From Candidatus Tectimicrobiota bacterium (GTDB lineage: Bacteria; Tectomicrobia; Entotheonellia; Entotheonellales; Entotheonellaceae), in assembly GCA_026005175.1 (NCBI GenBank), contig BPKO01000005.1, forward strand, positions 212,923 to 276,922: a stretch of DNA of 64,000 nucleotides, given 5' to 3'. Position numbers and translations under genes: made by a program. The notes beneath the pieces were generated by a model. That model did not search any database, had not been told where the DNA came from, and saw only the letters and a program-made list of their open reading frames with translations. The stretch's first letter is position 1. Every line of letters begins with the position of its first letter. Shown here piece by piece: positions 1 through 64,000 of this stretch.

Positions 1-1897
1 AGAAGAGCTCCGGCAGGCGGTGCAAGTCCATGAACAGGCAGGCGTCAAAGAGGCCGGTGAACACCTTGAGGGTGGCCTCCTTGAGGCCGTAGCGGGCCAT
101 GCCCGCGGCGATGAGGGCGTTGTCGTGAGGCCACACCGAGCCGTTGTGGTAGGCCATGGGGTTGTAGCGCCGCTCCGAAGAAGAAAGGGTGCGAATCCCC
201 CAGCCAGAAAAGGCGTCCTCGGCCAGCAGCGCGGCGGCCACGCGCCGTGCCCGCTGCGGGCTAGCAATGCCGCTGAAGAGGGTGTGACCGGCGTTGGAGC
301 TGCGCACGCGGCAAGGGCGCTTGTGGCCGTCGAGGGCCAGGACGTAAGTGCCAAGCTCCTCGCTCCAGAAAGCCCGCTCGAACTGCTCTTGCAAGGCCTG
401 GGCCTGGCGCCGCAGCGCGGCGGCGCGCTCCGCTTGCCCCAGCACGGCGGCGAGCTCTGCCGCGCCCTGTTTGGCGGCGTAGACATATCCCTGCACTTCG
501 CACAGGGCGATAGGGCCTTCGGCCAAGCGGCCGTCGGCGTGAAAGACGGCGTCGTGCGAGTCCTTCCAGCCCTGATGCACCAGGCCGCGGGGCGAGCGGC
601 GCGCGTACTCGACAAAGCCGTCGCCGTCCACGTCGCCGTAGGTGTCGATCCAGTGCAGGGCCAGCTCGATGTGGGGCCAAAGGGTTTCGACAAACGCCAA
701 GTCGCCGGTGCGGCGGTAGTACTCGTAGGCCAGCACCACAAAGAGGGGTGTGGCATCGACGCTGCCGTAGTAGCGGCCAAAGGGAATCTCGCCCAGCGCC
801 GCCATTTCTCCCTGGCGCGCCTCGTGCAGGATCTTGCCCGGCTCGGCGTCCTGCTCGGGAATCACCTCCTGGGCCTGGGTGGTGGCGAGGTAGGCGAGCA
901 CGCCGCGGGCCAGAGCCGGGTTGACCCACAGGTACTCGAGGGCGGTGATGAGGCCATCGCGGCCAAAGGGCGTGCTGAACCAGGGCACGCCGGCGTAAGG
1001 GTAAGGGCCGGTGGGCATGGCGGTAACCATCATGTAGAGGTCGGCGCGCGAGCGGTTGAGCCAGTCGTTGAACTGCTCATTAGACGTGTAGATGGCGCAA
1101 TCGCCGCTTTTGGCCTCGCGCAGGGCGCCGTCGGCCAGCGTAAAGGCTTCGTGGAACGCCAGCCGCGGCGGCCGCGGCTCGGAGGTATGGCAGGAAATGG
1201 TGAGGAAAAAGGCTGCCGCTTCTTTGGGCTGCAGCTGCACCGCCAGCTGCAGCTCGCCGGGGCTCACCCGCTTGGGCGCCGGAGCACAAGCAATGCGGGT
1301 ATATCTCTTGATGCCGTCAAGCCCTTCGTAGGCCAGGGTGACGCCGCTGGGATCGACGTGCGGGGGCAGCAGGCGGCCCCGCTGCCGCCGCTTGAGGCCG
1401 CGCACTTCAAAAATGTCGGCAAAATCGGCGGCAAAGCGCAGGGTGAGGTCGACCTCGAGGGGCTCCAGGGCGTAGTTGCGCAGGGTCAGACATTCGTAGC
1501 AGGTACCCTGCCAGAGGAACTTGGAGCGCTGAAGGTGCAGGGTGTCGCGGTGGAGGACCACCTGCCCGTCGGCGGTCACGTCGGGATTGGCCAGGTCCAC
1601 GGTAAGAAGGGCGTTTTCCTCGTGCACGGTGGAGCTCAGCAGCAAGGGACGGGAAGTGCCCAGAAGCAGCTCGAGACGGCTGAGGAAGCGGGTTCCGGCG
1701 TGATAGAGCCCCTGCTCGCCGAGCCCCAGCGGGGTGATGTCGCCGTAGCGGTTGAACACCGCAAAGGTGTCCCCTTCTTTGAGCACCCGGGTGCGGTCGT
1801 CGGCGAGGGCCGACGTGGCCAGGATGTAAAACTCGTCCTCAATCCGGATGATTTCCTGGCGGGCGGGCGTCTGTCGCGGCAGCATCCCTAGCGGCAT
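1..1897 (-). CDS. Amylo-alpha-1,6-glucosidase / glycogen-debranching family protein (3' end outside window)
   Basis: The minus strand is open from the ATG at 1897 to the window edge (632 residues), so the C-terminus is missing; the family is usually about 700-740 residues. The N-terminal part (residues 20-210) has the GDE_N_bis pattern, including LKEGDTFAVFNRYGDI and GLYHAGTRFLSRLEL. The C-terminal part carries the (alpha/alpha)6 catalytic-type segment with GWKDSHDAVFH near residue 450, and the last residues, LFDACLFMDLHRLPELF, are typical of the family. It probably hydrolyses alpha-1,6 branches of glycogen or acts on a related cytoplasmic glucoside. An in-frame ATG at 1885 is an alternative start; the purine-rich stretch before 1897 fits either. 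It is divergent from the SDR at 2047. Confidence 0.85.
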   Translation of the reverse strand, partial: MPLGMLPRQTPARQEIIRIEDEFYILATSALADDRTRVLKEGDTFAVFNRYGDITPLGLGEQGLYHAGTRFLSRLELLLGTSRPLLLSSTVHEENALLTVDLANPDVTADGQVVLHRDTLHLQRSKFLWQGTCYECLTLRNYALEPLEVDLTLRFAADFADIFEVRGLKRRQRGRLLPPHVDPSGVTLAYEGLDGIKRYTRIACAPAPKRVSPGELQLAVQLQPKEAAAFFLTISCHTSEPRPPRLAFHEAFTLADGALREAKSGDCAIYTSNEQFNDWLNRSRADLYMMVTAMPTGPYPYAGVPWFSTPFGRDGLITALEYLWVNPALARGVLAYLATTQAQEVIPEQDAEPGKILHEARQGEMAALGEIPFGRYYGSVDATPLFVVLAYEYYRRTGDLAFVETLWPHIELALHWIDTYGDVDGDGFVEYARRSPRGLVHQGWKDSHDAVFHADGRLAEGPIALCEVQGYVYAAKQGAAELAAVLGQAERAAALRRQAQALQEQFERAFWSEELGTYVLALDGHKRPCRVRSSNAGHTLFSGIASPQRARRVAAALLAEDAFSGWGIRTLSSSERRYNPMAYHNGSVWPHDNALIAAGMARYGLKEATLKVFTGLFDACLFMDLHRLPELF

Positions 1898-1990
1898 CCT
1901 TCTCTTCTACAGACTCAAGACCCTACGCTTGCACTCTTCCTTATGTTAACGGCATGTGGCGTGGCCGTCCACTTTCCCCTCTCTACGGGA

Positions 1991-1996
1991 TATAAT
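1991..1996 (+). promoter_or_regulatory. Probable -10 box of the 2047 SDR gene
   Basis: A perfect TATAAT lies about 50 nt before the SDR start. No good -35 hexamer is seen 16-18 nt upstream, so this is a moderate call. A strong AAGGAG ribosome-binding site follows at 2031-2036. Confidence 0.45.
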
Positions 1997-2046
1997 CGGC
2001 CCTTACGTCGTGTCCCTTCGAACCCGCACAGAAGGAGTGAGAAGAC

Positions 2047-2838
2047 ATGGAGCTCGGGCTGCAGGGCAAAGTGGCCATTATTACCGGCGGCAGCGCCGGC
2101 ATTGGCAAAGCCACCGCGAAGCGGCTGTGCGAGGAGGGCGTCCGCGTCACCATCTGCGCGCGCCGCCCCGAGGTGCTGCGCCAGGCGGCAGAGGAGATCG
2201 AGGCGCAGACGGGCGGCGAGGTGCTGGCGGTGCCGGCAGACGTGTGCCGCGACGAGCAGGTGGCCCAGATGGTGCAGCAGACCCTGGATCGGTTTGGCGG
2301 CGTCGACATTCTGGTCAACAACGCCGGCGGCTCGCGCGCTTTCTCGTTCTTCGAGGCCACCGAGGCGCTGTGGCGAGAAGACCTGGAGATCAAGCTCTTT
2401 GGCGCCATTCGCTGCATCCGGGCGGTGGTGCCTTCCATGCGCCAGCGCGGCGGCGGCCGCATCATCAACATCACCACCATTGGCGGCAAGGCGCCGCGCC
2501 CGCACGCCTTGCCCACCACGGTGAGCCGCGCCGCCGGCATCAACCTGACCAAATCGCTGGCCAGCGAGTTTGCCGCCGACAACATCCTTGTCAACACGAT
2601 TTGCCTTGGCCTGGTCAAGAGCGCCCAGTGGGAGCGCCGCTACGAAGCGCTGCGCCAGCAGCAGCCCGACCTCACCCTGGAGGCGTACTATGCCCAGGTG
2701 GGGCAGCGCGTGCCGCTGGGGCGCATGGGCGAACCGGAAGAAGTGGCCGACCTCATTGCCTTTCTCGTCTCCCCGCGGGCGGCGTTTATCACCGGCACGG
2801 CCATCAACTTCGACGGCGGCGCCGCGGCAGTGGTCTAA
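2047..2838 (+). CDS. SDR-fold oxidoreductase-like protein lacking the Ser-Tyr-Lys triad
   Basis: A 263-residue classical SDR fold. The N-terminal cofactor motif TGGSAGIG (residues 14-21), the NNAG motif (LVNNAGG, near residue 90) and the C-terminal GTAINFDGG are all intact. The catalytic region is not: where family members have S, then YxxSK, this protein has T144 and T157-T-V-S-R161 (segment LPTTVSRAAG). It therefore probably binds NAD(P)(H), but by the classical mechanism it should not be a normal dehydrogenase. The AAGGAG at 2031-2036 fixes the ATG start. It stands alone: divergent from the glucosidase and followed by an independent promoter. It may use another catalytic base or act as a binding or regulatory protein. 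Confidence 0.85.
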   Translation: MELGLQGKVAIITGGSAGIGKATAKRLCEEGVRVTICARRPEVLRQAAEEIEAQTGGEVLAVPADVCRDEQVAQMVQQTLDRFGGVDILVNNAGGSRAFSFFEATEALWREDLEIKLFGAIRCIRAVVPSMRQRGGGRIINITTIGGKAPRPHALPTTVSRAAGINLTKSLASEFAADNILVNTICLGLVKSAQWERRYEALRQQQPDLTLEAYYAQVGQRVPLGRMGEPEEVADLIAFLVSPRAAFITGTAINFDGGAAAVV

Positions 2839-2852
2839 GCGCGTGTGACCCC

Positions 2853-2881
2853 TTGACATCGGCGTGACTGCTACGTATATT
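2853..2881 (+). promoter_or_regulatory. Strong sigma70-type promoter of the 2.9-3.1 kb ncRNA
   Basis: A consensus TTGACA (2853-2858), a 17-nt spacer and TATATT (2876-2881). This is the best promoter match found in the window. It lies just after the SDR stop codon and points into a region without a convincing ORF. Confidence 0.75.
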
Positions 2882-2887
2882 GTTGAC

Positions 2888-3098
2888 CACCAAAGTGGGG
2901 TTGAGACCATGATTTACTTGCTGACGGAGTGCCTCAAATTTCCGTTAAAGGGCTCCCCTCGTCACCTGCCCCCAGACGAGGCGGAGCACGAGAAGCGGGG
3001 CTGGTGAGCGGGCCTCCAGCCCGTGGGCGTTTCCCGGCGTGGGACGCCGTAAGCAATGCGAGGGGATGCTGCAAAGGGCAGCATCCCCTTCTTTTTTG
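2888..3098 (+). ncRNA. Candidate stand-alone structured small RNA (about 210 nt)
   Basis: A consensus promoter at 2853-2881 and a textbook terminator ending at 3098 bracket about 210 nt with four consecutive perfect or near-perfect hairpins: 2922-2928/2941-2947 (7 pairs, one G-U), 2957-2963/2975-2981 (7 pairs), 2998-3004/3016-3022 (7 pairs) and 3035-3040/3044-3049 (6 pairs, GGG loop). I do not recognise a known family: no SRP, tmRNA, 6S or common riboswitch signature could be matched by eye. A leader role for the next gene (3163) is possible, but the terminator comes first and nothing pairs with it as an obvious anti-terminator. A 32-codon ORF (2909-3007) inside has no ribosome-binding site and is probably fortuitous. 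Confidence 0.55.
3062..3098 (+). terminator. Rho-independent terminator
   Basis: An 11-bp perfect stem, GGGGATGCTGC (3062-3072) with GCAGCATCCCC (3078-3088), a 5-nt loop, followed by TTCTTTTTT (3089-3097). Confidence 0.9.
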
Positions 3099-3162
3099 TC
3101 CCTTGTCACCGCCAGGCCGCTGTGCTACAGTCAAAGGCCCTTGACGCGCTTGTGACTGCTGC

Positions 3163-3879
3163 ATGAGGCCTGCTGACCCCGACACCCGCTGCCCGTTTGT
3201 GGCGACCGTTGCCGCCCTGCCGGCGGCCTGGCTTGCCGAGCGCCTGGCGGCCCCGGTGACGCTGGCGTGGACGCGCAATCGCGTGGTCATGGTCAGGGTG
3301 AGGGTTTTGGCCGGCGGGGGCTACCGGGTGCGGTTGCACGGCTGCTTTCGGCAGGCCCCGATGCCGGTCTGGCAGGCGCTGGTGGCGTACATCCGGCACG
3401 GCGACCGCACGGCGCGGGCCATCCTGCGGCGCTTCCTGCAAGGCGAGGGGGCGCTTGCTGGCCCGGAGCCGGCCGGATCGTGTCCAGCGCGTGGTGCGGC
3501 GCGCGGCCGCTACTTCGACCTCGAGGAGATCCTGCGCACCCTCAACCGCCGTTACTTTGGCAACCGCGTGCAGGCGCGCATCGTCTGGGGGCGGCGGCCG
3601 CCGCGGCGGCAGCGGGTGTCGATTCGACTAGGATCGTACTGTGCCCGCACCCGTCTCATTCGCATCCATCCCGCTCTGGACCAGGCCTTTGTGCCGCGCT
3701 ACGTGGTGGAGAGCGTGGTCTTTCACGAAATGCTGCACCAGCTCGTGCCGTGCCGCCGCGTGCGGGGCCGGCGATGCCTGCATCCGCCGCGCTTTCGCCA
3801 GTGGGAGCGGCAGTTCCCTGCCTATGCCCGCGCCGAGGCCTGGAAGCGACGCCACTTGACGCGGTTGCTCCGTAGCTGA
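3163..3879 (+). CDS. SprT-like zinc metallopeptidase-domain protein
   Basis: 238 residues. The C-terminal half (from about residue 115, DLEEILRTLNRRYF) matches the SprT-like fold, with a zinc-binding FHEMLHQLVP (HExxH, near residue 188) and a third-ligand region, LHPPRFRQWE, about 20 residues later. The N-terminal 110 residues are Arg/Ala-rich and unrecognised. Family members are small cytoplasmic predicted metallopeptidases. No good Shine-Dalgarno precedes the ATG, so the start is uncertain. It is followed 6 nt later by the queuosine-precursor transporter gene. Confidence 0.8.
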   Translation: MRPADPDTRCPFVATVAALPAAWLAERLAAPVTLAWTRNRVVMVRVRVLAGGGYRVRLHGCFRQAPMPVWQALVAYIRHGDRTARAILRRFLQGEGALAGPEPAGSCPARGAARGRYFDLEEILRTLNRRYFGNRVQARIVWGRRPPRRQRVSIRLGSYCARTRLIRIHPALDQAFVPRYVVESVVFHEMLHQLVPCRRVRGRRCLHPPRFRQWERQFPAYARAEAWKRRHLTRLLRS

Positions 3880-3885
3880 CGTGCC

Positions 3886-4593
3886 ATGCCCGCTCCCCAC
3901 CCGGCCACTCCCGCGACGCAAGCCCCTTCTTCGCCCTGGTTCGTGCTGCTGGTGGCCGTCTTTACCACCTGCCTCATCACCGCCAACATCGTGGCGGTCA
4001 AGCTGGTGGTCGTCTTCGGGCTGGTGACGCCGGCAGGCATCGTGGTCTTTCCGCTTAGCTACATTTGCGGCGACGTGCTCACCGAAGTCTACGGCTACCG
4101 GCAGGCGCGGCGGGTTATCTGGCTGGGCTTTTTTTGCAACCTCCTGGCCGTGCTGGCGATTTGGATTGGCCAAATTCTGCCCCCTGCCCCTTTCTGGGAA
4201 GGGCAGGCGGCGTACGTGCGCATTTTGGGCTATACGCCCCGGCTGCTGGTGGCTTCTTTCCTTGCTTACTTGGTGGGCGAGTTTGCCAATGCCTTTGTGC
4301 TGGCCAAAATGAAAATTGCCACCCGCGGGCGCTGGCTGTGGACGCGCACCATCGGCTCGACCCTGGTCGGGCAGGGGCTCGACTCCCTGGTGTTTATCAC
4401 CCTGGCCTTTGCCGGCACGCTTCCCGTGGCGGCGCTGCTTTCTACGGTGGTGACGCAGTGGCTGCTCAAAACGGCCTACGAAGCGGCAGCCACCCCCCTG
4501 ACGTACGGCGTGGTGGCGTGGCTCAAGCGGCGCGAGGGGCTCGACGTCTATGACGAGGGCACGCACTTCAGTCCCTTGCGCTGGCGCGACTAG
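3886..4593 (+). CDS. yhhQ: Queuosine precursor transporter (VUT/DUF165 family)
   Basis: A 235-residue polytopic membrane protein with about six hydrophobic segments. It shows the family signatures: N-terminal ANIVAVK, FPLSYICGDVLTEVYGY with its conserved acidic residues, and LVGEFANAFVLAKMK, followed by TRTIGSTLVGQGLDSLVF. Characterised members import 7-cyano-7-deazaguanine or a related precursor for queuosine tRNA modification. It follows the SprT-like gene by 6 nt, so the two are probably co-transcribed. Identification is firm; the exact substrate is inferred. Confidence 0.9.
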   Translation: MPAPHPATPATQAPSSPWFVLLVAVFTTCLITANIVAVKLVVVFGLVTPAGIVVFPLSYICGDVLTEVYGYRQARRVIWLGFFCNLLAVLAIWIGQILPPAPFWEGQAAYVRILGYTPRLLVASFLAYLVGEFANAFVLAKMKIATRGRWLWTRTIGSTLVGQGLDSLVFITLAFAGTLPVAALLSTVVTQWLLKTAYEAAATPLTYGVVAWLKRREGLDVYDEGTHFSPLRWRD

Positions 4594-4617
4594 TCCTTCT
4601 TGAGAAGGAGCCTTGCG

Positions 4618-6000
4618 GTGTCGATTCCGCACGAGCCCTCGGCCCCGGCTGATCCGGTGGCCCAGGCCTGGCACTATCCTCTCTTTGAGGCCATCTTGCA
4701 GCGCCGGGCCCGGCGCTTCCCCCTAGGGGCCACCATGCCCGGGAAGGCGCAGCACTTCGTTTCCCCGCATCCGCCGCTGCCCTTGTCGCCGCAGGAAGAA
4801 GCGCTGCTTATCCTGGCCGGCACCGGCCTCAGCGGCTTGCAGCTTGGCGACCTCCCCTTTGTCGATGCCCAGGGCGCTTCCCTGGGCGGCAACACCCTGC
4901 TGCAGTTTGCCGGCCGCGTCTATGCCAGCGCCTGCGGCGCCCACGGCACCGAACTTTTCTACACCAACGACACCGGCGTGTACCTGGTGCGGCTGCGGCC
5001 GGTGGCGCCGCAGCGCATGCAGGAGTATACCGGCTGCGAGGATCGCGAGCGGCTTCTGCGCTTGGTCGAAGCCCACACCGTGCGCCTGCAGGCGCAACGC
5101 CTCGACATCCCGCGCCGCTGGCCGGCGCTGCTCGCCTTCAACCAGTGGAACGTCAACGTCCCGGGCAGCACGCTCTTCATGCCCGTAACCGACGTCACCG
5201 GCGAGTACATCAACCTCCTGCTGCTGCTTTTTGACGCGCCGCACCGGCTCTACATTTACGACGACCTCAACGGCAACGCCGAGCCGCTCAAGCGCTGGGC
5301 CGAGGCCGGGAAGCTTGAGCGCCGCTTTGCCTATCCCCTCTCGCAGCTCGAGCGCAGCGCGGCGCAGCAGTTTGTCGCCGTCGAGCAAGCCCTCATGCTG
5401 CAAAACATGTACCTGGCCTTGCAGGCCATGGGACTGGGCGGCTGGCTGTTTGGCGCCGGCAATCCGCTGGTGGTCTTTGGCGGGACGCCAGCTCCGGGCC
5501 TGGGCTTTCGGTTCTGGCGGCCGCCGGCAGGCAGCAAGAACCCGGCCCCCCATCCGGTGGGCCTCGACGGCCTCTTTGAAGCCTACTGCCCGCCTTACTA
5601 CCCTTCCATGGCGGCGGCGGTGGAGGCGGTCGTTGCCAGCAAGTGGGGCCAAGGCGGCCTGTTTACCGGCGACGGCGGCCCCGTCCCTTTCCGTGACCCC
5701 CAGCACCTGGCCCGCGAAGTGCCGGTCACCCCAGACGAGGTGGTCCAGATGGCCAAGGACCTCTGCACTTACATCTACCAGACCTACGGCCGCTTTCCCG
5801 CCCAGCTGGACGCCATGAACATGTGCCTGTGGCTGCAAGCCCACCATCTTGAGACGGCCTACTACGACCGCTTCCTGCAGCCCGGCGCCTACCACGAGGC
5901 CATTGCCACCCACCTGCAGCGCTGGCACGCCGCCCCCTCTCCCCCGCGCGAGCCCCCCACCCCTGGCGTCCCGTGCCGCAAAAGACTTGACAAAGCCTGA
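4618..6000 (+). CDS. Nitroreductase-fold-like protein of unknown substrate
   Basis: 460 residues from the GTG at 4618, chosen because AAGGAG (4605-4610) lies 7 nt upstream; an upstream TTG at 4600 overlaps that site. The N-terminal part (LFEAILQRRARRFPLG, then LSPQEEALLILAGTGLSGL) resembles the FMN-binding opening of nitroreductase-like proteins, and the rest is a conserved-looking soluble alpha/beta protein with no signal peptide. I cannot assign a reaction. It lies 22 nt upstream of the MerR/B12 regulator and may be in its operon. A large antisense ORF overlaps it and is taken as a shadow. Confidence 0.55.
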   Translation: MSIPHEPSAPADPVAQAWHYPLFEAILQRRARRFPLGATMPGKAQHFVSPHPPLPLSPQEEALLILAGTGLSGLQLGDLPFVDAQGASLGGNTLLQFAGRVYASACGAHGTELFYTNDTGVYLVRLRPVAPQRMQEYTGCEDRERLLRLVEAHTVRLQAQRLDIPRRWPALLAFNQWNVNVPGSTLFMPVTDVTGEYINLLLLLFDAPHRLYIYDDLNGNAEPLKRWAEAGKLERRFAYPLSQLERSAAQQFVAVEQALMLQNMYLALQAMGLGGWLFGAGNPLVVFGGTPAPGLGFRFWRPPAGSKNPAPHPVGLDGLFEAYCPPYYPSMAAAVEAVVASKWGQGGLFTGDGGPVPFRDPQHLAREVPVTPDEVVQMAKDLCTYIYQTYGRFPAQLDAMNMCLWLQAHHLETAYYDRFLQPGAYHEAIATHLQRWHAAPSPPREPPTPGVPCRKRLDKA

Positions 6001-6022
6001 ACACCCGCGTAGAGGAGGCGGC

Positions 6023-6967
6023 ATGGGACGCTATCGCATCAAAGCGGTGGCCCGCATGACGGGGTTTCGGCCCGAGCTCCTGCGGCGCTGGGAGCAGCGC
6101 TACGGGCTCTTTGCGCCGCCGCGCGCCGGCAACCGCTACCGCGAGTACGACGAGGAGGACGTGCGGCTGCTGCTTTACATCAAGGCGCAGCTTGCCCAGG
6201 GGCGGGCCATTGGGGAGCTGGCGGCAGAGGGGCGGGAGGCGCTGCTGCGCCGTCTGGCCGCGTCGCCTGCTGCCTCCAAGGCGGCAGCGCTCGTCGAAGA
6301 GCTCGTGGGCTATCTGCTTGCCCTGCAAAAGTCCCAGTTTGATGCCAGACTGCGGGAGTGCGCCGCGCTTTACCCCTTTGCCGAGCTGGTCACCGAGGTG
6401 CTGGTGCCGCTGGTGCAGCGCCTGGGCGCGCTGCGGCAGGCCGGCCAGGCGTCGCTGGGCAGCGAGCGCCTCGCCGTAGTGGCGGTCAAGAGCCGTCTGC
6501 TGGCCATGCTCCAGGCCACCGCCCCGGGTAGAGCAGCGCCGCTGCTGCTTTGTGCGTGCCCCGCGGGGGAGGTGCACGAGCTGGGACTGCTGGCCTTTGC
6601 CTGCCTTGCCCAGCAAGCGGGGTGGGAGGCGTGCTACTTGGGAGCTGACGTCCCGCTTGCCGAGCTTCTGGCCGTTTGCCGGCACTTGCAACCGGCGCTG
6701 GTAGCCCTCTCCTGCACCAGGGTCGACAGCGCCGCGCGCTACGGCGCGCTGGTGCAGGAACTCGACGTCCACCTTGCCTCGCAGTATCCCACCCTCTTGG
6801 GCGGGCAGGCGGTCGCCCGCTGGCGGCCCCCCGAGGGGCTGCGCTACCTGCGGCTGTGCCCGTCGCTTGCCGAAGCCAGGGAGATTCTGGCGGGCACCCC
6901 GACAGAAAATCCCTTACCCGAATCCCGTCAGCGGAGCTGTGCCCTTCCTTGCAGAAAGGACGCCTAG
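6023..6967 (+). CDS. MerR-family regulator with B12-binding domain (CarH/LitR-like)
   Basis: 314 residues. The ATG at 6023 follows GAGGAGG by a few nucleotides. Residues 1-75 are a MerR winged helix (YRIKAVARMTG, RRWEQRYGL, NRYREYDEEDV). Residues 80-170 fit the helical cap, and 180-305 form a cobalamin-binding Rossmann domain containing the ligand motif GEVHELG (ExHxxG) and YLGADVPL. CarH-type proteins bind adenosylcobalamin in the dark as DNA-bound repressors and release DNA in light. Whether this one is a photoreceptor or a B12 sensor cannot be read from sequence. It directly abuts the carboxyltransferase gene (TAG then ATG), suggesting co-expression or co-regulation. Confidence 0.85.
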   Translation: MGRYRIKAVARMTGFRPELLRRWEQRYGLFAPPRAGNRYREYDEEDVRLLLYIKAQLAQGRAIGELAAEGREALLRRLAASPAASKAAALVEELVGYLLALQKSQFDARLRECAALYPFAELVTEVLVPLVQRLGALRQAGQASLGSERLAVVAVKSRLLAMLQATAPGRAAPLLLCACPAGEVHELGLLAFACLAQQAGWEACYLGADVPLAELLAVCRHLQPALVALSCTRVDSAARYGALVQELDVHLASQYPTLLGGQAVARWRPPEGLRYLRLCPSLAEAREILAGTPTENPLPESRQRSCALPCRKDA

Positions 6968-8803
6968 ATGTTTCGCCGCCCGCAGGTGCGAGAGCTTTAC
7001 CGCGATGCCACCGAAGCCCCCGAGAAACTCAAAGCCCGTGAGGCCATTGCGGCGCTTTACACCGACTTTGAGCCCTGGACCAACTTGCTCGCCTTCACCC
7101 CGGCTGTGCGCACCCCCGGCGGGCGTCTTCTGGAAGCCGACCCCCGGGATCCGGTGTTGCAGCGCACCATGCTTGTGGGCGTTGCCCGCTTCGAAGGGCA
7201 GGACGTGGCGCTGATTGCCCAGCAAACCCCGCCGCGCGAAGAAGAGCGAGGAGACTACAACTACGGCATGACGCCGGCCGACGGCTATATCCTGGCGCTG
7301 AGCATGATGCACTACGCGGCCCTGCACCAGCTGCCGCTGCACACCTTCATCGACACGGTGGGTGGCGATCCCTTTGAGGCCGCGGCGGCCAAGCTGCAAT
7401 CCTGGCTGATCTCGGAGTGCATCACCACCCTGCTCACCCTCGAAGTGCCCACCGTCTCGGTCATTCTAGGGCACGGCGGCAGCGGCGGAGCGCTGGCGCT
7501 GCAGCCGGCCGACTGGCGGCTGATGCTTGAGCGTGCCGTGTTTTCGGTGATCTCGGCGCAAGGCTGCGCCGCCATTCTCTTTCGCGCCGTGACCGAGGAG
7601 ACGGTAGCCGCCGCCCTTGACGTCTTGCAACCCACGGCCGACGCCATGCTGCGCTACGGCATCGTGGACGCCGTGGTGGCCGAGCCGCCCCTGAGCGCAC
7701 CGGACTACCGCGCCCGCACCCTCGACAACCTGCGCCAGGCGCTGCGCCAGGCCATGCAGGCGCTTGCTGCTATGTCTTGCGACGAGCGGGTGGCCGCGCG
7801 CTTGGCCAAAGTGGCACGCTGCGGGCGGGTGAGCGAGCGCAAGCCCTGGGAGCTGAACCTGCGCGTGGTGCAGCTGACGCGGCGGCTTTTTCGCAAGACG
7901 GTGAGCCAGACGCGCGACCCGCACGTGGCGGCTATCCGCTGGCACCTCCATGGCGACCCCAACACCCTGCCGCTGCGGTGTAAAGACGAGCGGGATCCGG
8001 CCGACCCCAGCCTCATCCTGCGGCCTGGATGCCGCAAGTACCTCGACGAGGAGGCTTTCCAGCGCTGCTATTTCTCCTGTCCTTACTGTGGCCGCCCGGA
8101 CAGCATTGACGCTTACCACTATATTGACTTGCTCTTTGATCGGCAGTCGTTTCACGAGCTCTACCCCAACCTGACCGTGGAGGACATCGAAGGCTGGCGC
8201 CACTTTTACGACTACACCGCGAGCCGCCGCCAGGCCGAAGCACGCGCCCACGCCAAGGAAGCGCTGGTCATTGGCTACGCCACCCTGCGGGGCCTGCCTG
8301 TAGCCTGCGCCATCAGTCACTTTCCCTACCTCGGGGGCTCGCTCGGGGCAGCCAGCGGGGAGAAGTTCTGCGCCATTGCCGACTATGCCCTCGACCACCG
8401 GCTGCCGCTGCTCATCGTCACCGCCACCGGCGGCGCGCGCATGCAAGAAGGCACCGTGGCCCTTTACCAGATGGCCAAGACCTGTGCCGCCATGGTGCGG
8501 CTGCGCCGCGCCGGTCTCCTCACCCTGGCCGTGCTGGGCCATCCCACCACCGGGGGGACTTTTGCCAGCTACGCCACCCAGGCCGAGTTTCTCGTCGCCG
8601 AGCAAGGTGCCACTTTGGCCTTTGCCGGCCACCGCGTCGTCAAGCTCACCAGCGGTGGCCGGGTGCTGCCGCCGGCGGCCACCACGGCCGCCTTTTTTGC
8701 CGAGCACGGCCTCCTCCACGCCGTGGTGCCGCGCCCGCAGCTGCCGGCGTTGCTCTATGGGGTGCTGCGCAGCTGGTACGCCCGCCAGAAAGCGCCGGCC
8801 TGA
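6968..8803 (+). CDS. Fused carboxyltransferase with AccA-like then AccD-like halves
   Basis: 611 residues. Residues 100-270 match the acetyl-CoA carboxylase alpha carboxyltransferase (MTPADGYILALSMMHYAA, TFIDTVGGDPFEAAA, GHGGSGGALAL, SVISAQGCAAILFR). Residues 350-600 match the beta subunit (zinc-ribbon-like RCYFSCPYCG, IDLLFDR, GSLGAASGEKFCAIADYAL, TATGGARMQEG, GHPTTGGTFASYATQ). The alpha-before-beta order is the reverse of many single-chain carboxyltransferases. The first zinc CxxC is degenerate (GCRKY), leaving one clear CPYC pair. It probably carboxylates an acyl-CoA, but no biotin carboxylase or biotin carrier gene lies in the window. It is likely co-transcribed with the B12-MerR gene. 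Confidence 0.8.
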   Translation: MFRRPQVRELYRDATEAPEKLKAREAIAALYTDFEPWTNLLAFTPAVRTPGGRLLEADPRDPVLQRTMLVGVARFEGQDVALIAQQTPPREEERGDYNYGMTPADGYILALSMMHYAALHQLPLHTFIDTVGGDPFEAAAAKLQSWLISECITTLLTLEVPTVSVILGHGGSGGALALQPADWRLMLERAVFSVISAQGCAAILFRAVTEETVAAALDVLQPTADAMLRYGIVDAVVAEPPLSAPDYRARTLDNLRQALRQAMQALAAMSCDERVAARLAKVARCGRVSERKPWELNLRVVQLTRRLFRKTVSQTRDPHVAAIRWHLHGDPNTLPLRCKDERDPADPSLILRPGCRKYLDEEAFQRCYFSCPYCGRPDSIDAYHYIDLLFDRQSFHELYPNLTVEDIEGWRHFYDYTASRRQAEARAHAKEALVIGYATLRGLPVACAISHFPYLGGSLGAASGEKFCAIADYALDHRLPLLIVTATGGARMQEGTVALYQMAKTCAAMVRLRRAGLLTLAVLGHPTTGGTFASYATQAEFLVAEQGATLAFAGHRVVKLTSGGRVLPPAATTAAFFAEHGLLHAVVPRPQLPALLYGVLRSWYARQKAPA

Positions 8804-8816
8804 AGTCGGGCCGGGC

Positions 8817-8845
8817 TTGTCAAAGCGCCCCGATGCCGGTAGAAT
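8817..8845 (+). promoter_or_regulatory. Sigma70-type promoter of the 8867 gene
   Basis: TTGTCA (8817-8822), a 17-nt spacer and TAGAAT (8840-8845), in the short gap after the carboxyltransferase stop. It lies about 20 nt before the next start codon, so the mRNA leader would be short. Confidence 0.6.
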
Positions 8846-8866
8846 GCCGGCGTGGGAGTACGGGAG

Positions 8867-9472
8867 ATGGACGAAAGAGCGCAAGGGCGACAGGTGCTGG
8901 CCCACGGAGAGGTGGAAGCGACGGCCGTGCACCGGTTTTTCCCCCTGCGTGTGGGCTACGTCTGGACGTATGCCGAGCGGGTGACCACGCCTGCCGAAGA
9001 AGTGCTGCTCGAGCGACGCGTCACGTTCACCGTGGAGCGCGATCACCGCGGCGAGTATCAGGCCTTCTGGGACTTCCAGAGCGGCCACACGCCCTTGCCC
9101 AACGTGCGCTATCGTCTCGTTGCCGACGGCGTCCAGGAAGCCCACCTGATGGGAAATACTTCTTACACGGGCTTTGTTTACCTTCTCAAGGCGCCCCTTC
9201 AGGTGGGCACCGCCTGGACGGGGTTGCTGGGCGCCGCGGTGCGCATTACGGCGGTGGCCTTCACGTGGCAAGTCCCCGCAGGACGCTTTTCGCCCTGTGT
9301 GGCCACCCTGCAAGAAGAAGAGCCGACACCAGAGGACCGGCTGGAAACGACACGTCACTTTGCGTTCGACGTCGGGCTGGTCTGGCAACAGCGCCGCCTC
9401 TTCCGGGGCACGGCCTTGCGGCGCATCGATACCATGACGCTGCAAAAGCTGCCAGAACCCTTGCGGCTGTAA
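8867..9472 (+). CDS. Hypothetical protein, beta-rich
   Basis: 201 residues, not recognised. The ATG at 8867 is preferred over the GTG at 8852 because GGGAG (8854-8858) is 8 nt upstream. There is no signal peptide or membrane helix. The sequence alternates short beta-like stretches (FPLRVGYVWTYAERV, RRVTFTVERD, YRLVADGVQEAHL) and resembles the many small lipocalin/beta-barrel-like conserved proteins of environmental genomes, but no motif supports a function. It has its own promoter and sits before hisD. Confidence 0.6.
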   Translation: MDERAQGRQVLAHGEVEATAVHRFFPLRVGYVWTYAERVTTPAEEVLLERRVTFTVERDHRGEYQAFWDFQSGHTPLPNVRYRLVADGVQEAHLMGNTSYTGFVYLLKAPLQVGTAWTGLLGAAVRITAVAFTWQVPAGRFSPCVATLQEEEPTPEDRLETTRHFAFDVGLVWQQRRLFRGTALRRIDTMTLQKLPEPLRL

Positions 9473-9531
9473 GAAGGGTTCCGCCGTGTCGTGTCTTGTG
9501 AGCGCGCTCTGTGGCCTGCGGGAGTAACGCG

Positions 9532-10821
9532 ATGCAGATCCGGCGCCTGGCCGAGCTGGATGCGGAAACGCGCGCGCGGCTGCTGCAGCGAGCCCGAAGC
9601 GACGTGCAGCGCGTGCTGCCGCAGGTGCAGGCGGTCATGGAGGAGGTGCGGCGCCGCGGCGACGCGGCGGTGCGCGAGTACACGGCCCGCTTTGATGGGG
9701 TAGCACTGGAAGCGCTGCGGGTAACGGAGGAAGAGCTGGCAGCGGCGCGGGGGCAAGTCGATCCGGCCCTGCGGGAGGCCCTGGAAAAAGCCAAGGAGGC
9801 CCTGGAGGCCTTTCACCGCCGGCAGCTGCCCCGCGACGAGGTCTTCGAGCTACGCCCTGGCGTGCGCGTTGGCCGCCTGTGGCGCCCGATCGAGAAAGTC
9901 GGCCTTTATGCCCCAGGCGGCAAGGCCACTTATCCCTCCACGGTGCTCATGCTGGGCGTGCCGGCCCAGGTGGCCGGCTGCCCGCAGCGTGTCCTGTGCA
10001 TCCCGCCGCGGCCCGATGGCTCGCTGCCTCCGGCCATGCTGGTGGCCGCCGAGCTCGTGGGCATCCGCGACATCTTCAAGATTGGCGGGGCGCAGGCCAT
10101 CGCCGCCATGGCCTTTGGCACCGAGTCGGTGCCGCAAGTTTACAAGCTCTTCGGTCCGGGAAATATTTACGTGGTGGCGGCCAAGCTCTGGGCCGCCAGT
10201 TCCGGCTTGCCGCTGGCCATTGACTGCCCGCCCGGCCCTTCGGAGATCGTCATCATTGCCGACGACACCGCCCCGCCGGCGTTTGTGGCGGCCGACTTGC
10301 TGTCGCAGGCCGAGCATGGCGAGGACTCTGCTGCCCTGCTCCTTACGCCCTCGCCGCGGCTGGCGGAGCAAGTGGCGGCAGAAATCGCCCGCCAGCTGCC
10401 GGCGCTGCCCACCGCGGCACGCATCCGGGCGGCGCTCGAGCGTTACGGGATGATTCTTGTCGCGCAAGACGTGGAGGCTTGTGTATACTTTTGCAACGTC
10501 TACGCGCCCGAGCACGTCGAGGTGATGACTGCCGACCCGTGGGCGGTATGCGCGCGCCTCGTCAATGCGGGGGCGGTGTTTATCGGGCCGTACGCGCCGG
10601 TGAGCATGGGGGACTACCTGACGGGGACCAACCACGTGATTCCCACCGGGGGCTATGCGCGGGCCTTTTCTCCCCTGTCGGTGGATGCGTTTGTCCGGAA
10701 GCTCGAGGTGCAAGAGCTGACCCGCGACGGCTTGCGGGCGTTGCAGGAACCCCTGCGCGCGCTGACGGCGGCGGAGGGGCTGGCGGCGCACCAGCACGCC
10801 GTTGACATTCGTCTGGCGTAG
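9532..10821 (+). CDS. hisD: Histidinol dehydrogenase
   Basis: 429 residues, the usual length. The ATG at 9532 has GGAG (9521-9524) 7 nt upstream. Hallmarks are present in order: PIEKVGLYAPGGKATYPST, GGAQAIAAMAFGT, FGPGNIYV, the GPSE segment, the zinc/catalytic QAEHGEDSAA, the catalytic YAPEHVEV, TGTNHVIPTGGYAR, and the C-terminal SVDAFVRKLEVQEL. It converts L-histidinol to L-histidine with two NAD+, the last steps of histidine biosynthesis. No other his genes are nearby. It lies only 9 nt before the DUF4175 gene and may share its transcript. Confidence 0.95.
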   Translation: MQIRRLAELDAETRARLLQRARSDVQRVLPQVQAVMEEVRRRGDAAVREYTARFDGVALEALRVTEEELAAARGQVDPALREALEKAKEALEAFHRRQLPRDEVFELRPGVRVGRLWRPIEKVGLYAPGGKATYPSTVLMLGVPAQVAGCPQRVLCIPPRPDGSLPPAMLVAAELVGIRDIFKIGGAQAIAAMAFGTESVPQVYKLFGPGNIYVVAAKLWAASSGLPLAIDCPPGPSEIVIIADDTAPPAFVAADLLSQAEHGEDSAALLLTPSPRLAEQVAAEIARQLPALPTAARIRAALERYGMILVAQDVEACVYFCNVYAPEHVEVMTADPWAVCARLVNAGAVFIGPYAPVSMGDYLTGTNHVIPTGGYARAFSPLSVDAFVRKLEVQELTRDGLRALQEPLRALTAAEGLAAHQHAVDIRLA

Positions 10822-10830
10822 GAGAACCGC

Positions 10831-13800
10831 ATGGACCGGGATTACCGTCTCCTTGTCGCCTTTGTCCGCCGCGTGCAGCGCGGGCTCTACGGGCGGCGCC
10901 TGCTCCAGGGCGGCGTGCTCGCGCTCACCGTGCTCCTGGCGGTGCTGCTGTTGGGCGCCGGGGTGCAGCTGCTGCTGCCCCTGGTGCCGGTGGCGGCGCT
11001 GTTTTACAGCGGTTTGGCGTTGCTGGTGCTGGTGGCCACCGCCCTGTACGTGGTATGGCCGGCGGTGCGCCCGGTGCGCCTGCGGCAGGCGGTGGTGGAG
11101 ACCGAAAAGGCGTATCCCGAGCTCCATGACGACCTCACCAACGCCCTGGAGCTGGATCCGCAAGCACTCGCCCGCCACAACCCTTACGGCATGGCCCTTG
11201 ACTTGGTGCGGGCCCTGCACCGCCACACCGCCCGCCGCGTGCAGCAGCTCTCTGCGCAAGCGGTCGTGCGCCGCCAGCCGCTCCTTGGCCTGCCGTGGTG
11301 CGGCTTGCTGCTGGTGGCCACCGCCCTGGTGGCCTTGCTGCAGCCCACGCTGCTGACAGGGGCGCTACAGGTTGGCTTGCATCCCTGGGAATTCCTGGCC
11401 ATGCGGCGGCTGGAGATCCGGGTGGCGCCCCAGCACGCCGTGGTGGCGCGTGGCACCAACGTGGAGGTGACGGCGACGGTGCAAGGCCGCGTGCCGCGCC
11501 GCCTGTTTTTGGTGGTCAAGCGCGAAGGCGAAGCAGACAAGCGCTATCCCATGGAGGCCGCCGGCGACGGCATATTTCGCTACTTGTTCGTCAAGCCGCA
11601 AAACTCTTTTACCTTTCAGGCTGAGGCGCGCGGGGTGAGCTCGCCGCCGGGAAGGGTGGAGGTGGTGCCGGCGCCGGCCGTTGGCCACTTGGTGCTGCAG
11701 TACCGGTTTCCGGCCTACACGGGACTAGCGCCGCGCACGCAGGAAGGCGGCGGCGACATCCAGGCGCTGCCCGGCACCCAGGTGCAGCTGCGCCTGCGCA
11801 CCAACGTGCCGGTGGTCAAAGGGGTGCTGCGCTTTGCCGACGGCAGCCAGCTGCCCTTGCAGATTGCGGAGACCACGCTGCAAGGCGAGATTTTGGTCAC
11901 CCGGGACGGCGCCTACACCATAGAGGTGGAGGACCGCCACGGGCTGCGCAATCCGCAGCCGCCGCGCTACCAGGTGCAGGTGATTCCGGATCGCGTGCCC
12001 ACGGTGGCGGTGCGGTTTCCGCCGGACGGGGCAGAAGTGGACGAGACCACGGTGCTGCACGTGGAATACACGGCCGAAGACGACTTTGGACTGCAGGACG
12101 CAGCGCTGGTGTACTTTGGTGCCGACGGCGTGGAGCGGCGTATTTCGCTGCATCCCGGGCGCTTTGCTCACCCGCGGGTGCAGGAGACGTTTAGCTGGGA
12201 CATGCAGCAGTGGCCGCTGCCTGCCGGGGACACGGTGCAGTTTTACGTGGAAGTCTACGACAACGACACCATTTCTGGGCCCAAGCGGGGGGTGTCGCCG
12301 ACGCAGACCTTGAAGGTGCGCAACCGCCAGCAAGAACACGAAGAACTGCAGGGCTTGCAAGAAAGGCTCGCCGAGGCCTTTCTCGACCTGCTGGCCGACC
12401 ACCTCGAGCAGGCCGACCGCCTCGAGGCCTGGCAAGCCCGCCTCGCGGCCGGCGAGCCGCCCTCGCCCCAGGCCCTCGAGGAGATGCAAGCGCAGCCGCG
12501 CCAGGCGCTGGCGCAGGTGCAGCAGCTGGCGCAGCAGCTGGCCGAAGCCTTGGACCGCGTGCAAAACGATCCATACAGTACTTATGAGACATACGCGAAT
12601 CTGCGCGCCATGCAGCGCAACCTGGAACACCTGCAGCAGTCGCTGCTGCCGCGGCTGCAGGCGCAGCTGCAGCCGCTGACGCCGCAAGCCGCCTCGCCGT
12701 CGCAGCTTGCGCCGGCGCAGGCGGCGCTGGAAGAGACCATCCGGGAGTTGGAGCGCCTGGCCACCCTGGCCGAGCAGACCACGCATGCCGAAAAGCTCCA
12801 CGATCTGGCTGCCATCAGCAACAAGCTGCTCGAGGAACAAAACCGCTTGCTGTCAGCCCTCAACGACTTGCCTCCCGACTTCCGCGGCGGCGAGCTGCCC
12901 CCAGAACTGCAAGCGCTCCTCGACCGCCTCGAAGACCTCATGCAGCAGCTGGCACAAGCCGTCTCCCAGTTGCCCGCCTCCTTGCCCGACGAGTTTCTCA
13001 ACCGCCAGCTGGAGACCTTGCCGCTCCAGGAGTTGCTGCCGCAGCTCCAGGAACTCCGCCAGAAGCTGGCCGCCGGGGACCTGGAGGGGGCCCGCCAGCT
13101 GGCCGAAGCCCTGCTCAAAACCCTGTCGGCGATGGTGGCCGCCTTGCAAAACATGCAGCAGCAGGCCCGCGGTGGCCCTATGGAGGCGATGCAGCAGCAA
13201 CTCCAGACGTCGGCCAACAAGCTCAACGAGCTCATCCAGCGCCAGGAACGCCTCCTCGACCAGACCCAGCGCATCGATCAGCAGGCCCTGCAGCAGCTCA
13301 ATCAGGCGCAGCGGCAGGCATACGCGGAAACGCAGCGGCGCCTCGAGGCCCAGCTGCGCGCGCTGTCGCAGCTGGCCTGGGATCTGGTGCAGCAGGCGCA
13401 GCGCCACCCCGAGCTTGACGCGGCTTTCCGCCAGGCTTACCAGCAGCTGCTCAAGCAGCTGCATACCCTGCAGCGGCAGCTGGAGGGCCCGCGAGATCCC
13501 CGAGATGCAACAGGAGCTGCAAGCAGCGCAGCAGCAGCTGGCCTGGATGCAGCGCCGCGCGGCACGCCTGGCGCCGCCTGACCAGGCGCTGCAGCGCCTG
13601 ACAGCGCAGGCGCAGGAGCAGCTGGCCGCCATGCATCGCGCACTCGAGCAGCTGCCGCGCGACCGCCACGCCATGCTCACCCCGGCGCAGCGCCAGCAGC
13701 TGGCCGAACTGGGGCAGGAGCAAGGCGCGGTGCGCCAGGACACCCAGGCCCTGCAGCAGGCCTTCGAAGGGCTGCTCCCCTTGATGCCGTTTTCTGCCCA

Positions 13801-14228
13801 GCGAGCTGAGCCAGAACCTGCAAGAAGCGCTGCCCTGGATGGGGCAAGCCGAAGGGGCGCTGCACCAGCACCGCAGCCAGCAGGCCGTGCCGCCCGAGCA
13901 GCAGGCCCTCGAGCACTTGCGCAGCGCCCAAAATGGCCTGCAGCAGGCGTTGCAAGAGATGGCCCAGCGCGGCCAGATGATGGGCATGTCCATGCCCATG
14001 CTGCGCCAGACCGGGCGGCTGCCCATGCCCATGCTGCCCCAGCCTGACGTCGATGAGCAGCAAAACGGCGTGGCCGGGGCAAGCGTGCGCAACTTCCAGC
14101 TGCCCGACCGCGAAGCTTACAAAGTGCCGCGCCTGTTTCGCGAAGACGTCATGGAGGCGCTCAAGGAAGGCTACCCGGCTCGCTACAAGGAGCTGATTGA
14201 GCAGTACTACCGCAACATCGTCCGCTAG
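10831..14228 (+). CDS. DUF4175-family membrane protein (two apparent frameshifts)
   Basis: About 1131 residues once two single-base breaks are corrected. The N-terminus has two or three membrane helices (about residues 25-75 and 150-165). An Ig-like periplasmic region (residues 190-500) follows, then an exceptionally Gln/Leu-rich coiled-coil stretch (500-1050). The C-terminus is YKVPRLFREDVMEALKEG...RYKELIEQYYR, the typical DUF4175 ending. Removing one G at 13485-13487 and one T at 13790-13793 restores a single reading frame to the TAG at 14226-14228. It heads the MoxR/VWA gene cluster that runs to 23 kb. Family function is unknown; it is probably a scaffold at the inner membrane. Confidence 0.8.
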
Positions 14229-14241
14229 AGGATCCGTGAAA

Positions 14242-15828
14242 ATGCGCCGGCGCCTACTTGGCCTTGTCCTTTGCCTGCTGCTGGGGTGGCCGCTGTGTGC
14301 GCTGGCCACTCGCCAGGCAGAGCCCGTAGAAGAAGCGCTCGATTTCGCCGAGGGGCAGCGTCTTCTCGAGCGGTGGCAAGCCGAGGCGGCACGGCAGTGG
14401 GCCGAAGCGCGGCTGGCCCGCGAGCCTTCCCAGCCGCAGTGGCACTTCCTCCACGGCCAGGCGCTGTTTTACCTCGGGGAGTACTCGCAGGCCCTGGAAG
14501 CTTTTGCGCGGGCGCTGGCCCTGCTGCCCCACCCGCATTTTCAGGCCTATCGGGACTTTGTTGCCCAGACCCTGCAGAGCACCGCTGCCCTCAAGCGCCT
14601 CGAAACCCCGCACTTCTCCATCTTCCTCGACCCCGAGCGCGACGCGGCACTCGTGCCGTACGTGGCCGAGGTCCTGGAAAGGAGCTACCAGCGGCTGGGA
14701 GAGCTCTTTGGCTATTTCCCGGCAGAAAAAGTGCGGGTGGAGATCTTTCCCACCCCGGAGACGTTTTACCCGGCGTCTAGCCTGTCGGCCCGCGACATCG
14801 AGGTCTCGGGGGCGATCGGTATCTGCAAGTTCAACAAAATCATGCTGCTGTCTCCGCGCAACCTGCTGCGCGGCTACCGCTGGAGCGACGCCCTGAGCCA
14901 CGAGTACCTCCACTACCTGCTGGTGCACCTGAGCGGCAACCGGGCGCCCATCTGGCTGCATGAGGGGATTGCCAAGTACTTCGAAGCTGCCTGGCGGCAG
15001 CCCCAGCTCTCGTGGCTCGACCGCCGCACCGAGACCCTGCTGGCGCAGGCACTGCAGTCAGACGGCTTTGTGGGCTTCAAGAACATGGAGCCGTCGCTAG
15101 TCAAGCTGGATACCACTTACCAGGTGCAGCTGGCGTATGCCGAAGCCGCTTCGGCGATTGCTTTTCTCGTGCACCGGCTCGGCACCGAGGGGTTGGTGCG
15201 CCTGCTGCGCGCGCTGCCGCAGGCGGGCAGCGCCGCCGAAGCCCTGGCCAGGGTGATGGGCCTGTCGTTTGAGGCCTTTGAGCAGGCCTGGCGCCAGTTC
15301 CTGCAAGCGCAGGGGTTGCGGGTGCATCCCGGCGTGCACTTGCCGCAGTTTACGCTAAAGCAGGGCGGCGTGCTTTCTGAGGACGAGGTGCGGCGAGAGA
15401 TTGCTTCTGCCGCCGCACGGATGCATGCCCGCCTGGGAGACCGCTTGCGCCAGCGCGGCCGCGCCCAGGCGGCGGCCCGCGAGTACCGCCGCGCCCTGAC
15501 CCAAGAGCCTTACTCCCCCTACCTGCTCAACAAGCTCGCCATGGCCCTCATGGCCCAGGGGGCCTGGCAGCAAGCCCTTGCCCCCCTGCACCAGGCGCGC
15601 GACCTCGATCCCGATTACGTCACCACGTATACCAACCTCGGCCGCCTGCACCTGGTGCTAAAGCAGCCCGAAGCGGCCTTTGCCGCCTTGTGGGAGGCGG
15701 TGCAGATCAATCCCTTCGATCCCGACCTGCACCGCCTGCTGGCCGAGGTCTACCGCCAGCGCGGAGACGAAGCGAGCGCTGCCCGGGAGTACCAGCTCTT
15801 TCAACGGTTACAGGAGAAGTCGTCATGA
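14242..15828 (+). CDS. Secreted TPR protein with gluzincin peptidase domain (MA-like)
   Basis: 528 residues. The ATG at 14242 has a GAGGA site 9 nt upstream. A signal peptide (RRRLLGLVLCLLLGWPLCALA) is followed by a short TPR pair (residues 35-110). A metallopeptidase domain follows, with SHEYLHYLLVH (HExxH, His near 219) and WLHEGIAKYFE about 20 residues on, supplying the third zinc-ligand Glu. C-terminal TPRs occupy about residues 400-525. All the zinc-binding residues of a peptidase-MA/gluzincin are present, so it is probably active in the periplasm. The stop overlaps the MoxR start (ATGA), indicating translational coupling. Confidence 0.8.
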   Translation: MRRRLLGLVLCLLLGWPLCALATRQAEPVEEALDFAEGQRLLERWQAEAARQWAEARLAREPSQPQWHFLHGQALFYLGEYSQALEAFARALALLPHPHFQAYRDFVAQTLQSTAALKRLETPHFSIFLDPERDAALVPYVAEVLERSYQRLGELFGYFPAEKVRVEIFPTPETFYPASSLSARDIEVSGAIGICKFNKIMLLSPRNLLRGYRWSDALSHEYLHYLLVHLSGNRAPIWLHEGIAKYFEAAWRQPQLSWLDRRTETLLAQALQSDGFVGFKNMEPSLVKLDTTYQVQLAYAEAASAIAFLVHRLGTEGLVRLLRALPQAGSAAEALARVMGLSFEAFEQAWRQFLQAQGLRVHPGVHLPQFTLKQGGVLSEDEVRREIASAAARMHARLGDRLRQRGRAQAAAREYRRALTQEPYSPYLLNKLAMALMAQGAWQQALAPLHQARDLDPDYVTTYTNLGRLHLVLKQPEAAFAALWEAVQINPFDPDLHRLLAEVYRQRGDEASAAREYQLFQRLQEKSS

Positions 15829-16895
15829 GCCCCGACGTGGATCCTGCCGCCTCGCCGTTGCCGGCCGATGAGCCAGAGAGCGAAGAAATCGCGGCCATTG
15901 CCGAAGTGGCCCGCCAGCGCCAGGCCATCCTGAGCGAGATCAAGAAGGTGATCGTCGGACAGGATCGGGTGATCGAGGAGCTGTTGATTGCCTTGCTGGC
16001 GCGCGGGCATTGCCTGCTGGTGGGGGTACCAGGGCTGGCCAAGACCCTGCTCATCAGTACCCTGGCCAATGTGCTCCACCTGCGCTTTAACCGCATCCAG
16101 TTTACGCCTGACTTGATGCCGTCGGATATCACCGGCACCGATATTCTCGAAGAGGATCCCGAGACGGGGCACCGGCGTTATCGCTTTTTGCGCGGGCCCA
16201 TTTTTGCCAACATCGTGCTGGCCGACGAGATCAACCGCACCCCGCCCAAAACGCAGGCAGCGCTGCTGCAAGCCATGCAGGAGTACCGGGTTACCGCCGG
16301 CGGGCGCACCTACGACCTTGACTTGCCCTTTTTCGTGCTCGCCACCCAGAATCCTATCGAGCAAGAGGGCACTTATCCGCTGCCCGAGGCGCAGCTCGAC
16401 CGCTTTATGTTTCACATCGGCGTCGACTACCCCTCGTTTGAGGAAGAAGTCGACATCGTCCTGCACAACACCTCGGCGTACAGCCCACAGCTGCAACGGG
16501 TGCTGAGCGCGCCCAAGATCCTGCAGCTCCAGGACCTGGTGCGGCGGGTGCCAGCGACGCCTTCGGTGGTGGGCTATGCCGTGCGTCTGGCGCAGCTGTC
16601 GCGGCCGAGCCATCCGGAGGCCCCCGCCTTTGTCAAGGAGTGGGTGAGCTGGGGGGCAGGGCCCCGCGCCTCGCAGTACTTGGTGCTGGGGGCCAAGGCG
16701 CGAGCGTTGCTGTATGGTCGCTTTGCCGCTTCGGTGGAGGACATCCGGGCGCTGGCGCCCTCGGTGCTGCGCCACCGCATTCTCACCAACTTCAATGCCG
16801 AAGCCGAAGGTGTGACCTCGCTCACCATCATCGAGCGCTTGCTCGACACGGTGCCGCCGGAAGCAGTGGACTTGCGCCACGCCCTGGTGCAGTAA
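15825..16895 (+). CDS. MoxR-family AAA+ ATPase
   Basis: 356 residues. The ATG at 15825 overlaps the preceding stop and has AGGAG (15812-15816) 8 nt upstream. It has Walker A GVPGLAKT (near residue 66), Walker [13 protein letters not shown] (near 130), sensor [21 protein letters not shown] (21 residues shown as a region near 180, abbreviated here to [15 protein letters not shown]) and a C-terminal lid. MoxR ATPases act as chaperones for insertion of metals or assembly of complexes, together with VWA proteins. DUF58 and two VWA-type proteins follow directly, the classical partnership. Confidence 0.9.
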
Positions 16896-16907
16896 GCGAG
16901 CGCAGTG

Positions 16908-17798
16908 ATGCCGGCCTCAGCAAAGCGCTATTTTGATCCCCTCGTCCTGGCCAAAATCGCTTCCCTCTCCCTGCGGGCCCGCCACGTGGTGGAGGGGCTG
17001 CTCAGCGGGCTGCACAAGAGCCCCTACCGCGGCTACAGCGTCGAGTTTGCCGAGCACCGCGAGTACGTCCCCGGCGACGAGATCCGGCGTATCGACTGGA
17101 AGGCCTACGGCAAGTTCGACCGCTACTTCGTCAAGGAGTACGAAGAGGAAACCAACCTGCGTGCTTACCTCTTCCTTGACGCCAGCGCCTCTATGGGCTA
17201 CGGCTCGACGGGCCTCAGCAAGTTCGAGTACGGCTGCTACCTGACCGCTTCCCTGGCCTATCTCATGCTGCGTCAGGGGGATTACGTGGGGCTGGTGACG
17301 TTTGGCGAGCACATCTTGCGCTATATTCCGCCGCGGGCCAGCCTGCACCACCTGCAGGCCCTCACCGCCCACCTGGAGGCCGTGACCCCGCAGGGGCCCA
17401 CGCGCCTGGCGGCGGCATTGCAAGAGATGGCCAGCAAGATCACCCGGCGGGGCATGATCGTGGTCATCTCCGACCTCTTCGACAACCCGGACGAGGTGCT
17501 GCGGGCGCTGAAGCTCTTTCGCCACCGCCGCAACGAAGTCCTCGTGTTTCACCTGCTCGACCACAACGAGCTGGACTTTCCCTTCCAGCGCCTGACGGTG
17601 TTTGAGGATATCGAGGACGCGCGGGTGCGCGTGCTGTCCGATCCGCGCGCCGTTCGCGAGGCCTACTTGCGCCAGCTGCAAGCCTTCCTGGCGGCCTACC
17701 AGCAGGGCTGCCGGCGCGAGCGCATCGACTACAGCCTCTTTGCCACCACCACGCCGCTGGACGTGGCCCTGACGCGCTACCTGGCGCGGCGGCAGTAG
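16908..17798 (+). CDS. DUF58-domain VWA-like protein
   Basis: 296 residues. The DUF58 core is clear: EFAEHREYVPGDEIRRIDWK and YFVKEYEEETNLRAYLFLD, then the MIDAS-like DASASM (residue 90 onward) and a C-terminal VWA-like half with VVISDLFDN. It is the usual companion of MoxR ATPases and may be the substrate adaptor. A GTG at 16905 immediately precedes the chosen ATG. It is followed after 10 nt by the BatA-type gene. Confidence 0.9.
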   Translation: MPASAKRYFDPLVLAKIASLSLRARHVVEGLLSGLHKSPYRGYSVEFAEHREYVPGDEIRRIDWKAYGKFDRYFVKEYEEETNLRAYLFLDASASMGYGSTGLSKFEYGCYLTASLAYLMLRQGDYVGLVTFGEHILRYIPPRASLHHLQALTAHLEAVTPQGPTRLAAALQEMASKITRRGMIVVISDLFDNPDEVLRALKLFRHRRNEVLVFHLLDHNELDFPFQRLTVFEDIEDARVRVLSDPRAVREAYLRQLQAFLAAYQQGCRRERIDYSLFATTTPLDVALTRYLARRQ

Positions 17799-17808
17799 GA
17801 GGACGGGC

Positions 17809-19922
17809 TTGACGTTTTTGCATCCGGTTTTTCTTCTCGGGACCTTGGCGGCAGCGGTGCCGGTGATTCTCCACCTCATTGCGCGCCGCCGTGCCCTGGT
17901 GCACCGCTTTCCGGCCGTGCGCTTTTTGCTGCTGGCCGACAAGCGCACGGCACGCAAGTTTCGGGTCCACCAGTGGCTGCTGCTTGCCCTGCGGGTGCTG
18001 GCCATTTGCTTGCTGGCCCTCGTGCTGGCCCGCCCGCGGCTGAGCGGCAGCGGCGCGCAGGCGGCGGTGGCCCAGCCGCCGGAAGCGGTGGTGCTGGTGC
18101 TGGACAACAGCCTGAGCATGGCCTATCGCGACGGGCAGCGCTCGCGCTGGGAGCGGGCCCCAAGCGTTGGCCACTCAGGTGCTTCAGGGGCTGCGGCCTC
18201 AGGATCGCGCGGCGGTGGTGCCCTTGCTGCCGCCGCCAGAAGCAACGCCACCGTTTTTCAGCAGCGACCGCGGCACGCTCATGGCGCAGCTGGCAGCCCT
18301 CACCTTGCGCCATGAGCCCGTGGACGTCGTTCCCCCCCTGCGCCAGGCGCTGGCCTTGCTGCGGCAGAGCCCCGTGGCCCGCCGCCGCCTGGTGCTGATT
18401 TCTGACTTCACCACCCAGGGCTGGGAAGACTTCCATGCCGGCCGCCTGGGCACCCTGCCCCAGGGGATGGTGCTGCACTTTCTGCGCATTGGCGGCGAGC
18501 AGCGGGACGCCAACGTGCTCGTCGAAGACCTCCAGCTGCACGACGCCCCCTTGATCGCCGGCGCTCCCCTGCGGGCGACCGCCACCGTCTACAACGCCGG
18601 CCGCGAGCCGGTTCACAACCTGCGCCTGGAGCTGCTGCTGGCGCACGAAAAAGTCGGCGAGCAGCTTGTCGACCTCACCCCCGAAGCGCGTGTCACCGTG
18701 CCGTTTCGCTTCACCGCCCCGGCCGCCGGCCTCCACTGGGGCGTGGTGCGGCTGGCCGGCGACCGCTTTTCCCCTGACGACCAGTTCTTCTACGCGCTGC
18801 GCACGGTGACCTCCGGCGCGCCTCCTGGTGGTGGATGGCGATCCAGGCACCTCGCTTTACGACAGCGAGATCTTTTTCCTCACCAGCGCCTTGCAGCCCC
18901 TGGGCGCTTTGGGACAGGCGGCGTTTTACCCCAAGCCCGTCACCTGGGAAGGCTTGGCCCACGAGCGCCTGGCCGACTACCAGGCAGTGATTCTCTGTAA
19001 CGTGGAGGCCTTGCCCCCGCACGTGTGGCAGCAGCTTTACCAGTTCGTCTATGAGGGCGGCGGCCTGGCTTTCTTTGCCGGAAATCGCGTCAAGCCGGCC
19101 TCGTACAACGCTCAGCTGTACCAGACGGCCACCCCTTTGTTGCCGCTGCCGCTGGGGGAAGCGGTGCAGCGGCCCGAGACGGCCCCGCTGACCATTGCCG
19201 CGTTTGACGCGACACATCCCCTGATGCGGCCTTTTGCCGGAGAAGAAGAGATCTTGCAGCGGCCGCGGTTTTACCGCTATCTGCGGCTGGAAGGCTGGCA
19301 GGCGGCTTCGGACGTGCGGGTCATCTTGCGCCTACAGGACGAGAATCCCCTGCTGGTGGAGAAGCGCTTGGGGCGGGGGACAGTGCTGTTTTTTGCCACC
19401 ACCGCCGACCGGGACTGGACGGACCTGCCCACGCGTACCGCCTATGTGCCCTTGATGCATGGCCTGGCCAGCCACCTGGCGCGCCTGGCGGCGGCGGCGC
19501 AGCGTCCTGGAGTGCTCATGCCGCAGCCGTTTGTGTACGCGGCGCCTTCTGTGGAAGCGGGGACGGCCCTGACGGTGATCACCGCCGATGGCCAGCGGCG
19601 CCTGAGCCGGTTTCGCCGCGAAGGCGAGCAGAGCGTGGCCGAGTTTGCCGCCTATTCGGTCCCGGGCCTCTATCGCCTGCAAACGCCCGAAGGACCGGAT
19701 CTGTTGCCGGTCAACGCCACGCGCCGCGAGTCGCGGTTTGAAAAGCTGCAGGCCGACGATCTGCAGACCCGCTGGCGGCCGCTGCCGGTGGTGCTCGAAG
19801 ACGAAGCGGCCTTCGGGCGGACTGCCCACCAGACCCTGCCGGCCAAAGAGCTGGCAGGCCTGCTGCTCGTGGTGCTGGTTGCCGTGCTGGCAGTGGAAAA
19901 CGTCTGGAGTAACCGGTTGTGA
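17809..19922 (+). CDS. BatA-domain / VWA-type membrane protein (two apparent frameshifts)
   Basis: About 703 residues after correction. The TTG start at 17809 is supported by AGGAGG just upstream. The N-terminus is a BatA-type membrane domain (FLHPVFLLGTLAAAVPVILHLI, cut here to HPVFLLGTLAAAVPVILHLI) with a second helix at about residues 55-75. A VWA-like region (VVLVLDNSLSMAYRDG) and a glutamine-amidotransferase-like middle follow, with a final membrane helix (LLLVVLVAVLAVENVW). The frame is restored by removing one C at 18158-18161 and one C at 18821-18822. It belongs to the MoxR-DUF58 cluster and probably forms part of an inner-membrane complex facing the periplasm. Confidence 0.8.
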
Positions 19923-19935
19923 AGGACAAGTGCTT

Positions 19936-20715
19936 ATGCTGACGCGGCGAGCTTTGCTGCGGCGTGGGGTGTACGGGATGCTGCACGCCATGGGACTGTA
20001 CGGGGTTGGTGCGGCATGCGCGCGGCAGGCCGTGGCCCTGCCCGCCTCAAATACCTTTGTCCTGGCCCAGCTCAAGTACCGCGGGGGGCAATGGGACCCG
20101 CGGCCACGGGCCACGGTCTCGCTCATGCACGAGGTGCGGCTGCGCACCAGTGTCGAAACCCGCGACGAGCGGCAGGTGGTGACGCTTGAGGACCCCTTGC
20201 TGTTTTCGTACCCCTTCCTCTACATGACAGGCGAGCGGGCGTTTGCGCCTTTTACCGAAGCAGAGCGGGTGATCTTGCGGCGTTACTTGCTCTTTGGCGG
20301 CCTGCTGCTGATCGACGATGCCCGTGGCACCAAGGGCCAGGACTTTGATGCCAGCGTGCGGCGCGAGCTGGCGCAGCTCTTTCCCGACCGTCCCCTGCGC
20401 ATTTTGCCGCCAGAGCACACGGTCTTTCGCTCTTTTTACCTCATCCGCACCATCGGCGGGGTGCGCATTGTCAACCCGTATCTCGAAGGCATCGACATCG
20501 AAGACCGCACGCCGCTCATCTACTGCCAAAACGGGCTGGGCGCCGCCTGGGAGCGCGATTACCTCGGCAACTGGGTGTCCCCGTGCTATCCGGGCGGCGA
20601 AGCGCAGCGCCTAGAGGCGTTCAAGCTCGGCGTCAACATCGTCCTGTACGCCCTCACGGTCAACTACAAGCAAGACCTGATTCACTTGCCTTTTATTCGT
20701 AAGAAGCTGGGATGA
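19936..20715 (+). CDS. DUF4159-domain protein, probably exported
   Basis: 259 residues. The N-terminus MLTRRALLRRGVYGMLHAMG has a twin-arginine-like leader and a moderately hydrophobic stretch. The DUF4159 domain covers the rest (FVLAQLKYRGGQWDPRP, YPFLYMTGERAFAPFTEAE, LLFGGLLLIDDARG, and the C-terminal LGVNIVLYALTVNYKQD). DUF4159 proteins have an amidotransferase-like fold without an established function and commonly sit with MoxR/DUF58/BatA genes, as here. The stop overlaps the next start (ATGATG). Confidence 0.85.
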   Translation: MLTRRALLRRGVYGMLHAMGLYGVGAACARQAVALPASNTFVLAQLKYRGGQWDPRPRATVSLMHEVRLRTSVETRDERQVVTLEDPLLFSYPFLYMTGERAFAPFTEAERVILRRYLLFGGLLLIDDARGTKGQDFDASVRRELAQLFPDRPLRILPPEHTVFRSFYLIRTIGGVRIVNPYLEGIDIEDRTPLIYCQNGLGAAWERDYLGNWVSPCYPGGEAQRLEAFKLGVNIVLYALTVNYKQDLIHLPFIRKKLG

Positions 20716-23015
20716 TGGCGCTGTACCCCTTTTTCTGGCAAACGACGGCAGGGCTGTTTCGCGGCACCCTCAGCTGGGAGCTGACGTTGCCGCCGCTGCT
20801 TACTGTGCTGTTGGCCCTTGTCTTTGCGGCACTGCTCGGACTGCAGTGGCGCCAGCTGCGCGGCCGCGTGCCGCGCCTGACGCGCTGGGGGTTGTGCGTG
20901 CTGCGCGGGATGGTCTACTTGCTGATCCTGGGCCTGATCCTCAACCCCACCCTCCTCATTCAGAAAGTCCTGCGCTTGCTGCCGCCGCTGGCGGTGCTGG
21001 TGGATACGTCCGGCAGCATGGCCCTGCCGGCAGAAGAAGACACCACCCGGCTGCAGCAGGCCCTGGCCTACCTGCAGCGCGGCGAGCCGCCGCTGGTCCA
21101 GGCGCTGGCCGAGCGTTACCAGCTCAAGCTCTACCAGTTTCACGAGGCGCCGGCCGCTTTGCCGCTTGAGCGCCTGGCCGAGGTGACCCCGGGCGGAAAC
21201 ACCACCGATCTCCTCGGTTCCTTGGCGGCGGTCCTCGATACCAGCCAGGCGGCGCGGCCTGTGGGGGTGCTCCTGCTCAGCGACGGTGCCCATCACGGGG
21301 CGGCGACGGGGCTTGACTACCTGCGGCAAGCCGGCATTCCGGTGGTGGCCCTCGGGGCGGGAAACCCCGCCACCTACCGCGATATCCGGGTGGGCGCGGT
21401 GACCGCCCCCACCCTTGCCTTCTTGCACTATCCCGTGGAAGTAAAGGCGACGATCCAGGCCTGGGGCTATGCGGGCGAACGGCTGCCGGTGGTGCTGCAG
21501 CGCGAAGGCCAAGTGGTGGCCACGGTCACCGTTCCCGTCACCACCGATCCCTTCGTCCATGACGTCCATTTCGAAATCGTTCCCGACGCGCTTGGGGAAT
21601 TTACCTACACGGTGAGCGTGGCACCCCGCCTGGGCGAGGCGCTGACGGCCAACAACCGCCGCGACTTTCCCCTTACCGTGGCCCGCGACAAGATTCGCGT
21701 GCTGCTCGTATGCGGCAGCCCGACGTGGAACTATCGCTTCCTGCGCCAGGCCCTCAAGCACGACCCAAGCATTGACTTGGTCTCGTTCGTGATTCTGCGC
21801 ACGCCCACCGATGTGGTCAACGTGCCGGAGAGCCAGCTGAGTCTCATTCCTTTTCCTACCCGCCGCCTCTTTACCGAGGAGCTGAAGAATTTTGACTTGC
21901 TGATTTTCGAAAACTTCAGCTTCCAGTATTACTTCCCGTGGTACTACCTCGAAAACGTTCGCAAGTACGTCCTTGAAGGCGGGGCGTTTGCCATGATCGG
22001 TGGGCCGCTGGCGTTTGCGCAGGGCGGCTATGCGGAAACGCCGATCGAGGAGCTGCTGCCCGTGTCGCTGCAGCGGGGGCGGACGGACTACCGCGAAGTC
22101 ACCCATCGCTTGGTGCTTACCGCCGAGGGCCAGACGCATCCGATCACCCGCCTGGCGGCCGATCCGGAGGAGAACCAGCGCATTTGGGAAAGCTTGCCAG
22201 AGCTCGATGCCCTCAATGTGCTCGGGCGCGCCAAGCCCGGTGCGACGGTGTTGGGCGTCAGCAGCCAGCGGTTCAACGGCGAGGCACTGGTGCCGCTGCT
22301 GGCCGTGCAGCCCTTTGGCAAAGGCCGCACTCTGGCGCTGGCCAGCGACTACATCTGGAAATGGAACTTCCAGATGGCCGGCCGCATGGATTCCAACCAG
22401 TACTACTTGCAGTTTGTGCGGCAGCTGGTGCGCTGGCTGGTGCGTGACCCGGCGCTCAACCAGGTGCGCATTCGCGCCGATGCCAGCGCCTTTCCGCTCG
22501 GCAGTGAGGTGGGCGGCACGGTGCAGGTGCTGCGCGACGACTACCGGCCGGCCGCGGCGGCGGAAGTCCGCATTGCCTTGCACACTCCGGGCGGGGCGGT
22601 GCAGCCCCTGCCCGCGGCGCCCACCGGGAACCGCGGCGAATTCCGGTATCGCTTCCGCGCCGAGGAGGAGGGCTTCTACCGCCTCGAGGTGACGGCCGAC
22701 GTGGAGGACAGGCGGCTGGAAGGCAACCGGCTTTTGGTGCACGTCTTCCACCCGGGGGACGAAACGCAGCAAGCAGCGCCGAACCACGCCTTGCTGCGCG
22801 ACATTGCCGAGCAGACCGGCGGCGCCTTCTTTTCCCTCTCCGAAGGCCGCCCCCCTTCTGCGGCCAGCCTGGCGGAGTTTTTCGGCGGCACCGTCCAGTA
22901 CCGGGTGCTCGAAGAGCGGCGCCTCCATCTGCGCGAGACCTGGCTTCAGTTCCTCATCGTCCTCGGGCTGCTGGCTGCAGAGTGGGGATGGCGGCGCCGC
23001 GCCGGCCTCTTCTAA
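20712..23015 (+). CDS. VWA / glutamine-amidotransferase-like membrane protein
   Basis: 767 residues. Two N-terminal membrane helices (about 25-50 and 60-85) are followed by a VWA-like domain with an intact MIDAS start, DTSGSM (near residue 98), and later LLLSDGAHHG. A class I amidotransferase-like domain (IRVLLVCGSPTWNYRFLRQA, near 335, and FAMIGGPLAFAQGGY) lacks an obvious nucleophile Cys. An Ig-like segment and a final helix (LQFLIVLGLLAAEWGW) complete it. It closes the MoxR-linked cluster. Its 3' end overlaps the convergent cyclase gene by 4 nt. Confidence 0.85.
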   Translation: MMALYPFFWQTTAGLFRGTLSWELTLPPLLTVLLALVFAALLGLQWRQLRGRVPRLTRWGLCVLRGMVYLLILGLILNPTLLIQKVLRLLPPLAVLVDTSGSMALPAEEDTTRLQQALAYLQRGEPPLVQALAERYQLKLYQFHEAPAALPLERLAEVTPGGNTTDLLGSLAAVLDTSQAARPVGVLLLSDGAHHGAATGLDYLRQAGIPVVALGAGNPATYRDIRVGAVTAPTLAFLHYPVEVKATIQAWGYAGERLPVVLQREGQVVATVTVPVTTDPFVHDVHFEIVPDALGEFTYTVSVAPRLGEALTANNRRDFPLTVARDKIRVLLVCGSPTWNYRFLRQALKHDPSIDLVSFVILRTPTDVVNVPESQLSLIPFPTRRLFTEELKNFDLLIFENFSFQYYFPWYYLENVRKYVLEGGAFAMIGGPLAFAQGGYAETPIEELLPVSLQRGRTDYREVTHRLVLTAEGQTHPITRLAADPEENQRIWESLPELDALNVLGRAKPGATVLGVSSQRFNGEALVPLLAVQPFGKGRTLALASDYIWKWNFQMAGRMDSNQYYLQFVRQLVRWLVRDPALNQVRIRADASAFPLGSEVGGTVQVLRDDYRPAAAAEVRIALHTPGGAVQPLPAAPTGNRGEFRYRFRAEEEGFYRLEVTADVEDRRLEGNRLLVHVFHPGDETQQAAPNHALLRDIAEQTGGAFFSLSEGRPPSAASLAEFFGGTVQYRVLEERRLHLRETWLQFLIVLGLLAAEWGWRRRAGLF

Positions 23016-23641
23016 GCCAGCGTGCGCAGCAAGGCCCGCGCCGGTGCCCCGTCGCCCTCGCGGAGGGCAAGGGGAAGCACCAGCAGCTCGTACGGCCCCG
23101 GTGGCACGCCGCGCAAGTCGAGCCCCTCGACGATGACCACCCCGGCGGCCAGCAGCAGGCGATGTACCGGAAAATCCCGGGCGCTGAAGGCATCAACGGA
23201 CAGGTAGTCGATGCCCACGAGCCGCACGCCCATGTCGATCAGACACTGGGCAGCGTCTGGAGTCAAGGCCACGTAGTCGGGACAGAAGTCCTGCCGCTCC
23301 CAGAGCCTGCCGTTTGGGGTCTGGAAAAGCACCCGCGTGGCACCCGCCAGGGGCAGCGTGCGCAGGGCGGCAGCGGTGAGGTGCTGTGCCTGCGGCCAGG
23401 CACAGACTTGCGCCGGGCCAACGAGGAGGTGCAAGTCGAGCGCCTCGACGCTGGGGCCGTGGGCAAAGAAGTGCCGCGGGGCGTCGACGTGCGTGCCGGT
23501 GTGGGTGCCCAGCACCAGGCGGCTGACGTTGGCGGCGTCGCCCCGGTCCACCTGCGCGACGGGGGTGATCTCCACCCTGGGATCGCCGGGATACACCGGT
23601 AGGGCCGGCGAGAGGGGCACCGTGATGTCATAGAGGACCAT
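23012..23641 (-). CDS. Cyclase-family metal hydrolase (kynurenine formamidase-like)
   Basis: 209 residues. It carries the cyclase-family signature HTGTHVDAPRHF (HxGTHxDxP metal site, near residue 47), an N-terminal DITVPLSPALPVYPGDP typical of the family and a C-terminal segment PGPYELLVLPLAL. Members hydrolyse N-formylkynurenine, isatin or related amides using a binuclear metal site. No tryptophan-catabolism gene lies beside it, so substrate assignment is open. It is divergent from the HTH gene at 23692, with a 50-nt gap. Confidence 0.85.
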   Translation of the reverse strand: MVLYDITVPLSPALPVYPGDPRVEITPVAQVDRGDAANVSRLVLGTHTGTHVDAPRHFFAHGPSVEALDLHLLVGPAQVCAWPQAQHLTAAALRTLPLAGATRVLFQTPNGRLWERQDFCPDYVALTPDAAQCLIDMGVRLVGIDYLSVDAFSARDFPVHRLLLAAGVVIVEGLDLRGVPPGPYELLVLPLALREGDGAPARALLRTLA

Positions 23642-23691
23642 GCTATACTTCTCCTTGCAGGGTTGCGAGGGTTGCCAAGAAAGGAGGAGCC

Positions 23692-23892
23692 ATGCTGACC
23701 CCAGAAGAAATCAAAGCCTTGCGCGAATATACCGGAATGACGCAGGTGCAGATGGCCCAGCTGTTTCGCGTGCGTCCTGCGATCGTGGCCGCCTGGGAAA
23801 CGGGCGAGCTGGTGCCGGATGAGGAGCAGATGGAGAAGCTCGAGCGCCTGCGCGCTTCCAAAGCCAAGAAAATCACCTTTAAGTTCAACTAG
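23692..23892 (+). CDS. Small Xre-type helix-turn-helix protein
   Basis: 66 residues, almost entirely one HTH: ALREYTGMTQVQMAQLFRV, then PAIVAAWETGELVPDEEQM. The strong AAAGGAGGAG before the ATG supports expression. It is divergent from the cyclase gene and could regulate it or the downstream cytochrome. No toxin partner is visible, so it is not obviously an antitoxin. Confidence 0.8.
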   Translation: MLTPEEIKALREYTGMTQVQMAQLFRVRPAIVAAWETGELVPDEEQMEKLERLRASKAKKITFKFN

Positions 23893-23893
23893 G

Positions 23894-23994
23894 CCCTCCT
23901 CTGGCGGCCCCCCTCCGCAGCGGAATAGGCAGGTCCCACGGCAGCGTTCTTTGACGGTGTGCAGCTTGCTGGCACCGATCACCGCAGAGGAGGG
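23894..23994 (+). promoter_or_regulatory. Inverted repeat able to sequester the cytochrome c Shine-Dalgarno
   Basis: CCCTCCTCTG (23894-23903) is perfectly complementary to CAGAGGAGGG (23985-23994), and the second copy contains the AGGAGG ribosome-binding site of the gene starting at 24002. The 81-nt spacing makes a long-range hairpin possible in a transcript reading through from the HTH gene. Confidence 0.35.
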
Positions 23995-24001
23995 TTCTGT
24001 C

Positions 24002-24382
24002 GTGTCTACGCTTCGTCGCTGGTGGCTTGTCGCTGTGGTGGGCCTTGGGCTGGGATGGGGGTGGCCCTTGCAAGCCGCCGATCTTGAGGCAGGGAAAGCG
24101 CTGTACCAGCAGTACTGCAGCACCTGTCACGGGCCAGAGGGGAAAGGCAACGGACCGGCCGCGGCGGCCATGCAGCCCAAACCTCGTGACCATACCGATG
24201 GCCGCTACATGAACGCCTTGAGCGATGCCCATCTTTTTAAAGTCATCAGCCAGGGAGGCGCCGCCGTGGGCAAGTCCCCGCTTATGCCCGCGTGGCAGGG
24301 AGTGCTGACTCCGCAGCAAATCCGCGACGTGATGGCTTACCTGCGGACGCTTGCCGTACCGCCCTATCGGCCATCCCCGTAA
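24002..24382 (+). CDS. Secreted class I cytochrome c
   Basis: 126 residues from the GTG at 24002, about 7 nt after AGGAGG. A signal peptide (RRWWLVAVVGLGLGWGWPLQA) is followed by a single haem site CSTCHG (near residue 38), LEAGKALYQQYC upstream of it and the axial-Met segment SPLMPAWQGVL. It ends with TPQQIRDVMAYLRTLA, the usual C-terminal helix. It is a small periplasmic electron carrier of unknown partner, convergent with cpoB. The TCCCC/GGGGA hairpin over the stop codon lacks a T tract. Confidence 0.9.
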   Translation: MSTLRRWWLVAVVGLGLGWGWPLQAADLEAGKALYQQYCSTCHGPEGKGNGPAAAAMQPKPRDHTDGRYMNALSDAHLFKVISQGGAAVGKSPLMPAWQGVLTPQQIRDVMAYLRTLAVPPYRPSP

Positions 24383-24394
24383 GGGGAGGAGACG

Positions 24395-25303
24395 TTAGCT
24401 GCCGAGTTTTTTGAGCAGCTCTGCCGCCTGGCGCGCTTCGGGCGTGTCGGGGTATTGCTTCTGCACTTGCTGCAAGAAAAAGCGGGCATTGCGCAGGTCT
24501 TTTAAGGCAGCAAAAGCCATGCCCTGCTTCAAGAGCGCGGCCGGCACTTTGTTGTCCTTGGGATATTTCTGAATGACTTCGTCAAAGGCGACAATGGCCG
24601 CCTCGTACTGCCCTTGTGCGTAGAGAGACTCGCCGATCCAGTACTGGGCATTGCCGGCCAGCGGCGACTGGGGAAATTCGCGCAGGAGCTGCTTCCAAAG
24701 GACGATGGCCACCTCGTAGTTGCCCTGTTGGTATTCGCGCATGGCCCGCTCGTAGAGGCGTTCCACCGCCGGCGTGGCCGCCGGCGCGGCGGGTGGCGGG
24801 GCTGGCGCCGGGGCGGCTGGGGCAGCAGGCGGCGGCGTCGGGGCAGGGGCGGGGCGGGCCGCCGGGGCGGCGGCAGGCGGCTTGGGCGCCGGCGGGGCTT
24901 CCTCGGGGCGCAGGCGGGCTTCGAGTTCCCGCAGGCGCGTTTCCACTTCCGCCAGCTTGGTGGCCAGGGTATCTCCCAAGTCGGTCCCTATCCCGCCGCG
25001 GCGTTGCAAGCGGTGTTCGAGCTCTTGCACCGAACCCCGCAGACGCTGCAGCTCCAGGCGCAGCTCGTCGCTGGTGGCCACCATGCGGGCCAGCTGCTGC
25101 CGGGTCTGGGCCTCTGTTTCCATGAGGCGGCTCACGCGCTGCTCCAGAGAGTCAAGCTGCGCTTTGACGGCGCTGTCTTGCTGCGCTTGCTGCCGCTGCA
25201 GGGCGGTCAGGTCGGCGCGCAGCGCCTGCAATTCGTTCGTACACCCGGCGGCGAGACTCCCCAGGAGCGTGCCGCTCAGCAGCAAAATGGCGTAGCGTTT
25301 CAT
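24395..25303 (-). CDS. cpoB: Tol-Pal system protein CpoB/YbgF (lipoprotein form)
   Basis: 302 residues from the ATG at 25303; a GTG at 25312 is possible. The N-terminus MKRYAILLLSGTLLGSLAAG is followed by Cys (lipobox LAAGC), so it is a predicted lipoprotein, unlike soluble E. coli CpoB. A coiled coil (residues 25-135), an Ala/Pro-rich linker (140-180) and C-terminal TPRs (185-300) follow, matching the YbgF architecture. It coordinates outer-membrane constriction with peptidoglycan synthesis in characterised systems. It is the last gene of the tol operon, 16 nt after pal. Confidence 0.9.
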   Translation of the reverse strand: MKRYAILLLSGTLLGSLAAGCTNELQALRADLTALQRQQAQQDSAVKAQLDSLEQRVSRLMETEAQTRQQLARMVATSDELRLELQRLRGSVQELEHRLQRRGGIGTDLGDTLATKLAEVETRLRELEARLRPEEAPPAPKPPAAAPAARPAPAPTPPPAAPAAPAPAPPPAAPAATPAVERLYERAMREYQQGNYEVAIVLWKQLLREFPQSPLAGNAQYWIGESLYAQGQYEAAIVAFDEVIQKYPKDNKVPAALLKQGMAFAALKDLRNARFFLQQVQKQYPDTPEARQAAELLKKLGS

Positions 25304-25318
25304 AGGCCTCACACACCT

Positions 25319-25942
25319 CTACGGACCGAGAAAGACGAAGTGTGCTCTGCGGTTTTTGGCCCACGCTTCTTCGTTGTGCCCTGGATCCAGCGGGCGTTCT
25401 TCGCCGTAGCTGACCGTGGACAAGCGGGCGGGGTCGATGCCAAGGGCGACCAGGTACTGTTTGACGGCGTTGGCGCGGCGCTCTCCCAGGGCGAGGTTGT
25501 AGGCCTGCGTGCCCCGCTCGTCGCAGTGGCCCTCAATGAGCACCTTGACATGAGGGTGCGCCGCCAGCCAGGCGGCTTTTTTTTCCAGCAGGGCTTTGGC
25601 TTCCTCGCTAAGGGCAAAGCTGTCAAAAGCAAAATGAACGTCTTGGTGCAGGAAGTCTTCGGCAGGCGCCAGCGCGGCCACCGTGGCGCTCGGCGCCTCA
25701 AAGCGACGGCGCAGGCTCTCCTCGACGATCTGGCGCTCTTTCTCGTCAATGGCCGGCTGGGCGCCGGACTGCGCTGGCGGCATGGCTACCGCGCTTGGTG
25801 GCGGCTCGGCAGGCGTTCCCGGCGCGATCGCGCCGGTCTCAGGGGCCGCAGTGTCCGTAACGACCGGGACGTGCTTGGCACACCCTCCTGCCCAGAGCAG
25901 GAGAAGCAACCCCACCCAGAGGACGCCGGGAACAAGACGCAT
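25319..25942 (-). CDS. pal: Peptidoglycan-associated lipoprotein Pal
   Basis: 207 residues. The lipobox leader ends ...LLLWAGGC. A Pro/Ala-rich linker precedes an OmpA-like peptidoglycan-binding domain (residues 95-205) with [47 protein letters not shown] and SYGEERPL. It anchors the outer membrane to peptidoglycan and binds TolB. It lies 140 nt downstream of tolB, the widest gap in the operon. The long in-frame extension upstream of 25942 lacks a signal peptide and was not used. Confidence 0.95.
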
Positions 25943-26084
25943 CGACCTGTCCCTTTCTTCTATCTCGCCCTTGGACTCCGAGCCGCTCGCGCCGCTCTCC
26001 CCAGCCTGGCAGCGCGTCGCTGCGTTGCCCAAGAGCTTAGCAGGGAAAGCCCGCCCCCGACAAGGGATTTTGCTATTGCCGCGG

Positions 26085-27401
26085 TCAGGGCGCCGGCAGC
26101 GCCACCCAGCGGACGCTTTCACAGGCCAGGGACGCCTCGGGCAAGAGGAGGTTGGTCTGGCCGTCGGCACGCGCCAAGTACCGCCGGTAGCCTGCCGCTT
26201 CGCGACTCGTGTACATCACAAAGCGCCCGTTGGGGGCCCAGGTGGGCGACTCGCGCAGGCCGCCGCCGTGGGTGAGGCGGCGCAAGGCCGTGCCATCGGC
26301 CTGGATGGTGTAGATGTCCAGGGCGCCGTCGGGCGAGCGCCCAACAAAGGCAATGGTTTCTCCGCGCGGCGCCCAGGCCGGCGCCGTATTGTACGACCCC
26401 TCGTAGGTCAGGCGCACGGGAGGCCGACCGTGGAGGTCGGTAAGGTAAAGCTGGGGCGTGCCGCTGCGGTCCGAGGTAAAGACCAGGCGCCGCCCGTCTG
26501 GGGCAAAGCTCGGCGACACGTCGATTCCCCAGTGGGACGTCAGGCGCTGCCAGCGCCGCGTGCGCCGGTCATAAAGAAACAGCTCGCTATCGCCGTCAAT
26601 GCTCTGACTCAGCGCCAGGTAACGGCCGTCCGGCGACCAGGCCCCCGGCAGCGCCAGGCCCGCGCCGCTTGTCAGCCGCTCTTCCGTGCCGCGGCGCAAA
26701 TCGCGCAAGTAGAGATCGGGATGCCCGTGGCGGTACGAGGTGTACGCCAGCAGCGTGCCGTCAGGGGACAGCACCGGGGCCACGTTCAGCGCGCCATCCG
26801 CGACCAGCGGCTGCACGCCGTGGCCGTCGTAGTCCATCAGCACGATGTCCTTGCCGCCGGTGCCATCGCGGCGTGGCGCAACACATAGAACTCGGGTATC
26901 AAACGGCCCGGCCTCGCCGGTAAACTCGTGGAACACCACGTCGCTAAAGCGGTGGACCATCTCCCAGTAGCGCTCTGGTGGTCCGCGGTAGGTTTTGCCG
27001 CGCCGGGGCCGACGTTGCACCACATCGTGCAAAACAAACTCCACCTGTAACTCCTCGCTGGCCGGCGCGGTGTGGAGGCGGCCCACAATGACGCCCACCG
27101 CGCCCAGCGGCAGCCAGTTCTCGTAAGCCAGGCGATCCAGCGAGGCGGGGGAATCCTCGAGGTAAGTGGCGGGGTCAAGCACGCGGAAAAAGCCCGAGAG
27201 CTCGAGGTCACGCCGCAGCAAGGCGCGGATGGCTTGCCCCAGCTGCGGCGCTTCGGCTTCGCCCAGCAGGCGCGGGATGGCCACCGGCAAGAGGTAGCCC
27301 CCCGCCGTGTCGATATCGATGTAGACGCGGGTCTGCGGCGTGGCCTGCGAAGCCAAAAGCCACAGGAAAGTCGCCGCCCACCAGCGCCACCGACGCGGCA
27401 C
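26085..27401 (-). CDS. tolB: Tol-Pal system beta-propeller protein TolB
   Basis: 438 residues from the GTG at 27401. This start was chosen over the GTG at 27425 because AGAGGAG lies 8 nt before it and a clean signal peptide follows ([18 protein letters not shown]). The N-terminal TolB domain spans residues 25-165. The six-bladed propeller has repeated WSPDG/FAPDG blades: [59 protein letters not shown] and [16 protein letters not shown]. It is periplasmic and couples TolA to Pal. Its start region overlaps the end of the TolA/TonB-like gene. Confidence 0.95.
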
Positions 27402-27414
27402 GCGTGCTGCTCCT

Positions 27415-28250
27415 CTACGTCTCACGGGGGCGAAAGCGGATCAGCACTTCGAGATACGCCCCGCGGTAGTCTTCTGGCAGCGGCGGCAGCGGCGCCGCCT
27501 GCTGCACGGCACGGCGCAGGGAAGCGTCAAACAACTCGTTGCCCGAGCCCTGCAGCAGCTCGAAGTGCACCACCTCGCCGTCGCGGCCCACGCGCAGGAG
27601 CGCCGTGGCTTCCAGTTGGCGCGCCTCTGCGCTGGGCAAGGGCAAGATCCAGGCCGCGGTAATTTTCTCGCGCACCAGCTGCTGGTAAACCTGCAGCCGG
27701 ATGGTCTGCAGGCGCTCGCCGGCCTCGCCCGCATCGCCTGCCTCTGGCTCCGGGGCGACGAGGTGGCCGTAGCGGGCGCGCAGGGCCGCCAGGCGCTGCG
27801 CCACCGCCTGGGCCGGCACGGGTTCGGCACGCGGCGGCGCGGCTTTGGCCTGCGGCGGTTTGGCCTCCTTTGCCGACGGTGCGGCAGGCGCGGCCGGCTT
27901 CGCGGCGGCCGCAGGAGACGTGGAGGTCTCCTTTGCCTGCCGCGGGGCGGACTCGGCGGGCTTTGCGGCAGGTGCCGCCGGTTTCGCGGCAGGGGGCGGC
28001 TTGGCGGTGGCCGGCGCCTTTGGCTTTTTATCAGGCCCAGCCGCGGGCGGCGACGGCTTGGCCGCCGGGGCTTCCAGCGTCAGGGGGGCATCGACCAGCG
28101 TCACCGTATAAACCGAGGGCTTGAGCACCCGCGGCGTGCGCGCCAGCCAGGCACCTGCCAGCATGGCGGCAAGCAGCAGCGCATGGGCAGCCAGCGAGAT
28201 GAAAAACGCCGCGGTCATGCCCGACCGTTCGCTTCGCGCTGCCTGAAACG

Positions 28251-28254
<4 letters not shown>
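27415..28254 (-). CDS. tolA: TolA/TonB-like energy transducer of the Tol system
   Basis: 279 residues. A single N-terminal membrane anchor (AAFFISLAAHALLLAAML, residues 14-35), a long Ala/Pro/Lys-rich extended region (50-165) and a C-terminal TonB/TolA fold (185-275, LREKITAAWILPLPSAEA-like and ATALLRVGRDGEVVHFELL). Position between tolR and tolB supports the TolA role, although the C-terminal domain reads as TonB-like. It would span the periplasm and transmit TolQR motor energy. The start overlaps the tolR stop (ATGA). Confidence 0.85.
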
Positions 28255-28664
<410 letters not shown>

Positions 28665-28678
28665 CGCGCCTCGTTCCG

Positions 28679-29413
28679 TTAGCGGGGCAGCGGCGAGCGG
28701 CCCGTTGCGGGAAGCGTCGCCCGCTGCCCGGCGCGCTCTGCAAGCAACACCAACTCGGCCGCAAAGTGCTCCAGCTCTCCTTCCCAGCGCCGCAGGCGGT
28801 GGAGGAAGTGGTTGTACGCCACCACCGCGGGAATGGCCGCTGCCAGGCCTGCTGCCGTGGCAATCAGCGCTTCCGAGATCCCGGGGCCGACCACGGCCAG
28901 CGAGGCGCCACTGCCCTTCCCAATAGCGTGAAAGGCCTGCATGATGCCCCACACGGTGCCAAAGAGGCCAACAAACGGGGCGGCGCTGGCGGTGGTGGCC
29001 AGAAAGGGAAGCCCGCGTTCGAGCCGCACCAGCTCCTCTGCCTGCGCCTGGCGCAGCGTCTGGCGCAGGGGGTCGAGGTCTGCGGCGGCCGGGCCGCCGT
29101 CAAGCCGCGGTCCCCGGGAGGGGGTTTCCAGCTGGTGGTGCACGGCACGAAAGAGGCGCGCCAGCGGGGAGGCGGCAAAGCGTCGCGCCGCAGCCGCAAC
29201 AAAGGCGAGATCCTCGCCGGTCTGCATGGCCCGCAAAAAGCGCTGGCTGTCGCGCTGGGCCCGGCGAAAGAGCCGCACCTTGTGCAGGATAATGGCCCAG
29301 CTGCCCACCGAAGCCAGCGCCAGCGTGGCCAAGACGACCAGCTGCACGATCGTGCCAAAGTGAGCAAGAATGGCAAGGAGATCCTGGAGCCCGTGGCCGG
29401 TGAGTGCTACCAT
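28679..29413 (-). CDS. tolQ: TolQ motor protein (MotA/TolQ/ExbB family)
   Basis: 244 residues with three membrane helices (about 16-40, 135-160 and 175-200). The core motifs TTASAAPFVGLFGTVWGIM, AFHAIG and GPGISEALIATAAGLAAAIPA are intact. It is the first gene of the operon, followed 14 nt later by tolR. AAGGAAG lies 9 nt before the ATG. Confidence 0.95.
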   Translation of the reverse strand: MVALTGHGLQDLLAILAHFGTIVQLVVLATLALASVGSWAIILHKVRLFRRAQRDSQRFLRAMQTGEDLAFVAAAARRFAASPLARLFRAVHHQLETPSRGPRLDGGPAAADLDPLRQTLRQAQAEELVRLERGLPFLATTASAAPFVGLFGTVWGIMQAFHAIGKGSGASLAVVGPGISEALIATAAGLAAAIPAVVAYNHFLHRLRRWEGELEHFAAELVLLAERAGQRATLPATGRSPLPR

Positions 29414-29517
29414 CTCCTGGCTGCTTCCTTACGCTGAGGTTGGCGATGGACGCACCGCTGTGCCCTCGTCTGCGGGAGTGAAGGCGCGGCGACGAGGAGG
29501 AGAGCCGAGCGTTTTCG

Positions 29518-29526
29518 ATTGTAGCA
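29518..29526 (-). promoter_or_regulatory. Extended -10 promoter of the tol operon
   Basis: On the minus strand the sequence reads TGCTACAAT, an extended -10 (TGn plus TACAAT), about 95 nt before tolQ. No consensus -35 is visible, which an extended -10 tolerates. Confidence 0.4.
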
Positions 29527-29588
29527 CGTCTTCAGCCGCCTTGCATCCTGCTGGTCTGGTGCGCAGGGGAGGGCAAAGGAGAGCCGCC

Positions 29589-30773
29589 GTGTTTTCTTAC
29601 TTCGATTACCTGGAGTGTTCTGCGTGCTTGCGCCGCTATCCGCCGACGGCGGTATGTAACCTGTGTGCTTGCGGCGAGCCGCTCCTGGCACGCTACCGGC
29701 TTGCGGCCGCGGCTGCCGCCGTCGACCGCGACGGGCTACAGGGCCAGAGCCTGTGGCGCTATCACGCCCTGCTGCCGGTGCAGAACCCCGAAAGCGTCGT
29801 CTCCCTCGGCGAGGGCATGACGCCGCTGCTGCACGCCCGGCGCCTGGGCGCACGCCTGGGCCTTGACTTTCTCTACATCAAAGACGAGTCGCAAAACCCC
29901 ACCGGTTCGTTCAAGGCCCGCGGGCTGGCGGTGGCCATTGCCCGCGCCGCGGAGCTCGGCATCCGGCAGGTGGCAATTCCTTCCGCGGGCAACGCCGGGG
30001 GCGCTGCCGCGGCCTATGCGGCGCGGGCCGGGCTGGAGGCCCACGTGGTCATGCCCCGTGATGTGCCCCGCGCTTTCCTGGTAGAATGCCAGTACTACGG
30101 GGCCCACGTCGAGCTGGTGGACGGCCTGATCACCGACGCCGGACAGCGGGTGGCCGAGGGATGCGCGCGCCACGGCTGGTTTGAGCTCTCTACGCTCAAG
30201 GAGCCGTACCGGGTCGAGGGCAAAAAGACCATGGGCTACGAGCTAGCAGAGCAGCTGGGGTGGGAACTGCCCGAGGTCATCGTCTATCCCACCGGCGGCG
30301 GCACCGGGTTGATCGGCATGTGGAAGAGCTTTGAGGAAATGGAAGCCCTGGGCTGGATTGCCTCCCGCCGCCCCCGCATGGTCGCCGTGCAGGCGGCCGG
30401 CTGCGCGCCCATCGTGCGCGCCTTCGAGCAGGGCACGCCGCGTGCCGCGCCCTGGGAGCACGCCGCCACCATCGCCGCGGGCTTGCGGGTGCCCCAGGCC
30501 GTAGGGGATGCCCTGATGCTCAAGGCGCTGCGCGACAGCCAGGGCACGGCGGTGGCGGTGAGCGAGGCGGAGATCCGGCGCGGCGTCTTTCTCCTTGGCC
30601 GCGAGGAGGGCCTCTTTGCCTCCCCGGAAGGCGGCGCCGCCCTGGCCGGCCTGCAGCGCCTGGTGGCGGCGGGCTGGCTGGACCGGCGGGCGCGCGTGGT
30701 GCTGTTTAATACCGGTAGCGGCTTTAAGTACCTCGACGTGCTCGCCCAGGCAGATCCCGCCGCCCTGGCGTAA
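29589..30773 (+). CDS. thrC: Threonine synthase
   Basis: 394 residues from the GTG at 29589, behind AAAGGAG. An N-terminal zinc-ribbon-like segment (YLECSACLRRYPP, VCNLCACGEPL) precedes the fold-type II PLP domain. The PLP lysine lies in NPTGSFKARG (near residue 109); other motifs are IPSAGNAGGAAAAYAARAG, YPTGGGTGLIGMWKSF and LFNTGSGFKY. It converts O-phosphohomoserine to threonine. Other PLP-lyases share parts of these motifs, but the zinc ribbon and the GGGTGLIGMWK segment fit the archaeal-type threonine synthase group. It is divergent from tolQ. Confidence 0.85.
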   Translation: MFSYFDYLECSACLRRYPPTAVCNLCACGEPLLARYRLAAAAAAVDRDGLQGQSLWRYHALLPVQNPESVVSLGEGMTPLLHARRLGARLGLDFLYIKDESQNPTGSFKARGLAVAIARAAELGIRQVAIPSAGNAGGAAAAYAARAGLEAHVVMPRDVPRAFLVECQYYGAHVELVDGLITDAGQRVAEGCARHGWFELSTLKEPYRVEGKKTMGYELAEQLGWELPEVIVYPTGGGTGLIGMWKSFEEMEALGWIASRRPRMVAVQAAGCAPIVRAFEQGTPRAAPWEHAATIAAGLRVPQAVGDALMLKALRDSQGTAVAVSEAEIRRGVFLLGREEGLFASPEGGAALAGLQRLVAAGWLDRRARVVLFNTGSGFKYLDVLAQADPAALA

Positions 30774-30816
30774 CCCCCCGGCACCCCTGCCGGTGCCCTC
30801 TTGGGAGAAACGGCTC

Positions 30817-31065
30817 GTGTGGGTGGTCCTGGCGCTGATGATCGCCTCTTTGGTCCTGGTTTTCCTGGGGCTGGTTACCGATATTACCATGCGCACCCGC
30901 GGTACCTCCCCGCTGGTGCACATGGTGCTTACCTATGCCGGGCTGCTGGTGACCTTGCTGGCGCACATGGCGGCGTTTCTTTACATCATCGGGCTGCGGC
31001 AGCTGCTGTTTTCTCAGCAGGCGGCGCGGCACCCTGAAACGGAGGAAGCGGCCGATGACGCTTAA
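30817..31065 (+). CDS. Small two-TM membrane protein of unknown function
   Basis: 82 residues from the GTG at 30817, with GGGAG 9 nt upstream. Two hydrophobic helices (VVLALMIASLVLVFLGLV and MVLTYAGLLVTLLAHMAAFL) are joined by a short polar loop (TDITMRTRGTS). The C-terminal tail is acidic. It overlaps the next gene by 11 nt, so the two are translationally linked, and it may be part of a unit with the propeptide-like lipoprotein and the protease. Confidence 0.6.
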   Translation: MWVVLALMIASLVLVFLGLVTDITMRTRGTSPLVHMVLTYAGLLVTLLAHMAAFLYIIGLRQLLFSQQAARHPETEEAADDA

Positions 31066-31501
31066 CCCCCCGAGGACATGGCCGTATGGCAGGGCGGTGG
31101 GCGTGCTGGCCGCGGTCGTCCTCTTTGCCGCTTGCCGCGCGCCGGGTTCGGGCGCCCAGGGTGCCAGCGCACCGAAAATCGCCTCGGCGCTGCAGCAGGT
31201 GGTGCAACGCATGCAGGCTGACGGGCTCACGCCGGCCAACGTGGCGGCGCGGCAGCCGGAAGCCTATTCTACCCCGCTGGTGCGCGTCGATGCCCAGGGA
31301 AACCTCGAGGTGGCCATCGTGGTCACCGCCCTGGACGAGGCGGCCGTGGCGGCCTTGCAGGCACGGCAAGCGCGCATCGCGCGCCTTGCCCCCGAGCAAC
31401 GGCTCGTCCTGGCCTGGGTGCCCTTTCACCGGCTGGAGGCGGTCGCGGCGCTGCCGTTTGTGCGCTTCCTGCGCCCGCCAAGCTACGCGGTGCACCGCTA
31501 A
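31055..31501 (+). CDS. Lipoprotein homologous to the propeptide of the adjacent protease
   Basis: 148 residues. A signal peptide with lipobox (VVLFAAC, Cys near residue 27) precedes a domain (residues 75-147) clearly homologous to residues 75-140 of the next gene: both run LEV..VTAL..A.(V/L)AAL and end LEAVAALPFVR(F/W)LR.P.YAV.R. In the next gene this domain sits where subtilase propeptides (I9-type) sit. It is therefore a free-standing propeptide-like lipoprotein, a candidate inhibitor or folding chaperone for the protease, which starts 15 nt downstream. A 24-nt identical stretch (31442-31465 and 31867-31890) points to recent duplication or gene conversion. Confidence 0.7.
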   Translation: MTLNPPRTWPYGRAVGVLAAVVLFAACRAPGSGAQGASAPKIASALQQVVQRMQADGLTPANVAARQPEAYSTPLVRVDAQGNLEVAIVVTALDEAAVAALQARQARIARLAPEQRLVLAWVPFHRLEAVAALPFVRFLRPPSYAVHR

Positions 31502-31515
31502 CCAGGGGCTTCTCT

Positions 31516-33931
31516 ATGCACGCATGGTGGTTCCTCTTTGTCTTGCTCTGGGGCGCCGCCTCAGCCCTGGCCCAGGAGGTCTCGCCGCTCCTGGTCAAGC
31601 GGGCGAATTCTGGCCAGACGCGCCTCGCGTCGTCCCTGCTTGCCGTGCGCGAGCTGGTGGCCAGGGAAGGGATGGCGACGCTGCGAGCATTGTCTCTGCC
31701 CGGCCTGCGCCGCGCCACCGCCGACACCCTGGAGGTTTACCTGCACGTTACCGCCCTGACGCCCGCGACGCTGGCGGCGCTGCACCGGGAGGGGGTGCAG
31801 GTGTACCGCACCAGTTCGCGCTTTGGCCTCGTTTACGCCGCCGTGCCCTGGGCGGCCCTGGAAGCCGTCGCGGCGCTGCCGTTTGTGCGCTGGCTCCGCC
31901 TGCCCGTCTATGCCGTGCGGCGCACGGGAAGCGTGACCTCGCGCGGCGACGAGGTCATGGGCGTGCAGGCCCTGCGCGCGCAGCTGGGCGTGGACGGCAG
32001 CGGGGTGCGGGTGGGCATTATTTCTGACAGCCTGACGCGGTTCCAGGAGGCGGTGGCAAGTGGGGACTTGCCAGCCGACCTGCTCGTCCTCGAGCCCGGG
32101 GATCCCCGGGACAGCAACGAGGGGCGCGCCATGGCCGAGATCGTCCACGACCTGGCGCCGGGCGCCACGCTGCTCTTTCACTCCGGCTTTCCCACCAGCC
32201 TCGACATGATCGCGGCCGTAGAAGCGCTGGTGGCGGCTGGCGCCGACATTATCGTCGATGACGTGGGCTTCCTCGACGAGCCGGTCTTCGAAGACGGGCC
32301 GGTGGCGCAGGCGGTGCAGCAGGCCGTCGCCCAGGGCGTGCTCTACGTGACGGCGGCGGGCAACAGCGCCGACCGCCACTACCAGGGGCCATACCAGGAG
32401 TTTAACCCTCACGACGGCGACCCGGAGGTCAACTTGCACGATTTTGGCGGCGGCGATCCCACGCTGGCGGTGGACCCTCGCCGCGGGCGGCTCGCTGGTG
32501 GCGGTGCTCCAGTGGCCCAACCCCTTTGACGCCTCGGCCAATACCGCCGACTACGACCTGTTTCTGCTTGACGAAAGCGGCCAGCGCGAGGCCTGTACCT
32601 TGCCGGGGCTGACGGGCGTCTGCGCCAGCACCGACGTGCAGCTTGGCGGCCCGGCGCCGCCCCTCGAAGTGGTGACGCTGACCAACCTCACCGGGGCGGC
32701 GGTCACCGTCACCCTGGTCATCAACCGCGCTGCCGGAGAAGCCTTGCCACTGGTGCTTAACCTCGACGGCGAGGTGACCCTGCGCGAGCACGGCGTGGCG
32801 GCGGGCAGCGTCTTTGGCCATCCCTGCCTGCGCCAGGCCCTGGCCGTGGGCGCCATTGACGCTGCGGATCCCGGCTTCGATACCCTGGAGCCCTTCAGCG
32901 CGTGGGGGCCGTGCGCGCTGGCATTCCCCTTTGCCGACACGCGCAGCAAGCCCGACCTGGTGGCCGCCGACGGCGTTGACACCACCCTGCCGGATTTTGC
33001 TCCTTTCTTTGGCACTTCCGCAGCGGCGCCGCACGTGGCGGCCATCGCCGCGCTCCTTATGGAAGCCACGGGCGGCCCCGGGGCGCGGCCGGCGACGGCC
33101 ATCGCCAATGCCTTGCGCCTTCTCGCCGTCGATTTGCCCCCTGCGGGGCCCGACAACCGCTCCGGGCACGGCGCCCTGGTGGTCGACGCCGCGCGGGTGC
33201 AAGACGTGCTGCTTTCGGGGCGCAACACGCCGCCGCAGAGCGTCATCGACGCCCCGGCCGACGACGTGGTGGTGGCGCCGGGCACCGCGGTCGCCTTTCA
33301 AGGCAGCTGTGTCGACGTGCAAGACGAAGACGGGTTTGCCTTCCGCTGGGACTTTTCTGGCGTGGCCCCGCCAAGCACGGCGCCACGTCCGGTGGTCCCC
33401 TTCCCCACCACGGGCCGCTTCGAGGTGACCTTGACTTGTACCGACCGCGACGGCGCTGCCGATGCCACCCCTGCCATGCGCACGGTGACCGTCAACGAGC
33501 CGCCGCAGAGCCACATCGACGAGCCGGCGGCCGACGTGCGGGTGACGGCCGGCAGCGCCGTGCGCTTTGCCGGCTCGTGCAGCGACGCCGAAGGCGACGA
33601 GCCCTTTGCGTTCCTGTGGTTTTTTGGCGGGGGCACGACGCCGGCCAGCTCGACGCAGCCGGTGCCCGGGGCGCTGGTCTTCGACACCCCCGGTACTTTT
33701 GTCGTCACGCTGCGCTGCACCGACGCCCTGGGGCTGGCCGATCCCACCCCGGCAGCGGTGCGCATCACGGTCGTGGCACCGGGCGGGGGCGGTGGTGGCG
33801 GCTGTACGCTGCTGGCCGGGCAGACGCCGGCGCTGTCGCCTTGGGAAGCCCTGGGGGTGCTGCTGGTGTGGCTTGGCGTGCCGGCGCTGGTGCGGCGGCT
33901 TGGCCGCAGGCGGCAGCGGCGCGCGCCTTGA
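31516..33931 (+). CDS. Secreted subtilase-fold peptidase with PKD-like repeats and C-terminal sorting-like tail (one apparent frameshift)
   Basis: About 804 residues after removing one G at 32472-32473. The layout is signal peptide (WWFLFVLLWGAASALA), propeptide-like domain (to about residue 140), then the peptidase domain with Asp171 in RVGIISDS, oxyanion-type VTAAGNSAD and Ser501 in FFGTSAAAPHVAAIAALL. Where subtilases have the catalytic His in HGTH, this protein has Glu202 (NEGRAMAEIVHDLAPG). Two PKD-like Ig domains (about 575-755) follow. The end is a Gly run, Cys, a hydrophobic helix and an Arg cluster (LVRRLGRRRQRR), resembling tripartite Cys-type C-terminal sorting signals. It is probably surface-attached. 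Confidence 0.75.
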
Positions 33932-34048
33932 AGGGGAAAAGGCGCTTGCGCTGCAGGGGGAGACTCCGGTACCTTTTTGAGGGCCGGGGCCCTGGATCTC
34001 CTGACTTGCCTGAGCTCGCTCTACCGTCTTACGCGCTAAGGAGACGCG

Positions 34049-34744
34049 ATGCGCCTGTGGGCATGGCTGTGGGGCTGCGCCGTGGCGGCACACCTGCTGC
34101 TTGCTCCGGCGGTGGCGGCCCGCACGATGTACGTGACCGACACCTTCGAGATCGTGGTGCGGTCGGAAAAGGACACCAGTACGGGGCGCAACATCATCCG
34201 CCTGCTGCCCACCGGCACCCCCGTGGAAGTGCTGGAGACCGACGAATCATGGGCCACCATTCGACTTTCTGACGGGCGTACCGGCTACGTCCTCAAGCGC
34301 TACCTCATCAGTCGCCTGCCTTACAAAGAACAAGCCGAGCAGCTGCAAAGCGAGGTCGAGCAGCAGCGCGCGCGGCTTGCCACCCTCGAGCAGCAGCTGG
34401 CCGAGCTGCGCACCCAGTACGAGCAGCTGCAGCGGGTGAGCGAGGAGCGGGCCACGCAGCTGGCAAAAGTCTCGCAAGACTACCAGCAGCTGCGGCAAGA
34501 AGCGTCTCAGTACTTACAGCTCAAAGCGGCGTATACCAAGCTGCAAGGCGAGCACGGCACGCTACGGCAGCAGTATACCGAGCTCAGCGACGCCTATCTC
34601 GTGCTCAAGAAGTCCCGCAACGTCATGTGGTTTCTCAGCGGCGGCGGGGTGATGCTGGCAGGGTGGATCATCGGCATGGTCACCGAGCGCTTTCGCAGCC
34701 GCCGCCGCCGGCAGAGCGGCTACTCTTTCCAGCTTCCCAGTTAG
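34049..34744 (+). CDS. SH3-domain, coiled-coil, C-terminally anchored membrane protein (TIGR04211-like)
   Basis: 231 residues. Signal peptide (residues 1-24), bacterial SH3 domain (25-90; MYVTDTFEIVVRSEKDTSTG, TGTPVEVLETDESWATIR, GRTGYVLKRYL), long coiled coil (95-190), one C-terminal membrane helix (VMWFLSGGGVMLAGWIIGMV) and a basic tail (RFRSRRRRQ). This is the architecture of YgiM-type SH3/anchor proteins, thought to act in the periplasm near the cell wall. AAGGAG precedes the ATG by 5 nt. Confidence 0.85.
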   Translation: MRLWAWLWGCAVAAHLLLAPAVAARTMYVTDTFEIVVRSEKDTSTGRNIIRLLPTGTPVEVLETDESWATIRLSDGRTGYVLKRYLISRLPYKEQAEQLQSEVEQQRARLATLEQQLAELRTQYEQLQRVSEERATQLAKVSQDYQQLRQEASQYLQLKAAYTKLQGEHGTLRQQYTELSDAYLVLKKSRNVMWFLSGGGVMLAGWIIGMVTERFRSRRRRQSGYSFQLPS

Positions 34745-34799
34745 ACGCAGCCCGCCCTGCGCGCGGGGCGAGGTGCGCTTAGCGAGCAAGGAGGTTGCC

Positions 34800-35610
34800 A
34801 TGGGCGTTTTAGACGGGAAAGTGGCGCTGGTCACCGGGGCTGGCCGCCGGCGCGGCATTGGCCGCGCCACGGCGGTGGCGCTGGCAGCAGCAGGGGCCGA
34901 TGTGGCGGTCACCGGAACCGGGCGCGATCCGGCCACCTATCCCGAAGACGAAAAAGCCGTGGGCTGGCGCGACGTCGAAAGCACGGTGGCCGAAATCGAG
35001 GCGCAAGGGCGCCGCGGCCTCGCCCTCATCGGCGACGTCAGCAAGCCGGCCGACGCCGCGCGCCTGGTCCAGGAAACCTACGAAACCTTCGGTCGTATCG
35101 ATATCCTGGTCAACAATGCCGCGGTGGCCCGCGGGGGCCGACCGGGTGCCCTTGGTGGAGCTGGACGTCGAGCTCTTTCGCCGCGTGCTGGAAGTCAAAC
35201 TCGTCGGGGCCTTCCTCATGTGCAAAGCGGTGGTCCCTCTTTTGCTGCGGCAAAATCAAGGCGGCCGCATCATCAACATCTCCTCGATTGCCGGCAAGCG
35301 CGGCGCGGCGCGCACCACGGCTTACTGTGCGGCCAACTTTGGCCTGCAGGGGTTCACGCAGGCGCTGGCGCAGGAGCTGGCGCCGCACCGCATCAGCGTC
35401 AACGCCATCTGCCCGGGGCTCATCGATACGGCGCGCATGGACGTCTTGGGCCGCGGCGAGCAGTGGCAGCGGCACATTGCGTCGATTCCCATGCGCCGGG
35501 CGGCGAGCCCGGAGGAAGTGGCCGGCCTGATCGTCTATCTCTGCTCGCCCCAAGCCGAGTACATCACCGGGCAGTCGATCAACATCGACGGGGGGCGGGT
35601 CATGTGGTAG
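34800..35610 (+). CDS. SDR-family oxidoreductase with Lys-to-Asn change (one apparent frameshift)
   Basis: About 269 residues after removing one G from the run at 35133-35137. AAGGAGG at 34788-34794 sets the ATG start. Cofactor motif TGAGRRRGIGRA, NNAA motif, INISSIAG (catalytic Ser present), Tyr175 in TTAYCAANFG, and the C-terminal GQSINIDGG. The catalytic YxxxK reads Y-C-A-A-N, so the Lys is Asn179. This could lower or alter activity, or be a consensus error. The 3' end overlaps the convergent kinase gene by 11 nt. Confidence 0.8.
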
Positions 35611-38292
35611 GGCTCTCGCGGCCGGCAATGGCGTGGTAGAGCACCTTGGTAAGCTCGTCGGACTTAAAGGGCTTGATGATACAGCCGCAGAAGCCAAAAG
35701 CGCGGTAGTTGGCGAGAAGGGGATCGTTGGCGTAGCCGCTGGCCACAATCGCCCGCACCTCTGGATCGAAGGCCTTGAGGCGGGCGATGGTCTCTTTGGC
35801 GCCCATGCCGCCCGGGATGGTGAGGTCCAAAATCACGGCATCAAACGGCACGCCGGCGTCTTTGGCGCTGATGTAGGCGGCCAGCGCTTCCACCCCGTCG
35901 CGGGCAAAGGCCACTTCGTAGCCGAAGTGGTCGAGAATGGCGCCAATCACATCGCGGATGTCTTCTTCGTCTTCCATGACCAAAATGCGGCCGTGGGCCA
36001 CCGGCACCGCCTCGCGCTCTTCCTGGGGCGCCACCGCGCGCTGGGGGGTGGCGGGCAAGTAGACGTAAAACGTGGTGCCTTGGCCGAGCGCCGACTCGAC
36101 GGCGATGTGGCCGCCGTGGTTCTTGACGATGGAATACGAGGTAAACAGCCCCAGGCCGCTGCCCTGGGGCTTGGTGGTGAAGTAGGGATCGAAGATCTTG
36201 GCCAGCACGTCTTCGGCAATGCCCACCCCCTGGTCCTTGACGGTGATGCGCACGTACGGCCCGGGCTGCCGCGGGTAGAGATAGCCTGCCGTTTTCTCGT
36301 CAATGAAGACGTTTTCGGCCCGCACCTCGAGGGTGCCGCCTTCGGGCATGGCCTGGTCGGCGTTAATGATGAGGTTGTTCATCACCTGGGCGAGCTGGCC
36401 GGCATCGGCCTCGACGGACCAGAGGTCTTCGGCCAGCACCAGCTCGCACTTGACGTTGGAGCCGCGCAGCGAAAAATCGACCGCCGCCCGAATGATGTCG
36501 GCAACCGAGGTCGGGCGCTTGACCAGCGTGCCGCCGGTGGAGAAAGCCAGCAGCTGCTGGGTGAGGTTCTGGGCTTGCAGCGCCGCTTTCTCGGCGCTGG
36601 CCAGGCGGGGCCGCCGCCTTGGGGTGGTCCCCGACGTACAGCTTGGCCAGGGAGATGTTGCCCAGGATGGCGGTGAGGATGTTGTTGAAGTCGTGGGCAA
36701 TGCCGCCGGCCAACACGCCGATCGACTCGAGCTTGTCGGCTTTGAGCAGCTCTTCTTCGATGCGGCGGCGCTCGGTGACGTCGCGAAAGACGACCACCAC
36801 CCCCACCAGGCGGCCGTCGCGGTCGTGAATGGGCGCCGCGTTTTCGGCCACCAGATACTCCTGCCCGTGGCGTGCCTGCAAGAGCGAAGGCCGGTCGCGG
36901 CTGACCACGTCGTGGGTGCGCAGCACTTCCGCCACCAGGCTCTCACAGGGGAGGTGGGTTTTGTCGTCCAAGAGGCGCAGCACCGCTTCCAGAGGCTGCC
37001 CGATGGCCTCCTCCTGCGTCCAGCCGGTCATGTCCTCTGCCGCCTTGTTGAGCAGCGCAATGCGGCCGGCGGTGTCGGTGGTGATCACCCCGTCGCCAAT
37101 CGAGCGCAGCGTCACGGCCAGGCGCTCTTTTTCCGCCGCCAGGGCCTCTTCTGCCCGCCGCCGCTCGGCAATTTCCTGCCGCAGCTGCGCGTTGACCTCT
37201 TCCAGGGAACGGGTGCGCTCCAAGACTTTCTGCTCTAGCGAGGCGTTGATGCGGGCCAGCTCCTGCGCGAGCTGCTCGAGCTTCTCTTTGCTGCTTTTCA
37301 GTTCTCTTTCTGCTTTTTTGCCGGCGGTGATGTCTCTGGCAATGATGATTTTGCCAATGCCAACGTTTCCTTGCTTGATCGTTGCCTGAGAAATCGCCAC
37401 GATTCTCTCGCTATCACGGCCAACCGAAGTTTCGTAATCGTTGTAATCCTGGTTAAATTCGTAGTTTTCAAAAATATTAAATACAGTTTTGGCACTTCTC
37501 CCGATGATCTCTAAGGCACTATCGTTAAGTTGAACGATATTTCCATAGTTATCTGTGAGGATAACAGCGTCTTTGACATTAGTAAAGAGATCCTTTGCTG
37601 CTTCTTCGATCCCTATAGAGAGAAAATTGAATTTATTAACAGCAGCGAAAACAAAAAGAGATTGTATAGCGCAGGAAGGAATACCAATACGGGGAAAGGT
37701 TTTGATGCCAAAAATATAGGGAACGATAAGGTCGGAAATAAAGATGATGACATATGACAACAGAGACCCCTGAATGAGCAAGGACAGCTGCTGCTTTTCG
37801 TGTCTGGCACTCGCTTTTCTGTATTTTTCGTGTATCAAATAAATCGAATAAAGCGAAGGAAGGGCAAGGGCTAGAAAGGCCAGCTCGATAAAAAGCGGAC
37901 CGCCTTCTAAGCTTGCTCCCCACGTGTATTTCTGGTAGCCTTTTACGTAGAGATTCGTAAATACGTTAATAAATATCGAAGAAAAAATAACGAACGAGAA
38001 AAATTTGAAGAAGAAGTCTCGTTTTCTTTCGATAAAAACGTAGACAAAGTTCAGAAAACTCAGGGCGACCAGGAATCCTGTGGTAGTGGTGAGTTTTTCA
38101 AGCGGCATGAGGAAGCGGTCAGGAAGGTTCGACCACAGAAAAAACACTTCGAGCATCCAGAGGGCAAGGCAGAACGCAAAGAAGCTGTAGGGCCCTGTTG
38201 ACCGGCTTTTTGCCTTTCTGCGCCAAGATGTAGGCGAGGGTGAAGACGTTGATGACAAAGGCGAGCAGAGGGATGAGCGCATAAAAGTTCAT
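35600..38292 (-). CDS. Hybrid sensor histidine kinase: 7TM-like sensor, PAS, HisKA, HATPase, receiver (two apparent frameshifts)
   Basis: About 896 residues after removing one base at 38193-38195 and one at 36607-36610. From the ATG at 38292: an N-terminal multi-helix membrane domain of HisKA_7TM type (about residues 1-220), PAS (225-330), coiled coil, second PAS (380-500), H-box GGIAHDFNNILTAILGN, N-box NNLIINADQAMPEGG, G-boxes DQGVGIAEDVLAKIFDPY and GSGLGL, then a receiver with phospho-acceptor VILDLTIPGG and CIIKPFKSDEL. The sensor half (about 37300-38290) is clearly AT-rich and the kinase half GC-rich. It lies downstream of the FAAL-NRPS on the same strand but has its own promoter. Confidence 0.85.
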
Positions 38293-38445
38293 GCTGCAGC
38301 CTCCACGGCACGTCGGCCGCAACCGTTGCCAACCGCCCGGCAGCGTTCAGCGCAAGGCCTGTGGGCTTAGGTGGGGGCGTTCACGGAGGGGGTTCTCCTC
38401 TTCTTGCGACGCAGAAAAGGGCGGCTCTTTGGCCATGCAACGGCA

Positions 38446-38473
38446 ATGATACACCCTTGTGCGGCAAATGCAA
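38446..38473 (-). promoter_or_regulatory. Probable promoter of the histidine kinase gene
   Basis: Minus-strand TTGCAT (38468-38473), a 16-nt spacer and TATCAT (38446-38451). It would give a leader of about 145 nt before the ATG at 38292. Confidence 0.4.
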
Positions 38474-38568
38474 ACGCCGAACAATCTATCCCCTGCCGGC
38501 TGAAATCCCTTTGCGTTGGCGGTCGCGCCGTGCGCGGCAGGCGGTGAAAAGGGCGGTAGCCACGCAGC

Positions 38569-41500
38569 TCAGCCCTGCCGCAGCCACTGGCGCAGGCCCT
38601 CGGCCAGCCGGTGCACGTGCGGCGCGCGCAAGAGGCTGAAGTGGTCGGCTTCCAGGACGTGCACGCGCACCCGGTGGCGGGTAAAGCGCTGCCAGGCCGG
38701 CGGCGCCGGGAGGCGGCGCCGGGTGTCGGCGGCCCACCAGACGCCCAGGGGGCAGGCCAGGGGGGAGAGCGAGACGCGCTGGGCCAGGGCCAGGTGCTGC
38801 GCGGCCAGCTGCAGGCGGCGCTCGCTTTGCGCCTCCGGCACGGCCTCGCACGGCAGCCCCTGCGCCTTGGCCCAAGCTCGCAGCCGCGCCAGGCGCTGCC
38901 GCGGGGGGAGGTCCTGCAGCGCCTGGCGCAGGGCCTGCTGGGTGGCTTCGGGAAGCGCCAGGAGGGCGCTGGCTGTTTCCCCGCCGCAGGCGGCCAGCAG
39001 GGCCAGCCAGGTGGCGTCGGCGGCGGCGATGCCGGGAAGGAGGGGATCGAGGAGGCCCACCCCGGCCACGGTCTGCCCTTGCTGCTCTAAGACCGCCGCC
39101 ACCGCCAGGGCCAGCAGGCCGCCCAGGGACCAGCCCAGCAGGACGTAGGGGCCGCCGGGCTGCTGCTGGCGGATGGCCGCCGCATAAGCCGCGGCCATGG
39201 CGGCAAGGGAGGGAAACTCTGCTTCGGCACCGGCCCAGACGCGCGACTGCAGGGCATAGCAGGGCTGCTCGGGGCCCAGCGCCGCGGCCAGCTCGCGGTA
39301 CACCAGTCCCTCGCCGCCGGCGGGAGGGCAGCAAAACAGGGGCGGCAGGTGTCCCTGCGGCTGCAAGGGGACCAGCAGCGAGGCCGGCGGCGCGGATTCC
39401 TGCTCGAGATGCGCTGCCAGCGCCGCCACCGTGGGGGCCTGTAGCAGGGTGGCCAGCGACAGCTCGCGGCCAAAGGCTTCCTGAATGCGCTGCAGCAGCC
39501 GCACCGCAAGGAGAGAATGGCCCCCCAGGGCGAAGAAGTCGTCGTGCACGCCAACCGCTTCCACGCCAAGCAGCTCGGCCCACAGCGCCGCCAGGCGGGC
39601 TTCCGTGGCGGTGCGCGGCGCCTCCGGGTTCCCCCGCGCTTTCCTGGCGCGGCGCCGGCAGCGCGCGCCGGTCGACTTTGCCGTTGGGGGTCAGCGGCAA
39701 GGCGTCAAGCACCACAAAGGCGGCGGGCAGCATGTAGGCAGGCAGCTGCTGGCGCGCAAAGGCGTGCAGGGCTGCCCTTTCCAGGCCCTGCCCCGGGCGC
39801 GGCACCACGTACGCCACCAGCCGCCGCTCGCCGCCTTCGTCGCGCACCGTGACCACCGCCTCGGCCACCTGCGGGTGGCGCCGCAGAACGGCTTCGATTT
39901 CCCCCAGCTCGATGCGGTAGCCCCGCAGCTTGATCTGGTGGTCGCGGCGGCCGAGGAATTCGAGCTGCCCGTCGGCGTGGTAGCGGGCCACGTCGCCGGT
40001 GCGGTAAAGCCGCTGTCCGGGGACGGCGCTAAAGGGATGGGGCACAAAGCGGGCCGCCGTGAGGCCGGGGCGGTGGAGATAGCCGCGCGCCAGCCCGGCG
40101 CCACCGGCGTAGATCTCTCCCGGCACGCCGATGGGCACCGGCTGGCCGTGGGCATCCAGGAGGTAGATCTCGGTGTTGGCAATTGGCCGGCCAATGGGGA
40201 TCCATCCCGGCTTTTCGCCCATGCGCTCGGGGTCGTACCAGGTGACGTCGGCCGCCACTTCCGAAGAGCCGTAGAGGTTGAGCAGGCGGCAATGCGGCAG
40301 GCGCTGGCGAAAACGCCGGTAGAGCTCGAACGAAAGCGGCTCGCCGCTGCAAATGCACAGGCGCAGCGGCGGCCAAGGCGTCGCGTCGGCAACGTGCAGC
40401 AGGGCCTCAAGCAGCGAGGGCACGAGCACCAGCCGCGTCACCCCGCGGGCGGCCAGCAGGCGCAGGAGGCGCCGCGGCTCGCGCACCACGGCGTCGGGAA
40501 TGACCACCGCCGGCACGCCTTGCAGCAGCGGGCCAAAGATCTCCCACACCGAGTCGACAAAGTTGAGCGAGGTCTTCTGGCAGCTCACCTCGCCGGCGGC
40601 AAAGGGGTACTCGCGCCACATCCAGGCGCAGCGGTTGACGGCGCCGCGGTGCAGGCCCACCACGCCTTTGGGCTGCCCTGTTGACCCCGAGGTGTAAAGC
40701 ACATACGCCGCGCTGTCCGGGGTGGTGGCGGTGGCCGGGTCGCGGTCGCTGCAGCGGGCGATGTGGGGCCAGTCGCGGTCGAGGCAAACAGGGTGGGCCG
40801 CGTGCGGCGGCAGCCCCTCTAGCCAGCGCTGCTGGGTGAGGAGCACCGCGGGGCGGGCGTCGGCCAGCATGTAGGCCAGCCGCTCGCGCGGATACGCCGG
40901 ATCGAGGGGCACATAGGCGCCGCCGGCCTTGAGAATCCCTAGCAGCGCCACCACCGCCTCGAGCGAGCGCTCCAGGCAGAGGCCAACGCGCACTTCCGGC
41001 CCCACGCCGAGCGCTTGCAAGTAGTGCGCCAGGCGATTGGCGCGGGCGTTGAGCTCGGCGTAGGTAAGCTGCCGCTCGCCTTCGATGAGGGCCACCTGCT
41101 GCGGCGTGCGCGCTGCCTGGGCGGCAAAGAGGTCGTGCAGGCAGGCGGTGTGCGGATAGGGGGCAGCGGTGGCGTTCCAGGCCCCCAGCAGCTGGTGGCG
41201 CTCTGCCGGGGTGAGCAAGGGAAGGGTGGCGATGGGCTGCGTGGCGTCGGCGGCGATGCCTGCAAGCAGCGTGCGGTAGTGGCCGAGCAGGCGCCTGATG
41301 GTTTCGGCGCCGAAAAGGTCGGGGTCATACTGCACGCTGACCGCCAGGGAAGACCCCACTTCGGCGGCGGCCAGCACCAGCTCGCAGGGCACGCCGGGGG
41401 GATCTAGGGGAAAGGCCTCCAGGCGCAAGCCGCCCACTTCGACGCGCACCCCCGGCACGCCGGCGGCCAGCGGCGTCAGATCCGGTTTTTCCCCGTACTG

Positions 41501-42889
41501 CGCCTTGTGCAGCAGGAACATCACCTGAAACAGCGGCGGGCGGCCGGCCACCCGCGGCGGCTGCAGGCGCTCGACCATGAGGGCAAAGGGATAGTCCTGG
41601 TGCGTGAGCGCCTGGCGGACGGTTTCCTGGACGTGCGCCAGCATCGCCGCAAAAGGCTGCTGCGGCCGCAGGCGCACCCGCAGCGGCACGGGATTGACGC
41701 AGTAGCCGACGACTTCGGCCCATTCCCGCCGCGTGCGCCCGAGCAGCGGCGAGCCCACGACCAGGTCGTCCTGGCCGCTGTAGCGAAAGAGAAGCACGTA
41801 AAAGGCGGCAAGCAGCGTCGTGTAAAGCGTGGCGTGGTGCTGGCGGCTCAGGGCGCGCAAGCGGGCGGTGAGCTCGGCGTCAAGGGTATCGGTCACCGCC
41901 GCTCCCCGGCGGCGCGGCCGCGGCGGCCGCGGCTGGTCGGTGGGCATGTCGAGGGCCGGCGGCGCCCCGGCCAGCTGCGCCTGCCAGTAGGCCCACCCCT
42001 GCTCGCCGGCCGGGCCGGCCAGGGTGTCATGCTGCCAGCGGACGAAGTCCGGGTACTGCCGCGGCGGCGGCAGTGGCGGCGGCGCCGCCCCGCGTGCGCT
42101 GTGGTACAGAGCCAAAAGCTCGTGCAGCATGACGGTCAGCGACCGCAAGTCGGCCACCAGGTGATGGATGACGACGAGGAGGACGCTTTCGTGCGGCGCG
42201 CGTAGGGCGAGCACCACCCGCAGCAAGGGCCCCCGCTCGAGCGCGAAGGGCTGCGCGGCCACCGCTTGCAGGCGCTGCCGCAGCGCCGCTTCGTCCCCGC
42301 TGCCGGCTTGCCACACCTCAAAGGCGCAGGGCAGGTCGGCGTGAACCCGCTGTACCGGCTCCCCGGCCGCAAGGGCAAAGGTGGTGCGCAGGCTGGCGTG
42401 CCGCGCCACCAGCTGCTGCAAGGCCTGCTGCAGGGCCTCGACGTCCAGCGCCCCGCGCACTCGCAGGGCCACGGCGATGTGGTAAGCGGCGCTCTCTGGC
42501 GCCTGCTGCTGGGCCAGCCACAAGGCGCGCTGCCCAAAGGAGAGGGGGTAAGTGCCGGCCGCGGCCGGGCCGCTGGCGGGCACTGCCCGCGGCGCCATCT
42601 CCTGCGCCACGTGCCGGGCCAGGGCGGCCAGGCTGGGGTGTTCCCAGGCCAGGGTGGCCGGCAGGGCGCAGCCCAGGGCGTCTTCCAGCTCGGCGACCAG
42701 CTCGACGGCGGCAAGCGAGTCAAGCCCGTAGCGCGCCAGCGGCGCCTCGACGTCGATCTCCTCCGGCGCCACCCCGAGCCGCTTGGCCACCTGGGCGGCC
42801 AGCCAGCCACAGAGGGCGTCTGGGGAGCTAGGCGGCAAGGGCCTGGCCTCCCAGCCGCAGGGCATGTCGATCGCCAGGTGTGGGGTCAC
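38569..42889 (-). CDS. NRPS module ACP-C-A-PCP-TE, predicted beta-alanine-activating
   Basis: About 1440 residues after removing one base at 39631-39635. Domains: carrier (YGLDSLAAVELV), condensation (HHLVADLRSL, the starter-type variant that follows FAAL-ACP), adenylation (YVLYTSGSTGQPKGV, LYGSSEVAADVTWY, YRTGDVARY, LPLTPNGKVDRRAL), second carrier (FFALGGHSLLAVRLL) and type I thioesterase (LLGWSLGGLLAL). My hand alignment of the A-domain pocket reads V-D-W-V-I-S-L-A-D-K, the pattern associated with beta-alanine. The upstream FAAL is probably the same polypeptide: deleting one base from the G run at 42940-42944 joins the frames. If separate, the start is the GTG at 42889. The product would be an N-acyl-beta-alanine-type lipid. 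Confidence 0.8.
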
Positions 42890-44793
42890 CGTCTGTTCCT
42901 CCCTGAGGTCCGTGGTGCTGGCCGTGGCCTCGTCCTCGCGGGGGCCACGGCGGTTCGTGCTCGGGGAGCGCTAGGGGGGCTTGCCACTTCTCTACCACTT
43001 CCAGCGTCTGGCTGAGGAAGCCTTCTTTGCAGGCGTGCCGCCGCACTTTGCCGCTGGAGGTCTTGGGAATGCTGCCGGCGCGCAGCAGCACAATGGCAAA
43101 GGCCTGCAGGCCATGGGCTTCGGCAACCGCTTGGCGAATGCGGTCGATGACGGCAGTGAGCTCGGCAGGAGCAGGGACGGCTGGCTCGAAGCTCGGCATC
43201 ACCGCGTCGCGGCGCCGCTCGGGGCGGTGGTGCCGCGCGGGCTGGTAGCGCCGCTCGACTTCCTGCACGATGACCAGCCGCTCTTCTCCGGCCACCTCCA
43301 CGGTAAAGGCGGCGCCGCAGCCAGGCCGCAGGGCCGGGTGGCTCTGCTCGACGGTGCGCTCGATGTCCTGAGGGTAGTGGTTGCTGCCGCGGATAATGAG
43401 CACGTCTTTCAGGCGCCCGGTGACAAAGAGCTCGCCCTCGGCCAAGAAGCCCAAGTCGCCGGTGCGCAAAAACGGCCCCGCCCCGCTCTCGGCAAGATAC
43501 GCCTGAAACGTCGCCTGGGTGTCCTGCGGCCGGCGCCAGTAGCCCTGCGCCACGCTCGGCCCTGCCACCCAGATCTCGCCCACGCGCCCCGGCGGACAGG
43601 GGCGACTGCTGTCCGGGTCGACGATGAGGAGGGTCTGGTCCGGGAAGCTGCGGCCGCACCCGACCAGGGTCTGAGATCCCGGGGCGCCCGGGAGGCGCAG
43701 GCCGCACGCGGTGGTGTTCCAGGGCCGCTTTTTGCACCGAATACAGCACCGGCGGCGCGGTTTTGGTACCGCCGGTTACCATGAGTGTGGCCTCGGCCAG
43801 GCCGTAGCAAGGATAGAAGGCCTGGCGGCGGAAGCCACAGGCCGCAAACGCCGCCGCAAAGCGCTCCAGGGTCTCGGGCCGCACGGGCTCGGCGCCGTTA
43901 AACGCCACTTCCCAGCAGCTCAGGTCCAAGGTGGCGCGCTGCGCCGGGGGGATCTTGCGCACGCAGAGGTCGTAGGCAAAGTTGGGGCCGCCGCTTGTGG
44001 TGGCGCGGTAACGCGAGATGGCGTGCAGCCAGCGGTAGGGCCGCTGCAAAAAGGCAATGGGCGACATGAAAATGCAAGGAAAGCCCACGTAAACCGGCTG
44101 CAACAGCCCGCCGATGAGGCCCATGTCGTGGTAAAGGGGCAGCCAGCTTACGCCCAGCGAGGCGGCGGTGTGGCCAAACGCGTGCTGGATCCGCTGCGAG
44201 TTGTGCAGGAGGTTGCCGTGGCTCAGCATCACGCCCCGCGGCGTTCCCGTGGCGCCCGAGGTGTACTGCAAGAGGGCCAGCGTGTCGCGGCCGGCCGCCG
44301 GGGGTTGCCAGGCGTGCCCGGCCTCTGCCGGTAAGGTGTCGGTGGCCAGCCAGGGAAGGGTGGCCAGGGCCGGCACGGCCGTGGCCGCCTCGCGCAGCCG
44401 CTCGGCAAGCCCCTGGGTCGTCAGCACCACCCGCACCTGCGCGTCTTCGGCGATGGCCTGCAGCCGCTCGAGCATCCGGTTGAAACGGGGCGGGTAGGCC
44501 GGCACGGCCACGGCGCCGGCGTAGAAGCAGCCAAAAAGCGCGGCCACGTATTCCAGCCCCGAAGGATAGAGCAAGAGGGCCCGTTCCCCGCTGGCGCCGT
44601 GCGCTTGCAGCAGCGCGCCGATGGCCCGCGCCTGGCGGTCGAGCTGCGCGTAGGTGAGGTGTGCTTCGGCCGTTTCGCCGTCCGTCAGAAACGTGAAGGC
44701 GCGCTGCGCGGGCTGCTGGGCTGCCCGCCACTGCAAGATCTCGACAAAGGTGTCACCCGGAGGAGACACGGGCCGGGAGGCGCGGTGTGGCAT
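42886..44793 (-). CDS. Fatty acyl-AMP ligase (FAAL), probably the N-terminal part of the NRPS (apparent frameshifts)
   Basis: The ATG at 44793 follows AAGGAGC. ANL-superfamily motifs are YTSGATGTPRGVMLSH, VSWLPLYHDMGLIGGLL and FYPCYGLAEATLMVTGG; then, after a break at about 43687-43689, TLVGCGRSFPDQ, FLRTGDLGFL and GRLKDVLIIRGSNHYPQDIE, the last being characteristic of FAALs rather than CoA ligases. The enzyme activates a fatty acid as acyl-AMP and loads it on the adjacent carrier domain. The FAAL homology ends near 42960. The following acidic stretch (REDEATASTTDLREEQTV) runs in frame into the NRPS if one base of the 42940-42944 run is removed, giving one protein of about 2070 residues. Confidence 0.8.
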   Translation of the reverse strand: MPHRASRPVSPPGDTFVEILQWRAAQQPAQRAFTFLTDGETAEAHLTYAQLDRQARAIGALLQAHGASGERALLLYPSGLEYVAALFGCFYAGAVAVPAYPPRFNRMLERLQAIAEDAQVRVVLTTQGLAERLREAATAVPALATLPWLATDTLPAEAGHAWQPPAAGRDTLALLQYTSGATGTPRGVMLSHGNLLHNSQRIQHAFGHTAASLGVSWLPLYHDMGLIGGLLQPVYVGFPCIFMSPIAFLQRPYRWLHAISRYRATTSGGPNFAYDLCVRKIPPAQRATLDLSCWEVAFNGAEPVRPETLERFAAAFAACGFRRQAFYPCYGLAEATLMVTGGTKTAPPVLYSVQKAALEHHRVRPAPPGRPGISDPGRVRPQLPGPDPPHRRPGQQSPLSAGARGRDLGGRAERGAGLLAPAAGHPGDVSGVSCRERGGAVFAHRRLGLLGRGRALCHRAPERRAHYPRQQPLPSGHRAHRRAEPPGPAAWLRRRLYRGGGRRRAAGHRAGSRAALPARAAPPPRAAPRRGDAELRASRPCSCRAHCRHRPHSPSGCRSPWPAGLCHCAAARRQHSQDLQRQSAAARLQRRLPQPDAGSGREVASPPSAPRARTAVAPARTRPRPAPRTSGRNRR

Positions 44794-45202
44794 GTCTCAG
44801 AGCTCCTTAGAAAAATCGCACCTGCATCGAGCACGAAGCCCCATGGCGCTTGCAACCGGGATACCCTACGGTAAGGCAATTTTTATGCCAGATGCGGCCA
44901 GCAGGGCCCCCCGCCGGCTGGCGGCTGCCTCCCGCCGCCCCGGGGAGGAAAAGGGGTGGCCGCGGCCGCAGCCAAAAACTTGACAGCTTGCCGGGGCTGG
45001 CGGCTGCCCGCGCAGGGTGGTCCTGGCGGCCGCCAGTCTCGCTGCGCCTTGCGCTGGTTCCAGGTGTCAGCGGCCTGACGGCCAGACCTTGGCGGGGCTG
45101 TCAAAAGGCTTGACAGGGTGGCGGGCAAATCGGGGTGGCGCCGGGGGCCGGCCTTCGCTATGCTTTGTGCCAGCGGGGCGACCGCGGCAAGGAGCGCAGA
45201 GG
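44794..45202. other. Intergenic region with TTGACAG repeats and a palindrome
   Basis: 409 nt between the divergent FAAL and CoA-transferase remnant. TTGACAG occurs at 44980-44986 and 45110-45116. The second is half of a perfect inverted repeat, CTGTCAA (45098-45104), 5-nt gap, TTGACAG (45110-45116), which could be an operator. Neither TTGACA has a convincing -10 at normal spacing on the plus strand. No gene, tRNA or terminator is seen. Confidence 0.35.
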
Positions 45203-45424
45203 ATGGCAGGACCCCTGGCAGGCATTCGCGTCGTTGACCTGACGTCGGTGATTGCCGGCCCCTTTGCCAAGTTTTCCGCCACCCCGGCCAGCGTGCGCCT
45301 GCCCCCGCCGCGGCTGGGAGAGCACACCGAGGCGGTGCTGGGCGAGCTGGGCTACCGTGCAGAGGCGATTGCCGCCTTGCGCCGGCAAGGGGTCATTGGG
45401 CCGCCAGAAGGGGAAGGGCGATGA
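45203..45424 (+). pseudogene. Internally deleted CaiB/BaiF-type CoA-transferase (family III) remnant
   Basis: 73 residues with AAGGAG 8 nt before the ATG. The first 24 residues (MAGPLAGIRVVDLTSVIAG, then PFAK) are the conserved N-terminus of family III CoA-transferases. From residue 25 the sequence FSATPASVRLPPPRLGEHT followed by EAVLGELGYRAEAIAALRRQ is their conserved C-terminus. About 330 central residues, including the catalytic Asp, are missing, and the reading frame is kept across the junction. It cannot be an active transferase. The stop overlaps the next start (ATGA), so the remnant still provides translational coupling. Confidence 0.8.
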
Positions 45425-46449
45425 GCAAAGTGCGTTTTGGCCTCATTGGCCTGGGCATCCACGGCCAGCGCTACGCGCGCCATCTTCTGTACGACATTCC
45501 CGAGGCCGAGCTCTACGCCATCTGCCGTCAGGATCCGCTCAAAGGCGAGGCCTTTGCCCGTGAGCACAACCTCCGCTACTACCGCGAGTACTACGACCTG
45601 CTCGGCGATCCCCACATCGATGCCGTGGTGGTGGTGACGCCGCCGTACCTCAACGAGCGCATCTGCACCACCGCCGTCAGCGCCGGCAAGGCGGTGCTGG
45701 TGGAAAAACCGCTGGCTTGCAACACGCGCCAGGCGGTCAACATCCTCGAGGCGGTCGCCCGCAGCGGCGCCCTGCTCATGGTGGCCCACACCCTGCGCTT
45801 TAACAGCGTGGTGCGCACGCTGGAAGACCACCTGGATACCATCGGCCCCATCCACACCATTAGCATCAACCAGCGGCTCGAGCCCTCGCCGCGGGCGTGG
45901 ATGGACGATGTCGCGCAGGCCGGAGGCGGGGTCATTCTGCACACCGGCGTGCACATCTTCGATCTGGTGCGCTACTTTTCGGGCGACGAGGTGCAGCGCG
46001 TTTACTGCGAAGTCGACCGGGTGGTTTACTCCCGCCTCGAAGACGCCTTTGTGGCCTTGCTGCGGCTGCGGCGCCACCACATCCACTGCCTGGTGGATGC
46101 CGCGCGCTATACCGGCGGGCGCTCGGGGCGCATCGAAATCGTGGGAGAGAAAGGGCAGCTGCTGGGCGACCACGTGCACGGCTTTGCCATGACCCTCGTG
46201 GGCCGCCAGGCGGTGCCCTTGGCCGTGCCGCCGCCGGTGCATACCGTGGAGCAAGCGCTTAGGGCGTTCATCCGCGCCTTTCGCACCGGCGAGCCGCCGC
46301 CCATCACCGCCCTGGACGGCGTGCAGGCGGTCGAAATTGCCGAAGCGTGCTATCATTCGGCCAGCAGCGGCGAGGCGGTGGCGCTCGAAGACGAAGAGTC
46401 CGAGAGCGACGGCATGGACGAAGAAGACGAGCTGTGGCTGCATGAGTAA
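45421..46449 (+). CDS. Gfo/Idh/MocA-family oxidoreductase
   Basis: 342 residues. Rossmann N-terminus VRFGLIGLGIHGQRYARHL, the family EKP motif (AVLVEKPLACN, catalytic Lys near residue 96) and a C-terminal alpha/beta domain with AGGGVILHTGVHIFDLVRYF. The C-terminus is an unusual highly acidic tail (DEESESDGMDEEDE). It probably oxidises or reduces a sugar-like substrate with NAD(P). It overlaps the deleted CoA-transferase by 4 nt, implying the two were once an intact operon. Confidence 0.9.
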   Translation: MSKVRFGLIGLGIHGQRYARHLLYDIPEAELYAICRQDPLKGEAFAREHNLRYYREYYDLLGDPHIDAVVVVTPPYLNERICTTAVSAGKAVLVEKPLACNTRQAVNILEAVARSGALLMVAHTLRFNSVVRTLEDHLDTIGPIHTISINQRLEPSPRAWMDDVAQAGGGVILHTGVHIFDLVRYFSGDEVQRVYCEVDRVVYSRLEDAFVALLRLRRHHIHCLVDAARYTGGRSGRIEIVGEKGQLLGDHVHGFAMTLVGRQAVPLAVPPPVHTVEQALRAFIRAFRTGEPPPITALDGVQAVEIAEACYHSASSGEAVALEDEESESDGMDEEDELWLHE

Positions 46450-46494
46450 GGCGCTGCACCGTGACGCCGCTGCCGCGCCCCGCCATCCACACCG

Positions 46495-49353
46495 TCATTG
46501 CGGCGACCCGGCCTTAAGCGCCGGCGGCGCGCTGGCCGCCGGGGTCAGCCGCGGGGTAGCAATAATGGTGGCGGCGCGCTCCGGGGTCACGGTGCGGCGC
46601 AGCTCCGCGACGAGCTCGGCTTTGTCCACGGCCAGCAGCGCCTCGAGCAGGCCCGCCACGTCCTCCAGCCGGGTGCCGTGGTACTCCAGGTCGGCGAGCA
46701 GTTCGGCCCAAAAGCCAGGGCGCTTGAGCATGAGCGGGACGCTGTGGCGGAGTTGCTGCCGCAGGGTGGCCATTTCCTCATCGGTTGGCCCTTCGGCGAC
46801 AAACGCCGCGACGACTTCTTTGGCGGCGCGGAGGGCTTCCTCGACGCGGTGGGGATCGGTGGTAAAGGCCACGTAGAGGGCGCTCAAGCGCGGGTACACC
46901 TTGTGCGGGCGCGCGTAGGCCCCAATGGCGTACGTCAGCGCTTGCCGCTCGCGCAGCTCCTGGTACAGGCGGCGGCTCAGGATCTGCGCGGCCAGGCGGA
47001 TGCGGCGCCGGCCGCCCACGTCTTGCCAGTCGGCACAGCGCCACAGCAGCAGCACGTGGGCCCGTGGCGTGAGGGTGTCGACGTCCACCGTGCGCACCAC
47101 CGGCCCCTGAAAGCCGGCCACCTGCCGCTGCGCCGCCGGCGGCGGCGCCAAGGGCTGGCGTGGCGGCAGCGACCCCAGGTAGGTGGCGGCCAGCGCCAGG
47201 GCCCGTGCCTCGGGAAGGTCGCCGACGATGGCCACTTCCATGGGCGCTTGCCGCAAGAGCCGGTCGAGCCAGGCCTGCGCCGCTGCCAGATCCGCCGCCC
47301 GTGCTTCCACCTCCTCAAGGGTCAGGGGCGCCAGGCGCGGGTCGTTGCCGCTGAGGACGGCGAGGGCCGCCTGGTAGGCCTGCCCCCGCAGGCTGAGGCG
47401 CAAGGCCTCGAGCGCCTGGTGCTTGCGGCGCCGCCAGCGCGCCACCGCCGCCGGCTCCAGGCGGGCGTCCTGCAGCAGGAGGTGGACCAGCTGCAGCCCG
47501 CTTTCCAGGTCTTCCGGCGTCGCGGTAAGGCGCAGCCGCAGCGCGTCTGCCGTGACGTCGCTGTGCAGCTGCACTTTCTTGTCGGTCAAGTACGCCTCGA
47601 TGGCCGCTGCAGACAGGCGGGAGGTGGCCGGCTGCCGCAGCGCCACGCTGGCCACTTCGGTGAGGCCGCGCTCGGCCGCCCCTTCCTCGATCTTCCCCCC
47701 GCCCAGGGTGAGCAGCACCGTCACCTGGTCTTTTTTGACGTCCATGAAGCGGTAGTGCAGGCGCACCTGGTTGGCGAAGGTAACGTGTGTGGTGTCCAAG
47801 GGCGCAAAGCGCGTCTGCGCCGCGATGGCGCCAGGGGCGGGCACGCGGGAGAGCAGGGCCGCCGGCGGCGCCTCGGGTTGCCACGGCGCCACCGGTTGCG
47901 CCAGGGTGCGCGCAACCAGCGCCAGCACTTCGCGCTCTTTGGGCGCGGCCGGCGTGGCGGGCAGCGACACGAGGTAGGCCAGGTGCTGGGGCGAAAGCAG
48001 CGCCGCAAAGGCCTGCTTCACCTCGGCCAGGCCAATAGAGGGAAGCAGCTGGCGTACCAGCTGCAAGTGCTGGGCGGCCGAGCGCGGGCGTTCGCCAAGC
48101 GACAGCGCTTGCAGCATCGCCGCCAGCAGGGCGCGGGCGTCGCGCGTGGCTTCGGTCTGTGCCGCGTACTCGGCGTCGCTGCGCAGGGCGTTTTTGGCTT
48201 CTTCCAGCTCGGGCGCCGTAAAGCCGTGCGCGTGGACCCGCTGCACTTCCCGGAGCAGGGCCTGCAGCGTCTCGGCCCAGCGCGGCGGCGCCGCCTGCGC
48301 TTCAACGCGCACTTGCGCGGCAAGCCCCAGGAATGCCCCCTGGCTTGCCGCGGCGCTGTGAAAGGGCGTGTTCCCTTCGTGCAGGCGCCGCTGCAAGCGC
48401 CGGTGCAGCATCCACACCGCCAGCTCCTCCACCAGGGAGCGGCGCAGATCGGCCAGGGTCTGGCGCGGGCGGTGCGGCCGGAGGCCCAGGATCTCGACTT
48501 CCGCGGCGGTCAGCTCGGGGTCGGTGAGCACCACAGCCCGCGGCGCGGCAAAAGGCGCGATGTCCACCGGCGGGTCGGCAGGCGGCGGCGTAGCAGGTTG
48601 CCAGGCGGCAAAGTGCCGGTGGATGGCGGCCACCAGGTCGGCCACCGGCAAGTCGCCCACCGCCAGCAGGGTGATGCGGCTTGGGTGGTACCAGGTGCGG
48701 TAGTACGCAAGAAAGTCCTCGCGCTGCAGCCGCGCGAGGCTCTCCGGGCGGCCAATGGGCAGCCGGCGGGCCACCCGCGACCCGGGCAGCAGGGCCGCAA
48801 GCAGCCGGTCGCGCAGGCGCTGCCGCACCCCCTTGCGGGCGCGCATTTCTTCAAGAATCACGCCGCGTTCTTTGTCAATTTCCTCCGGCAGCAAGAGCAT
48901 GCCAAAGGCCACGTCGGCCAGAAAGCGCAGGCCGCGCTCCAGGGTTTGCGGGCGGGTGTCGGGCAGCGTGAGCAGGTAAGTCGTCTGGTCAAAGCTGGTA
49001 AAGGCGTTCTGGTCGCGCCCAAAGCGCAGGCCAAGGGACTCGAAGGCGCGCACCGCTTCGCCGGGCGGAAAGTGGCGCGTGCCGTTAAAGGCCATGTGCT
49101 CCAGGAAATGGGCCAGGCCTTCCTGGCCGTCGGCTTCGTGCAAGGAGCCGGCGGCCACGTGCATCCAGAGGCTGACTTTGCCGGCAGGGGTGGCGTGCGC
49201 GCGCACCCAGTAAGTGACCCCGTTGGGCAAGCGGCCCATCTGCACGGCCGGATCCACGGGCAAGGGCACCTCTTGCCCCCGCGCCATGCCAACGGCCAGC
49301 AGCAGGCCAAAGACCACCACCCCCCACCGCAAGCGACGCAGCCAAGCGTCCAT
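46495..49353 (-). CDS. M16-family zinc peptidase (two-module, PqqL-like)
   Basis: 952 residues from the ATG at 49353, with AAGGAGGG 6 nt upstream and a signal peptide (LRWGVVVFGLLLAVGMARG). The inverted zinc motif HFLEHMAFNG (HxxEH) near residue 80, and the downstream ERGVILEEMRAR supplying the third ligand, are intact. The second M16 half (from about residue 440) lacks HxxEH, as is normal. Predicted periplasmic. The in-frame extension to 49578 lacks a ribosome-binding site and was rejected. Confidence 0.9.
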   Translation of the reverse strand: MDAWLRRLRWGVVVFGLLLAVGMARGQEVPLPVDPAVQMGRLPNGVTYWVRAHATPAGKVSLWMHVAAGSLHEADGQEGLAHFLEHMAFNGTRHFPPGEAVRAFESLGLRFGRDQNAFTSFDQTTYLLTLPDTRPQTLERGLRFLADVAFGMLLLPEEIDKERGVILEEMRARKGVRQRLRDRLLAALLPGSRVARRLPIGRPESLARLQREDFLAYYRTWYHPSRITLLAVGDLPVADLVAAIHRHFAAWQPATPPPADPPVDIAPFAAPRAVVLTDPELTAAEVEILGLRPHRPRQTLADLRRSLVEELAVWMLHRRLQRRLHEGNTPFHSAAASQGAFLGLAAQVRVEAQAAPPRWAETLQALLREVQRVHAHGFTAPELEEAKNALRSDAEYAAQTEATRDARALLAAMLQALSLGERPRSAAQHLQLVRQLLPSIGLAEVKQAFAALLSPQHLAYLVSLPATPAAPKEREVLALVARTLAQPVAPWQPEAPPAALLSRVPAPGAIAAQTRFAPLDTTHVTFANQVRLHYRFMDVKKDQVTVLLTLGGGKIEEGAAERGLTEVASVALRQPATSRLSAAAIEAYLTDKKVQLHSDVTADALRLRLTATPEDLESGLQLVHLLLQDARLEPAAVARWRRRKHQALEALRLSLRGQAYQAALAVLSGNDPRLAPLTLEEVEARAADLAAAQAWLDRLLRQAPMEVAIVGDLPEARALALAATYLGSLPPRQPLAPPPAAQRQVAGFQGPVVRTVDVDTLTPRAHVLLLWRCADWQDVGGRRRIRLAAQILSRRLYQELRERQALTYAIGAYARPHKVYPRLSALYVAFTTDPHRVEEALRAAKEVVAAFVAEGPTDEEMATLRQQLRHSVPLMLKRPGFWAELLADLEYHGTRLEDVAGLLEALLAVDKAELVAELRRTVTPERAATIIATPRLTPAASAPPALKAGSPQ

Positions 49354-49392
49354 AGACGGCCCTCCTTCCTTTGCACCATGGCCAACACCGCA

Positions 49393-49422
49393 AGTATGAC
49401 GGGGCGGCACGGCGGCCGTCAA
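49393..49422 (-). promoter_or_regulatory. Promoter of the M16 peptidase gene
   Basis: Minus-strand TTGACG (49417-49422), an 18-nt spacer and CATACT (49393-49398), giving a leader of roughly 30 nt. Confidence 0.45.
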
Positions 49423-49571
49423 ATCGCTGCGCCAGAGTTCCCTGGCCCCTTGCCCGGAAGCGGCAAGTGTGGTATGCAAGCCGCAAGGCCAGGGCCTTTC
49501 CGGCGTGCGGGGAGGCGCGATCGTTTCCTCGCAGAAGCCGCAGGGGCGGTATCCTTTGGCAAGGAGAGGCG

Positions 49572-51926
49572 ATGGCATCTCTTGAACCGAGGCTGGTGGG
49601 CGCCCGCGTGCCGCGGGTAGAAGACCGGCGCCTGCTTACCGGGCAGGGGACGTACGTCGACGACCTGCGCCTGCCCGGGATGCTGCATGCTGCCTTCCTG
49701 CGCAGCCCGCATGCCCATGCGCGCCTGGTGCGCATCGACACCGCGGCGGCACGGCAGGCGCCTGGGGTGGTGGCGGTGCTCACCGGCGAGGCCCTGCAGC
49801 CGCTGGTCAAGCCGGTGCAGGCCCGCTCCACCATGGCCGGTTACCGCGTCACAAGTTATCCGCCGCTGGCCATCGGCAAAGTGCGCCACGTGGGGGAAGC
49901 CGTGGCGGTGGTGGTGGCCACCGACCGCTACCGGGCCGAAGACGCGCTGGAGCGCCTGCAGGTGGACTACGCGCCGCTGCCACCGGTGGTCGACGCCGAA
50001 GCGGCGGCGCACCCCACCGCGCCCTTGCTGCACGAAGAAGCCGGCAGCAACGTCTTGCTGGCGCGCGAATTCGTCCGCGGCGACGTGGCGGCGGCCATGG
50101 CGCGCGCTGCGGTGCGGGTGCGGGAGCGCTTTCGCTTTCGCCGCCACACCGCCGTGTGCCTGGAAAACCGCGGCTGCCTGGCCACTTACCACCCGGCCAC
50201 CGGCACCCTCACCCTGCACGCTGCCACTCAGTGTCCGGGGCTGGTGCGCGAGGCGCTGGCCGACTTGCTTTCCCTGCCTGCCCACCGCGTCAGGGTGGTG
50301 GCCACCGACGTGGGAGGCGGCTTTGGCGCCAAGTCGGCCCTTTACCCCGAAGAGCTCGTCGTCTGCGTGCTGGCGCGGCAGCTGGCGCGGCCGGTGAAGT
50401 GGTGCGGCGACCGGCGCGAGGACTTGCTGGCTACCACGCAGGCCTGGGACGAGGTGGTGGAGGCCGAGCTGGCCCTCGCGGCCGACGGCACCCTCCTGGG
50501 CTTGTGGGCCGAGGTGACGGCAGACATCGGCGCCTACTCGATTTATCCCTGGACGGCGGCCATCGAGCCGGTGCAGACGGTGAGCTTCCTGCCCGGCCCG
50601 TACCGGGTGCCGCACTATCGCGGCCGGGCGCGGGGGGTGGCCACCTGCAAGGCCCCCACCGGGCCCTACCGCGGCGTGGGGCGCCCGGTAAGTACTTTTG
50701 TCATGGAAGGGCTGCTCGAGCGCGCCGCGCGGCAGCTGGGGATGGACCCGGTGGCGCTGCGCCTGCGCAACGTCGTGCGGCCGCAGGAGTGCCCTTATCG
50801 GGCGGCCACGGGCATCGTGTGGGACACGGTGAGCGTGGCGGCTTGCCTGGAGCGGGCCTGCGAGGTGATCGATTACCAGGCCCTGCGGGCCTGGCAGGCC
50901 AGGGCACGGGCCGAAGGGCGCTGCGTGGGCATTGGCTTCTCCGCCTACATTGAACTTACCGGCGTTGGCTCCGCCATTCCCGTTTCCCCCGGCATGCCGC
51001 TTGCCACCGGCACCGAAGCGGCCACGGTGCGCGTCGATCCGGCGGGCACGGTGACGGCTTTTTTCAGCCTGGCGCCGCAGGGCCAGGGGCTCGAAACCAC
51101 CCTGGCCCAGGTGGTGGCCGAGGAGCTGGGCCTGCCGCTGGCGCAGGTGCGCGTGGTGTGTGGTGATACGGCAACCGCCTCGCACGGCACCGGCACCTAC
51201 GCCAGCCGCAGCGCCGTCCTGGGCGGGGGTGCCGCCATCCTGGCCGCACGCGCGGTGCGGGAAAAAGCCCTGGCCATTGCCGCCCACTTGCTCGAGGCGG
51301 CTGCTGCCGACTTGGAGCTGCGCGAGGGCCACATCGTGGTGCGGGGGGTGCCGGCGCGCGGCCTGCCGTGGGCGGAGGTGGCGCGGGCCGCTTACGGCGG
51401 CCAGCGACGCCTGCCCCAGGGCATGGAGCCGGGGCTTGAGGCCACGCGCTTCTACGACCCTTACTTTGGCACTTCCTCCAATGCCGTGCACGCCGCCGTG
51501 GTGGAGGTCGACCGCGAGACTTGCACCGTGAAGGTGCTGCGCTACGTGGTGGTCGAAGACTGCGGGCGGCTCATCAACCCGCTCATCGTCGAGGGGCAAG
51601 TGCACGGCGGGGTGGCGCAGGGCATTGGCGCCGCCCTTTTCGAAGAAGTGTGCTACGACGAAGCGGGACAGCCCCTCACCGCCTCGCTTATGGACTACCT
51701 GGTGCCCACGGCAAGCGAGCTGCCGCGCTTTGAAGTGCACCATCTCGAGACGCCGTCGCCCACCGCGCTCGGCGGCTTCCGGGGCATGGGGGAGGGGGGA
51801 ACGATCGGGGCGCCGGCAGCGATTGCCAACGCGGTCAGCGACGCCCTGGCGCCGTGGGGGGTGGCCGTCTGCGAGCTGCCCTTTACCCCCGAGCGCCTCT
51901 TCCGGCAGCTCTACGCCGCTTCTTGA
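49572..51926 (+). CDS. CoxL-like molybdopterin-binding subunit (xanthine dehydrogenase/CO dehydrogenase family)
   Basis: 784 residues. N-terminal VPRVEDRRLLTGQGTYVDD and MLHAAFLRSPHAHA, VGGGFGAKSALYPEE, the substrate-loop PYRGVGRPVSTFVME (form II-like, not the AYRCSFR of true CO dehydrogenase), and the catalytic Glu region GFRGMGEGGTIGAPAAIANA. It belongs to the large molybdenum hydroxylase subunits. The FAD and [2Fe-2S] subunits that normally accompany it are absent on both sides, so it is an orphan here. AAGGAGAGGCG precedes the ATG. Confidence 0.9.
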   Translation: MASLEPRLVGARVPRVEDRRLLTGQGTYVDDLRLPGMLHAAFLRSPHAHARLVRIDTAAARQAPGVVAVLTGEALQPLVKPVQARSTMAGYRVTSYPPLAIGKVRHVGEAVAVVVATDRYRAEDALERLQVDYAPLPPVVDAEAAAHPTAPLLHEEAGSNVLLAREFVRGDVAAAMARAAVRVRERFRFRRHTAVCLENRGCLATYHPATGTLTLHAATQCPGLVREALADLLSLPAHRVRVVATDVGGGFGAKSALYPEELVVCVLARQLARPVKWCGDRREDLLATTQAWDEVVEAELALAADGTLLGLWAEVTADIGAYSIYPWTAAIEPVQTVSFLPGPYRVPHYRGRARGVATCKAPTGPYRGVGRPVSTFVMEGLLERAARQLGMDPVALRLRNVVRPQECPYRAATGIVWDTVSVAACLERACEVIDYQALRAWQARARAEGRCVGIGFSAYIELTGVGSAIPVSPGMPLATGTEAATVRVDPAGTVTAFFSLAPQGQGLETTLAQVVAEELGLPLAQVRVVCGDTATASHGTGTYASRSAVLGGGAAILAARAVREKALAIAAHLLEAAAADLELREGHIVVRGVPARGLPWAEVARAAYGGQRRLPQGMEPGLEATRFYDPYFGTSSNAVHAAVVEVDRETCTVKVLRYVVVEDCGRLINPLIVEGQVHGGVAQGIGAALFEEVCYDEAGQPLTASLMDYLVPTASELPRFEVHHLETPSPTALGGFRGMGEGGTIGAPAAIANAVSDALAPWGVAVCELPFTPERLFRQLYAAS

Positions 51927-51939
51927 GACGGTTTTGCCC

Positions 51940-53380
51940 ATGCGACGCCCGCAGGCCTTTGCCCCGCCCGCTGCCGACGGCCGGCAGGCGGCGGCACGCC
52001 GCGCCCTGGGGTGGCTCGCCCTGTGGGGAGCGGTGGGGACAGGGCTGCTGCTGTTGCCCACCCCTGCGGGCCTTCCCCCGGCCGGGCAGCGGGTACTGGC
52101 GGTGGCGGCGGTGGCCATTGGCCTGTGGAGCAGCGAAGCGCTGCCCATGGGGGTGACCGCCCTGCTGGTGGTCTTGCTGCTGGCCCTTACTGGCGGCGTG
52201 GGGAGCCTGCAGGAGGCGCTGGCGGGCTTTGCGCAGCCGGTGGCCTACTTCCTGATCGGCGTGCTCACCCTTGGCCTGGCGGTGGCCAAAAGCGGCCTGG
52301 CAGAGCGGGTGGCGCGCTTTTTCCTGCGGCGCTGCCGGGGGCGGCCGCGCGTCCTCTACGTGCAGATGCTGCTGGCGTTTCCGCTGCTCACCCTGCTGCT
52401 GCCTTCGGCCACCACGCGCACCGCCATTCTCCTGCACGTGTACGAGCAGGCTCTGGCGCTAAGCGGCGTGCCGCAGGGCACGCCGCTGGCCCGCGCCGTC
52501 ATGCTCGCCCTCAACTCGCTCAACCGCCTTGCCTCCACTGTGCTGCTCACCGGCGGCATCACCCCGGTGGTGGCCTCCGCCCTCCTGGGCGGCATGGCCT
52601 GGAGCCGCTGGCTGGTGCTCATGGGGGTGCCGTACGCCAGTATGCTGCTGCTGGGCGGGGTGCTGATTTATCTCCTCCACCGCCGCGGCTTTCCGGCGGC
52701 GCTGCCGTCCTTGCCGCCGACGGCGGCCCGCCCCTGGTCGGGCGACGAGCGGCGCGTGCTGCTCATCACCCTGGGGACCTCGGCGCTGTGGCTCACCGAC
52801 GCCGTGCACCACTGGCATCCGGCGGTGCCGGCGCTGCTGGCCTGGGTCTGCCTGCTGCTGCCGGGACTGGGGGTGCTCAGCTGGCGGGACTTCGAGCGCC
52901 AGCTGGGGTGGGCCAATTTTTTTGTGCTGGCGGCCTCGCTGTCGCTGGCGCAGGCGCTCAGCCGCAGCGGCGCCGGCGCCTGGCTAGCGGCCCTGGTGGT
53001 GCGCCTGCTGCCGGCGGCTTCTCCCTCGCCGTGGCTGGTGGCCGGGGTGCTGCTGCTGGCCGCCACCCCGGTGCGGCTTTTGATTCCGAACATCACCGGC
53101 TTTTTGGCCATGACCATTCCCATTGCCATGTCCATCGGCACCGCGGTGGGCGTCAACCCCGTGGTGTGCGGCCTGGTGGTCATGATGGCCGGGGACGCCG
53201 TCCTCTACTATCCGGCGCAGAGCGCCTCCTCGCTGGTGGTCTACGAGCGGGGGCACCTGCGCGCGCCAGAGATCTTTCGGTTTGGGCTCTGGATGACCGC
53301 GGTGGCGTACGCCGTCGTCTTGCTGGTGGCCTTGCCTTACTGGCGCCTGGTGGGCGAGCCGCTGCGGGCCGGGCCGCCGC
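51940..53380 (+). CDS. SLC13/DASS-type anion transporter (no natural stop codon visible)
   Basis: About 480 residues of polytopic membrane protein with 11-13 helices. It has two SLC13-like repeats: PSATTRTAILLHVYEQAL, ALNSLNRLASTVLLTGGITP and the C-terminal LIPNITGFLAMTIPIAMSIG with VMMAGDAVLYYPAQSASSL. Likely cation-coupled uptake of a dicarboxylate or related anion. Homology ends near 53375 (ALPYWRLVGEPL), but the frame stays open to 54450, antisense through the whole next gene. I end the feature where the membrane domain ends. No Shine-Dalgarno precedes the ATG at 51940. Confidence 0.75.
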
Positions 53381-53382
53381 GC

Positions 53383-54555
53383 TCAGGGCACGTCGCAGAC
53401 CCACTGCTGGCGGGCGGCGTCAAAGCGCCAGGGGTGGCGCCAGTGGCCCGCCTCGTCCATGGCCCAGCGCCCGCTTTGCAGCTGCGCGTGGAAAATGCGC
53501 AGGCCCTCTTCGAGCTGGGCGCGGCTGTAGAAGGTCGGGCGCTTTCCCTCGAGTTCTTCTTGCAGCAGCTGGCATTCCAGGCGCAAGGTGCCTTCGATGA
53601 GCTCGCGCAGGCGGCCGGCTTCGCTGCCCAGCAGCCGCCGCATTTTGGCCATGAAGTTGAGGACGAGGCCGGGCTTTTTCTCCAGCACCCAGCCCAGGCG
53701 GTGGTGGCGCGGGGAGAGGTCGCCGGCGTAAGAAAAGGCCGGGATGCGGCCGGTGAGCTTGTTTTCGACGAAGCTGCACAGGCCGAGGATGGTCAGGTCG
53801 CGGCGGCGCAGCAAGTCAAAGGGGCTAGGGTCGCCCTCGGGCTGGCCGTAGCGGTTGACCACCCGGCAGTTGATGCACACAAACGCCGTGTAGAGAATGG
53901 CGGTGCCCTTGGCGCTGCCCGGGCTGTCGGCCAGGGTGGGGGCCGGCAGCGGCTCGCCGCCGTAGTTGGCAAAGACGGTGCCGGCGCCGATGTTGCTCAC
54001 GTTGGGCAGGCCGGTGAGCAGCGCTTCGCGGCCTTCGGCGGTCAGGATCGGATACGCCGCCGGCGCCAGGAGGCTGAGGTACGCGTTTTGGTGCTCGCTG
54101 GTAAAGCCGTCGCCCAGGATGAGGGTTTTGCTGAGCTCCGAGCCCAGCTGGCAGTGGGCGGCGGTGCGGCTGCGGGTGATGTTGGCAAAGCGGCGCAGCG
54201 CGTTGTGGGGGCCGATGCAGCTGGCCTCGATGAAGGCGGCCACGCCGCTGCTGGCGGTGCCCACGACGCTGTTGACCACGTAGGCGTGGCTCAGCGACAC
54301 GCCGTCTTCGAGGCGCGTCTGGCGCACGTCGACCGCCGCCCCGCAAAACGCAAAGGGATTGGCTTCCCCGGTGGAGCGCACGTGACACCCTACCAGCGTT
54401 ACGTTGTCTCCAAGAATGACTGGATATTCCGCGGTGCCCTCCACCACTGAGTGGAAGATGCGGCAGCCGCGTCCGGCGATGACGTGGTGCAGGCGGCTGT
54501 GGTGGACCTCGCTCTGCGGTCCCAGGCGAACCGTGGCATCGAGCGCTCTGCCCAT
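53383..54555 (-). CDS. Left-handed beta-helix (hexapeptide-repeat) protein
   Basis: 390 residues from the ATG at 54555, behind AAGGAGG. Residues 10-200 are hexapeptide-type repeats (GPQSEVHHSRLHHVIAGRG, VILGDNVTLVGCHVRS, CIGPHNALRRFANITRS, SNIGAGTVFANYGG), like the C-terminal acyltransferase part of GlmU-type proteins. The C-terminal 150 residues are helical and unrecognised. No nucleotidyltransferase domain is present. It may be an acyltransferase or a structural homologue; function is not assigned. Confidence 0.65.
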   Translation of the reverse strand: MGRALDATVRLGPQSEVHHSRLHHVIAGRGCRIFHSVVEGTAEYPVILGDNVTLVGCHVRSTGEANPFAFCGAAVDVRQTRLEDGVSLSHAYVVNSVVGTASSGVAAFIEASCIGPHNALRRFANITRSRTAAHCQLGSELSKTLILGDGFTSEHQNAYLSLLAPAAYPILTAEGREALLTGLPNVSNIGAGTVFANYGGEPLPAPTLADSPGSAKGTAILYTAFVCINCRVVNRYGQPEGDPSPFDLLRRRDLTILGLCSFVENKLTGRIPAFSYAGDLSPRHHRLGWVLEKKPGLVLNFMAKMRRLLGSEAGRLRELIEGTLRLECQLLQEELEGKRPTFYSRAQLEEGLRIFHAQLQSGRWAMDEAGHWRHPWRFDAARQQWVCDVP

Positions 54556-54622
54556 GGGGTTCCTCCTTGCCTTGCTTCTTGGTGCTAATCGTACCCCGGG
54601 CGCCCCGGCAAATGCCATGCCC

Positions 54623-54651
54623 TTGACAAACGCCGGCAAGTCGAGTGCAAT
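54623..54651 (+). promoter_or_regulatory. Promoter of the LLM oxidoreductase gene
   Basis: TTGACA (54623-54628), a 17-nt spacer and TGCAAT (54646-54651), 44 nt before the start codon. Confidence 0.5.
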
Positions 54652-54694
54652 TTAAAACGCGCGTGCTTGGCGTCTGTGAGACGAGGAGCCTGCC

Positions 54695-55573
54695 GTGGAG
54701 TTTGGTGTTCACCTGTTTGGCGTGGGCCCGCTGGCCGATCCGGTGACCCTGGGGGAAGTGGCGCGCCTGGCCGAGGCGCTGGGCTACGACGCGGTCTTTG
54801 TGGCCGATCACGTGCTCTTGCCGCGCACCCTGCGCTCTTCTTATCCCTACACCCGGGACGGCCGCTTCCCTTACGACGCCGACCAGCCCTGGCTCGATCC
54901 CCTGGTGGCCCTGGGCTACCTGGCCGGTCAGACCACCACGGTGCGGCTGGGAACGAGCGTGACGGTGCTGCCGATGCGCCATCCGATCATCACCGCCAAG
55001 CAAATTGCCACCGCCGACTGCCTGTCGCGCGGCCGGGTCATTTTTGGCGTCGGGGTGGGCTGGATGGCCGAAGAATTCGCGCTGCTTGGCGCTTCGTTTG
55101 CCGACCGCGGCCGGCGCACCGACGAGTACTTGCGGCTCATCAAGGTGCTGTGGACCGAAGCCAACCCGAGCTTTGCCGGCCGCTACTTCCAGATCGCCGA
55201 CTGCGGGTTTGCCCCCAAGCCGGTGCAGAAGCCCCACGTGCCCATTTGGATTGGCGGCGAGAGCCCGGCGGCCTTGCGCCGCGCCGCGCGCCTGGGCGAC
55301 GGCTGGCACTCGGCCGGCACGGCGCTGGCCGAGCTGCCGGCCAAGCTGGCGATTTTGCGCCAGGCCCTGGAAGACTACGGCCGCCAGCCCGAGGCCTTTA
55401 CCATCAGCGTCTTTCCGACCGACCCCCTGACGCCGCAGCTGGTTGAGCGCTTTGCCGCCCACGGCGTCAACCACCTGCTCGTGCCGGTCTTCAGCTTCCA
55501 CCGCGATACCGTCCTGCGCCGCCTGGAGCAGATGGCCACCGGCGTCATCGAACCCTACCGCGCCGGCAGGTAA
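54695..55573 (+). CDS. LLM-class (F420- or flavin-dependent) oxidoreductase
   Basis: 292 residues from the GTG at 54695, behind GAGGAG. Luciferase-like TIM barrel: GVHLFGVGPLADPVTLGEVA, EALGYDAVFVADHVL, RLGTSVTVLPMRHPI, LSRGRVIFGVGVGWMAEEF and HVPIWIGGESPAALRRAARL. The family includes F420-dependent and FMNH2-dependent enzymes; sequence alone does not separate them here. It has its own promoter. Confidence 0.85.
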   Translation: MEFGVHLFGVGPLADPVTLGEVARLAEALGYDAVFVADHVLLPRTLRSSYPYTRDGRFPYDADQPWLDPLVALGYLAGQTTTVRLGTSVTVLPMRHPIITAKQIATADCLSRGRVIFGVGVGWMAEEFALLGASFADRGRRTDEYLRLIKVLWTEANPSFAGRYFQIADCGFAPKPVQKPHVPIWIGGESPAALRRAARLGDGWHSAGTALAELPAKLAILRQALEDYGRQPEAFTISVFPTDPLTPQLVERFAAHGVNHLLVPVFSFHRDTVLRRLEQMATGVIEPYRAGR

Positions 55574-55628
55574 GGCGGCCCGCGGGGGCGCGGCGCCGGC
55601 AGACAGCCAGGACGTATGGACATGCCCG

Positions 55629-56774
55629 ATGGCCCAGTTGCCCCATGACCCACCGGTGGCGCCCGCTGCCGCCCAGTACGTGGAGCGGGTGGCCCCCGAG
55701 GCCTGCCTGCGCGTGCGCGGCGAGCTCTCAAGCGCCGCAGGGGCCGAGCTGTACCGCGCGGTGCAGGCGCTGCTCGCCGAGCGCCCCTCCGAAGTGCGCC
55801 TCGACCTGGCGGCGGTGCCGCGCATGGACAGCCTGGGCGGCGCCTGGCTGGTGCGGGTGGCCGACGTGCTGCGCCAGGCCGGCGTCCCCTGGCGCATCGT
55901 TGCGGCCAGCGGGCAAGTGCAGGACTTTCTCCAGCTCATCCGGCCCACGCTGGAGACGCCGCCGCCGCCGCCGCCGCGGCGCCCCGGCTTCTTTGAAACC
56001 CTCGGCGAGGCGGGTTTTGCTGCCCTCGAGGAGGCGCGGGACCTCGTCGAGCTCGCCGTGGATACGATTTACTGGGGGATCCTGGCCCCCCTGGGGGGCC
56101 GCGGGCTGCGCTGGGGCACGCTGATCGAGGAACTGACCGCCATCGGCGTGCGCGCCGTGTTCATCGTGGTGATGATGAACCTGCTCATGGGGCTGGTCAT
56201 CGCCTTGCTGGCCGCGGCGCAGCTGCGCCAGTTTGGCGCCGAGATCTTCGTCGCCGATTTGGTGGGCATCGCCTTTGCCCGCGAGCTGGCGCCCATGATG
56301 ACCGCGATCATCGTGGCGGCGCGCTCGGGCTCGGCCATTGCCGCCGAGCTGGCCACCATGGTGGTGCAGGAAGAAATCGATGCCCTCAAGAGCATGGGCT
56401 TCAATCCCGCGCAGTTTCTCGTGGTGCCCAAGTTCTGGGCCGCCGTGCTGGCCCTGCCGGCCCTCACCCTTCTGGCCATGTTCGCCGGCACCCTGGGCGG
56501 CATGGAGCTGGGGGTCCTGGTGCTGGGCATCAGTCCCCAGGCCTGGCTGCGCCAGACCCTGGCGGCGGTGACCCTGGGCTACGTGCTGCACGGCCTGCTA
56601 AAAAGCGTGGTCTTTGGCGCCACCATCGTCTTTGTGGGGTGCCACAACGGCCTGCGCGTGCGCGGGGGGGCGCAGGGCGTGGGCCGCGCCACCACCCGCG
56701 CCGTGGTCATGGACGTGGTGCTGCTGATCATTCTCGACATGTGCTTTGCGCTGCTCTATGAGTTCGTGGGGTGA
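55629..56774 (+). CDS. mlaE: MlaE-type lipid ABC transporter permease with fused STAS domain
   Basis: 381 residues. An N-terminal STAS domain (residues 15-110, VRLDLAAVPRMDSLGGAWLV), the role usually played by MlaB, a Pro run (TPPPPPPRRPG), and the MlaE permease (130-381) with IGVRAVFIVVMMNLLMGLVI, VGIAFARELAPMMTAIIVAA, RSGSAIAAELATMVVQEEID and LVVPKFWAAVLALP. It works with MlaF and the MCE protein in phospholipid trafficking between the membranes. The next start follows after 3 nt. Confidence 0.9.
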   Translation: MAQLPHDPPVAPAAAQYVERVAPEACLRVRGELSSAAGAELYRAVQALLAERPSEVRLDLAAVPRMDSLGGAWLVRVADVLRQAGVPWRIVAASGQVQDFLQLIRPTLETPPPPPPRRPGFFETLGEAGFAALEEARDLVELAVDTIYWGILAPLGGRGLRWGTLIEELTAIGVRAVFIVVMMNLLMGLVIALLAAAQLRQFGAEIFVADLVGIAFARELAPMMTAIIVAARSGSAIAAELATMVVQEEIDALKSMGFNPAQFLVVPKFWAAVLALPALTLLAMFAGTLGGMELGVLVLGISPQAWLRQTLAAVTLGYVLHGLLKSVVFGATIVFVGCHNGLRVRGGAQGVGRATTRAVVMDVVLLIILDMCFALLYEFVG

Positions 56775-56777
56775 GCC

Positions 56778-57539
56778 ATGACGGTGCTCATCGAAGTCGA
56801 ACACCTCGTCGCGCACTACGGGGAGCGCTGCATCCTGGACGACGTCTCGTTTACCGTGCACGAGGGCGAAATCCTGGTGATTCTTGGCGCCAGCGGCTCG
56901 GGCAAGAGCACCTTGCTCAAGCACATGGTGGGGCTGCTGCGGCCCACCGCCGGCACCGTGCGTTACCACGGCCAGGACCTGATCCACATGGAAGAAGAGG
57001 AGCGGGCGGCCTTGCTCAGGCGCGTGGGCATTTCTTTTCAGTCAGGGGGGCTGTTCAACTCCCTCACCTTGGCCGACAACATCGCCCTGCCCTTGCGGGA
57101 GCACGGCGGCTTTGACGAGGCGACGATCCAGGCGCTGGTGCGCATGAAGCTGAGCCTGGTGGGGCTGGCCGACGCCGGCCACCTGCTGCCCGAGGAGCTC
57201 TCCGGCGGCATGAAAAAGCGGGCCGGGGTGGCGCGGGCCCTGGCCCTCGACCCGGAGATTCTCTTTTTTGACGAACCCTCGGCCGGCCTGGATCCCATCA
57301 CCGCGGCAGGGCTCGACCAGATGATCCTCTCGCTCCGGCGCCTGCTCGGCCTCACCCTGGTGGTGATTACCCACGAGCTTACGTCGATTTACACGCTGGC
57401 CGACCGCGCCTTGATGCTCGATCAGGGCAAGGTGATTTTCCTCGGTTCTCTGGCCGAGGTGCCCCGCAGCACGCATCCCCGCGTGCGGCAGTTCTTCCAG
57501 CGCCAGCCGCCCGCGCGGGCGGTGGCGGCGACGTCCTGA
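56778..57539 (+). CDS. mlaF: MlaF-type ABC transporter ATPase
   Basis: 253 residues with Walker A GASGSGKS (near 37), Q-loop SFQSGGLFNSLT, signature ELSGGMKKRAGVARALALD, Walker B ILFFDEPSAGLDP and switch His in VVITHEL. The SGGLFNSLT and GMKKR segments are typical of MlaF. Energy-coupling subunit of the neighbouring permease. Confidence 0.95.
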   Translation: MTVLIEVEHLVAHYGERCILDDVSFTVHEGEILVILGASGSGKSTLLKHMVGLLRPTAGTVRYHGQDLIHMEEEERAALLRRVGISFQSGGLFNSLTLADNIALPLREHGGFDEATIQALVRMKLSLVGLADAGHLLPEELSGGMKKRAGVARALALDPEILFFDEPSAGLDPITAAGLDQMILSLRRLLGLTLVVITHELTSIYTLADRALMLDQGKVIFLGSLAEVPRSTHPRVRQFFQRQPPARAVAATS

Positions 57540-57553
57540 AAGGAGGGGATCCG

Positions 57554-58593
57554 ATGGCCACGCCGCGGCAAAAAGTCCAGGTGGGCCTCTTTTTAAGCCT
57601 TTGCGCCCTGCTGCTGGTGGGCACCCTGGCGGTGCTTTCGGGCTGGCAGCGCGAAGAGACGGTGCCGTACTTTATCGAGTTTGACGAGACGGTCTCCGGC
57701 CTCTACACCGGCTCGGAAGTGCGCTACCGCGGCGTGCCGGTGGGGCGGGTGGCCGACATCGCGGTGACGCCCCAAAACCGCGTGCGCGTCAAAGTCGACA
57801 TTCGCCCCAGCGCCCTGCGCCTGCGCCAGGGCATGCGCGCCCAGCTCAACCCGGTGGGAATTACCGGCCAGCTCTACATCAACCTCGAAGGCGGCGAGCC
57901 CGGCGGCGAGCCGCTGCCCCCGGGCAGCACCATCCCCGTCCGTGCCTTCGCTCTTTGCCAACCTGTCGGCCGAGCTGCCCACCCTGCTGGCTTCCATCAA
58001 CTCCGTGCTCATGCGGCTGGACGCCGCCCTGGGCGAGGGCGGGCAGATCGTGGGCATCCTCCAGGACATAGAGGGCCTCATCACGGCCCTCAATACCACG
58101 GTTTCCGGGGTGAACACGCAGTCGCAGCAGCTGCTGGCGCAGGTGCAGGCCCCCTGACGGAAAAACGAGGTGCAGGCGCTGCTGCGGGAAGTGACCGCCA
58201 CCGCCCGCGCCGCCCGCCAGCTGCTGGCCCAGACCACCCCCCAGGTGACCGCCTTGCTCGCCCGCGAGCACGCGCACCCTGGCGCACGTCGAGCAGCAAG
58301 TGCAGGGGGCCCTCGACCTTCAGGCCACCAACCGCCGCCTGCAGCAGACCCTGGCGCAGGTGAGCGCGCTGGCGCTGCAGCTGCAGCGCAGCAGCGAGGC
58401 CTTTACCCTTACCCTGGAGCACCTGCAAGGCAGCTCTGCCAACGTGGAGTTCGAGCTGCGCCAGGCGCTGCGCGGCCTGCGCGACACCTTGCAATCGGCC
58501 CAGCGGCTCTTTGACTACCTCGAGCAGGATCCCTCGGCGCTGCTCGTTGGCAAGCGGGCCCCCGGGCGGCTCTACGACGGGCAGCGACGCTGA
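57554..58593 (+). CDS. mlaD: MCE-domain (MlaD-like) substrate-binding protein (two apparent frameshifts and an in-frame TGA)
   Basis: About 345 residues after correction. One N-terminal helix (VGLFLSLCALLLVGTLAVLSG), an MCE domain (residues 35-120: VPYFIEFDETVSGLYTGSEV and VRYRGVPVGRVADI) and a long helical C-terminus. The frame is restored by removing one C at 57934-57937 and one base near 58264-58268. A TGA at 58155-58157 also interrupts it, either a substitution or compensating indels. AAGGAGGGG precedes the ATG, and the stop overlaps the next start (TGATG). Confidence 0.8.
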
Positions 58594-59248
58594 TGCGCCG
58601 GCGGGCGATTTGCGGGCTCCTCGTGCTCCTTGGCCTGGGGGGCTGCCTGGGGCGGGCCGCCTTCACGCCGGTGCGCTACTACAGCATCGAGAGCCTGCCG
58701 GCGGCCTTGCCGCCGCCGCCGCGCACCTGGCCGGTGATGCTGGGGGTGCGGCCGTTTACCGCCGCCTCGCGCTACCGCGACCGCATCCTTTACCGCCTCT
58801 CCGAAGTCGAAGTGGGGGTTCTACGAGTACCACCGCTGGGTGGAGCCGCCCGAAGAGATGGTCACCCGCGTCGTCAAAGAGCTGCTGCAGGCCTCGGGGC
58901 TCTTTCGCGAGGTGGTGGCGGCGGCCGACGTGCGCCTGCCGGCCTGGGTACTGAGCGGCGAGGTGCTGCGCTTCGACGAGGTGCGCGACGCGGCAGGCAC
59001 GCACGCCGAGTGCTGGCTGCGGGTGGCCCTGCACCGGGCGCGCGACGAGCGCTTTCTGTGGTCGGCGGTGCTCAGGGGCCGCCGTCCCCCAGGGCGAAGA
59101 AACCCCGGCGGGGCTGGCGCGGGCGATGAGCCGTGCCGTGCAGCAGGCGGTGCTCGACCTCATTGCCCGCCTGGCGCGGCTCGACTTGCCACCGGAGCCA
59201 GAATCGGGTATCGGTAAACCGTCCGCCCCGAGAGGAGGAGCGCCATGA
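58593..59248 (+). CDS. ABC-type transport auxiliary lipoprotein (PF03886/PqiC-like; two apparent frameshifts)
   Basis: About 217 residues after removing one G at 58814-58818 and one C at 59079-59080. A lipobox leader (LLVLLGLGGC) is followed by FTPVRYYSIESLP, VMLGVRPFTAASRYRDRILY, the reconstructed EVEVGFYEYHRWVEPPEEM and VTRVVKELLQASGLFREV, as in PqiC-type lipoproteins encoded with MCE operons. Outer-membrane partner of the lipid transporter. The stop overlaps the next ATG. Confidence 0.8.
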
Positions 59249-59752
59249 ACGAAGAAGCCAAAAAGACCGCCCTGCGCATGATCCCCTACGGCCTTTACGT
59301 GCTCACCGCCGAAGGCGCCAGCGGCGCGGTGGCCGCCGCCACGGTGAACTGGGTCACCCAGGCCTCCTTCAGCCCGCCGCTGGTCGTCGTGGGGGTCAAA
59401 GCCGACTCGGGCGCCCACGCCCTGATTCGGGGAAAGCGGCAAGTTTGCCCTCAACGTGCTTGGGCAAAGGGCAGCAGGGCATGGCCTTTAACTTTTTCAA
59501 GTCGCACCAGCGGCAGGACAACACCATCGGCGGCGAGCCCTTCGAGTACAGCCCCGCCGGCGTTCCCATTTTGCTCAACACCCCGGGCCCTGGATCGAGT
59601 GCCGGGTCGTGGAGACCGTGGCGCGCGGCGACCACACCATTTTCGTGGCCGAGGTCACCGAAGCCGGGGTGCGCCAGCCCCCGCAGGGGCGCGCCGACGA
59701 AGCCACCCTCTGGCTCAAAGACCTGGGCGAAAAGGTGTTCTACGGCGGCTAG
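59245..59752 (+). CDS. Flavin reductase-family protein (at least three apparent frameshifts)
   Basis: About 167 residues after correction. AGAGGAGG precedes the ATG at 59245. Reconstructed segments are ALRMIPYGLYVLTAEGASG, VNWVTQASFSPPLVVVGVK, SGKFALNVLGKGQQGMAF, NFFKSHQRQDNTIGGEPFEY, IECRVVETVARGDHTIFVAE and LWLKDLGEKVFYGG, matching DIM6/NTAB-type FMN-binding flavin reductases. Single bases must be removed at 59429-59432 and 59462-59464, and two near 59585-59590. It follows the Mla operon by overlap but probably serves another oxidoreductase. Confidence 0.75.
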
Positions 59753-60130
59753 CGGCGCTGGGTCTGGCGTGCCGGGGCAGGGCTGACCCAGAAGGGGCGG
59801 CCTCTGGATCATCCCTGACCCAGCGGCGGCCGGCCGCGGCGCCCAAACCCCTTTTGCCGGCGGGCCGGGGTTTGCTGGCATGATCTTTGCTTTGCGGAGG
59901 GAATGCTGCACCATGTTCCCCTCTCACGGCGCGTGAGAGCGTTCCTTCCCGTCCCTGGGAACATGGTGCCAGCGTCTCCAGGCGCTCCATGCCACATGCC
60001 GGTGCGAGCGGGGGTTGCCTTGCGGGCGCCCCGCATGGCATGATAAACGGCGTTCCTCTCCGGTAGCACGCTTTCCTGCGTCAGAGCGATCCGCTGCGCT
60101 TGCATGGGTGAAGCCAGGAGGAAAGGCGCC
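59753..60130. other. Intergenic region rich in inverted repeats upstream of proS
   Basis: 378 nt with no convincing gene. It contains a nested palindrome: GCACCATGTTCCC (59908-59920) pairs perfectly with GGGAACATGGTGC (59957-59969), enclosing CTCTCACG (59921-59928), GCG, CGTGAGAG (59932-59939). A further hairpin, TGCGGG/CCCGCA, lies at 60021-60035. Two TTGCC-like hexamers are each followed after 18-19 nt by CATGAT (59879-59884 and 60039-60044), possible promoters for proS. No T-box or other known aminoacyl-tRNA-synthetase leader motif was found. Confidence 0.5.
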
Positions 60131-61919
60131 ATGCGCATGAGTCGCCTGTTCAGTCAGACCTTGCGGGAGGTGCCCGCCGAGGCCGAGCTGCCCAGCCACC
60201 GCCTGCTGCTCAAGGGGCCGGCCTGGTGCGGCCGTTGGCGGCGGGGATTTACAGCTATTTGCCGCTGGCGCGGCGGGTGCTGACCAAAATCGAGAACATC
60301 ATTCGCGAAGAGATGGACGCCATTGGCGGGCAGGAGATCACCATGCCGGTGGTGCATCCTGCCGAGATCTGGAAAAAAAGCGAGCGCTGGTACCAGGTGG
60401 GGCCGGAGATGGTGCGCTTCAAGGACCGCGGGGGCGCGCGACATGGTGCTGGCCATGACCCACGAAGAGGTGGTGGCAGAACTGGCGCGCCAGGAGATTC
60501 GCTCCTACCGCCAGCTCCCCTGCCTGGTGTACCAGATTCAGACCAAGTTTCGCGACGAGCCGCGCCCCCGCGGCGGGCTGATCCGCGTGCGCGAGTTTAC
60601 CATGAAAGACAGCTACAGCCTGGACGCCGACTGGGAGGGGCTCGACGCCCAGTACCGCGCCCACTACCAGGCCTACTTCAACATTTTCCACCGCTGCGGC
60701 CTGCCGGTCATCGCCGTGCAGTCTGACGTCGGCATGATGGGGGGGCAGATGGCGCACGAGTTCATGTACCTGACGCCCGTTGGCGAAGACACCCTGGTGC
60801 TGTGCGACGCCTGCGGCTATGCCGCCAACCGCCAGGTGGCGCGTGTGCGCAAAGCCGCGCCGCCTGCCGAGGCGCCTTTGCCCATCGAGAAAGTGGCCAC
60901 CCCGGGGGTGACCACCATCGAGGCGCTGGCGGGCTTCCTGAACCTTCCCCCCAGCCGCACCGCCAAGGCCCTCTTTCTGGTCGCCACCTGTGCCGACCCG
61001 GCCCGCCCCGAAAGGGAGCGGCAGCAGCTGGTGTTTGCCGTGGTGCGCGGCGACATGGAGCTCAACGAGACCAAGCTTGCCAACGCCATTGGCGCCACCC
61101 ACCTGCGTCCGGCGCGCGAAGAAGAGATCCGGGCCATCGGCGCCGAACCCGGCTATGCCTCGCCCGTGGGGCTCGAGCTGAAGGACGTGCTGGTGGTCGT
61201 CGACGACCTCATCCCGCAGTCGCCCAACCTGGTGGCCGGCGCCAACGAGCCGGGGTACCACCTCCTGCACACCAACTACGGCCGCGACTACCAGGCCACT
61301 TTGGTGGCCGACATCACCGCGGCGCAAGAGGGCGATGCCTGCCTCAAGTGCGGGGCGCCGCTGCGCACCGCGCGCGGGGTGGAAGTGGGCAACATCTTCA
61401 AGCTGGGCACGCGCTACAGCGAGAAGCTGGGCGCCACCTTTCTTGACCGCGACGGCACCGAAAAGCCGATCGTCATGGGCTCCTACGGCATCGGCAGCGG
61501 GCGGCTGCTTGCTTGCATCGTCGAAGAGCACCACGACGAGCGCGGCATCTGCTTTCCCATCACCGTGGCGCCTTACCACGTCTACTGCGTGGTGATGAGC
61601 CCGCGCGCCCCGGAAGTGGAGCAGGTGGCCGAGCAGCTTTACCGGGAAGCCTGGGCGCAGGGCATCGAGGTGCTCCTCGACGACCGCGACACCACGGCGG
61701 GCGTCAAGTTCAACGACGCCGACCTCATCGGGCTGCCCTTGCGGCTCACCGTCAGTGCCCGCTCGCTGGCCGCCGGCGGGGTAGAGCTCAAGCACCGCCG
61801 GGGCGAGGGAGACCCGCATCGTGGCGGTGAAAGACGTGATTCCGACCCTGCGGCAGGAAATCGAGCAGCTCACCGCGGCCATTCGCGCGCGCGTGGTGCC
61901 GGTGCCGTTTCCCGACTGA
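60131..61919 (+). CDS. proS: Prolyl-tRNA synthetase (three apparent frameshift sites)
   Basis: About 594 residues after correction. AGGAGG (60116-60121) lies 9 nt before the ATG. Class II motifs in the bacterial (long) form: [57 protein letters not shown], motif 2 [19 protein letters not shown] with [12 protein letters not shown], the YbaK-like editing insertion (residues 220-400), [15 protein letters not shown], motif 3 [20 protein letters not shown] and the anticodon-binding domain. Two Gs must be removed at 60214-60217, one at 60430-60434 and one at 61807-61809. Confidence 0.9.
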
Positions 61920-61922
61920 GGC

Positions 61923-62418
61923 TCAGCGGCCGGGAGCCGGCGCAATCGTCGTATCGGGCGCCGCGGGGCGGTGCCGCGCCAGGTACCGCTGCAGGGCCGG
62001 GGTGAGGAGCGCGGGGCGGCGGGCGATGGCCTGCTCGTACTTCTCCACCGCCTCGCGGTGGCGTCCCAGGCGCTCGAGAGCCACCCCCCAGTTGTAATAG
62101 GCCTCTGCCTTGTCGGGGTCAAGGGCCAGGGCCCTGGCGGAACTTGTCGAGGGCCTGCTGCGGCGCCCCGCCGCGCGAGAGGGCCACCCCCCAGTTGATC
62201 CAGGCGTTGACGTGCTGCGGGTCGGCCTCCACCACCTGGGCGAACTTGGCCGCTGCTTCCGCGTAGCGGCCGGCCTGGTAGGCGGCTTTGCCCTCGGCGT
62301 AGAGGCGCGCAAGGGCGTTGGCCTCTGGCGCCGTGGCGGCCGGGGGGCGCGGCGGCGGGGTGCAGGAAAACACCGCCAGCACGAGCGCCACCCCCAGAGC
62401 TATCGTGGCGGTGCGCAT
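61923..62418 (-). CDS. TPR lipoprotein (one apparent frameshift)
   Basis: About 164 residues after removing one base at 62132-62134. The ATG at 62418 follows AAGGAGG. A leader with lipobox (VALVLAVFSC) and three to four TPR units: GKAAYQAGRYAEAAAKFAQV, HVNAWINWGVALSRGGAPQQ, AEAYYNWGVALERLGRHREA. Convergent with proS (stops 3 nt apart). Function not assigned; probably an outer-membrane or periplasmic scaffold. Confidence 0.75.
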
Positions 62419-62487
62419 GGCGTGCCTCCTTTTTTCGAGCTTAGCCGGTGGCGGCGCGCCGCGCAAGCGGTGTGCCCCGGCGGGGGC

Positions 62488-62835
62488 TTACTTGGCGGCG
62501 ATCACCGTCATTTCCACCCGCAGCTCGGGCCGCGCCAGCCTGGCCTGCACGGTGGTGCGCGCCGGCGGGTTGGCCGGATCGATCCAGGCGTCCCACACCG
62601 CGTTCATAGCCGCAAAGTCCCGGATATCAGCCAGATACACCGTGGTTGCCAGGATTTTGGACTTGCTGCTGCCGGCCTCTTGCAGCAGCCGCTCGATTTT
62701 GCCCAGCACCTCGCGCGTCTGGGCGGCGGTGTCGCCCTCTGGCCGCTCGGCCACCTGCCCGGCGAGGTAAATCGTGTTGCCGTGGATCACGAGCTGGCTC
62801 ATGCGCGGTCCGGTGTGGCGGCGCTCGATATCCAT
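62488..62835 (-). CDS. RidA/YjgF/YER057c/UK114-family protein
   Basis: 115 residues. It carries the RidA features QLVIHGNTIYLAGQVAE, TREVLGKIERLLQEAGSSKS, the active-site-type Arg in NPPARTTVQARLARPELRVE and a C-terminal EMTVIAAK. Family members hydrolyse reactive enamines/imines from PLP enzymes or act on related substrates. GGAGGAG precedes the ATG. The IS630 element begins about 35 nt upstream of its start, so its original promoter may have been displaced. Confidence 0.9.
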   Translation of the reverse strand: MDIERRHTGPRMSQLVIHGNTIYLAGQVAERPEGDTAAQTREVLGKIERLLQEAGSSKSKILATTVYLADIRDFAAMNAVWDAWIDPANPPARTTVQARLARPELRVEMTVIAAK

Positions 62836-62879
62836 GCGGGCTCCTCCATGCCTGAGGGTCGGCAGCGCTTAGTGCATGT

Positions 62880-63485
62880 TCAAGCGACCTTTTGGGGCAT
62901 AACCAGATGATCCTCCGGATCACATCCATAGTAGGCATAGACACGGGATTCCAGCTCGTCCGCACCCAACAGGCGCTCAGCTTCCGACACGGCCCGCTTG
63001 CCATGCACCCATTTGGCCTCGATCGGGTTGAGCCAGGGACTTTTCACCGGCAGGTTAAAGGCCACGATCCGGGCTCCCTCGCCGGTCGCTTTCACCTTGC
63101 GGTTGTGCTCACGCAGCCAGCTGCGCACCGCCTGACTGACGTGCCACGAGGCATTGTCCCAGATCAGGACCAAGGCCTCGATACCTTGTTGCCTCAGACG
63201 CTGCGAGCACCAAGCCAAAAAGTCGATGGTCACGGCGCTCACCGGACGCCCTTGAACGAAGCGAAGCCGCATCTGCCCCTGGGGCTCCCGGCCATGACAG
63301 AGCCAAAGCCCGTAACACGCCAAGGCCTTGGGATCTGGGTCGCCTTTGGGACGCTGGAGGTCATACAGCCGGGGCGGCTCCCCGGCCTCGACCCAGCGGT
63401 GCTGCTCGGGCTGGGCCAGGCGACTCCACCAGACTTCATCGCCAAAGCCCACGGCCCACGAGGGCCGACGCTGCGCCAAACGCAT
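62880..63485 (-). CDS. IS630-type transposase, DDE catalytic part (ORFB)
   Basis: 201 residues. DDE_3-type segments: VGFGDEVWWSR (first acidic residue in the GDE), ALVLIWDNASWHVS (second Asp) and FNLPVKSPWLNPIEAKWVHG (third residue Glu). It overlaps the ORFA stop by one base (TAATG). The frame is -1 relative to ORFA and stays open upstream through the A8 run at 63501-63508, so it is probably made as an ORFAB fusion by frameshifting. Confidence 0.9.
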   Translation of the reverse strand: MRLAQRRPSWAVGFGDEVWWSRLAQPEQHRWVEAGEPPRLYDLQRPKGDPDPKALACYGLWLCHGREPQGQMRLRFVQGRPVSAVTIDFLAWCSQRLRQQGIEALVLIWDNASWHVSQAVRSWLREHNRKVKATGEGARIVAFNLPVKSPWLNPIEAKWVHGKRAVSEAERLLGADELESRVYAYYGCDPEDHLVMPQKVA

Positions 63486-64000
63486 TAGGCGATCGCGCCG
63501 TTTTTTTTCCGTTGGTAGGCCGGATCGGGACTGGTCATCCAGTGTTTGGCCCGTTTCCAGCGGCCACCGAGCCGGGCGATGGCGGCACGAATGGTTTCGT
63601 AGCTGACGCGACGCGGGGTGATGCCCTGGGCAAAGCAGACCTCGGCTGCCAGCTCGAGCGTCCAGACGCTGGTGTCTTTGCCAAAGGCACGCGGACTCTG
63701 GTGCAAGAGGGCCCGCAACTGTTCGAGACGCTCGGCATTGAAGACGGCCTGCGTGGTGTGCGGCCTGGAGGATTTGGGTTGGAGGGCGGCAAGCCCCCGA
63801 CGGTGGAAGTCGTGGATGGCATTTCGCACGGTCTGCTCGTTGCAGCGTAAGGTCTTGGCAATGGCCGGGACATGCACGCCGTCGGCGCTCAAAAGGAGAA
63901 TGTGACAGCGGCGAACGGTAAAGCCATTGGAGGACCGCAGCCCGGCTTTGAGGGCTGCCCGTTCGGGGTCCTCCAAGGGTCGGATAAAGAGTGGTGCTTG
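63485..64000 (-). CDS. IS630-type transposase, DNA-binding part (ORFA, 5' end outside window)
   Basis: The frame is open to the window edge. The residues before the TTG at 63976 (QAPLFIRPLEDPERAALKAG) match the usual IS630 N-terminus, so the true start lies outside. HTH region: RRCHILLLSADGVHVPAIAK, LRCNEQTVRNAIHDFHRRGL, then a second winged-helix-like part (TSVWTLELAAEVCFAQGITP, RVSYETIRAAIARLGGRWK). It ends just after a Lys/Asn stretch encoded by the A8 run. Confidence 0.9.
   Translation of the reverse strand, partial: QAPLFIRPLEDPERAALKAGLRSSNGFTVRRCHILLLSADGVHVPAIAKTLRCNEQTVRNAIHDFHRRGLAALQPKSSRPHTTQAVFNAERLEQLRALLHQSPRAFGKDTSVWTLELAAEVCFAQGITPRRVSYETIRAAIARLGGRWKRAKHWMTSPDPAYQRKKNGAIA
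63501..63508 (-). promoter_or_regulatory. Probable -1 programmed ribosomal frameshift site of the IS630 transposase
   Basis: On the minus strand eight A residues follow CGG. A -1 slip here moves ORFA reading into CGG-CGC-GAT-CGC-CTA-ATG and on through ORFB with no stop. This matches A-AAA-AAA-type slippery sites of split transposases. Confidence 0.6.

Follow-up and report, generated by a model that had tools for sequence, protein, structure and literature searches.

A short candidate orphan transcription unit flanked by SDR and SprT-like genes in an Entotheonella-like bacterium

Does the short region separating an SDR oxidoreductase gene (2047-2838) from a gene for a SprT-like metallopeptidase (3163-3879) encode a new stand-alone structured RNA, as had been proposed in an earlier note on this DNA, or a short gene of another kind? 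The region lies in a stretch of 64,000 nt (contig C5:212923-276922; here called the window, to which coordinates refer unless a contig is named) from a 4.0-Mb, 77%-complete genome of a little-studied phylum known for its natural-product symbionts. The best relatives of the SDR protein come from uncultured Candidatus Entotheonella MAGs (71% identity), which places the genome within or close to the Entotheonellaceae (Tectimicrobiota). The SprT-like gene is followed by one for a queuosine-precursor transporter (3886-4593). Three genomes of the same family and one more of the same class constituted the close comparison set.

In two sister-genus genomes, both Entotheonella MAGs, the order of the SDR and SprT-like genes is kept, and the slot between them is occupied by a gene for an S8 (subtilisin-like) peptidase of 428 aa (L011 and L012:5807-7093), which was identified as such from sequence motifs rather than through a family search. 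No copy of this peptidase gene was found in the window's genome at its 77% completeness, and inspection by eye, without alignment, revealed no similarity that would mark the feature as a remnant of it. With the slot filled by the peptidase gene, neither of the two syntenic relatives provides a counterpart of the stems in which covariation could be sought.

Promoter, terminator and the predicted transcript

The sigma-70-type promoter TTGACA-17-TATATT, to which the earlier note had drawn attention, is present at 2853-2881 on the + strand, matches at 11/12 positions and places the expected transcription start near 2888. When the 4-Mb genome was searched for TTGACA-N16-18-TATAWT, 16 sites were obtained versus 0 for the reversed control, and the other 15 are mostly located just 5' of genes or ORFs, of a tRNA cluster or of a gene leader. 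Both the count and the placement before genes and tRNAs thus indicate that promoters of this type are real in this genome, and the one at 2853-2881 is beyond chance and looks genuine.

Two further regions with a near-perfect promoter may be mentioned in their own right. At L106:1500-1775, ~240 nt containing several inverted repeats separate the promoter from the next plausible ATG, and the region is a possible leader RNA; at L112:1200-1530 (- strand), no obvious gene is seen within 300 nt of the promoter, where an unannotated RNA or a small gene may be located. Neither of the two has an Rfam match.

At the other end of the feature, the intrinsic terminator with an 11-bp stem and a T tract described in the note is likewise confirmed (3060-3096, + strand): it comprises 11 perfect pairs at 3062-3088, or 13 together with flanking pairs (3060-3090), and the stem is followed by CTTTTTT (tail CTTTTTTG). 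Only 8 terminators in 464 kb have a perfect stem that is 9 or more pairs long, and in this sample the feature is the only close promoter-terminator pair, where, by our own arithmetic, ~0.1 such pairs would be expected by chance given 34 promoters and 8 terminators. The terminator is strong, beyond chance and looks genuine. The short region is enclosed by a promoter and a terminator of its own, as a structured stand-alone sRNA would be, and the two signals render a discrete, independently transcribed unit with a predicted transcript of ~210 nt (2888-3098, + strand) well supported.

It might be argued that no separate gene exists here, and that the terminator ends the mRNA of the SDR gene, whose stop lies at 2838 and downstream of which no other terminator was found before 3060; the promoter-like site would then be fortuitous or weak. 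That the site is among only 16 near-perfect ones in the genome (control 0), most of which precede genes, speaks against this explanation, which we consider improbable.

Hairpins, predicted fold and the search for relatives

All four hairpins that had suggested a structured RNA are present on the + strand, that is, three of 7 bp at 2922-2947, 2957-2981 and 2998-3022, and a fourth of 6 bp with a GGG loop at 3035-3049. As a mark of such an RNA, however, the series does not hold: (i) series of four or more such hairpins are contained in 22% of the window's 173-nt stretches, and 5% of dinucleotide shuffles reach four in series (P = 0.05), (ii) the serial structure is calculated at -63.4 kcal/mol versus -95.6 kcal/mol for the MFE structure, which pairs distant parts, so that the serial layout differs from the predicted fold, and (iii) the z-score of the fold, -2.8 for the full-length transcript, drops to -1.1 without the terminator, a value that 18% of the stretches sampled from the window match as well. 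The z-score of the full transcript therefore owes much to the terminator, and folding beyond composition, as would be expected for a structured sRNA after exclusion of the terminator, is not seen. The hairpin series is no more than chance in such GC-rich DNA, and a protein-titrating or antisense role, which had been proposed on the basis of that series, loses its footing along with it.

The earlier note had found no match to SRP, tmRNA, 6S or common riboswitches. Rfam, searched at both gathering and permissive thresholds, yielded no family; the best sub-threshold match was Pxr (RF01812) with 18.4 bits versus a gathering score of 80. No second copy was found in the genome itself, and a DNA comparison with 60 genomes, plasmids and phages detected no relatives. 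In the five genomes of the class, a covariance model derived from the feature alone, with little sensitivity to remote relatives, recovered only the feature itself. A search of the literature on Entotheonella small RNAs gave nothing relevant.

The structural argument thus fails because the hairpins are at chance level, the predicted fold differs, and there is neither an Rfam match nor a set of relatives for covariation. In DNA of such composition little can be concluded from 6-7 bp hairpins in a row, and it is the promoter and the terminator that count. What stands of the proposed stand-alone structured ncRNA is accordingly the discrete unit of ~210 nt, and what falls is the argument for its structure. 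A new structured RNA is not established by the hairpins, and the feature may simply encode a peptide of 32 residues.

The 32-codon reading frame

The feature had been described as containing no convincing ORF, a statement at variance with an ATG ORF of 32 codons with start-site features at 2909-3007 on the + strand (MIYLLTECLKFPLKGSPRHLPPDEAEHEKRGW), a candidate small protein gene with a Shine-Dalgarno-like site, AAAGTGGGGTTGA, upstream. The ORF spans hairpins 1 and 2 as well as the 5' arm of hairpin 3. Its ATG is located 27 nt past the -10 box, where ORFs at other such promoters begin ~26-62 nt past theirs. The Shine-Dalgarno-like duplex is calculated at -9.5 kcal/mol, a value which 6% of random sites reach, and the ATG lies in an open region (-4.5 kcal/mol, with structure weaker than at 95% of random sites), although AT-richness near the promoter would leave the start open even by itself. 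Only 5 of the 1156 ATGs in the window pass both the Shine-Dalgarno and the open-start cuts; with a looser cut, ~6 of the 15 passing ATGs are true gene starts as judged by us from the translations. Start codon, ribosome-binding site and accessible start, as looked for in a small-protein gene, hence occur together here, though they are not unique to true starts.

The coding character of the ORF is intermediate: its codon score of 0.16 per codon is above that of 93% of off-frame pieces and below that of 94% of in-frame pieces. In 386 genomes, plasmids, phages, Pfam and NCBIfam, the peptide has no homologue and yields only short chance matches; one to a Streptomyces plasmid was rejected, since it sits within a much longer gene. 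For an ORF chosen after the fact, the odds of being a true gene appear near even, raised by its position behind the promoter.

A tRNA-Sec gene is present elsewhere in the genome (C3:375030-375122, - strand; Rfam 76.5 bits, ARAGORN anticodon TCA), from which it appears that the lineage may use selenocysteine. Because of this gene, and because hairpin 4 lies at a SECIS-like distance, selenocysteine read-through of the TGA of the ORF was considered; it was rejected, as the extended frame does not look coding and 39% of all TGAs across the window are accompanied by a hairpin of this kind.

The ORF might also form part of an attenuator leader of the genes for the SprT-like protein and the queuosine-precursor transporter, with translation of the 32 codons perhaps in control. 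Here, TCCCCTCG (2953-2960) would pair with CGAGGGGA (3059-3066) and thereby break the terminator, which precedes the SprT-like gene by ~70 nt; a complement of 8 nt to the arm of the terminator is reached by 1.2% of shuffles (P = 0.012). Past the terminator, however, a second promoter-like site, TTGTCA-17-TACAGT (3103-3131, + strand; 9/12 positions, with TG before the second hexamer), is probably the promoter of the SprT-like gene (3163-3879), the ORF is devoid of a run of regulatory codons, no riboswitch is matched, and the two syntenic relatives have no such leader, a peptidase gene preceding their SprT-like gene. We thus regard attenuation as very unlikely.

A more serious contender is an untranslated, trans-acting sRNA of ~210 nt that would use the promoter and terminator described above and whose hairpins would provide base pairing or protein binding. 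The stand-alone promoter and terminator, the z-score of -2.8 for the full transcript and the lack of a homologue of the peptide are all in keeping with it, while the z-score of -1.1 without the terminator, a hairpin series equalled by 22% of stretches, the lack of both an Rfam family and a covariance-model relative, and an ORF with start-site features lying over the first two hairpins and the 5' arm of the third argue in the opposite direction. Such an sRNA is possible, and a small mRNA appears slightly more likely.

We therefore tentatively favor, at somewhat less than even confidence, an orphan, lineage-restricted short transcription unit that is most likely a small leadered mRNA. A strong housekeeping-type promoter would start transcription near 2888, and the terminator would end it near 3095; ribosomes would bind in the vicinity of AAAGUGGGGUUGA, the ORF at 2909-3007 would be translated into 32 aa, and the 90 nt left over would constitute a 3' UTR with the terminator at its end. 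The reading as a small mRNA draws on the promoter count (16 versus 0), the spacing of the start, the Shine-Dalgarno-like duplex of -9.5 kcal/mol, the open ATG, the codon score and the chance-level hairpins; it is weakened by a codon score below that of most true in-frame pieces, the lack of a homologue and the after-the-fact choice of the ORF, as well as by the outcome of the looser cut, under which roughly one in two of the passing ATGs does not start a gene. The peptide, being without homologue, may be a recently arisen orphan. That the Entotheonella-like bacterium instead harbors here a regulatory RNA that is specific to its lineage and represents a new family, possibly one of dual function combining the 32-aa peptide with the RNA, is rather unlikely.

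Comparison with known bacterial small genes

Overall, a short orphan transcription unit is a plausible verdict, judged from the DNA itself. If real, it would add one orphan short transcript, either a small mRNA or an sRNA, to the phylum; no general principle hangs on it. With stand-alone bacterial sRNAs such as Pxr (RF01812), the feature shares its own promoter, hairpins and an intrinsic terminator. It differs from them in that the hairpin series is not above chance and an ORF is present, and the match to Pxr covers only the 3' part of the feature which holds the terminator. Bacterial small-protein genes, that is, short monocistronic mRNAs with ORFs of fewer than 50 aa, provide the other comparison. 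Unlike these, the ORF described here lacks a homologue, exhibits only intermediate codon usage, and its translation is predicted; in common with them, the unit has its own promoter, a short 5' leader, a Shine-Dalgarno-like site, an ORF of 32 codons and an intrinsic terminator.
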